From the NCBI GenBank assembly GCA_030524525.1, contig JAUNGI010000026.1, forward strand, positions 3,395 to 35,877: 32,483 bases of DNA, in the 5' to 3' direction. The translations under genes were made by a program, and so were the position numbers. Numbering within the stretch: the stretch's first letter is position 1; every line of letters starts with the position of its first letter. Under the pieces are notes generated by a model, which had not been told where the DNA came from, searched no databases, and saw only the letters and a list, made by a program, of their open reading frames with translations. This document shows, piece by piece, positions 1-32,483 of the stretch. Source of the stretch: Lachnospiraceae bacterium (GTDB lineage: Bacteria > Bacillota > Clostridia > Lachnospirales > Lachnospiraceae).

Positions 1-55
1 AGTGCAGGCAAGCGTAGAAGGTTTTACAAAAAAATAAATCAATTACTTTCATAAG
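1..55. repeat. 55-bp exact repeat, copy A (window edge)
   Basis: These first 55 bases are identical to 4890-4944, and the two copies diverge at the next base (G here, A there). Read from position 2, the repeat encodes the peptide VQASVEGFTKK and a TAA stop (35-37), so it carries the 3' end of a gene plus 18 bases of downstream sequence. thiD codons follow directly. An exact match that starts at the first base of the window is what an assembly-graph overlap looks like, although a real duplication cannot be excluded. Confidence 0.9.
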
Positions 56-56
56 G

Positions 57-836
57 ATTGCCGGAAGCGATTGCAGCGGAGGCGCCGGAATTCAGGCGGA
101 TATCAAAACGATGACCGCTCACGGGGTTTATGCCATGAGTGCGATCACCGCTCTGACCGCTCAGAATACGACCGGCGTATATGGAATTTATGAGACGTCT
201 CCGGAGTTTCTGGCAAAACAGTTGGACTGCATCTTTACCGATATTCGTCCCGACGCCGTAAAGATCGGAATGCTTTCGTCTTCGGAGCTGATCGAGGTGA
301 TCGCGGAAAAGCTGACCGAATACGGAGCGGAGCATATCGTTCTCGATCCGGTCATGGTTTCCACAAGCGGCTCCCGCCTGATCGGAGAGGGCGCGGTAAA
401 AACGCTCTGTGACAGACTGATGCCGCTTGCCGAGCTGATGACCCCCAACATTCCAGAGGCGGAGGTGCTGCTTGGTGGAAGCATTGCCGGGGCGGCGGAT
501 ATGGAGCGGGCGGTCAGGGAGCTGGGCGAGGCCTACGGCTGCGGCGTCTTGTTGAAAGGCGGGCACCGCGTCAACGACGCGAACGATCTGCTCTATGCGG
601 ACGGAGCGCTTCGGTGGTTTTACGGCAGACGGGTCGATACCGTCAACACGCACGGAACCGGCTGCACGCTTTCGAGCGCGATCGCTTCGAATTTGGCGAA
701 GGGGCTGGCGCTTCCCGAAGCCGTTCGGCAGGCGAAATGCTATCTTTCCGGCGCGCTTTCGGCGGGGCTTGCGCTGGGCAGGGGAGCCGGGCCGATGAAC
801 CATGCGTTTGCCGTTTCCGGCACTTTCGAGGAATAG
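57..836 (+). CDS. thiD: Hydroxymethylpyrimidine (phosphate) kinase ThiD, start codon missing
   Basis: ThiD phosphorylates 4-amino-5-hydroxymethyl-2-methylpyrimidine and then its monophosphate to the diphosphate used for thiamine synthesis in the cytoplasm. The frame opens with the family's N-terminal substrate-binding motif IAGSDCSGGAGIQADIKT, followed by GVYAMSAITALTAQNTTGV. It later has the VLDPVMVSTSG block, the LLKGGH strand and the C-terminal NTHGTGCTLSSAIASN anion-hole motif (ribokinase fold). From ATT at 57 there are 259 residues, against about 265 for the family, so only the first half-dozen codons are missing. The frame stays open back to 18 but has no ATG, GTG or TTG. The ATG at 111 would delete the substrate-binding motif and is not credible. 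The break coincides with the 55-base repeat. thiC follows 19 bases later, so the two are probably co-transcribed; any upstream TPP riboswitch would lie outside the window. Confidence 0.9.
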   Translation: MAGSDCSGGAGIQADIKTMTAHGVYAMSAITALTAQNTTGVYGIYETSPEFLAKQLDCIFTDIRPDAVKIGMLSSSELIEVIAEKLTEYGAEHIVLDPVMVSTSGSRLIGEGAVKTLCDRLMPLAELMTPNIPEAEVLLGGSIAGAADMERAVRELGEAYGCGVLLKGGHRVNDANDLLYADGALRWFYGRRVDTVNTHGTGCTLSSAIASNLAKGLALPEAVRQAKCYLSGALSAGLALGRGAGPMNHAFAVSGTFEE

Positions 837-855
837 AAATTGAGGTAAGAGGATT

Positions 856-2166
856 ATGCGTGAATATACGACACAGATGGATGCTGCCAGAAAGGGGATC
901 TTGACGCCCGAAATGGCGGTCGTTGCAAAAAAGGAGCATATGAGCGAGGAACGGCTGATGCACCTCGTCGCCGAGGGAAAGGTGGCGATCTGCGCCAACC
1001 GGCGGCACGCCTGCCTGAATCCGGAGGGTGTGGGCAGCATGCTGCGCACGAAGATCAACGTCAATTTGGGCGTATCCCGCGACTGCAAGGATTACGACAT
1101 TGAGATGCAGAAGGTTCTGAGCGCGGTGGAGCTGGGAGCGGAGGCGATCATGGATCTGTCCAGCCACGGCGATACGCAGCCGTTCCGGCGGAAGCTCGTG
1201 CGGGAATGCCCGGCAATGATCGGGACGGTTCCGGTCTATGACAGCGTCATTCACTATCAGCGCGATCTGGCGACGCTGACCGCAAAGGATTTTATCGACG
1301 TGGTGCGGATGCACGCCGAAGACGGCGTGGATTTTGTGACGCTGCACTGCGGGATCACCCGGAAGACCATCGAGCAGATCCGGACGCACCAGCGGAAAAT
1401 GAATATCGTCAGCCGGGGCGGGAGCCTTGTGTTTGCTTGGATGAGCATGACCGGCGAGGAGAATCCGTTTTACGAATATTTCGATGAGATCCTTGCGATC
1501 TGCGAAGAATACGACGTTACCGTTTCCTTGGGCGACGCCTGCCGTCCCGGCTGTCTGGCGGACGCCACGGACGTGTGTCAGATCGAGGAGCTGGTGCGGC
1601 TCGGCGAGCTTACCAAGCGGGCTTGGGCGCACAATGTGCAGGTGATGGTGGAAGGGCCCGGGCATGTGCCGCTGGACCAGATCGCCGCCAATATGAAGGT
1701 GCAGCAGACCATCTGTATGGGGGCTCCGTTCTATGTGCTGGGGCCGCTGGTGACCGACATCGCGCCGGGCTATGACCACATTACGAGCGCCATCGGCGGA
1801 GCGGTCGCCGCCATGAACGGCGCGGCGTTCCTCTGTTATGTGACCCCGGCGGAGCATCTTGCGCTTCCGAATGTGGACGACGTAAAGCAGGGCATTATCG
1901 CGTCCAAGATCGCCGCGCATGCGGCAGATATTGCGAAGGGCGTTCCGGGAGCCAGAGAGATCGACGACCGGATGGCGGACGCGCGCCGGGCGCTGGACTG
2001 GGAGGCGCAGTTTGCCTGCGCGCTCGACCCCGAAACTGCCAAGGCGATCCGGGACAGCCGCGCGCCGGAGGACGATCACAGCGACACCTGCAGCATGTGC
2101 GGCAAATTCTGTGCGGTGCGGAGCATGAACAAGGCGCTGGCTGGGGAGTATATTGACATTTTGTAA
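856..2166 (+). CDS. thiC: Phosphomethylpyrimidine synthase ThiC
   Basis: ThiC is the radical-SAM enzyme that rearranges aminoimidazole ribotide into hydroxymethylpyrimidine phosphate, the substrate of ThiD. The 436-residue length fits the shorter form without the N-terminal extension. Diagnostic stretches are [15 protein letters not shown] near the N-terminus, [30 protein letters not shown] and [20 protein letters not shown]. The C-terminal CX2CX4C cluster motif that binds the [4Fe-4S] centre is at residues 412, 415 and 420 ([14 protein letters not shown]). The ATG at 856 is preceded by a purine-rich GAGGTAAGAGG. With thiD upstream and a strong terminator 37 bases after the stop, this is the end of a pyrimidine-branch thiamine operon. 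No thiE, thiM or thiazole genes are visible here. Confidence 0.96.
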
Positions 2167-2202
2167 GAGAAGATCTGCAAATTTCTTTGGGATTTGTAAC
2201 AG

Positions 2203-2240
2203 CCGTTTCGGAGGGCGTGCCTTTCGGAACGGTTTTTTAT
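2203..2240 (+). terminator. Intrinsic terminator after thiC
   Basis: The arms CCGTTTCGGAGGGC and GCCTTTCGGAACGG fold into a near-continuous hairpin (a few G-U pairs, one G-T-type mismatch region), followed at once by six T residues. It ends the thiDC transcript. Confidence 0.85.
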
Positions 2241-2244
2241 TTCA

Positions 2245-2356
2245 TTAGGAAAGAGTGTCCTATGAAAAAAACGCTCCGCAGGGATCGCACTGCGGCGGAG
2301 AGGAAGGTGCCGCTGCGCGGCCCGCCGCAGGCGGGGAATCTTGCAATGCAAGATTC
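2245..2356 (+). repeat. Structured dispersed repeat, copy 1
   Basis: This copy matches the two copies at 17105-17352. It has four nested or serial inverted repeats: TAGGA/TCCTA (2246-2250/2258-2262), CTGCGGCGG/CCGCCGCAG (2290-2298/2322-2330) enclosing GCCGC/GCGGC (2309-2313/2317-2321), and GAATCTTGC/GCAAGATTC (2336-2356). Some bases differ from the chromosome's other copies, but the pairing is kept. It lies right after a terminator, as copies 2 and 3 do. No coding function is visible. Confidence 0.8.
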
Positions 2357-2432
2357 TTTACTTTGATGAACATCCCTGAAAACGGATTTGCTTCCGCTTT
2401 GACTTGTTACTTGACAATTAACATGAAAAAAC

Positions 2433-2531
2433 TTGCTGAACGAGAAATCACCGTTGGAATATTACGAGGATCTATTGCAAAGGGAGATGGCAGGTGATAT
2501 ACTGAAAGATACCAAAAAAGAAAGGAGTTGA
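2433..2531 (+). other. Possible 32-codon ORF or gene remnant
   Basis: A TTG-initiated frame of 32 codons runs into the ribosome-binding site of the peptidase gene. It is charged and helix-prone (it contains LEYYEDLLQREMAGDILKD) and looks more like genuine protein than random sequence. There is no Shine-Dalgarno sequence before it and an in-frame stop lies three codons upstream, so it may be the tail of a deleted gene. The peptidase promoter lies inside it. I do not recognise the family. Confidence 0.25.
2475..2503 (+). promoter_or_regulatory. Candidate sigma-A promoter for the peptidase gene
   Basis: TTGCAA (2475-2480), a 17-base spacer and TATACT (2498-2503) give a plausible promoter about 30 bases upstream of the GTG start, with AAAGGAG as ribosome-binding site at 2521-2527. 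Confidence 0.5.
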
Positions 2532-2537
2532 TGCATT

Positions 2538-3893
2538 GTGAAAAAAATTGTTAGCCTAGTACTCGCCTGTCTGCTGACGGTGACTCTTTTTCCGCATATG
2601 GCGCAGGCAAGCAGCGTACTCAGCACGGATTCGTATTATATTAACGAAAAATCCAGCGGGAAATATCTGTGGGTTTCCGGAAGCATTGCCGGAGCAAAAC
2701 AGGGGAAAATCAGCACGCTGGGAACGTCCATACAATGGAAGGTGACGAATAAGGACAGCACATGGTCCACGGTTACCCGCATCTCCGACAGCACAAAATA
2801 TCTTTGCAATGAAAGCGGTTCTACTGTCAACATAAAAACCGTCTCCGGGACGACTCCGGATTCCTGCTTATGGTCTTTTACGATGGAGTCGGGCGGAATC
2901 CGGATCAAGAACAAGGCAACAGGGAATTATCTTTATATTTCTGGCGGAAGTGTGGCGGCGGTTTCGCTGTCGGCGAATCCATCTTATTGGAGAACGATCC
3001 CTACCAGCAAATATGGGACGACAAGTGCATATACCTATCGGGAGCTTCTCGGCCTTTCGATGGGCAATCCTGTTGTGAGGCTTGGCGAAACCAAGACAAT
3101 TTCTTATAACAAGCTGCCTGTGAGCACGAATGTTTTGTGGGCAGGGGTCAATGACTTTACTTATAGCATTACAGAAAATTCCGGAAACTGTTCTGTACCT
3201 TCTGCGGGAAAGCTAAAGGGACGGAACCTTGGAACCGCGACACTGAAAATGGTACATAAACCTACCGGACTTACGATTACAAAAACGGTAACCGTTATGG
3301 TCGATGCTGCGCTGTTTGGCGTAACCTCGACTGGTCATGATCATAGCAGTGGGCTGCAAAACGTAAGCAACACTTTGACCAATGCTGGGTATGATCATAT
3401 TTGGCTGAAAACTTCCGGAACAATTTCGATGGCGGATATAAAAAAGGGGCTGCAGTATTCCAGCCTGTTTATCAGCCGCAGCCATGGCGGCAGCTCTTCT
3501 GACGGTTCCTATATCGTCATAGGAAACGCAAAATCAGAGACAAGGTTTTACGGCAGCGAATTGTATGACTGGTCAACAGGGGAAGCTTGGATAGATCTTT
3601 CTCGATGTAAAGTTTGTTTGTTCGTTGGCTGTGAGACGGGGAAAGTGGGAACTCCCAATCATAATTTGCCGGAATCGGCGGTAGGAGCCGGTGCGAAGGC
3701 TGCGGTAGGATTCCAGAAATCTATAACCTGTTCCGAGGCAAATACATTTACCAAAGAGGTTGTGAAAAATCTTGCGGCGGGTCAGGGAATTGCTACCGCA
3801 TTAAGAAATGCAGTCAATGTTGTAGATAAATATGGCGCTTACGGTTTGGATTCCTACAAGGTATCTGGGAATCAAAGTCAGACTTTGAATTGA
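2538..3893 (+). CDS. Secreted caspase-like (clan CD) cysteine peptidase with ricin-type domain
   Basis: This 451-residue protein begins with a Sec signal peptide (KK, a hydrophobic run, then a MAQA cleavage site). Residues about 30-155 form three similar segments (YYINEKSSGKYLWVSG, STKYLCNESG, IRIKNKATGNYLYISG) typical of ricin-type beta-trefoil binding modules. Residues about 175-255 resemble a bacterial Ig-like spacer. The C-terminal domain looks like a caspase-haemoglobinase fold: a beta strand (ALFGVTSTGHD), then SLFISRSHGG with His316, then a hydrophobic strand VCLFVGCETG with Cys365. The His-Cys spacing of 49 residues matches clan CD. GTG is the start; AAAGGAG lies nine bases upstream. 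The protein probably acts outside the membrane. The following lipoprotein gene overlaps its stop through its ribosome-binding site. Fold and dyad are inferred from motifs; the cleavage specificity is not known. Confidence 0.72.
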   Translation: MKKIVSLVLACLLTVTLFPHMAQASSVLSTDSYYINEKSSGKYLWVSGSIAGAKQGKISTLGTSIQWKVTNKDSTWSTVTRISDSTKYLCNESGSTVNIKTVSGTTPDSCLWSFTMESGGIRIKNKATGNYLYISGGSVAAVSLSANPSYWRTIPTSKYGTTSAYTYRELLGLSMGNPVVRLGETKTISYNKLPVSTNVLWAGVNDFTYSITENSGNCSVPSAGKLKGRNLGTATLKMVHKPTGLTITKTVTVMVDAALFGVTSTGHDHSSGLQNVSNTLTNAGYDHIWLKTSGTISMADIKKGLQYSSLFISRSHGGSSSDGSYIVIGNAKSETRFYGSELYDWSTGEAWIDLSRCKVCLFVGCETGKVGTPNHNLPESAVGAGAKAAVGFQKSITCSEANTFTKEVVKNLAAGQGIATALRNAVNVVDKYGAYGLDSYKVSGNQSQTLN

Positions 3894-3904
3894 GGAGGCA
3901 TATT

Positions 3905-4837
3905 ATGAAAAAGCAATTTTACGTTTTATTGTTGGGACTTCTGATCGCATTGTGCGGCTGCCAGAAAAACGAGGAAAAGGAAGCAAGTTATGAAACGTTT
4001 GCGGTAGCGGCAGACGGTACCAAGCAGCTCTTTTCCGGGGATGCCAAGTTCAAAGAAGAAAAATATGAGGAGGCATACCAAAACAAGAATGCTGCAAAGG
4101 AAAAACGGGGAAGTTTTTTAGACGTATCGGATGAGCTTGTTTATGAAGAGACAGAGAAGAATCATTTCACGGGATGCCCGATTGATCTCTACAAAGGAAA
4201 AACAGATTCGCAGGTAAAGTATTGGTATTTTTCTGACACGAGTACCTTGTATCAGTATTTTAACGAAAGGGGGCTGGATATCGGAATCGCGGCAGACGCA
4301 GCGGAGGATGAAATCTACTCCGCGCTGGAAGGGCTTCTTGTGGAGAAGCTGCTTCCAGAGGGGGTCGAGATAAATCAGCTGCGGCGCACGGTGCGTACGC
4401 GTATGTTTACCAATACGGTGGAGGATGGAATTCCGACCCTGACTGCGGACAGTGTGGACGGCTATATATTGCCGGGAGAAAATCAGGAAACAGAATATGT
4501 AATTATGTATGCTTACCCGATTGGCGGCGTAGATTCATATGAAATGTATGTATTTACTCTGACAGAGGCGCATGCCTTAATTTTGTACAGTGCGCCCAGA
4601 CCGGAGATCTTTAGCCTTTCGGACGACGCCATTGATAAGAAAAAAATGCAGGAGAGCGTAGACAATTTCTGCAAAGAGGGCTTTTCGAAAGAAACCGGGA
4701 AAAAGCAGACGAACGGACAATTTTGGTATTGGAATTCCGAAGGAAAGCTGGAGATATTGACAATCATGGATGTGGAATATAACCGTGGGGATCATACCGG
4801 CGGAGAGATTGTTGAACTTATCACGACATTGGAGTAG
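3905..4837 (+). CDS. Lipoprotein of unknown family, coupled to the peptidase
   Basis: This 310-residue protein has a lipoprotein signal, MKKQFYVLLLGLLIALCGC, with the Cys at position 19 as the likely lipidated residue. The ATG at 3905 is chosen because the GGAGG at 3894-3898 sits over the peptidase stop codon, which implies translational coupling. The mature part is acidic and mixed alpha/beta (for example NEEKEASYETFAVAADG near the start and YVIMYAYPIGGVDSYEMYVF later), with no motif I can assign. Its role is unknown. Its tight linkage suggests it helps to anchor, activate or restrain the secreted peptidase. The gene ends one base before a 13-G run, so the very end of the frame and what follows it should be treated with care. 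Confidence 0.75.
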   Translation: MKKQFYVLLLGLLIALCGCQKNEEKEASYETFAVAADGTKQLFSGDAKFKEEKYEEAYQNKNAAKEKRGSFLDVSDELVYEETEKNHFTGCPIDLYKGKTDSQVKYWYFSDTSTLYQYFNERGLDIGIAADAAEDEIYSALEGLLVEKLLPEGVEINQLRRTVRTRMFTNTVEDGIPTLTADSVDGYILPGENQETEYVIMYAYPIGGVDSYEMYVFTLTEAHALILYSAPRPEIFSLSDDAIDKKKMQESVDNFCKEGFSKETGKKQTNGQFWYWNSEGKLEILTIMDVEYNRGDHTGGEIVELITTLE

Positions 4838-4838
4838 C

Positions 4839-4851
4839 GGGGGGGGGGGGG
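4839..4851. repeat. 13-base poly-G tract
   Basis: Thirteen consecutive G residues follow the lipoprotein stop codon (TAG at 4835-4837) after a single C. They are in frame with the orphan coding end that follows. Such tracts are either slipped-strand (phase-variable) sites or an artefact of two-colour sequencing chemistry that let an assembler join unrelated sequence. Confidence 0.95.
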
Positions 4852-4926
4852 AAATTTCGCCTTACCTTTGTTCCCGGTGATGCGGCAAAAGTGCAGGCAA
4901 GCGTAGAAGGTTTTACAAAAAAATAA
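4852..4926 (+). pseudogene. Orphan 3' end of a coding sequence
   Basis: From the poly-G run, one frame reads KFRLTFVPGDAAKVQASVEG, then FTKK and a TAA stop (4924-4926). The peptide has a protein-like composition but no upstream gene: the G run would encode only glycines, and the lipoprotein ends before it. The last 11 codons fall in the 55-base repeat also found at the window start. It is a tail cut from another gene, by recombination or by misassembly. Confidence 0.55.
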
Positions 4927-4944
4927 ATCAATTACTTTCATAAG
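4890..4944. repeat. 55-bp exact repeat, copy B
   Basis: Identical to 1-55. It includes the last 11 codons and stop of the orphan coding end plus 18 downstream bases. Beyond it the sequence leads into the serpin gene, whereas copy A leads into thiD. Confidence 0.9.
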
Positions 4945-4998
4945 ACAACTGAAGATGGAGAAAGAACAATAAATTGCAAAGAACAAGGAGGGGCGGCT

Positions 4999-6246
4999 AT
5001 GAAAATAAAAAACAAGAAAAGAAGACTCGTTGTACTTCCTTTAATCCTTCTCTTATGCCTGTTTCTGACCGGCTGTCAGGGGATCAAGGCGACCGATCTG
5101 ACAAAGGACGTCAAAGCTTCTTCGGACGTTACCGGAAAGGAGACTACCGAGGAGTTTGCAAAAGCGCAGATGGACTTTGCGGTGCGGCTTCTGCAAAACG
5201 GAGGGTCAGAGGAGCAAAATACGCTGCTTTCGCCCGTGTCCGCCATGCTGGCGCTTTCCATGGTCGCTAACGGCGCGCAGGGCGTGACGCTTGCGGAAAT
5301 GGAGGCGGTGCTTGGGATGCCCGTCGGGGAACTGAACGAGTTTCTGTACTATTATGTGAACCATTTGCCGGACGGAAGGAAATATCGGGTGAATTTGGGG
5401 AATTCCATCTGGATAAATACCGGACGAGGGCTTACCATCAAGCAGGATTTTCTTCAGACAAATGCGGATTATTACGGCGCGCAGATTTACGAAACGAATT
5501 TTTCGGATGCTCAGGCGCTGGAGGACGTGAACCGGTGGCTCAGCAAACAGACCGATAAAATGCTGGAAGACGCTGTGGAAAAACTGAATACCGATGCGGT
5601 TATGATGCTGCTGAATGCGCTGAGCTTTGAGGCGGAATGGGAAAATGTCTACGCAAAGTCCGATGTGCATGAGGGCGAATTTACCTCTCTCAAGGGAGAA
5701 ATCCAGAAGGCGACGTTTCTTTCCGGCGAAGAAGGCTGTTATTTTTCCATGGAAAACGGGAGGGGCTTTGCCAAAGATTATAAAAAATCCGGTTATCAGT
5801 TTATTGCTCTGATTCCCGAAGAAGGCGTAAGTTTATCCGATTTCCTTGCCGGATTGACCGGAGAGCAGCTCTTTGAAACACTGAAAAACGGACAGAAGGC
5901 GAGCGTGGAGGTTTCGCTTCCCAAGTTCTCCTGCGAGTACGAAGCCGACCTAAAGGAAGCGCTGCAAAAGATGGGAATGGTAGTGGCGTTTGAAGGCGGA
6001 GCGGCTGATTTTAACTGCTTGGGCCGGTTGGTGGACGGACGGCTGCATATCGAAAATATGGTGCAGATGACCACGCTTACGGTGGATGAGAAGGGAACGC
6101 GCGGGGGTGCGGCGTCCAAGATCGAAATGGAGATGGATTCGGCGTCGATGTACCGCGTATCTTTGAATCGTCCGTTTCTGTATATGGTCGTAGATACGGA
6201 AAATCATATTCCGCTGTTTATCGGAACTGTGGTGGATCTGAAATAA
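4999..6246 (+). CDS. Lipoprotein serpin (serine/cysteine peptidase inhibitor)
   Basis: Serpins trap target peptidases by inserting a cleaved reactive loop into a beta sheet. This 415-residue protein has a lipobox (LFLTGC, Cys about position 26), so it should be tethered outside the cell membrane. Family landmarks are LLSPVSAMLALSMVANGAQG, the NSIWIN strand, MMLLNALSFEAEWENVY, GYQFIALIPEEG, SLPKF and the C-terminal RPFLYMVVDTENHIPLFIGTVVD. The hinge is E364-K-G-T-R-G-G-A-A-S373: small residues at P12-P9 support an inhibitory serpin, and Arg at P13 is unusual. Counting 17 from Glu364 places P1 at Asp380 and P1' at Ser381. Asp at P1 is rare and is the choice of the caspase inhibitor CrmA. AAGGAGG precedes the ATG. 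A terminator follows. The peptidase at 2538 is the obvious candidate partner, if the poly-G junction between them is real. Confidence 0.92.
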   Translation: MKIKNKKRRLVVLPLILLLCLFLTGCQGIKATDLTKDVKASSDVTGKETTEEFAKAQMDFAVRLLQNGGSEEQNTLLSPVSAMLALSMVANGAQGVTLAEMEAVLGMPVGELNEFLYYYVNHLPDGRKYRVNLGNSIWINTGRGLTIKQDFLQTNADYYGAQIYETNFSDAQALEDVNRWLSKQTDKMLEDAVEKLNTDAVMMLLNALSFEAEWENVYAKSDVHEGEFTSLKGEIQKATFLSGEEGCYFSMENGRGFAKDYKKSGYQFIALIPEEGVSLSDFLAGLTGEQLFETLKNGQKASVEVSLPKFSCEYEADLKEALQKMGMVVAFEGGAADFNCLGRLVDGRLHIENMVQMTTLTVDEKGTRGGAASKIEMEMDSASMYRVSLNRPFLYMVVDTENHIPLFIGTVVDLK

Positions 6247-6265
6247 TGCAAGAAAACTTATGACG

Positions 6266-6313
6266 AAAACGGAAGGAACTTGTCTTAAAAAAGACGAATT
6301 CCTTCCGTTTTTT
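6266..6313 (+). terminator. Intrinsic terminator after the serpin gene
   Basis: AAAACGGAAGGAA (from 6266) pairs with TTCCTTCCGTTTT, with a second short stem GTCTT/AAGAC inside the loop, and the 3' arm runs into T residues. It separates the serpin from the next operon. Confidence 0.85.
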
Positions 6314-6438
6314 GATTGGCTCTATAAAGAGACGCGTATATTATGTGAATTTTTACTAAAGATCAGGATAAAAAGTGCGTAAAAACATCAAAGAAAGGTA
6401 CAAAATTAACAAAAACGAATTTGAAAGAGAATAAAAAG

Positions 6439-6468
6439 TTGACATGTATTTTGGCGTAATAGTATAAT
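6439..6468 (+). promoter_or_regulatory. Strong sigma-A promoter for the 6536-11389 operon
   Basis: Perfect TTGACA (6439-6444) and TATAAT (6463-6468) boxes, 18 bases apart. The start of transcription should be near 6475, leaving a leader of about 60 bases before ATG 6536. Confidence 0.85.
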
Positions 6469-6535
6469 GCCTATGTAACGGTCAGAAGAAGTTGCAAGAC
6501 GCTGCTTATGACTGAGAAAAAAATGGAGGTAATTT

Positions 6536-7072
6536 ATGAAATTACATGCAATGAAAAAGGGAATTGCGCTGATGCTGATCACGGTATTGGTGTTTTCCAC
6601 GTCGGTATCGAGCGCCAGCGCGGACACAAAGTACAAGGTTACCCGCGTTGACAAGGAGTCGAAAACGGAATTTGGGACAGTAGGGACGCTGACGGATTCG
6701 ACCACGCTGAACATTACGATGAAAAGCTGGTGGTACTCGAAGTCCAAGGTGAAGACCAGCGGCGTATCAAAGCTTGAGTTTGACAAAGGGAAAACAAGTT
6801 ATACCTGTGAGGTGCAGTACCACAAAATCATTTTAACCATGTCCGGCATCGCCTTTTCCGCAACGATTTCCAGCAGTCCGTCGGTATCTGCTAAAACGAA
6901 GGGCAACAAGGTGACCTATACCTGTACGGACGCCTACTGGAGCTACGTCTTAAATACATCGGCAAACTGCTGGACCGGAAGCTATACACAGGAGTCTCAG
7001 GTTGAGTATAAGATTAAGGCGGGTACCGCTTACAAGGGAACCGTAACTCTATCAACGGAAATTGAATGGTAG
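6536..7072 (+). CDS. Small secreted protein of unknown family, first gene of export operon
   Basis: This 178-residue protein has a clear signal peptide (MKLHAMKKGIALMLITVLVF, then STSVSSASA), giving a mature chain of about 150 residues. The mature part is rich in Thr, Ser, Lys and aromatic residues, has alternating beta-strand patterns, a KSWWYSKSKVKTSG motif and three Cys, and ends in EIEW. I do not recognise the family. GGAGG lies eight bases before ATG 6536 and a near-consensus promoter precedes it. Five bases after its stop comes the first of two paralogous membrane proteins, then a MacB-type transporter, so it is probably the abundant product of a dedicated operon. A bacteriocin, toxin or envelope protein role is possible but unproven. 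Confidence 0.8.
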   Translation: MKLHAMKKGIALMLITVLVFSTSVSSASADTKYKVTRVDKESKTEFGTVGTLTDSTTLNITMKSWWYSKSKVKTSGVSKLEFDKGKTSYTCEVQYHKIILTMSGIAFSATISSSPSVSAKTKGNKVTYTCTDAYWSYVLNTSANCWTGSYTQESQVEYKIKAGTAYKGTVTLSTEIEW

Positions 7073-7077
7073 GCGGA

Positions 7078-8088
7078 TTGAAAATGGCAAAAAAGAAGCT
7101 TCTTTGGAAAATACCGCTGTTCGTTATTATCGGTGCCGTTGTGGTTCATCTTGTGATATGGTTGTATGTTCATTGGATGGCGAATCGACCTACGGTATCG
7201 TCGGTGCTGCCGGGTCATACGGACTACATGCAGATGGCGTACGGCTATGTGCACTGCATGGAGCTGGCGGAAAAGTCCGGCATTGCCATCGATCCCGCCG
7301 TCCGGGAGGAGGTGCGGGACTTTGTAGTAGCTTTAAGAGAATGCTATGAAGAAGGGAGATATGATGGGGTTTCCTGCTCCGAAATAATAAAAGTGGGCTA
7401 CCTCTATTCCTATTTTGATCTGGACTGCACGGGGCTTCAGAAGGCGCTGGATGAATTCTACATAAAAAAAGAGCGGCTGTTTGCCGAGGACAGCGCGGAC
7501 GATCCGTCGCAGATGGAAGCTGACGTCAGCGGCAGCGCGGATTTTCTGAAGATTCTGTTCGACACCGGCTCGGAGCTTTTGGAGGATTACAAGGTCAGAC
7601 AGGGTTTGGAGACGTGGTTCAACGAAAATATTGCGGAGGAGATAGGTAAGAAGGACGCGAAATTGGGAATGTTCCATGATATTTTGTACATCTTCTATAC
7701 AGACGGTGGTTCGGTCGAGACGCTTTCCTATTCCTACCTTCGGGAGGACGCGCTTTCCTTCCTGCAAGAGGTTGACCGGGAAATGGACTCCTATGAGACA
7801 AGCATCTGGAACGTAGGCATTTTGGATGACGCGGTATTTGAGGCGGACATTTTTGACTATGACAGGGACTTCCTGACCGCGTCGCGGCAGATGTACGAAA
7901 AGCTGGATTCGCGGGAGGCGTTTGGTTACGACGTGAACGAAGGCTTCGGGCTGCTTGTGATATCTTATTTCCTAAGAGAGCACTTTTCCGTTACCGGCAG
8001 CATATACAACGATTTCCTTGCGGAGAATTTGAACGGGATGCTCCACGAACATTTTGAACGCTACTGCAAGGGAAGGATAGGGACGTAG
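7078..8088 (+). CDS. Membrane-anchored paralogue A, unknown function
   Basis: This 336-residue protein has one N-terminal membrane segment (residues about 9-30, after KKKLLWK) followed by the invariant YVHWMANRPTVSSVLP and an acidic, helical, probably extracytoplasmic domain of about 295 residues. The start is taken as TTG 7078 rather than ATG 7066 or ATG 7084. The reason is that the next gene, which is about 87 percent identical, starts with ATG at exactly the equivalent codon (TTG-AAA-ATG-GCA here, ATG-AAA-AAC-TCA there), both after GTAGGCGGA. No known motif or catalytic residue set is visible. It lies between the secreted protein and paralogue B in one transcript. It could be an immunity, chaperone or transporter-accessory protein; this is inference from context. 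Confidence 0.82.
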   Translation: MKMAKKKLLWKIPLFVIIGAVVVHLVIWLYVHWMANRPTVSSVLPGHTDYMQMAYGYVHCMELAEKSGIAIDPAVREEVRDFVVALRECYEEGRYDGVSCSEIIKVGYLYSYFDLDCTGLQKALDEFYIKKERLFAEDSADDPSQMEADVSGSADFLKILFDTGSELLEDYKVRQGLETWFNENIAEEIGKKDAKLGMFHDILYIFYTDGGSVETLSYSYLREDALSFLQEVDREMDSYETSIWNVGILDDAVFEADIFDYDRDFLTASRQMYEKLDSREAFGYDVNEGFGLLVISYFLREHFSVTGSIYNDFLAENLNGMLHEHFERYCKGRIGT

Positions 8089-8093
8089 GCGGA

Positions 8094-9104
8094 ATGAAAA
8101 ACTCAAAAAAGAAGCTTCTTTGGAAAATACCGCTGTTCTTTATTATCGGCGCCGTTGCGGTCCATCTTGTGATATGGGTATATGTTCATTGGATGGCGAA
8201 TCGACCTACGGTATCGTCGGTGCTGCCGGAGCATACGGAATATATGCAGTTGGCGTACGGTTATGTGCACTGCATGGATCTGGCGGAAAAATCCGGCATT
8301 GCCATCGATCCCGCCGTCCGGGAGGAGGTGCGGGACTTTGTAGTAGCTTTAAGAGAATGCTACGAAGAAGGGAGATATGATGGGGTCTTTTGCTCTGAAC
8401 TAATTAAAGTGGGCTATCTCTACTCCTATTTTGATCTGGACTGCACGGGGCTTCAGGAGGCTCTGGATGAGTTCTACGTAAAGAAAGAGCGGCTGTTTGC
8501 CGAGGTCAGTGCAGACGATCCGTCGCAGATGGAAGCGGACGCCGGGGGCAGCGCAGATTTTCTGAGAATTCTGTTCGATACCGGCTCGGAGCTTTTGGAG
8601 GATTATGAAGTCAGACAGGGTTTGGAGGCATGGTTCAACGAAAACATTGTGGAGGAGACGAGCAAGCCAGACGGGGAACGGACTCCGTTTTTTGATATTT
8701 TGTATCTTTTTTACACAAGCGGCGGCTCGATCGAGACGCTTTCCTATTCCTACCTTCGGGAGGATGCGCTTCCCTTCCTACAAGAGGTTGACCGGGAAAT
8801 GGATTCCTATGAGGCATACATTTGGAACGTGGGCGCTTTGGACGACGCGGCGTTTGAAGGGGATGTTTTCGGCTACGACAGGGACTTTCTGACCGCGTCG
8901 CGGCAGATGTACGAAAAGCTGGATTCGAGGGAGGCGTTTGGTTACGACGTGAACGAAGACTTCGGGCTGCTTGTGATATCTTATTTTCTGAGAGTACACT
9001 TTTCCGTTACCGGCAGCATATACAACGATTTCCTTGCGGAGAATCTAAATGCAATGCTCCACGAGCATTTCGAGCGCTACTGTAAGGGAAGGATAGGGGC
9101 GTAG
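8094..9104 (+). CDS. Membrane-anchored paralogue B, unknown function
   Basis: Tandem duplicate of the preceding gene: also 336 residues, aligning without gaps at about 87 percent identity, with the same single N-terminal anchor. The differences are not evenly spread. Residues 189-200 differ at 9 of 12 positions, while long stretches (for example the 40 residues after SGIAIDPAVREEV, and EKLDSREAFGYDVNE) are nearly unchanged. It starts with ATG five bases after paralogue A. The transporter gene follows after 32 bases with a good ribosome-binding site. The duplication looks fairly recent but kept, with one patch diverging. Confidence 0.85.
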   Translation: MKNSKKKLLWKIPLFFIIGAVAVHLVIWVYVHWMANRPTVSSVLPEHTEYMQLAYGYVHCMDLAEKSGIAIDPAVREEVRDFVVALRECYEEGRYDGVFCSELIKVGYLYSYFDLDCTGLQEALDEFYVKKERLFAEVSADDPSQMEADAGGSADFLRILFDTGSELLEDYEVRQGLEAWFNENIVEETSKPDGERTPFFDILYLFYTSGGSIETLSYSYLREDALPFLQEVDREMDSYEAYIWNVGALDDAAFEGDVFGYDRDFLTASRQMYEKLDSREAFGYDVNEDFGLLVISYFLRVHFSVTGSIYNDFLAENLNAMLHEHFERYCKGRIGA

Positions 9105-9136
9105 GCGGGGGCCGTCGCTCCGAAGAAAGGAGCATC

Positions 9137-11389
9137 ATGGCATTCTTGAAGCTTACCAATATCAGCAAGCGCGTCGGTCAGACGGAGATTCTGTCCGAGG
9201 TGTCCTTGGAGTTTCCGGAGACCGGGCTGGTTTTTATTGTCGGCAAATCCGGTGCAGGCAAAAGCACGCTGTTACATATTATCGGACAGCTGGACAGCGC
9301 ATATGAGGGCGGCGTTTGGCTGGACGGGGAGGCGTGCGAGAAGGACGACGCGCGCATGTGCGAGCTTCGGCGAAAAAAAATCGGCTTTATTTTTCAGGAC
9401 TTTAATTTGCTGGGCGATCTGAGCGCGGAGGAAAACATCCTTCTTGCGGCAAAGCTGGCGAACTGCGGCTCGGCGGATGCGGAAGGGTTGTTGGCAGCCT
9501 TTGAGATCGAAGCCTGCAGAAAGAAGCCTTGTAAGGTGCTTTCCGGAGGCGAACGCCAGAGGACGGCCATCGCCCGCGCGATCTGCAAGGAAAGCAAGGT
9601 GATCCTTGCGGACGAGCCGACCGGAAATCTGGACGAGGAAAATACGCGAATCGTTTTCGAGGCGTTGAAGCGGATCAGCCGAGAACGGCTGGTGCTGGTC
9701 GTGACGCACGACATGGAGGCGGCTTCGCTTTACGGCGATCGGCTGATCCGCCTTGCGGACGGCCGTGTGATCTCGGATGAGCGCAAAGCGGAAGCCTCCG
9801 CCGCATTCGAAGGGCAGGCGGCTGCGGAAACGTCGGCTGCAAAAAATGAACCGGCGGCCGCCCGGGGACTTTTTTCGGGGCTCAAGCGGCAGCATTTGAA
9901 AAACAATCGCAGAAGAAACGCGATGATCGTTACCCTCTGCGTTTTTTTGACGGCGCTCTCCCTGATTACGACAAGCCTGCTCAGCGCGATGCAGTCGGTG
10001 AATTCCAGCGTCAGCGCCGTGCTGGAAAATGACAAGCTGATCGTAACGGACAGCGATGAGGAGCAGATCTATAAAACCCTCTCGGAGGATTTTATTCGGG
10101 AGCTTCAAAAAAGCGATGTGCGGGAGGTGGTGCCTTACCGTTATACGACGATAGGCGTGGTGGCTGAAAGCTCCGCTTCTTCGCTGTCGTATTGGGTGTT
10201 TTCCGACGACGAATTTTTTGAAGAACGGTTTCGGTATTACGGGCTGACGTTTCCCGAAGCCTACGACGAGGTCGTTATCAATAACGCGCTGGCAAATCAG
10301 GTGTTCGGAAGCGCCGATTGTATCGGAAAGGAGCTGACGCTGTACGCGTATTTGGACGTGGCGTTTTCCTGCAGAGTGGCTGCCGTCTCGGACGTTATGG
10401 GGGAAAAGAAGCCCGCGATTTATCTGTCCGACAAACTGCTGGAGCAGGCGTTTGCTGCCGGAGTCAGGAGCGAAAGCCTGAGCGTTCAAGCCGCTTCCGC
10501 TCAATATTCTGCCCCTGCCGTAATCTGCGAATGGACGGGCGAGGAATCCGTGATTTATGGAAGGGAGCCGAGTCAGCCGAACGAGATCGTTGTGAACGCC
10601 GGGGGGATCAACTCGATGCTTGAGGTGCTGGAGCTTCCCTATGCCGCAGTCAGCGTCAGGGATCTGGTGGAGGGCGAGGTTTCGGAGGAGCTGATCGCCG
10701 CTGTTTTGGACGCCGTCGTTTCCCTACAGGAGTCGGCAAGAGAAAGCTTCTACTCGGAGCTGAAGATCGTGGGGATCACCGACGGAACGCAGGATCGGCT
10801 TACCGTGACGGTGAACCCGGAAACTTACGAGGATATGCAGGTCGGCAGACCCAACACGGTGGATATTTATCTGAAAGATCGGACAAAGAATAAGGAGGAG
10901 GTAGACCGTCTTTTGGAGCGGTACGGTTATTTTGCGGAGGATCGGGGCGGCTTCCGGGCGGCTATGATCGCCGCAAGAATGTCGGTGCCGATCTTCTTTG
11001 GCGGTCTGCTGGCGGTGGTCTCCCTGTTTCTGGTCTTTCTGTTTATCCGGCTTGCGACCAAGATCAATATTATGAATCAGGTAAACGAGATCGGGACGCT
11101 GAAAGCTTTGGGCGCCAACAACAGGCAGATCCGGAGCGTTTACTTGGGGGAAAATCTGCGGCTGTTCGGCTGGGCAATGCTGATTACGGCGCTGCTTCTG
11201 GCGGGTCTGCAGATCGCCAAGCTTGCCGGCTGTTTGTCCTATCACGGCATTGCGATTTTTGAGATAACCCCACTGTATTCCTGTCTGGTGGTGCTTGTGG
11301 GCGCGGCGACGGTTTTCGCCGCCACATGGCTGGAGGTCCGGAAGATCGCAAAGATGAACTTGGTGGATATGCTGCGGAAGAACACATAA
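9137..11389 (+). CDS. MacB-type ABC transporter, fused ATPase and FtsX-like permease
   Basis: The 750-residue protein has an N-terminal ATPase (residues 1-225: Walker A GKSGAGKST, signature LSGGERQR, Walker B VILADEPTGNLD, switch VTHD). An Ala/Glu-rich linker leads to a permease with membrane segments near 262-285, 618-642, 675-698 and 710-733. Between the first and second segments lies an extracytoplasmic domain of about 330 residues. This is the MacB/FtsX mechanotransmission topology, which moves or releases substrates at the outer face of the membrane. The order ATPase then permease in one chain is that of MacB. GAAAGGAG precedes ATG 9137. As last gene of the operon it is the likely exporter or releaser of the 6536 product or a self-protection pump. 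No separate periplasmic partner gene is present. Confidence 0.93.
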   Translation: MAFLKLTNISKRVGQTEILSEVSLEFPETGLVFIVGKSGAGKSTLLHIIGQLDSAYEGGVWLDGEACEKDDARMCELRRKKIGFIFQDFNLLGDLSAEENILLAAKLANCGSADAEGLLAAFEIEACRKKPCKVLSGGERQRTAIARAICKESKVILADEPTGNLDEENTRIVFEALKRISRERLVLVVTHDMEAASLYGDRLIRLADGRVISDERKAEASAAFEGQAAAETSAAKNEPAAARGLFSGLKRQHLKNNRRRNAMIVTLCVFLTALSLITTSLLSAMQSVNSSVSAVLENDKLIVTDSDEEQIYKTLSEDFIRELQKSDVREVVPYRYTTIGVVAESSASSLSYWVFSDDEFFEERFRYYGLTFPEAYDEVVINNALANQVFGSADCIGKELTLYAYLDVAFSCRVAAVSDVMGEKKPAIYLSDKLLEQAFAAGVRSESLSVQAASAQYSAPAVICEWTGEESVIYGREPSQPNEIVVNAGGINSMLEVLELPYAAVSVRDLVEGEVSEELIAAVLDAVVSLQESARESFYSELKIVGITDGTQDRLTVTVNPETYEDMQVGRPNTVDIYLKDRTKNKEEVDRLLERYGYFAEDRGGFRAAMIAARMSVPIFFGGLLAVVSLFLVFLFIRLATKINIMNQVNEIGTLKALGANNRQIRSVYLGENLRLFGWAMLITALLLAGLQIAKLAGCLSYHGIAIFEITPLYSCLVVLVGAATVFAATWLEVRKIAKMNLVDMLRKNT

Positions 11390-11394
11390 AAAGC

Positions 11395-11435
11395 CGAGAA
11401 AACCCCGGAACGGAAGGCAGCTTCCGCTCCGGGGT
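11395..11435 (-). terminator. Terminator between convergent genes
   Basis: ACCCCGGA (11402-11409) pairs with TCCGGGGT (11428-11435), with GAAG/CTTC inside. On the minus strand the 3' arm runs into TTTT, so it mainly ends the DegV-family gene; the plus strand has no good T run. Confidence 0.75.
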
Positions 11436-11452
11436 CTTGCGTCGAAAAGAAA

Positions 11453-12340
11453 TTATTTCAAATACTGTTCAAACCGTTCGTCGATCGCATCCTGAAATAC
11501 GATCCCCAGAATGTCCGGACCGGTGTGAGCGCCGATCGCGCAGCCGACCTGCGCTTTCAGAATGCCCTTGACATGGAATTCCTCGGTCAGAACCTGCTCG
11601 GCGGTCTCGGTGATGGCAGGATCGGCTCCGTAGCAGACGCCGACCGTCTGGCGTTCCAGAGAAACGCCCTTCTCCTTGACCATTTCCAGACACCGCTTTA
11701 CGGCGCGCTTCATCCCGCGCACCTTTTCCACGGCTTCCAGCCTTCCGTCTTCCGAAACGATAATGATCGGTTTGATGTCCAGAACCGTGCCGACCGCGGC
11801 GGAGGTTTTGCTCAGGCGGCCGCCTTTTGCAAGATACTCCAAGGTCCCCACGGTGACTGCGTGCTCCATATGCTCGCAGAAAAAGCCCGCCGCCTCGATC
11901 AGCAGCTCCTTCGGAGCGCCGCTGCGCTGCATTTGAAGCAGCTTATAGACCACAAGACCAAAGCCGATGGAAGCGCATTTGGAGTCTATGATCGTGATTT
12001 TGAAATCCGGGTATTCCTCCAAAACGTCCTGCTTTGCCAAAGAAGCGGCCTGAAAGGTTCCGGCAATTCCGGTCGAAAAGCAGATATAAAGCACCTCGTC
12101 GCCGCGCTTTGCAAATTCGAGGAAGTGTTCGTAAAACATATATTGACTGATATGGTACGTTTTGATCTCTGCGACGCCTTCCTTTTGGATCCGATAGAAT
12201 TCATCCGGGAAAATCGTCTCCCCGTCAAAATAATCTTTTTCGTTGATAACTACCGGCGTCGGGATCACATGAAGTCCGAATTCCTGAACGACGGACTGCG
12301 GAATGTCCGATGCCGAGTCTGTAATGATACAAAAAGCCAT
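11453..12340 (-). CDS. DegV family fatty-acid-binding protein
   Basis: DegV proteins bind a fatty acid in a cleft between two lobes; the FakB members present it to the kinase FakA for phospholipid synthesis. This 295-residue protein has the N-terminal IITDSASDIP motif, STGIAGTFQAA, IIDSKCASIG, the TLEYLAKGGRLS block and the C-terminal GAHTGPDILGIVF. An upstream extension of the frame exists, but the ATG at 12340 is preceded by GGGGGAG and gives the usual N-terminus. It is transcribed from a good promoter towards a terminator shared with the neighbouring operon. No fakA-like gene is present in the window, so which kinase it serves is not known. Confidence 0.93.
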   Translation of the reverse strand: MAFCIITDSASDIPQSVVQEFGLHVIPTPVVINEKDYFDGETIFPDEFYRIQKEGVAEIKTYHISQYMFYEHFLEFAKRGDEVLYICFSTGIAGTFQAASLAKQDVLEEYPDFKITIIDSKCASIGFGLVVYKLLQMQRSGAPKELLIEAAGFFCEHMEHAVTVGTLEYLAKGGRLSKTSAAVGTVLDIKPIIIVSEDGRLEAVEKVRGMKRAVKRCLEMVKEKGVSLERQTVGVCYGADPAITETAEQVLTEEFHVKGILKAQVGCAIGAHTGPDILGIVFQDAIDERFEQYLK

Positions 12341-12387
12341 GGAATAGCTCCCCCTTTCCTGTTCGTAAAAGGAAATACAACAAGACA

Positions 12388-12416
12388 ATTATATCAGAAA
12401 AAGGAAGCAGATACAA
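12388..12416 (-). promoter_or_regulatory. Sigma-A promoter for the DegV gene
   Basis: On the minus strand TTGTAT (12416-12411), a 17-base spacer and a perfect TATAAT (12393-12388). The leader to ATG 12340 is about 40 bases. Confidence 0.75.
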
Positions 12417-12458
12417 TTCTTTTCTTTGAGAAAGACGCAGAAAAGTTTTGCCAGCGGG

Positions 12459-12488
12459 GTGACAGGGAAGGCGGCAATATGTTATACT
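12459..12488 (+). promoter_or_regulatory. Candidate promoter for metY
   Basis: GTGACA (12459-12464), an 18-base spacer and TATACT (12483-12488). The leader holds a GCGGAGC/GCTCCGC inverted repeat between about 12499 and 12530, of unknown use; no S-box or T-box features are recognisable in the short leader. Confidence 0.5.
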
Positions 12489-12551
12489 GTGCGTAAGGGC
12501 GGAGCGCAGGCAGCAAAAAATCTGCTCCGCAGCGTGAGGAAAGAGGAGACT

Positions 12552-13835
12552 ATGAGCGATTACAGTTTGGAAACCAAATGCGTGCAGGGGGGCTATACTC
12601 CCGGCAACGGAGAACCGAGACAGGTTCCGATTATTCAGAGCACCACGTTCAAATACGCCACCAGCGAGGACATGGGCAAGCTGTTTGATCTGGAGGCGGA
12701 GGGCTATTTTTACACCCGTCTGCAAAATCCGACCAACGATTATGTGGCGAAGAAGATCAGCGAGCTGGAGGGCGGCACGGCGGCGATGCTGACCTCTTCC
12801 GGACAGGCCGCCAATTTCTATGCCGTATTCAACATTGCGGGCTGCGGCGATCATGTGGTGGCGTCCAACTCCATTTACGGCGGCACCTACAACCTGTTTT
12901 CCGTTACCATGAAGAAAATGGGCGTGGAATTTACGTTCGTCGATCCGGACTGCACCGAGGAGGAGCTGAACGCGGCGTTCCGCGAAAATACGAAGGCGGT
13001 GTTCGGCGAGACGATCGCCAATCCGGCGCTGACCGTGCTGGATATTGAAAAGTTTGCGAAGGCGGCGCATTCCCATGGGGTTCCGCTGATCGTGGACAAT
13101 ACGTTTGCAACGCCGGTCAACTGCCGTCCGATCGAGTGGGGCGCGGATATCGTGACGCATTCCACGACAAAATACATGGACGGACACGGAGCGGGCGTCG
13201 GCGGCTGCATTGTGGACGGCGGAAAATTCGACTGGATGAAGCACGCGGAGCGCTTTCCGGGGCTCTGCACGCCGGACGAAAGCTATCACGGCATTACCTA
13301 TGCGGAAAAATTCGGCATGGGCGGCGCGTTCATTACCAAGGCGACGGCGCAGCTGATGCGGGATCTGGGGTCGATCCAGTCTCCGCAGAATGCGTTTCTG
13401 CTGAATCTTGGGCTGGAAAGCCTGCATGTGCGCATGAAACGGCACTGTGAGAACGGGCAGGCGGTGGCGGAGTTTCTGAACGGACACGATAAGATCAGCT
13501 ATGTCAACTACTGCGGTCTGGAGCAGGACAAGTATCATGCGCTTGCGCAGAAGTATTTGCCGAACGGCTCCTGCGGCGTGGTCAGCTTCGGCGTAAAGGG
13601 CGGAAGAAAGGCGGCGGAAGCGTTTATGAAGCACCTGAAGCTGGGCGCGATCGAAACCCATGTGGCGGACGCCAGAACCTGCTGTCTGCATCCGGCCAGC
13701 GCGACGCACCGGCAGATGAACGACGAGGAGCTGACGGCGTGCGGCGTTTATCCGGACTTGGTAAGATATTCCTGCGGCTTGGAGGACGCGAACGATCTGA
13801 TCGCCGATCTGGCGCAGGCGCTGGAACAGATTTGA
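12552..13835 (+). CDS. metY: O-acetylhomoserine sulfhydrylase (PLP enzyme)
   Basis: This cytoplasmic enzyme makes homocysteine from O-acetylhomoserine and sulfide. The 427 residues follow the Cys/Met metabolism PLP family: CVQGGYTPGNGEPRQVPIIQ at the N-terminus, YTRLQNPT, the cofactor-stacking SSGQAANFYAVFNIAGCGD, NPALTVLDI, the Asp of LIVDNTFATP, and the PLP lysine K207 in HSTTKYMDGHG. The length and the long SIYGGTYNLF...GLCTPDESYHG region fit MetY (homocysteine synthase type) rather than the shorter MetB/MetC. The frame opens earlier at a TTG, but ATG 12552 has GAAAGAGGAG before it and gives the standard N-terminus. It stands alone and is transcribed divergently from the DegV gene. Confidence 0.93.
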   Translation: MSDYSLETKCVQGGYTPGNGEPRQVPIIQSTTFKYATSEDMGKLFDLEAEGYFYTRLQNPTNDYVAKKISELEGGTAAMLTSSGQAANFYAVFNIAGCGDHVVASNSIYGGTYNLFSVTMKKMGVEFTFVDPDCTEEELNAAFRENTKAVFGETIANPALTVLDIEKFAKAAHSHGVPLIVDNTFATPVNCRPIEWGADIVTHSTTKYMDGHGAGVGGCIVDGGKFDWMKHAERFPGLCTPDESYHGITYAEKFGMGGAFITKATAQLMRDLGSIQSPQNAFLLNLGLESLHVRMKRHCENGQAVAEFLNGHDKISYVNYCGLEQDKYHALAQKYLPNGSCGVVSFGVKGGRKAAEAFMKHLKLGAIETHVADARTCCLHPASATHRQMNDEELTACGVYPDLVRYSCGLEDANDLIADLAQALEQI

Positions 13836-13906
13836 GCATATCGGGCATAGCTAACGTGAATTTTACATAGACTTTACCCGGACGAGGTGGCGCGGAGGCG
13901 GCTCCT

Positions 13907-14010
13907 GCGGTAAGCTAAGGAGCGTAGACAGCCGCGGCGGCGTGTTGCGGAAGCGGTAAGCTAAGGAACGTAGACAGCAGCGGAGGCGCATTGCGGAAGC
14001 GGGAAGCGGC
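13907..14010. repeat. Tandem 46-bp repeat, two copies plus a partial third
   Basis: Two adjacent 46-base units (13907-13952 and 13953-13998), each beginning GCGGTAAGCTAAGGA and ending TTGCGGAA, differ at only a few positions; a short third piece follows to about 14010. It fills most of the 255-base gap between metY and the HD gene. There are no spacers, so this is not a CRISPR array. No function is visible. Confidence 0.8.
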
Positions 14011-14090
14011 TGACCGGCGGGGACCGCCAAGGAAACGCGCGTGGATCCGCCGAAGCTGCGGAAAAGATCAGGAAGAAGGAACGGGCTGCT

Positions 14091-14747
14091 ATGACCTATG
14101 AACAGATAAAACAAAACGAAGCCGTACGGGCTTATATAAAGAAGGGGAACGATAAGCTGGGCGTTTTGGGCTTTACCGATCACTCGGAGGCGCACTGCGC
14201 TCTGGTGGCGGAGCGGGCGGGAGAGATCCTGAAGCGCTTCGGTTATTCGGAGCATGAGATCGAGCTTGCGAAAATCGCCGGATTTCTTCACGATATCGGC
14301 AATGCGGTCAACCGGAACCATCATGCGGAATACGGAGCGCTGCTGGCAAGCCGGCTTTTGGAGCAGTCCGGGCTATCGACGGAGGACTGCGTGGAGATCG
14401 TTTCCTGCATCGGAAATCACGACGAATCCACCGGAGGCGCGTTTGACGCGATCTCGGCGGCGCTCATTATTGCCGACAAGACCGACGTGCGGCGCAATCG
14501 GGTGCGGACGAAGGAGCGCTCGGCGTTCGATAAGCATGACCGGGTGAATTATGCGGTCACGGAGGCGGAGCTTGCCCTTCTGCCCGAAGAAAAGAAGATC
14601 TGCCTTTGTCTGCGGCTCGACGAAACGATCTGCACGATGTACGAGTATTTTGAAATCTTTCTCGGCAGAATGCTGATGTGCCGTCAGGCGGCGGAGGTTC
14701 TTGGCGCGCAGTTTCGGCTGACGGCAAACGGCAGCAAAATCTTTTGA
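14091..14747 (+). CDS. HD-domain metal-dependent phosphohydrolase
   Basis: The 218-residue soluble protein has the HD-domain pattern: a first His in GFTDHSEAHC, the paired His67-Asp68 in KIAGFLHDIGNAVNRNHH, a later NHDE and a downstream Asp in IIADKTDVRR. Members of this superfamily hydrolyse phosphate esters such as nucleotides or (p)ppGpp-like compounds, but the substrate cannot be read here. There is no partner domain. Only weak purine-rich sequence (GGAAGAAGGAACGGG) precedes ATG 14091. It meets the methyltransferase gene tail to tail, five bases apart, with no clear terminator between them. Confidence 0.85.
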   Translation: MTYEQIKQNEAVRAYIKKGNDKLGVLGFTDHSEAHCALVAERAGEILKRFGYSEHEIELAKIAGFLHDIGNAVNRNHHAEYGALLASRLLEQSGLSTEDCVEIVSCIGNHDESTGGAFDAISAALIIADKTDVRRNRVRTKERSAFDKHDRVNYAVTEAELALLPEEKKICLCLRLDETICTMYEYFEIFLGRMLMCRQAAEVLGAQFRLTANGSKIF

Positions 14748-14752
14748 GACGC

Positions 14753-15895
14753 TTATTGCAGAAGGCGATAGAGAGTGGGGGTCACATGGAATTCAGCCAT
14801 GGCGGCCTCCGCTTCTTCTTTTGCCTGACGCTTAAGCGCCGCCGGGAGCATCGGGGAGCGAACCGCCCGGATCATAATGTTCTTCGGCGTGTGCGCAAGA
14901 TCCACAAATTCGAGGAGCTGGGTCTTGTAGCCGCTTGCGGTGAGCAGATTTCCCCGGATGGCGTCGGTCAGCAGGGCGGCGAAGCGCTCCTGTACGATCC
15001 CGTAGCGCTTCAAAACGGTCAGATGCTCCGGCTGCAGCTGTCCGTTCAGCTCGTGCTGGCAGCAGGGAACCGAAAAGATCAGCTTGGCGTTCCAGCGTAT
15101 CGCGTTGTAAAGCGCGTAATCGGTGGCGGTGTCGCAGGCGTGGAGCGTAATGACCATATCCACCGGAAACGGCGCGGCATATCCGTTGATATCGCCGAGC
15201 TCGAACCGCAGCTTTTGATAGCCGTATTTCCGGGCGGCGGCGTTGCATTTCCGGATAACGTCCTCCTTGAGATCCAGTCCGATCATTTCCGCGTCGATCT
15301 TCCGGATGACCGTCAGATAATGGTAAACAACAAAGGTGAGGTAGGATTTTCCGCAGCCGAAATCGATGATCCGCAGACTTTTGAGGCGGAGATCCTTTAT
15401 GGAGTCGTCGATCATTTCGAGAAAGCGGTTGATCTGCCGGAATTTGTCCTGCATTGCGTGAACGACCTTGCCTTCCTTCGTGAAAACGCCCATGTCCACC
15501 AGCGGGGCCACCGCCGTTCCCTCCTCTAAAAGATACTGCTTTTTCCGGTTGTGCGCGCCGTCTTTTTTCGGAGCTTGGGGCTGCGCCGCGCGGGTCTGCA
15601 GGGAAGCCTTCCCCTTGCGGGAAAGGAGCAGCGCAAACTCCTTTGTTTCGGACCACGCGTGAAGCTGCAAAAAGCGGGAGCCGAGCAGAGCGGCGCACCG
15701 CCCGGAAAGCTCCTGCTCGGAGACGTTTTCGTGAAAGACCTGTTTTTCGGTATAGGACGCGATCTGATAATAGGCGTTTTTTTGTTCGATCTCCACGCGT
15801 TTGCAGGGCTCGCTTTTGGCAGCGGGCTTGCTGACGACAAGCTTATAGGGACGTTCGGTCAAAATTTGCTGTAAATAGTCGGAAAATTCGTTCAT
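14753..15895 (-). CDS. Class I SAM-dependent methyltransferase
   Basis: This 380-residue protein has an N-terminal region of about 130 residues without known motifs, then a Rossmann methyltransferase. Motif I is IIDFGCGKSYLTF (glycines near 180-182), motif II is AEMIGLDLK, motif III is LRFELGDINGY, and the motif IV region is MVITLHACDTATD followed by FSVPCCQHELNGQ. The LHACDTATD and CCQHEL pattern fits the Methyltransf_32-type family, some of whose members act on RNA or proteins; the substrate here is unknown. It is transcribed away from spoVT, which is divergent from it. Confidence 0.85.
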   Translation of the reverse strand: MNEFSDYLQQILTERPYKLVVSKPAAKSEPCKRVEIEQKNAYYQIASYTEKQVFHENVSEQELSGRCAALLGSRFLQLHAWSETKEFALLLSRKGKASLQTRAAQPQAPKKDGAHNRKKQYLLEEGTAVAPLVDMGVFTKEGKVVHAMQDKFRQINRFLEMIDDSIKDLRLKSLRIIDFGCGKSYLTFVVYHYLTVIRKIDAEMIGLDLKEDVIRKCNAAARKYGYQKLRFELGDINGYAAPFPVDMVITLHACDTATDYALYNAIRWNAKLIFSVPCCQHELNGQLQPEHLTVLKRYGIVQERFAALLTDAIRGNLLTASGYKTQLLEFVDLAHTPKNIMIRAVRSPMLPAALKRQAKEEAEAAMAEFHVTPTLYRLLQ

Positions 15896-15980
15896 AAATG
15901 CGGCTGCTCCTGTCGTTTATTCGGTTCCCTTCTGTTGTAGCATAGAAGGAAGTCGTTTGTCAACGGAGCGCTGGACGGAT

Positions 15981-16009
15981 GAATAATTCCCCATTTCTTA
16001 CAGATACTA
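15981..16009 (+). promoter_or_regulatory. Candidate sigma-G/sigma-F promoter for spoVT
   Basis: GAATA (15981-15985), a 17-base spacer and GATACTA (16003-16009) match the forespore sigma-G pattern (GHATR and CATWHTA) except for the first base of the -10 box. In Bacillus subtilis spoVT is transcribed by sigma-G. Confidence 0.45.
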
Positions 16010-16048
16010 GCAGCACAATTTTTGCAAGAAATGGAGGAAGTTTCATAT

Positions 16049-16594
16049 ATGAAAGCAACAGGAATCGTGCGTCGGATCGACGATCTGGGGCGGGTCGTCG
16101 TACCGAAGGAGATTCGAAGGACTCTGCGGATCCGCGAGGGGGACCCCATCGAAATATTTACCAACCGGGAGGGGGAAATCATCCTGAAAAAATATTCCCG
16201 CATCGGCGAGATGACGGAGTTTGCCAAGTCCTATGCGGAGGCGGTGGCGCAGACGCTCGGTCATATCGTCGTCATTGCGGATACGGATCAGATCGTGGCG
16301 GTCAGCGGCGCGGCAAAAAAGGAGTGGCTTCAAAAGCCCCTGAGCCGGGAATTTGAAAGCACGCTTTACAATCGGGAGACCGTCGTTGCGACAAAGGAGG
16401 AGCAGGGGTTCGTTCCGATCTCCGAGGATATTTCCGACGTTTCCAGCGAGGTCATTGTTCCGATCGTCAGCGAGGGCGACGCCATCGGCGCCTTTCTGAT
16501 CCTGAGCCGGGAAGCGAAGGTGCGCTTGGGGGAAACGGAGACAAAGGTGGCTTCGGCGGCGGCGTCCTTCCTTGGAAAGCAGATGGAGGGCTGA
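16049..16594 (+). CDS. spoVT: Stage V sporulation transcription regulator SpoVT
   Basis: SpoVT is a forespore transcription factor that tunes the sigma-G regulon. The 181 residues show an AbrB-type swapped-hairpin DNA-binding domain at the N-terminus (MKATGIVRRIDDLGRVVVPK, then EIRRTLRIREGDPIEIF) and a C-terminal GAF-like domain from about residue 60 (GHIVVIADTDQIVAVSG ... SEVIVPIVSEGDAIGAFLIL). The length equals that of the B. subtilis protein. ATG 16049 is chosen because GGAGG lies nine bases upstream and the AbrB domain starts there; an earlier ATG at 16022 would add nine unconserved residues. It opens the conserved spore-former block. Confidence 0.96.
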   Translation: MKATGIVRRIDDLGRVVVPKEIRRTLRIREGDPIEIFTNREGEIILKKYSRIGEMTEFAKSYAEAVAQTLGHIVVIADTDQIVAVSGAAKKEWLQKPLSREFESTLYNRETVVATKEEQGFVPISEDISDVSSEVIVPIVSEGDAIGAFLILSREAKVRLGETETKVASAAASFLGKQMEG

Positions 16595-16663
16595 AAAATC
16601 GCCCCGGAATCCAAAAAAACGACGAAAAAAAGACAGAAAAACGGCGAAACTCTGTAATTAAGC

Positions 16664-16692
16664 TTGACAATGCTAAGATTAACCATTATAAA
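16664..16692 (+). promoter_or_regulatory. Strong sigma-A promoter for hup
   Basis: Perfect TTGACA (16664-16669), a 17-base spacer and TATAAA (16687-16692). The leader is about 85 bases long. Confidence 0.8.
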
Positions 16693-16782
16693 TTAAACTA
16701 GAGTGTTATGCTTGAGGTCTGCTCGTGCGTATGAAATGCAGGCAGCGAAAATTTTTCGTATATCTATACAGGAGGATGTAGA

Positions 16783-17058
16783 ATGAATAAGACAGAGTTA
16801 GTTGCAGCGATTGCAGAGAAGGCAGGCGTTAAGAAGGAAGACGCTAAGAACATGGTAGACGCTTTTATTACCGTTGTTACGGATGAGATGGTAGCCGGTG
16901 AGAAGGTCGCGCTGGTTGGCTTCGGTACCTTTGAGGTTTCCGAGAGACCGGAGAGAACCGGACGGAATCCTTTGACCGGAGAAGATATCGTGATCGCCGC
17001 TTCGAAGCAGCCGAAGTTCAAGGCGGGCAAGCTTTTGAAGGAAGCTGTAAACGCATAA
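16783..17058 (+). CDS. hup: HU family DNA-binding protein
   Basis: HU is the abundant nucleoid protein that bends and compacts DNA. The 91 residues have the whole family pattern: helical N-terminal [20 protein letters not shown], then [22 protein letters not shown] with the arm that ends in the Pro-tipped ribbon, and the [13 protein letters not shown] tail. AGGAGG lies eight bases before the ATG. It has its own promoter and terminator, so it is a single-gene unit inside the block. Its codon use is more A/T at third positions than that of its neighbours, as is common for highly expressed genes. Confidence 0.97.
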
Positions 17059-17075
17059 GTGCGAGTTGGGATACG

Positions 17076-17106
17076 GGCTGCCGGAAACCGGCAGCCTGTT
17101 TTTTGT
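17076..17106 (+). terminator. Intrinsic terminator after hup
   Basis: Perfect GGCTGCCGG/CCGGCAGCC stem with an AAA loop, followed by TGTTTTTTG. Confidence 0.92.
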
Positions 17107-17230
17107 TCTATAGGAAACTGCGTCCCCTATAGAACAAAAAACGCTCCGCGGGGATCGCACTGCGGCGGAAAGGAATTGTGTCGCCAGAGCGACCCGCCGC
17201 AGGCGGAGAATCTCGCGAGCGAGATTCTTT
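17105..17230 (+). repeat. Structured dispersed repeat, copy 2
   Basis: The copy starts with a perfect 10-base inverted repeat GTTCTATAGG/CCTATAGAAC (17105-17114/17126-17135). It then has CTGCGGCGG/CCGCCGCAG (17160-17168/17194-17202) around GTCGC/GCGAC (17180-17184/17189-17193), and GAATCTCGC/GCGAGATTC (17208-17227). It lies between hup's terminator and rqcP, directly before copy 3. Confidence 0.85.
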
Positions 17231-17352
17231 GTTCTTCTATAGGAAACTGCGTTCCCTATAGAACAAAAAACGCTCCGCGGGGATCGCACTGCGGCGGAAA
17301 GGAATCGTGTCGCCGGAGCGACCCGCCGCAGGCGGAGAATCCCGCACTGCGG
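17231..17352 (+). repeat. Structured dispersed repeat, copy 3 (tandem)
   Basis: Nearly identical to copy 2 over about 110 bases, with the same CTATAGG, CTGCGGCGG (17289-17297/17323-17331) and GTCGC/GCGAC (17309-17322) stems. The last hairpin is replaced by CCGC/GCGG (17342-17352) followed by seven T residues, which resembles a weak terminator ahead of rqcP. Confidence 0.85.
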
Positions 17353-17384
17353 ACTTTTTTTACTTATAAGGAGATAAGAAACCT

Positions 17385-17624
17385 ATGAGATTGGACAAAT
17401 ACCTGAAAGTTTCCCGGCTCATCAAGCGCCGGACCGTCGCCAACGAGGCCTGCGACGCCGGGCGCGTAAAGATCAACGGCAAGGTCGCCAAGGCTTCCGC
17501 GGAGGTCAAGGTCGGGGACGTGCTGGAGATCGGCTTTGGAACGAAAGAGGTTCGCGTCGAGGTGACGGAGATCTTGGCGACGACCAAAAAAGAGGAAGCC
17601 AAGGAGATGTTCCGCTACCTGTAA
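17385..17624 (+). CDS. rqcP: S4-domain RNA-binding protein RqcP (YabO/Hsp15 family)
   Basis: RqcP, formerly YabO, works with RqcH on stalled 50S subunits and helps to add alanine tails in ribosome-associated quality control. The 79 residues are almost wholly an S4 domain: MRLDKYLKVSRLIKRRTVAN, the Cys-Asp-Ala-Gly-Arg-Val turn, INGKVAKASAEVKVGDVLEI and a short charged tail. AAGGAG lies 13 bases before ATG 17385. The place between hup and yabP is the same as in B. subtilis. It is separated from hup by two structured repeats, and I see no clear promoter of its own. Confidence 0.95.
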   Translation: MRLDKYLKVSRLIKRRTVANEACDAGRVKINGKVAKASAEVKVGDVLEIGFGTKEVRVEVTEILATTKKEEAKEMFRYL

Positions 17625-17642
17625 TTTACGGCTGCGGTCTTG

Positions 17643-17670
17643 GCATAATCCGGAAGCGCGGGCATATAGT
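17643..17670 (+). promoter_or_regulatory. Candidate sigma-E promoter for yabPQ
   Basis: GCATAAT (17643-17649), a 13-base spacer and CATATAGT (17663-17670) resemble the mother-cell sigma-E boxes (KMATATT and CATACAnT), though the spacer is one base short. In B. subtilis yabP and yabQ are sigma-E genes. Confidence 0.4.
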
Positions 17671-17754
17671 ATACCGTGCAGACTGCGCGAAGCCGGGACC
17701 TTCGGCGGAAAGCGCAGGAAACTGTCGTTAACAAGCGTGCCGGAAGGGAAATGC

Positions 17755-18039
17755 ATGGAGACAGCGAAATCAAATGCAGGTCACAGCCTGATCCTGAGTG
17801 ATCGGAAGCTTTTGGAGCTCAAAGGGGTAAACGACGTCCGGGCGTTTGACGAGACGGAGGTCATGCTGGAAACGGAGCTGGGGATGCTCCTTGTCCGGGG
17901 GAAAAATTTGCAGGTCAAGCGTCTTACGCTGGAGCAGGGCGAGCTGTCGCTGGAGGGAGAGATCGAGGGGCTGATCTATTCACAGAAGGTCGGACGGAAA
18001 AAGTCGGGAGAATCGACGCTTCGGCGCCTGTTCGGGTAG
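17755..18039 (+). CDS. yabP: Sporulation protein YabP
   Basis: YabP is a small mother-cell sporulation protein, paired with YabQ and required for normal spore formation in B. subtilis. The 94-residue protein has the family core: HSLILSDRKLLELKGVNDVR, AFDETEVMLETELGMLLVRG, KNLQVKRLTLEQGELSLEGEI and the ending IEGLIYSQ. ATG 17755 is preceded by GGAAGGG; a GTG at 17737 would add six residues but has no ribosome-binding site. yabQ follows after seven bases. No membrane segment is present. Confidence 0.9.
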   Translation: METAKSNAGHSLILSDRKLLELKGVNDVRAFDETEVMLETELGMLLVRGKNLQVKRLTLEQGELSLEGEIEGLIYSQKVGRKKSGESTLRRLFG

Positions 18040-18046
18040 GTGCTCC

Positions 18047-18430
18047 ATGGCGACTTCAATGCTGCGCGCCGAGCTGCTGCTCGTGGCGGGCTGTTTGGCG
18101 ACCGGTTTTTTGGCGGCGGCGGCGTATGAATTGCTTCTGCTGTTTCGGCTGCTTCTGCCCCACGGCAAGCTGCTGACCGGGATCGGGGACGTGCTGTTTT
18201 TCGGCTTGGCGGCGCTTGCCTCGTACGAGACGATCTACCGGCTGGGCGACGGGATCGTGCGGTATTATGCGGCGCTTGCCTTGGCGGGAGGAGCCTTTCT
18301 CTGGATAAAAATTGCGGTTTCGGTGCAAAAGCGATTGCAAAAGCGGCGATATCGGCGTAAAATGAAACAAGCAAAAGGTGCCGCGGCACAGACGGAGCGT
18401 ACAAATGGCAAGGAAGCAAGCAGTTCGTAA
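18047..18430 (+). CDS. yabQ: Sporulation protein YabQ
   Basis: YabQ is a polytopic membrane protein of the forespore outer membrane needed for cortex formation in B. subtilis. This 127-residue version has three hydrophobic segments (about 7-33, 45-65 and 72-93), with the typical GFLAAAAYELLLLFR and GDVLFFGLAALASYETIYR patterns, then a basic tail. It is shorter than the B. subtilis protein. Its last 26 bases overlap the start of divIC in another frame, so translation is probably coupled. Confidence 0.85.
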   Translation: MATSMLRAELLLVAGCLATGFLAAAAYELLLLFRLLLPHGKLLTGIGDVLFFGLAALASYETIYRLGDGIVRYYAALALAGGAFLWIKIAVSVQKRLQKRRYRRKMKQAKGAAAQTERTNGKEASSS

Positions 18431-18758
18431 ACCGAAGATAACAAGACGGGTGGAGCCCGTGCGGAAGAAAAACCGGCGTCTGCTGTCGGTGATGATTTTG
18501 GTATTTGCCTGCATTGTCCTCAGCATTACCATGATGCATCTAAAAAAGAAGGAAGAACAGGAATATGAGGAGAAGCTGGCGGAAAAGAACCGATTGGAAC
18601 GATTGATCGCCGAAGAACAGAGCCAGACGGAGACAATATCCAACTACAAAGCCTATGTTCAGACCACAAGCTACATCGAGGAGATCGCAAGAGAGGTTTT
18701 GGGACTCGTTTATAAAGACGAGGTCTTGTTTCGCCCGGCAAAAGGAAACGAAGATTAA
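18405..18758 (+). CDS. divIC: Cell division protein DivIC (FtsB-like septum initiator)
   Basis: DivIC forms the FtsL-DivIC-DivIB complex that activates septal wall synthesis. The 117-residue protein has a basic cytoplasmic N-terminus, one membrane segment (about 26-45, LLSVMILVFACIVLSITMMH), and a coiled coil (KKKEEQEYEEKLAEKNRLER and onward). It ends with the family's YIEEIAREVLGLVYKDEVLF. The ATG at 18405 lies inside yabQ and has GGAG nine bases upstream; a GTG at 18378 would add nine residues. A terminator starts at its stop codon, so the yabP-yabQ-divIC unit ends here. Confidence 0.92.
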   Translation: MARKQAVRKPKITRRVEPVRKKNRRLLSVMILVFACIVLSITMMHLKKKEEQEYEEKLAEKNRLERLIAEEQSQTETISNYKAYVQTTSYIEEIAREVLGLVYKDEVLFRPAKGNED

Positions 18759-18799
18759 CCGTGAGTTTTGGAGCAAATCCGGACTCGCGGTATTTTTTT
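18759..18799 (+). terminator. Intrinsic terminator after divIC
   Basis: CCGTGAGT pairs with ACTCGCGG (one G-U pair), followed by TATTTTTTT. It separates the divIC unit from spoIIE. Confidence 0.8.
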
Positions 18800-18840
18800 G
18801 CCCGATTTTGTGATACGATTTTTCTCCGCGCGCAACGGAA

Positions 18841-18874
18841 AGCGACAAAGATTCCCGCCCCGTTTTGCTATACT
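18841..18874 (+). promoter_or_regulatory. Candidate Spo0A-controlled promoter for spoIIE
   Basis: TATACT (18869-18874) is a good -10 box. Nineteen bases before it, at 18841-18849 on the minus strand, lies TTTGTCGCT, which matches the Spo0A box (TTTGTCRAA) at seven of nine positions. There is no standard -35 box at 17 bases. In B. subtilis, spoIIE has a Spo0A-activated sigma-A promoter with an unusual spacing, so the arrangement is suggestive. Confidence 0.4.
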
Positions 18875-18906
18875 TGACGCAAAAGAAGGGGAGGAGCGTG
18901 CAGCGC

Positions 18907-20106
18907 ATGGAATTGGTAAAAGAGGCAGAGGAAATTGTCCGCCCCAATCGGGACTGGGGCTACGGAATTGCCGGATATCGCCTGAAGGAGCTTTCGGAGG
19001 TTATGAATGCGATCGCGGTGGGCTATCAAAGAAGGGGAGACGCTCTGCCTCTCGGTCAGACGCTGCGGGAAGCGGACGCTCCGGAGGGCGGGATCTCGCA
19101 GAGCGCGCTGTGGAGCCGCCTGCTTCGGGAGTGCCGGGAAATGCTGGCGAAGCAGTACCAAGGGCTGGCGGAGATGTTTCAGGCGGTGTCGCTGGGCTTT
19201 GCCGACGGCAACAAACAGTCGAGGGAGCTTCGCGACTTTGTAAAGGAGCGTCTTTCGGAGGAGAAAATCCGCGTCCGTCAGGTGATTTTTGTGCCGGTGG
19301 GAAACGACCGCCGGGAGATCCATATGGTCGCCCGCATTACGCACGGAGTCAATCGACTGACCGACGAGATCGCCTACCTGCTTTCGCAGGTGATGGGCGA
19401 AACGTTCGTGCCGGCGGAGGGCTGCAAGCGGGTATTCGGCAGGGAATACGATTATTATGTGTTCCGGCAGGTCGAGACCTATCGGCTGGTGACCGGCGCC
19501 GTGCGCGCTTCCAAGACCGCGGGAGAGCCTTCGGGGGACAATTATTCGGTCATTAAGCCCTGCTTCGGCGAGGCCGCCATGATCATTTCCGACGGGATGG
19601 GCTCCGGAAGGCAGGCGTATATGGAAAGCGCGGCGGTGATCGAGCTGATGGAGCTGTTTTTGAAGGCGGGCTTCCGGGAGGAATCCATGATCTCGCTTAT
19701 CAATTCGGTGCTTCTGCTGGGAACCGAGGCGCAGTCCTATTCGACCCTCGACCTGAGCCTTGTGAATCTGTTCGACGGTACGGTATGCTTTGCAAAATCC
19801 GGCGCGTCGCTGACCTATATCAAGCACGAGGACTGGGTGGAGATGATCGAAAATACGAGTCTGCCCATCGGGATGCTGCCGGAGATCCGCCCCTGCATCA
19901 CGCGGAAGCGACTGTTCCACGGCGAGAGCATCATTATGATCAGCGACGGCGTGACCGATTATTTGTCCGCGCAGTTCGTGAAGGAGATGCGGGACGGGAA
20001 GCCGCAGGATATGGCGGGCGCGATCCTGCTGGAGGCGCTCAAGGGCAATCACTATGAGCCTGCGGACGATATGACGGTGCTTGTGGCAAAGCTGGAACGA
20101 ATTTGA
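18907..20106 (+). CDS. spoIIE: SpoIIE-type PP2C phosphatase lacking the membrane domain
   Basis: SpoIIE dephosphorylates SpoIIAA to switch on sigma-F in the forespore and also binds FtsZ at the polar septum. The 399-residue protein covers only the C-terminal half of the usual protein of about 800 residues. A helical regulatory region (1-160) is followed by the PP2C phosphatase, with metal-binding motifs SGDNYSVIKP, MIISDGMGSGRQA, MISDGVTDY and PADDMTVLV. The ten membrane segments normally at the N-terminus are absent, and the 148 bases between the divIC stop and this start cannot hold them. ATG 18907 is preceded by GGGGAGGAG. The place next to divIC and before tilS is the orthologous locus. 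It is either a soluble variant or an assembly deletion. Confidence 0.88.
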   Translation: MELVKEAEEIVRPNRDWGYGIAGYRLKELSEVMNAIAVGYQRRGDALPLGQTLREADAPEGGISQSALWSRLLRECREMLAKQYQGLAEMFQAVSLGFADGNKQSRELRDFVKERLSEEKIRVRQVIFVPVGNDRREIHMVARITHGVNRLTDEIAYLLSQVMGETFVPAEGCKRVFGREYDYYVFRQVETYRLVTGAVRASKTAGEPSGDNYSVIKPCFGEAAMIISDGMGSGRQAYMESAAVIELMELFLKAGFREESMISLINSVLLLGTEAQSYSTLDLSLVNLFDGTVCFAKSGASLTYIKHEDWVEMIENTSLPIGMLPEIRPCITRKRLFHGESIIMISDGVTDYLSAQFVKEMRDGKPQDMAGAILLEALKGNHYEPADDMTVLVAKLERI

Positions 20107-20208
20107 GAAAAAAGGGTTGCGTTCGGCTTGCGGAATGTCTACAATGGAAGCAGCCTCCGGCGGCGCTTTTGCCGCGGGGAAATGCGGAACGGAACGGAAA
20201 CGAAGAAC

Positions 20209-21621
20209 ATGCTTCAAAGGATAACGCGGTATGCGGAGGAAAAGGGATTGTTGGCACAGGGAGACCGGCTCGTGATCGGCGTAAGCGGCGGGGCGGATTC
20301 CATGTGCCTGCTTTTGGTGCTCGCCGAACTGCGGAAGAGCCATGCGCTTGCGCTGCACGTCGTTCATGTGCATCACGGGATCCGCGGAGAGGAGGCGGAC
20401 CGCGACGCGGCGTTCGTGGAGGAGACGTGCCGGAGCTTGGAGGTTCCCTGCAGGGTCGTCCGGGTCCCGGTTCCGGAGCTTGCGAGGGAGCAGGGGATCG
20501 GGCTGGAGGAAGCGGGACGGAACGCCCGCCGACGGTGCTTTTTGGAGGAGGCGCTTCGGGTCGGAGCAAACAAGATCTGCTTGGCGCATCACCGGGACGA
20601 TCAGGCGGAGACCGTTTTGTTCCGGGCGCTGCGGGGCACCGGCATCCGAGGTCTTGCGGGAATGGCGCCCCTGAGCCGCCCCTTTGCGGAGCCGGTGGCC
20701 GTGGTGCGCCCTCTGCTGTGCGTGGGCAGGGCGGAAATTCTGGAATTCCTGCGGGCGGCGGGGCAGAGCTGGCGCGAGGATTCGACAAACGGGACCGACG
20801 CCTATACGCGGAATTTCCTGCGCAATCAGGTGTTCCCGCTGCTTCGTCAGGTCAATCCGCAGGCGGAGCTTCATCTGGCGCAGCTTGCGGAGCAGGCGGG
20901 AAGCTTTGCGGAATGGACGGAAGCGGAGCTTGCGGAGGTCTATGAAAACGCCGTGCGCGGCGATACGCTTCGGATCGCCGCCGTACAGGAGCTGCCGGAT
21001 GCGCCGCGCCGTGAGGTGCTGCTTCGCTGGCTTCGGGCGCTCTCCGGAGAAAACAGAGATTGGAATGCGCTGCACGCGGAGGAAGTGGAGCGTCTGATGC
21101 GCGGTCAGACGGGGCGGGAGGTTTGTCTTCCCTATGGCGTCCGTCTGGTGCGGGAATATGACCGGATCTGTCGAAAAAGCGCGGAAACGCCCGAAGCTTT
21201 TCCGACGGTGCGGCTTGACTTGGAGCGGGACGGATTCGCGGAAATCGAGCTGACAGGGAATCAAAAGCTCCGCATTTCGCTGAAAGAGAGAAAAAAAGAG
21301 GAAGCGATACCAAAAAATAAGTATACGAAATGGTTTGATTATGATAAAATAGGGCAAGAACTTTCCATTAGAACAAGGCGCGCAGGAGATTACCTGAATA
21401 TATCGGTGAACGGCGGCAGAAAGCGTTTGCAGGATTACTTTGTGGACGCCCGCATTCCGGCGGACGAACGGGGGAGCCTTCCGCTGCTGACGGCGGGATC
21501 TCTGGTGCTGTGGGTCGTCGGGTACCGGACGAGCGAAAGCTGCCGGGTGGACGACGATACCCGCCGGGTGCTGGCGGCGGAACTGTGGAAAGCAGATAAG
21601 GACAAAGGACGACGGATATGA
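20209..21621 (+). CDS. tilS: tRNA(Ile)-lysidine synthase TilS
   Basis: TilS converts C34 of tRNA-Ile(CAU) to lysidine with ATP and lysine, so that it reads AUA as Ile; it is essential. The 470-residue protein has the N-type PP-loop VIGVSGGADSMCL near residue 25, HVVHVHHGIRGEEADRD, the LAHHRDDQAETVLFRALRG motif, EDSTN and RNFLRNQVFP. The C-terminal domains include KWFDYDK and RTRRAGDYLNISVNGGRKRLQDYFVDARIP. The start at ATG 20209 gives the normal N-terminus; an ATG at 20182 would add nine residues with a poorly placed GGGG. The 3' part, at about 21290-21360, is locally A+T rich. It overlaps hpt by four bases (ATGA), so the two are coupled. Confidence 0.95.
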   Translation: MLQRITRYAEEKGLLAQGDRLVIGVSGGADSMCLLLVLAELRKSHALALHVVHVHHGIRGEEADRDAAFVEETCRSLEVPCRVVRVPVPELAREQGIGLEEAGRNARRRCFLEEALRVGANKICLAHHRDDQAETVLFRALRGTGIRGLAGMAPLSRPFAEPVAVVRPLLCVGRAEILEFLRAAGQSWREDSTNGTDAYTRNFLRNQVFPLLRQVNPQAELHLAQLAEQAGSFAEWTEAELAEVYENAVRGDTLRIAAVQELPDAPRREVLLRWLRALSGENRDWNALHAEEVERLMRGQTGREVCLPYGVRLVREYDRICRKSAETPEAFPTVRLDLERDGFAEIELTGNQKLRISLKERKKEEAIPKNKYTKWFDYDKIGQELSIRTRRAGDYLNISVNGGRKRLQDYFVDARIPADERGSLPLLTAGSLVLWVVGYRTSESCRVDDDTRRVLAAELWKADKDKGRRI

Positions 21622-22151
21622 AGGAAAACATAAGCGTACTCCTCTCCGAGGAACGGGTGCTGGCCCGCATCGGAGAGCTGGCGGAGCAGATTTCCCGCGA
21701 CTTTGCGGGGAAGGAGCTGAAGCTGATCTGCATTTTGAAGGGCAGCATTTTCTTTACGACGGAGCTGGCAAAGCGGATCTCGCTTCCGGTAAAGCTGGAT
21801 TTTATGAGCGTTTCGAGCTACGGGGACAAAACCGAGAGCTCCGGACGCGTGAAGATCGTAAAGGACCTGGATGAGAGCGTCGAGAACGAGCATGTTCTTG
21901 TGATCGAGGACATTGTCGATTCCGGGCGGACGCTCTCGTTTTTGCTGGAGCTTTTGAAAAGCCGGAGGCCGGCGAGCCTGTCGCTGTGCACTCTTCTGGA
22001 TAAGCCGGAGCGGCGCGTTGTCGAGGTAAACGTCGATTATACGGGCTTTGAGATCCCGGATGAGTTTGTCGTCGGCTTTGGGCTGGATTATGCGCAGCGG
22101 TACCGTGCGCTTCCGTATGTCGGCGTTCTGCGCATGGATGAGAGTAGATAA
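21618..22151 (+). CDS. hpt: Hypoxanthine phosphoribosyltransferase
   Basis: Hpt salvages hypoxanthine and guanine to IMP and GMP with PRPP. The 177 residues hold the whole family pattern: LKLICILKGSIFFTTELAKR, LDFMSVSSYG, the PRPP-binding VLVIEDIVDSGRTLSFLLE, and EIPDEFVVGFGLDYAQRYR with the purine-stacking region. The ATG overlaps the tilS stop. The tilS-hpt-ftsH order is the standard one; in B. subtilis Hpt and TilS are known to interact and regulate ftsH. Confidence 0.97.
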   Translation: MKENISVLLSEERVLARIGELAEQISRDFAGKELKLICILKGSIFFTTELAKRISLPVKLDFMSVSSYGDKTESSGRVKIVKDLDESVENEHVLVIEDIVDSGRTLSFLLELLKSRRPASLSLCTLLDKPERRVVEVNVDYTGFEIPDEFVVGFGLDYAQRYRALPYVGVLRMDESR

Positions 22152-22205
22152 GAGTCAAAGAAATATGCGGGCGGCGGCGCCGTCCGGGCAGAATGGGAGG
22201 AACCA

Positions 22206-24053
<1,848 letters not shown>

Positions 24054-24180
24054 AAACGGGCTGCTCTTGGCGATTTTTTGTGGAATCTGCCGAAACCGTG
24101 CAGCAATATGCACAAAATAAATTTCAAGTCTTTGTGATGTTTGTGCACACTAAAAGGGTTTTTCGTGGTATATTAATACA

Positions 24181-24278
24181 CGTAAACCCCAATACATTAT
24201 ATAGTTTTTGCTACACCCCATAAGTAACAAAAATACCTTCTCCGAAAAAAGGACAGACTGAAAAGCCTGCCCTTTTTT
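24181..24278 (+). ncRNA. Possible short transcript between ftsH and the amylase gene
   Basis: An extended -10 box, TG-G-TATATT (24166-24174), would start a transcript near 24181 that ends at the terminator at 24245-24278. Its body is C- and A-rich, with CCCC twice, and holds no ORF with a ribosome-binding site. A weak -35 region and the lack of any known RNA family make this only a candidate. Upstream, TGCACAAA (24109-24116) and TTTGTGCA (24140-24147) form a perfect inverted repeat that could be an operator. Confidence 0.3.
24245..24278 (+). terminator. Intrinsic terminator in the ftsH downstream gap
   Basis: AAAAAAGG-A-CAG pairs with CTG-C-CCTTTTTT, and the 3' arm is the T run. It lies about 190 bases after the ftsH stop, so it ends either a long ftsH transcript or the short RNA proposed here. 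Confidence 0.8.
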
Positions 24279-24298
24279 CATTCCGCAGAGCACGTTTT

Positions 24299-24332
24299 CC
24301 TAGGAAGCAAAAAACGCGCCGCGAGGATTGCA
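24299..24332 (+). repeat. Truncated relic of the structured dispersed repeat
   Basis: Bases 24308-24332 match the beginning of the repeat found at 17135-17160 with only three mismatches (AAAAAACGC, CCGCG and GGAT-GCA are shared). A CCTAGGA palindrome is in front, where the intact copies have CTATAGGA. The stems further downstream are missing. Confidence 0.55.
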
Positions 24333-24356
24333 TTCAACCGAATATTATGGTATGAT
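24328..24356 (+). promoter_or_regulatory. Candidate promoter for the GH13 gene
   Basis: TTGCAT (24328-24333), a 17-base spacer and TATGAT (24351-24356). The -35 box falls in the last bases of the repeat relic. Transcription would begin about ten bases before the next terminator hairpin. Confidence 0.5.
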
Positions 24357-24372
24357 TCCAAGGAAAAGAAAA

Positions 24373-24403
24373 CAGGGCAGTCCTATGGCCGCCCTGCTTT
24401 TTT
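24373..24403 (+). terminator. Terminator or attenuator ahead of the GH13 gene
   Basis: CAGGGC (24373-24378) pairs with GCCCTG (24391-24396), followed by C and six T residues. It lies between the candidate promoter and the ATG at 24434, so it would stop most transcripts from that promoter unless it is read through. Confidence 0.7.
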
Positions 24404-24433
24404 AGGACGGGTTAGAACGGGAATAGAAAAGAT

Positions 24434-26497
24434 ATGATTTTTTCACACGAACATGCAAACGGATTTCAGGGGGACGCTGTGTTCAGCGATACGACGCGGC
24501 AGTTTGTTACGCCCTGCGAACCGGAAATATATGATACCGTTACGCTGCGCATCCGCGTGGGGAAGCAGAACGCGGCGCGGGTCTGGGTGCTGACCGACGA
24601 CGAGACGATTTTGCTGCATTCGGTGAAGCAGGACGCGTATTTTGAGTGGTTTGAGGGAAAGGTGGAGCTGAGCGACACGCAGCTTCACTATTTGTTCCGC
24701 ATCGAGCATCAGGGGAAATATTGGTTTTATGACCAGATGGGGCTTTCGGACGAGCTGCGGGAGGATTGCTGCTTCCGGATCACGCCCGGCTTTCATACGC
24801 CGGACTGGGCAAAGGGCGCGGTGATGTATCAGATCTTCGTCGATCGCTTCTGCAACGGCGATCCCTCGAACGATGTGCAGAACAACGAGTATTTTTATCT
24901 GGGACAGCCGAGCCGGCGCGTGGCGGAATGGCACAGCTATCCGAAGGCGATGGACGTACAGTCCTTTTACGGCGGCGACCTGAAGGGCATTCTGAAACGG
25001 CTCGATTACTTGCAGGATTTGGGCGTCGAGGTGCTGTATCTGAATCCGATCTTTGTGTCCCCGTCCAATCATAAATATGATATTCAGGATTATGATTATA
25101 TCGACCCGCACTACGGCGTAATCGTAAAGGACGAGCGGGAGGGGCTGCCTGCGGGGGACACCTGCAACCGCCATTCCAAGCAGTATGTGACGCGGGTCAC
25201 GAGTCTGGAAAATCTGGAGGCCAGCAACGAATATTTCATTCACTTTGTGGAGGAGGTCCACAAGCGGGGAATGAAGGTGATTTTGGACGGCGTGTTCAAT
25301 CACTGCGGTTCGTTTAATAAATGGCTCGACGAGGAAGGGATCTACGGCGACGCCGAAGGCTTTTCCAAAGGCGCGTACGCCACCGAAGAAAGTCCCTACG
25401 TCTCGTTCTTCGATTTTCACGAGCACAAGTGGCCGGACAACGACAGTTACGACGGCTGGTGGGGACATTCGACGCTGCCGAAGCTCAACTACGAGGCCTC
25501 GCCGAAGCTCTACAACTATATTATGCGCATTGCCCGCAAGTGGGTGTCTCCGCCCTACAATGCGGACGGCTGGCGGCTCGATGTGGCGGCGGACTTGGGG
25601 CACAGCCCCGAATTCAATCATAAATTCTGGCGGGAGTTCCGCGCAAACGTAAAGGCGGCAAATCCGGAGGCGCTCATCCTTGCCGAGCATTACGGCGACG
25701 CGAGCGCATGGCTTCAGGGCGACCAGTGGGACAGCGTAATGAATTACGACGCTTTTATGGAGCCGGTCACTTGGTTCCTGACGGGAATGCAGAAGCACAG
25801 CGACGAGCACCGGCCGGAAATGGAGGGCAACGAGCAGGCGTTTCTCGGGGCGATGCAGCAGTATATGGCGCGCTTTCAGACGCCGTCGCTGTTCGTGGCG
25901 ATGAACGAGCTGTCCAATCACGATCATTCCCGCTTTCTGACCCGGACGAACCGGAAGGTCGGGCGGACCGCCACCGTGGGACCGGAGAAGGCGGACGAGG
26001 GCGTGGACGTGGCGATCATGCGGCAGGCGGTTCTGATGCAAATGACATGGCCCGGAGCGCCCACCGTTTATTACGGCGACGAGGCGGGACTCTGCGGCTG
26101 GACCGATCCGGACAACCGCCGGACCTATCCGTGGGGAAAGGAAAAGCGCGGGCTGATCTCCTATCATAGGGAGCTGATCCGCATTCACAAAAGCTATCAG
26201 GCGCTCCGCACCGGGTCGCTGATGCTGCTGTTTGCGGAGCCGAACGTGCTTGTTTACGCCCGCTTTGACGAGCAGGACGCGCTGATCGCGCTGCTTCACT
26301 GCGGAACGGAGGAACGGACGGTATCGGTTCCGGTATGGAAGCTGGGACTGGAGGCAAACCGGGCGTTCGTGCGGCTGGTTCACACCGACGCGTTCGGCTT
26401 CTGGCCGGATGCGCGCATTTACTACCCGAAGGACGGGCGGATGGAAATTACGCTGCCCGCAAAGAGCGGCACGCTGCTGAAGGACTTTCCGCTGTAG
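24434..26497 (+). CDS. GH13 glycoside hydrolase (neopullulanase/maltogenic amylase type), cytoplasmic
   Basis: The enzyme probably hydrolyses alpha-1,4 (and perhaps alpha-1,6) linkages in imported maltodextrins or cyclodextrins. The 687 residues begin with a beta-rich module of about 120 residues like the N-domain of neopullulanases. The TIM barrel follows, with YQIFVDRFCNGDPSND, the region I block VILDGVFNHCG, the nucleophile Asp383 in DGWRLDVAAD, the acid/base Glu418 in LILAEHYGD and the stabiliser Asp497 in LSNHDHSR. A C-terminal beta domain ends the chain. There is no signal peptide, so it acts in the cytoplasm. The family subtype is inferred from the N-domain and from MYQIFVDRF; product specificity cannot be read. 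It stands alone, with no sugar transporter beside it. Confidence 0.92.
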   Translation: MIFSHEHANGFQGDAVFSDTTRQFVTPCEPEIYDTVTLRIRVGKQNAARVWVLTDDETILLHSVKQDAYFEWFEGKVELSDTQLHYLFRIEHQGKYWFYDQMGLSDELREDCCFRITPGFHTPDWAKGAVMYQIFVDRFCNGDPSNDVQNNEYFYLGQPSRRVAEWHSYPKAMDVQSFYGGDLKGILKRLDYLQDLGVEVLYLNPIFVSPSNHKYDIQDYDYIDPHYGVIVKDEREGLPAGDTCNRHSKQYVTRVTSLENLEASNEYFIHFVEEVHKRGMKVILDGVFNHCGSFNKWLDEEGIYGDAEGFSKGAYATEESPYVSFFDFHEHKWPDNDSYDGWWGHSTLPKLNYEASPKLYNYIMRIARKWVSPPYNADGWRLDVAADLGHSPEFNHKFWREFRANVKAANPEALILAEHYGDASAWLQGDQWDSVMNYDAFMEPVTWFLTGMQKHSDEHRPEMEGNEQAFLGAMQQYMARFQTPSLFVAMNELSNHDHSRFLTRTNRKVGRTATVGPEKADEGVDVAIMRQAVLMQMTWPGAPTVYYGDEAGLCGWTDPDNRRTYPWGKEKRGLISYHRELIRIHKSYQALRTGSLMLLFAEPNVLVYARFDEQDALIALLHCGTEERTVSVPVWKLGLEANRAFVRLVHTDAFGFWPDARIYYPKDGRMEITLPAKSGTLLKDFPL

Positions 26498-26583
26498 CGC
26501 GGAGGATGAATAGATTGAAAAATAGCACTGACGGCAGATGAGAGAACCGCAATGCGGCAAGTCGCTCGGAAATGAGGATCACC

Positions 26584-27222
26584 ATGACGAAAAAAGAAAA
26601 GGAACGGATCGCCGAGATCCTGCGGCGGCTCGACCGGGAATATACGACCGAATACCGCTGCTATCTGAACCACGAAAACGCGTGGCAGCTTTTGATCGCC
26701 ACCATTCTCAGCGCCCAGTGCACCGACGCCAGAGTCAATATTGTCACGGGACCGTTGTTCGCGCATTATCCGACGCCGCAGGCGCTGGCGGAGGCAAGCC
26801 TTGCCGAGGTGGAGGAGGAGATCAAGTCCACGGGCTTTTATCACAATAAGGCGAAGAATATCATCGCCTGCTCCCGCGAGATCGCGGAGCGCTACGGCGG
26901 AGAGGTGCCGTCCGATCTGGAATCGCTCACAAAGCTTCCGGGCGTCGGCAGAAAAACCGCCAACGTAATCCGCGGCAATATTTTTAACGAGCCGAGCGTG
27001 GTGGTCGATACGCATGTGAAGCGCATCTCGAAAAAGCTGGGACTGACGAAAGAGGACGATCCGGAAAAGATCGAGCAGGATCTGATGCGCGTGCTGCCGA
27101 AGGACCATTGGATATTGTTCAACATTCAGATCATCACGCATGGGAGGGGACTTTGTCCCGCCCGCAATCCGCGCTGCGGCGAGTGCTTTCTTGCCGATCT
27201 GTGCAAGGCAAAAACACCTTGA
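26584..27222 (+). CDS. nth: Endonuclease III
   Basis: Endonuclease III removes oxidised pyrimidines from DNA and cleaves the abasic site. The 212 residues have the helix-hairpin-helix LTKLPGVGRKTANVI (the Lys of GRKTA is the catalytic nucleophile), the general-base Asp in VVVDTHVKR, and a C-terminal CX6CX2CX5C iron-sulfur cluster motif (CPARNPRCGECFLADLC). ATG 26584 has GAGG eight bases before it and gives the normal N-terminus; the ATG at 26572 would add four residues. It follows the GH13 gene by 86 bases, with no terminator between them. Confidence 0.96.
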   Translation: MTKKEKERIAEILRRLDREYTTEYRCYLNHENAWQLLIATILSAQCTDARVNIVTGPLFAHYPTPQALAEASLAEVEEEIKSTGFYHNKAKNIIACSREIAERYGGEVPSDLESLTKLPGVGRKTANVIRGNIFNEPSVVVDTHVKRISKKLGLTKEDDPEKIEQDLMRVLPKDHWILFNIQIITHGRGLCPARNPRCGECFLADLCKAKTP

Positions 27223-27275
27223 TTTCTGCGCGCGATTGCACTAATATATAGGGGAAAAACGGTTGTTTGGCTGGG

Positions 27276-27316
27276 AGCGTCGCAAATGACCGCGAAGCTG
27301 TCTTGTCACCGACGCT
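27276..27316 (+). other. Inverted repeat upstream of the small membrane peptide
   Basis: AGCGTCG (27276-27282) and CGACGCT (27310-27316) are perfectly complementary, with a 27-base loop. The 3' arm ends 17 bases before ATG 27334 and just ahead of its ribosome-binding site. No T run follows, so it is not a terminator; a leader structure is possible. Confidence 0.5.
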
Positions 27317-27333
27317 TTGAAATGAGGTGTAAT

Positions 27334-27429
27334 ATGTTTAGCAGAAAGACACAGATCCTGATCGTCAGAATTATTGCGGTCGTGCTGGTGATCGCCATGG
27401 TCGGCACGCTGCTGGCGGCTTTGCTGTAG
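27334..27429 (+). CDS. 31-residue single-span membrane peptide
   Basis: A small frame encodes MFSRKTQILIVRIIAVVLVI followed by AMVGTLLAALL. It has a short basic N-terminus and one hydrophobic segment of about 22 residues. GAGGTG lies nine bases before the ATG, a better signal than most genes here have, and the stop is 16 bases before the ATPase gene. These points support a real gene, probably the first of the ABC operon or a small regulator of it. I do not recognise the family. Confidence 0.6.
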   Translation: MFSRKTQILIVRIIAVVLVIAMVGTLLAALL

Positions 27430-27445
27430 CGAGAGGTAGGAGCGG

Positions 27446-28120
27446 ATGCTGCAGGTAACGGGGATCGCGAAAAATTACGGAAAAAAGACCGTGCTGCGGG
27501 ATATCACGTTTTCCGCCAAGCAGGGGGAATGCGTCGCCATCGCCGGAAAAAACGGCTGCGGCAAATCGACGCTGCTGTCCGTGCTTGCCGGTACGCTGAA
27601 GCCGGGGGCGGGCGAATTCCATGCGTTCGGACAGGATATTTTCCGGAATCCGAAGGAGCGGGAGCGGCTGATCGGTTATGTGCCGCAGGAAAATCCGCTG
27701 ATCCCGGAGCTGACGGCAAAGGACAATCTGCGGCTGTGGTACTGCAGCAGCCGGTACGATATGAAGGAGGAGCTGGAAAACGGCGTGCTTGCCATGCTGG
27801 GCATTCCGGAGTTTCTGGACGTAAAGGTGTCCGCCATGTCCGGCGGCATGAAAAAGCGCCTTTCGATCGGCTGCGCGGTGGCAAACGATCCGCCGATCCT
27901 GATCCTCGACGAGCCGAGCGCGGCGCTGGATCTGGTGTGCAAGGACGCCATCCGGCAGTATCTGCTGACGTATAAGGAACGGAAAGGAATCGTACTCATT
28001 ACGACGCACGACGAAGACGAGCTGCGTCTTTGCGATCGTCTGCTTGTGATGAAGGACGGTGTGCTGACGGAAGCGGAGCCTGCGACGCATGGAGAAGCGC
28101 TTCTGGCTTTAATTCGATAG
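27446..28120 (+). CDS. ABC transporter ATP-binding protein
   Basis: The 224-residue ATPase has Walker A GKNGCGKST, Q-loop YVPQENPLI, signature AMSGGMKKRLSIG, Walker B PILILDEPSAALD and H-loop ITTHDEDE. The sequence is closest in style to the ABC-2 export ATPases (CcmA/NatA-like), which pair with separate permeases. The two permease genes lie further down the same strand, after an anchored protein, with no transporter genes between. AGGTAGGAG precedes the ATG. The substrate is unknown. Confidence 0.93.
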   Translation: MLQVTGIAKNYGKKTVLRDITFSAKQGECVAIAGKNGCGKSTLLSVLAGTLKPGAGEFHAFGQDIFRNPKERERLIGYVPQENPLIPELTAKDNLRLWYCSSRYDMKEELENGVLAMLGIPEFLDVKVSAMSGGMKKRLSIGCAVANDPPILILDEPSAALDLVCKDAIRQYLLTYKERKGIVLITTHDEDELRLCDRLLVMKDGVLTEAEPATHGEALLALIR

Positions 28121-28129
28121 GAAAGGAAC

Positions 28130-28164
28130 CAGCGAAGCTGCGACGGGACGTTGCCGCTTCGCTG
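28130..28164 (+). other. Perfect 9-bp inverted repeat before the anchored accessory gene
   Basis: CAGCGAAGC (28130-28138) and GCTTCGCTG (28156-28164) are fully complementary, with a 17-base loop. The ATG at 28175 lies ten bases after the 3' arm, and no Shine-Dalgarno sequence is present between them, so the fold may limit or shape translation of the gene. No T run follows. Confidence 0.55.
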
Positions 28165-28174
28165 AATTTGTAGT

Positions 28175-29743
28175 ATGAGCGATTGGATATCCCGCCCGCC
28201 CTTTGACGAACAGGGACGCGCGGGCGGTGCGATTCCCGAACGGAGGAAGAAACGGCGGTTTTGGCTCTGGCTGCTGCCGCCGGTGCTGTGCGCGGTTTTT
28301 GCGGGGGGCTTTTGGGCTTATCGGCATTTTTCCCGAACGCCGCAGGAGCTTTGCACCTATGCCATGATGAACGCGTTCTCCTACGGCGTGGGCTATGATA
28401 CGCCGGTGGGCTCCGCGATGGAGCTGCGCGGGCTGGCGGAGCGGGTGCAGACCGGGCGGGTTCGGCTCGACTGGGACCTGCAGCTTGAGGGAACCAATCT
28501 GGAATGGAAGGATACCCCGCTGGCGGAGCTTACGGACGTGGAGAAGCTGCCCGATCCGGCGCTGCTTTCGGGAGTCGGGGTCCGCATGGAGACCGGGATC
28601 TTTCGTGACGAGGCGGTACGGCACCGTTTGTACGTGAGCTACGGCGCGCTTCGGTTTCAGCTCTTGGAGCTGTTTGCGTCCAAAGAACGGCTGGCGCTGG
28701 CGGTGCCGGAGCTTTCGGACGACGTGCTGACCGTGTCGCCGGAGGAGCTGCTCCGCGACTGGGAGCGGCTGCCTCAGTGGGAATGGCTGGACGATTCGCT
28801 TCGCGAAAGCGTTTGGGACGGACTGGAGCTTGCGGAGCGGGGCGTGGCTTCCCTGCGGGAGCGGCTGAACGCCGGGAAACAGGTGTTTTACACCTTTTAT
28901 GATACCACCGGAGAATTTTTGGAGGAGCTGCTTTCCTCCTTCTCCTATGAAAAGCTCGCAAAGGAGGAGGACGACGCGACGCGGCGGCTGTATGTGGGCG
29001 GAGAGAAGCAGCTTTGTCAGGGCTATGTCATGACCGTTGACGGAGCGCGGCTTGCCGAAAGCGTGGGGCAGGCGTTCGGGCTTCCGACGGACGGCTTCCG
29101 GCTGGAGGGAGAGGACGGCGGAGAGATCGTCTTTCGGCTGTACCTGACCAAAAAGGCGGAGCTTGCGTCGCTTAGCGGAAGCTGTCGGCTTTGGCTCGGA
29201 GACGTCTGCCTGCCGATCCGCGTGGCGGCGGATTTTTCCGGAAAGGCGAATGCAGCGGACAGCTTTTTGCTGACGGTCGCCGTGGGAGAACGGGAGGAAG
29301 CCGTTTTCACCTTCGAAAAGAAGGCGGAGCGGGACGGAAACGACGTAAACACCCGCCTTGGGGCGGAGCTGCGGCTTGCCGAAAACGTTTGGAGCGTGAA
29401 CGGAACCTATGCGCTTACCGACGGAGGCAGCCGTCTGGATGCGGAATTCGCCCTGCAGGAGAACGCCGAAGCAAAGGGAAGTCTTTCGTTTACCGGCGTA
29501 TGTACTCCGGAGGAGGACGCGTGGAAGCTTTCCCTGCGAAAGCTCCGTTTCGCCGACGCCGAGGGGAATTATCTGAGCGTCAATACGACGCTTCAGGCGC
29601 TGTCGCTTGCGGAAGCGCCGCAGCCGCCGGAGGGAACGGCGCACGAGCTGTTCTCGATGACGTCGGACGAATGGGAGCAGATCAGGAAAGAGCTCTTGGA
29701 TAATATAGAAAAATATGTGGAGCTGTTTAAGACGCTGTTTTAG
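28175..29743 (+). CDS. Single-span membrane protein with large outer domain, ABC locus accessory
   Basis: The 522-residue protein has a proline- and arginine-rich cytoplasmic N-terminus, one membrane segment (about 29-48, FWLWLLPPVLCAVFAGGFW) and about 470 residues outside. The outer part alternates helices (LLRDWERLPQWEWLDDSLRE) and extended beta-strand blocks (LRLAENVWSVNGTYALTDGG, NAEAKGSLSFTG), like repeats of a lipid- or polymer-handling barrel. It contains no enzyme motif I can name. The gene sits between the ATPase and the two permeases, 17 bases before the first permease, so it probably belongs to the transport complex. ATG 28175 has no clear ribosome-binding site, and a hairpin lies just ahead of it. 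Confidence 0.75.
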   Translation: MSDWISRPPFDEQGRAGGAIPERRKKRRFWLWLLPPVLCAVFAGGFWAYRHFSRTPQELCTYAMMNAFSYGVGYDTPVGSAMELRGLAERVQTGRVRLDWDLQLEGTNLEWKDTPLAELTDVEKLPDPALLSGVGVRMETGIFRDEAVRHRLYVSYGALRFQLLELFASKERLALAVPELSDDVLTVSPEELLRDWERLPQWEWLDDSLRESVWDGLELAERGVASLRERLNAGKQVFYTFYDTTGEFLEELLSSFSYEKLAKEEDDATRRLYVGGEKQLCQGYVMTVDGARLAESVGQAFGLPTDGFRLEGEDGGEIVFRLYLTKKAELASLSGSCRLWLGDVCLPIRVAADFSGKANAADSFLLTVAVGEREEAVFTFEKKAERDGNDVNTRLGAELRLAENVWSVNGTYALTDGGSRLDAEFALQENAEAKGSLSFTGVCTPEEDAWKLSLRKLRFADAEGNYLSVNTTLQALSLAEAPQPPEGTAHELFSMTSDEWEQIRKELLDNIEKYVELFKTLF

Positions 29744-29760
29744 GAAAGGAGGAGAGCGAG

Positions 29761-31011
29761 ATGGAATTGTCCCGGATGCTGCGGAAAATCGAACGGAAGC
29801 GCGCCATGCGGATACTGCCGCAGTACTTTCTCGGAACCCTCGCTCTGTCTTTGCTGATCGCGCTTCTCGCGCTTTGCGGAACGCTTGCGGGCAGGAAGGA
29901 GGCCGATCAGAGCAAAGCCGTCATTGCGCTTGTGCTGAACGACAACGTGGAGCTTTCCACGCTCGGCATGGAGATTCTTGACAACGCCAAAAGCACCTCC
30001 GCGCTTTGCAGCTTTTCCGTGGTAAGCGAGGAAGAGGCGATGGCGGGCATGTCTGACGGAACGTACAACGGCGCGGTGGTTTTTCCGGATCGCTTTGTCA
30101 ACGACGTGACCTCGGAGGACGGCGCGACGGCGCAGGTCTATGTTCCCGAATTCGGCAACTCGTTCAACGATTCGATCCTTCGGGGGCTGGCGGACGCGGG
30201 CGGCATACTTTTGGCTTCGGCGGAGACTGCGTTTACCGGCGTGCGGAGCTACTGCATTCTGTACGACGCGGAAAAAACCGTCCGCAGCCGGCTTGTGGAC
30301 GAGGTCAGCGCGCTGATCGCCGAATATACGCTGTCGCGGGAGGAGGTTTTTCTGAAGGATACGGCTTCGGGAACCGGAGCCACCACCGCGGTGCAGTATT
30401 ATTTCTGCGCGGCGATCGTGCTTTTGCTGCTGCTTGGCGGCATTTCCTGCGGCCCGCTCTTAAAGGGCGATACAAAAGCTTATCGCGATCAGCTGATGCA
30501 CCACCGGATCGGACCGGTGCGGCAGCTTTGGGCGAAATATCTTGCGGTGCTTGCGCTGTTCGGAGTTTTGTACGCGCTTATTTTCGCGGCACTGGGCTGC
30601 TTCCTGCTTGCCGCTCCGAAGCTGTTCGCGTCGCTGTTTCAGCTTCAAAGCCTCCGGGAGCTGCTGGTGTGGTTCCTGTCCGGCCTGCCGGGGCTTCTGC
30701 TCGCCGCCGCCATCGTGGTTTTTGTCTACGCGTTCGCGGCAAACCAGATCGGGGGCATTCTGCTGCTGTTTCTTGTGAGCATCCTGATGGGCTATGCGTC
30801 GGGCTGTCTTGCGCCGTCGGCGTTTCTGCCGAGCACGCTGCGTGAGATCGGGGAGGCGCTGCCCACCGCGGTCATGTTTTCCATGCTTCGAAACGGCGCG
30901 CGGGGGACGGTATCGTGGGAGCTGCTGCTTCTGACGGGCGTACATATCGTGTTCTGGCTGGGGCTTTCGTGCGGCGTAACGAAGCTCAAGACGGCGTGGG
31001 ACGCGCGCTGA
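29761..31011 (+). CDS. ABC-2 type transporter permease 1
   Basis: The 416-residue membrane protein has the ABC-2 membrane-3 layout: a first segment (about 21-43), an outer domain of about 165 residues with the typical DGTYNGAVVFPDRFVNDV pattern, then five further segments from about residue 210. AGGAGG precedes the ATG. It is most probably half of a permease dimer with the gene that follows, driven by the ATPase at 27446. The substrate is not recognisable. Confidence 0.88.
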   Translation: MELSRMLRKIERKRAMRILPQYFLGTLALSLLIALLALCGTLAGRKEADQSKAVIALVLNDNVELSTLGMEILDNAKSTSALCSFSVVSEEEAMAGMSDGTYNGAVVFPDRFVNDVTSEDGATAQVYVPEFGNSFNDSILRGLADAGGILLASAETAFTGVRSYCILYDAEKTVRSRLVDEVSALIAEYTLSREEVFLKDTASGTGATTAVQYYFCAAIVLLLLLGGISCGPLLKGDTKAYRDQLMHHRIGPVRQLWAKYLAVLALFGVLYALIFAALGCFLLAAPKLFASLFQLQSLRELLVWFLSGLPGLLLAAAIVVFVYAFAANQIGGILLLFLVSILMGYASGCLAPSAFLPSTLREIGEALPTAVMFSMLRNGARGTVSWELLLLTGVHIVFWLGLSCGVTKLKTAWDAR

Positions 31012-31061
31012 CCGTTTCCCGAAGGGAAAGTTGAAGAAGAAATTTGAGAAAGGGGACCGCG

Positions 31062-32228
31062 ATGAAACGGTTGGGGATCTGGCTCCTTTTTATGAGCAAA
31101 CGGCTTTTGAAGCGGCCGTCCTTTGTAATTATCCTCTGTTTGCTTCCATGCCTGCTGTTTTCCTATCGGTATCTCATCTCCGAGGAATCCGGCGCGGTGC
31201 GCGTGGGGCTGTGCTTCGAGGATGCGGAGGCGGAGCTTTCCGGAGAGCTGCGGGAGGCGCTGCTTGCAAACGATATCTTTGCGGAATTTTATGTGTGCCA
31301 AGAGGCGGAGGAGCTGTATCTGGACGTTGCCGCAGGCAGGGCGGAGTGCGGCTATGTGTTTCCGGCGGATCTGCCGGAGCGCTTTCTGGAAAGAGACTGG
31401 GAGGCGGCGGTCACGCTTGTTGTTTCCGACAACAGCCGCTATGCGGATTATATCAGCGAGGCGGTCTATGCCCGCTTGTTCTTCTTTCTGGCAGACGAAC
31501 TGGTCACGGATTACCTTGCGACGCACGCGGACTTTGGCGGCGGCAGGGAGGAGATCGAGGCGTTTATCGCCGAGCGCTACCGGGAGGCGTCGTCCGCCGA
31601 TTCGATCTTTGTCTTTCACTATGTTGACGGGACCACCGGGGAGATCCAGCCGCAGAAGGGCGCGGACGACGTGGATCACAATTATCTGACCAAGCCGATC
31701 CGCGGAACCGTCGCGCTGTTTGTGCTGCTTGCGGGGCTCGCGGGACTGGTCTTCTGGTTTCAGGACGAGCGGGAGGGGCGTTTTGCGGCGTTTGCTTACT
31801 ATAAGCGTCCGCTGCTTTCGCTCGGCTCTTTGCTGCTGCCGGCGCTGCTTGGGGGCGTGGTGGGCTTTTTCTGTCTGGAGCTGTCCGGCATAGCCGCCGG
31901 GTTCTGGCGGGAGCTTGCCGCCATGCTTTTGTACTGCCTTCTGGTGACGGCGTTCTGCAACCTGCTGCGCCTGCTGATCCCGTCGGTCAACGCGGTTTGC
32001 GCAATGATTCCGATCCTGTCCGTTGCAAGCTATTTGTGCTGCCCGGTCATTATGGATATTACGACGTTTTTGCCGGCGCTCGCCTATATTCGTCCGATCC
32101 TTGTTGTGGATTATTATTTGGAGGCGTTTTTGCAGCCCGCGGAGTTTTGGAAGCTGGCGGCAGCCGTACTGCTGCTGCCGGTCACGGTTGCGTTCGACTG
32201 GTGGAAGCAGACCCGGGCGAGACGCTGA
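31062..32228 (+). CDS. ABC-2 type transporter permease 2
   Basis: The 388-residue membrane protein has the same layout as the preceding permease: one segment (about 20-38), an outer domain of about 165 residues (AAGRAECGYVFPADLPERFL and following), and five or six further segments from about residue 215, after DHNYLTKPIRGTVALFVLL. ATG 31062 is preceded by AAAGGGG; an earlier ATG at 31044 would add six residues and lacks a better site. The two permeases are diverged paralogues and would form a heterodimer. The gene ends about 75 bases before a large palindrome; no terminator with a T run is visible. Confidence 0.87.
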   Translation: MKRLGIWLLFMSKRLLKRPSFVIILCLLPCLLFSYRYLISEESGAVRVGLCFEDAEAELSGELREALLANDIFAEFYVCQEAEELYLDVAAGRAECGYVFPADLPERFLERDWEAAVTLVVSDNSRYADYISEAVYARLFFFLADELVTDYLATHADFGGGREEIEAFIAERYREASSADSIFVFHYVDGTTGEIQPQKGADDVDHNYLTKPIRGTVALFVLLAGLAGLVFWFQDEREGRFAAFAYYKRPLLSLGSLLLPALLGGVVGFFCLELSGIAAGFWRELAAMLLYCLLVTAFCNLLRLLIPSVNAVCAMIPILSVASYLCCPVIMDITTFLPALAYIRPILVVDYYLEAFLQPAEFWKLAAAVLLLPVTVAFDWWKQTRARR

Positions 32229-32302
32229 AACCGCTTGGCCCGCGAAAAGTAATAGACAGCCTCCCCGGAAATGTGATACTATGAACGCATAGCGACGAGC
32301 GC

Positions 32303-32368
32303 AGCCGCAAGCCCCAACGCCGGGGCGTGACTGCTTGCAGTCAAAGCGAGGCGTTGGGGCTTGCGGCT
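32303..32368. repeat. Perfect 19-bp palindrome with inner hairpin, near the right edge
   Basis: AGCCGCAAGCCCCAACGCC (32303-32321) is exactly complementary to 32350-32368. The 28-base loop contains a further GACTGC/GCAGTC stem. Sequence on both sides (for example CATAGC before and GCTATG after) adds alternative pairing. There is no T run. From 32229 to 32483 I see no gene; the remainder is G+C rich and rich in short inverted repeats, which suggests a repetitive extragenic element. Confidence 0.85.
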
Positions 32369-32483
32369 ATGTGAGTGCAACGAACAGCGAGGAAAACCGA
32401 AGGTTTTGCGAGCGGAGCGCGTCGCGTAGGGGTGCGTAGCGCGCCGCGCCGGAGGGTGGGTAACTCGTTCCGAATCTTGGGGA

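What the first reader, a model, noticed from the sequence alone, without database searches (positions are those of the whole stretch)
2538..6246. A secreted caspase-like peptidase next to a lipoprotein serpin with Asp at the predicted P1 position
Counting from the hinge glutamate (Glu364, P17) by ungapped alignment with alpha-1-antitrypsin, the serpin's P1-P1' is Asp380-Ser381, in the sequence EMEMD-SAS. The viral serpin CrmA, which inhibits caspases, has Asp at P1 in a similar context (VAD-CAS). The gene two places upstream encodes a secreted protein with the His-Gly (His316) and Cys (Cys365) pattern of clan CD peptidases. An enzyme and its cross-class inhibitor encoded side by side, both outside the membrane, would be a bacterial parallel of the caspase-CrmA pair. 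The loop is one residue longer than antitrypsin's beyond P1', so the register is an inference.
Basis: partly seen in the sequence, partly recalled or inferred. Interest (0 to 1): 0.88.

Follow-up and report, generated by a model that had tools for sequence, protein, structure and literature searches.

The report
Secreted peptidase, lipoprotein and serpin cassette
Three neighbouring genes of a Lachnospiraceae-type bacterium encode an exported peptidase of the CHAT type, a membrane-anchored protein that often accompanies such peptidases, and a serpin; the grouping looks real, but the proposed likeness to the caspase-CrmA pair does not hold up well.

Summary
Window 2538-3893 encodes a secreted clan CD protein (CHAT family; His316, Cys365), and 4999-6246 a lipoprotein serpin whose P1 by hinge count is Asp380. 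A lipoprotein gene (3905-4837) lies between them. The unit lies between two terminators; none was found between lipoprotein and serpin.

Of 48 related CHAT ORFs scored, 3 have a serpin within 2 kb (window, G017, G1050; 0.07-0.13 expected), but 21 have a homologue of the middle lipoprotein within 1 kb. That protein, with DUF4901/PepSY-like relatives, is the commoner partner and the likelier inhibitor. P1-Asp is not shared: G017's loop is degenerate and its CHAT lacks the His; G1050's loop has Lys-Ser at the centre. Asp is P1 in 4 of 87 serpin loops by the same count. The CHAT has an acidic residue (D268) at the helix-alpha1 S1 position where caspases have Arg; this predicts basic, not Asp, specificity, by sequence only.

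Side result: serpins that look like the outer part of ECF anti-sigma factors, one of them at the G1050 CHAT locus.

The parts
2201..2234 (+). intrinsic terminator-like hairpin after thiC, upstream edge of the unit
   Evidence: pattern scan; fold -22.1 kcal/mol for 2190-2245
2475..2503 (+). promoter-like site TTGCAA-17-TATACT with TG before the -10
   Evidence: consensus scan, (5 sites found, 7.9 expected in shuffles, so weak)
2538..3893 (+). secreted CHAT (clan CD) peptidase-like protein, 451 aa, with an N-terminal ricin-type lectin-like region
   Evidence: Pfam CHAT 34.9 bits, RicinB_lectin_2 29.7 bits; paralogue G000:C19, 151 of 442 aligned columns identical
3306..3890 (+). catalytic domain, residues 257-451; Asp268 codon 3339-3341, His316 codon 3483-3485, Cys365 codon 3630-3632
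   Evidence: alignments A1/A6 and column counts
3905..4837 (+). lipoprotein (310 aa from ATG 3905, Cys19), recurrent CHAT neighbour, DUF4901/PepSY-like through its relatives; the open frame from TTG 3890 overlaps the CHAT stop
   Evidence: blastp E 5e-16 to the lipoprotein two genes behind the C19 paralogue; profile family within 1 kb of 21 of 48 CHAT ORFs
4839..4851 (+). run of 13 G between lipoprotein and serpin genes
   Evidence: no other homopolymer of 9 or more in the window
4999..6246 (+). lipoprotein serpin (415 aa, lipobox Cys26)
   Evidence: Pfam Serpin 265.4 bits; tengpin E 5e-92
6088..6177 (+). reactive-centre loop, P17 Glu364 to the RPF motif; Asp380 (P1 by count) codon 6136-6138
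6265..6312 (+). intrinsic terminator after the serpin, followed by a T run
   Evidence: fold of 6255-6325: -27.3 kcal/mol, 21-bp stem; missed by the pattern scan

Best explanation
This is a three-gene surface-proteolysis cassette. The first gene makes an exported CHAT peptidase with a lectin-like front part. The second makes its recurrent membrane-anchored, DUF4901/PepSY-like partner, which most likely restrains or chaperones the peptidase at the producer's surface, as co-encoded Spi, staphostatin and Bfi proteins do or are proposed to do for other cysteine peptidases. The third makes a lipoprotein serpin, added in a minority of loci as a second protease-control layer. The serpin most likely traps proteases that reach the cell surface from outside, at a loop centred on Met379-Asp380-Ser381, rather than being the dedicated inhibitor of the CHAT enzyme. 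Shown: gene content, order, family memberships, the recurrence counts. Inferred: export and anchoring from sequence, co-transcription, inhibitory role of the partner, P1 register, and the target of the serpin.
For: Unit bounded by terminators, none found between lipoprotein and serpin. Partner homologues: a profile seeded with four lipoproteins and run over CHAT and serpin regions alike kept 14 of 3065 ORFs at E below 1e-4: 12 beside CHAT genes, one a second copy in a CHAT region, one at a serpin locus without CHAT (L160). Continued over the CHAT regions it gave 24 of 1937 ORFs, 21 within 1 kb of a CHAT ORF on the same strand; 17 of the 20 best-scoring CHAT ORFs have one. Some partners match DUF4901, one above the curated cut-off (28.3 against 27), three below it. 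In G203 the partner is intact next to a CHAT remnant, and G980 and G580 hold extra partner copies, as immunity-type genes do. Serpins without a CHAT are common: serpins in 73 of 200 family genomes and 136 of 341 class genomes, this CHAT family in 12 of 397 and 7 of 341. The acidic S1 residue D268 does not fit a P1-Asp loop.
Against: The serpin-CHAT closeness in three genomes is more than chance, which a serpin aimed only at outside proteases does not explain by itself. The window's own lipoprotein has no DUF4901 match at E up to 5, and 6 of 9 partner-type proteins and the G1050 partner have none; the link runs through four relatives. 27 of 48 CHAT ORFs have no partner by this profile, 24 of them among the 28 lower-scoring ones. 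No expression, binding or activity data exist. The S1 inference rests on a variable region in which 27 of 49 rows have a gap.
Confidence: 0.5

Rival explanations
1. One reading: the serpin is the cross-class inhibitor of the CHAT enzyme, cleaved after Asp380, a bacterial parallel of caspase and CrmA.
For: Same unit, both with export signals; P1 Asp by count, P1' Ser; Lys394 in the loop-5 region could favour an acidic P1 (inference); serpin-CHAT closeness for 3 of 48 CHAT ORFs against 0.07-0.13 expected.
Against: Acidic residue at the helix-alpha1 S1 position (15 of 22 rows with a letter); no caspase-family hit; Cys-2 is Val, not Gln; P1 Asp not kept in G017 or G1050; 0 of 56 serpin regions not chosen for a CHAT carry one; another protein is the commoner neighbour.
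Confidence: 0.08
2. The serpin does control the CHAT enzyme, but not through a caspase-like Asp match: it is cleaved at another loop bond, as miropin can be, or binds in another way.
For: Recurrence of the pair in three genomes, in two of them with the partner too; miropin is reported to inhibit serine and cysteine proteases, gingipain among them (PMC6718151, passages read).
Against: The pair is rare; the G017 CHAT lacks its His, so it has no classical activity to inhibit; no basic residue lies near the centre of the window serpin's loop.
Confidence: 0.17
3. Closeness of serpin and CHAT is hitch-hiking or chance in regions of acquired surface-protein genes.
For: Serpins are abundant (1-8 in 21 of 22 genus genomes); GC3 of CHAT and lipoprotein is 0.49-0.52 and of the serpin 0.60, against 0.79 in thiC; the own serpin falls outside the 49-row clade that holds most of the fetched genus serpins.
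Against: Expected 0.07-0.13, observed 3; same strand in all three, adjacent or one gene apart, in two families and three genera.
Confidence: 0.2
4. The CHAT protein is an antagonistic toxin against other bacteria and the DUF4901-like protein its immunity protein; the serpin protects the cell from counter-attack.
For: C-terminal position of the CHAT domain behind lectin, choline-binding or CBM96 modules in several relatives; orphan and multiple partner copies; caspase-like domains at the C-terminus of polymorphic toxins have been described (PMC3482391, passages read).
Against: No trafficking domain of the known toxin systems among the Pfam hits; no data on killing.
Confidence: 0.2

Closest known systems
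CHAT-domain peptidases (Pfam PF12770), e.g. Csx29 of the Craspase system and separase-like enzymes
   Same: CHAT profile match, His-Gly and Cys in the usual order
   Different: Exported single enzyme with a lectin-like module (CBM96 or choline-binding in relatives), no TPR hit; partner is an anchored DUF4901-like protein. Several distant members fall below the Pfam cut-off, G1050's with 13.7 bits
SpeB-Spi, staphopain-staphostatin and Bacteroides Bfp-Bfi pairs (PMC2873492, passages read)
   Same: Cysteine peptidase gene with a protective, in part lipoprotein, partner gene next door
   Different: Other peptidase clan (C10/C47 against clan CD); no homology of the partners was looked for beyond Pfam; inhibition is not shown here
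Tengpin and other prokaryotic serpins; miropin and the KLIKK proteases of Tannerella (PMC4404884, passages read)
   Same: Serpin profile and hinge, nearest PDB relative tengpin; in Tannerella, secreted proteases preceded by lipoprotein genes, and a serpin in the same organism
   Different: Acidic residue at P1 by count, and a serpin inside the peptidase's own gene cluster
Caspase-CrmA pair (recalled, apart from the S1 rules read)
   Same: Asp at P1 by hinge count; a clan CD enzyme and a serpin
   Different: Enzyme is CHAT, not caspase; S1 residue acidic; P1 not conserved in the other pairs; no evidence of inhibition
YcdB/YcdC repeat (DUF4901) and PepSY proteins
   Same: Four relatives of the middle gene match DUF4901, one above the cut-off; one of 4 members matches PepSY at E 0.0086
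   Different: The window protein itself has no match; recurrent position beside CHAT genes

Membership tests
CHAT peptidase (PF12770) | profile score above the curated cut-off | tested here: met
   34.9 bits against 24
CHAT peptidase (PF12770) | His/Cys dyad | tested here: met
   His316, Cys365; kept in 41 of 43 and 44 of 46 rows with a letter
CHAT peptidase (PF12770) | clan CD fold | not testable with these tools
   structure prediction not available
Caspase (C14A) | match to the Peptidase_C14 profile | tested here: not met
   no such hit at E up to 1
Caspase (C14A) | basic S1 pocket: Arg at helix alpha1, Gln at Cys-2, Arg on loop 5 | tested here: inconclusive
   by alignment Asp268, Val363, Lys394; points against, but there is no structure
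Serpin (I4), inhibitory | serpin profile | tested here: met
   265.4 bits against 27
Serpin (I4), inhibitory | hinge P17-P9 ExGTEAAAA-like (as in PMC8233489) with small residues | tested here: met
   EKGTRGGAA; Arg at P13, Gly at P12 and P11
Serpin (I4), inhibitory | covalent complex with a protease | not testable with these tools
   needs purified proteins
CrmA-like caspase-inhibiting serpin | P1 Asp | tested here: inconclusive
   Asp380 by hinge count; loop one residue longer than canonical beyond P1
CrmA-like caspase-inhibiting serpin | cognate enzyme prefers Asp at P1 | tested here: inconclusive
   acidic S1 residue predicts a basic P1, sequence only
DUF4901 (PF16244) | profile score above the curated cut-off | tested here: not met
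   window protein no hit at E up to 5; relatives: L199 28.3 against 27, three others 20.0-25.0
Co-encoded peptidase inhibitor (Spi/staphostatin type, as a way of working) | recurrent adjacency to the peptidase gene | tested here: met
   within 1 kb, same strand, for 21 of 48 CHAT ORFs
Co-encoded peptidase inhibitor (Spi/staphostatin type, as a way of working) | inhibits the neighbouring peptidase | not testable with these tools
   needs an assay

The most novel reading that the evidence does not exclude
CHAT peptidase, DUF4901-like partner and serpin form a modular system in which the serpin is not only a trap but a protease sensor. In G1050 the serpin is the outer part of a membrane protein encoded directly behind an ECF sigma gene, where an anti-sigma factor is expected, and the CHAT and partner genes follow. 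Attack of a protease on the metastable serpin would then switch on the sigma factor and with it the peptidase cassette; the window would be a version that kept the three outer parts without the sigma gene.
Probability: 0.2. Interest if true: 0.88.

Novelty: new variant of a known kind. Interest (0 to 1): 0.58.

Why it matters
[quoted passage not shown] A locus type in which a serpin recurs with an exported clan CD peptidase and its partner gives testable enzyme-inhibitor assignments, and points to exported CHAT peptidases with DUF4901-like neighbours as a peptidase-partner pair. In one search (open-licence PMC only) no listed paper holds 'CHAT domain' together with 'PepSY' or 'serpin', and none of the 25 of 145 papers listed holds 'DUF4901'. 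The serpin/ECF-sigma arrangement, if confirmed, would be a new use of the serpin spring.

Tried and rejected
Assembly artefact: not tested on the window itself (no reads); made less likely because the same kinds of genes stand together in G017 and G1050. Chance: see rivals.

'The same trio in G017': the 272-aa DUF4901-type neighbour of the G017 serpin (Pfam 25.9 bits) was compared with the CHAT-partner profile A7: probability 1%; a CHAT-adjacent protein outside the alignment gave 93%, two controls 7% and 0.1%. So the third component in G017 is unproven.

Serpin phylogeny: own and G017 serpins fall in one 18-row clade (SH-aLRT 95) of a 119-row tree, not shown as sisters; G017's is a long branch of unsure place. 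Outside the 49-row clade of genus serpins also lie the own second serpin and those of G202 (one of two) and G203. No statement of common descent of the pair is made.

Mobile or named relatives: CHAT protein against plasmids and the catalytic domain against phages, no match; viral contigs, no relative; genome contigs, one locus, L123, Lachnospiraceae bacterium SUG1384, apparently the same contig as G115:C53 (same length).

Solved structures: profile A6 gave only weak CHAT hits (8tl0 E 0.028, 8rot E 0.98), not covering the S1 helix; profile A7 gave only a signal-peptide match.

Literature: searches. Passages or one section were read of PMC6718151, PMC8233489, PMC4357240, PMC4626109, PMC10028731, PMC3482391, PMC4404884, PMC2873492 and PMC10059941; the rest were seen as listings. 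PMC10059941 holds 'serpin', 'anti-sigma factor' and 'ECF sigma', but the passages read do not link them.
Full report
Setting. The window is G000 contig 56, 3395-35877, of a genome of 2.65 Mb in 62 contigs. A contig of the same family, G115:C53, has the same length as JAQXOR010000053.1, a Lachnospiraceae MAG, so the organism is probably of that family. Upstream lies thiC, and before it a gene that looks like thiD by eye.

What is there. ORF 2538-3893 encodes a protein with a Sec-type N-terminus, a ricin-type lectin-like region and a C-terminal CHAT domain. ORF 3905-4837 encodes a lipoprotein without a database name. ORF 4999-6246 encodes a lipoprotein serpin. A hairpin terminator follows thiC and another follows the serpin; a scan shows none on this strand between the lipoprotein and serpin genes. 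I take the three genes as one likely transcription unit (inference); the 161-base gap before the serpin, with a run of 13 G, could hold a promoter of its own.

His316, Cys365, Glu364 and Asp380-Ser381 are as stated. In 87 distinct loops with Gly at P15 and at least 28 residues, taken from the loci then in hand (two non-canonical hinges and fragments dropped), P1 by the same count is Ala 16, Thr 9, Lys 9, Glu 8, Cys 7, Gly 6, Tyr 6, Ser 5, Asp 4, Asn 4, Leu 4 and others. Loop lengths run from 29 to 36. Several of the 29-residue ones read K or R before S-x-P-P, which supports the register for that length; the window's is 30. The other three Asp loops (G039, G106, G207) have no CHAT gene in the fetched surroundings, which for G207 are only 1.5 kb each side.

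The peptidase family. The query CHAT has two relatives of the catalytic domain in its own genome, at C19 and C25, and a third protein sharing only the front part, at C42. Profile searches found the family in 5 of 22 genus genomes, 18 of 392 order genomes, 12 of 397 family genomes and 7 of 341 class genomes; the thresholds differ between these calls. Flanks were fetched for the hits and most; G266, G459 and the second G428 locus were left with short flanks and out of the count. 48 CHAT ORFs with E below 1e-4 were scored. The more distant ones are not all above the Pfam CHAT cut-off; G1050's has 13.7 bits against 24.

The usual neighbour. The lipoprotein behind the window CHAT is homologous to the one two genes behind the C19 paralogue (blastp E 5e-16), and aligns with those behind the CHATs of G012 and G115 (18-20% identity). 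A profile seeded with these four and iterated over CHAT and serpin regions alike kept 14 of 3065 ORFs at E below 1e-4: 12 beside CHAT genes, a second copy in a CHAT region (L144), and one at a serpin locus without CHAT (L160). Two more came between 1e-4 and 1e-3, one beside a CHAT (L145) and one at a serpin locus (L133). Continued over the CHAT regions, now with the class loci, it gave 24 of 1937 ORFs, 21 within 1 kb of a CHAT ORF on the same strand (20 downstream, one upstream), and the other three in the same regions. The negative side: 27 of 48 CHAT ORFs have none; the 20 best-scoring CHATs have it in 17 cases, the other 28 in 4. In several of the rest another protein of 250-370 aa with a hydrophobic N-terminus follows, which I have not classified. 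DUF4901 was matched by 3 of 9 partner-type proteins (below the cut-off) and by one of two (above it). In G203 an intact partner follows a CHAT remnant; in G980 four or five partners follow two CHATs. This is the pattern of a peptidase with a cognate protective protein; that it inhibits is inference, with the precedent of Spi, staphostatins and the predicted Bfi inhibitors (PMC2873492, passages read).

The serpin as neighbour. A serpin lies within 2 kb of the CHAT for 3 of 48: the window, G017 and G1050. Expected by chance is 0.07 for the 23 loci with counted serpins, or 0.13 with two serpins in 3 Mb assumed for each of the other 25; P for three or more is 5e-5 to 4e-4. The window was the reason for looking; without it, two of 47 remain, for which I compute by hand P of about 0.008 from the larger expectation. 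The G1050 case came from a class-level search made after the first two were known: one locus against 0.029 expected in that part. From the serpin side the result is negative: of 57 serpin regions, only the G017 one, which was fetched for its CHAT, holds a CHAT; some of these regions are short.

The two other loci. G017 (L116): sigma factor, a short anti-sigma-like gene, a DUF4901-type gene, serpin, CHAT-like protein. The CHAT-like protein has Lys for the His and the serpin hinge lacks the usual small residues; both look unable to work in the classical way. G1050 (L195): ECF-size sigma factor, serpin overlapping it by 4 bases, CHAT with His and Cys, and a partner (E 5e-43), all on one strand. 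Its loop reads ENGTKASAATKNEVYKS-LIM: Ser at P1 by count, Lys just before it.

Specificity. In clan CD the start of helix alpha1, the residue two before Cys, and loop 5 set S1. Caspases have Arg at the first, gingipain-R and separases an acid (PMC4626109 and PMC4357240, passages read). The window CHAT has Asp268 there. In the wide alignment of 49 rows (one ORF gives two), 22 rows have a letter in that column: Asp 14, Glu 1, Asn 5, Gly 1, Tyr 1; 27 rows have a gap. Two before Cys is Val363. In loop 5 the window has Lys394, a very variable column. On balance I expect Arg/Lys at P1, with low confidence. If so, a loop centred on Met-Asp-Ser does not suit it.

Verdict. Observation confirmed; association of CHAT and serpin probably real but infrequent; caspase-CrmA parallel unlikely (0.08), some other control of the CHAT by the serpin possible (0.17). 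Most likely the serpin is a second, outward-facing guard in a cassette whose peptidase is handled by its own lipoprotein partner.

A side result of weight. Eight serpin ORFs in seven loci, picked by eye from the list, have a short N-terminal stretch, a membrane segment and then the serpin; six of them begin within -29 to +21 bases of a sigma gene on the same strand. A loose lipobox pattern also matches at the membrane segment in two of the eight. Of 72 serpin ORFs in 59 loci, 17 in 14 loci have such a sigma gene within 2.5 kb upstream; one of these sigma ORFs (L155, 586 codons) is too long for an ECF type. Position and layout are those of membrane anti-sigma factors; that the N-terminal stretch binds sigma is inference, and no Pfam anti-sigma domain was found in the four tested (L142, L178, L188, L195). 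Of the 610 papers only 20 were listed; the one with all of 'serpin', 'anti-sigma factor' and 'ECF sigma' does not link them in the passages read.

Noticed in passing
L142:4326-5783, L167:695-2104, L178:5966-7378, L184:8334-9800 and 6077-7579, L188:5544-7103, L165:7545-9161, L195:7834-9186: Serpins with a cytosol-type N-terminal stretch and a membrane segment; six of the eight start right behind a sigma gene, as anti-sigma factors do: candidate serpin-type protease sensors.
   Followed up: partly
L116:9470-11417 (G017): Serpin with a degenerate hinge next to a CHAT-like protein that has Lys for the catalytic His; both appear to have lost the classical function.
   Followed up: partly
L199:8866-19337 (G980): Two CHAT genes with four or five DUF4901-like partner genes, some without a CHAT of their own, like immunity-gene arrays.
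   Followed up: no
L124:7688-8824 (G203): CHAT remnant of about 75 codons followed by an intact partner lipoprotein gene.
   Followed up: no
L200:9297-10469 and L203:251-2275: CHAT-like proteins with other residues at the His and Cys columns (L200) or at the Cys column (L203), so likely inactive relatives, each with a partner gene (edge-cut in L203).
   Followed up: no
window 4839-4851: Run of 13 G in the gap before the serpin gene, the only homopolymer of 9 or more in the window; possible slippage site affecting serpin expression, or an assembly matter.
   Followed up: no
window 2400-9000: Lower GC (0.44-0.53) than the flanks (0.55-0.60, with a dip to 0.52 at 11.4-13.2 kb), and the serpin falls outside the clade of most fetched serpins of its genus: possibly an acquired stretch.
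   Followed up: partly
window 7066-8088 and 8094-9104: Two tandem genes for proteins of 336-340 aa with a hydrophobic N-terminus, 87% identical, with no Pfam match.
   Followed up: no
window 6439-6468: Perfect sigma-70-type promoter consensus (12 of 12, spacer 18) upstream of the 178-aa secreted-protein gene at 6536.
   Followed up: no
L039:1540-3042 (G000:C42): Protein that shares the front part of the CHAT protein but has another C-terminal part: front part reused with different ends.
   Followed up: no
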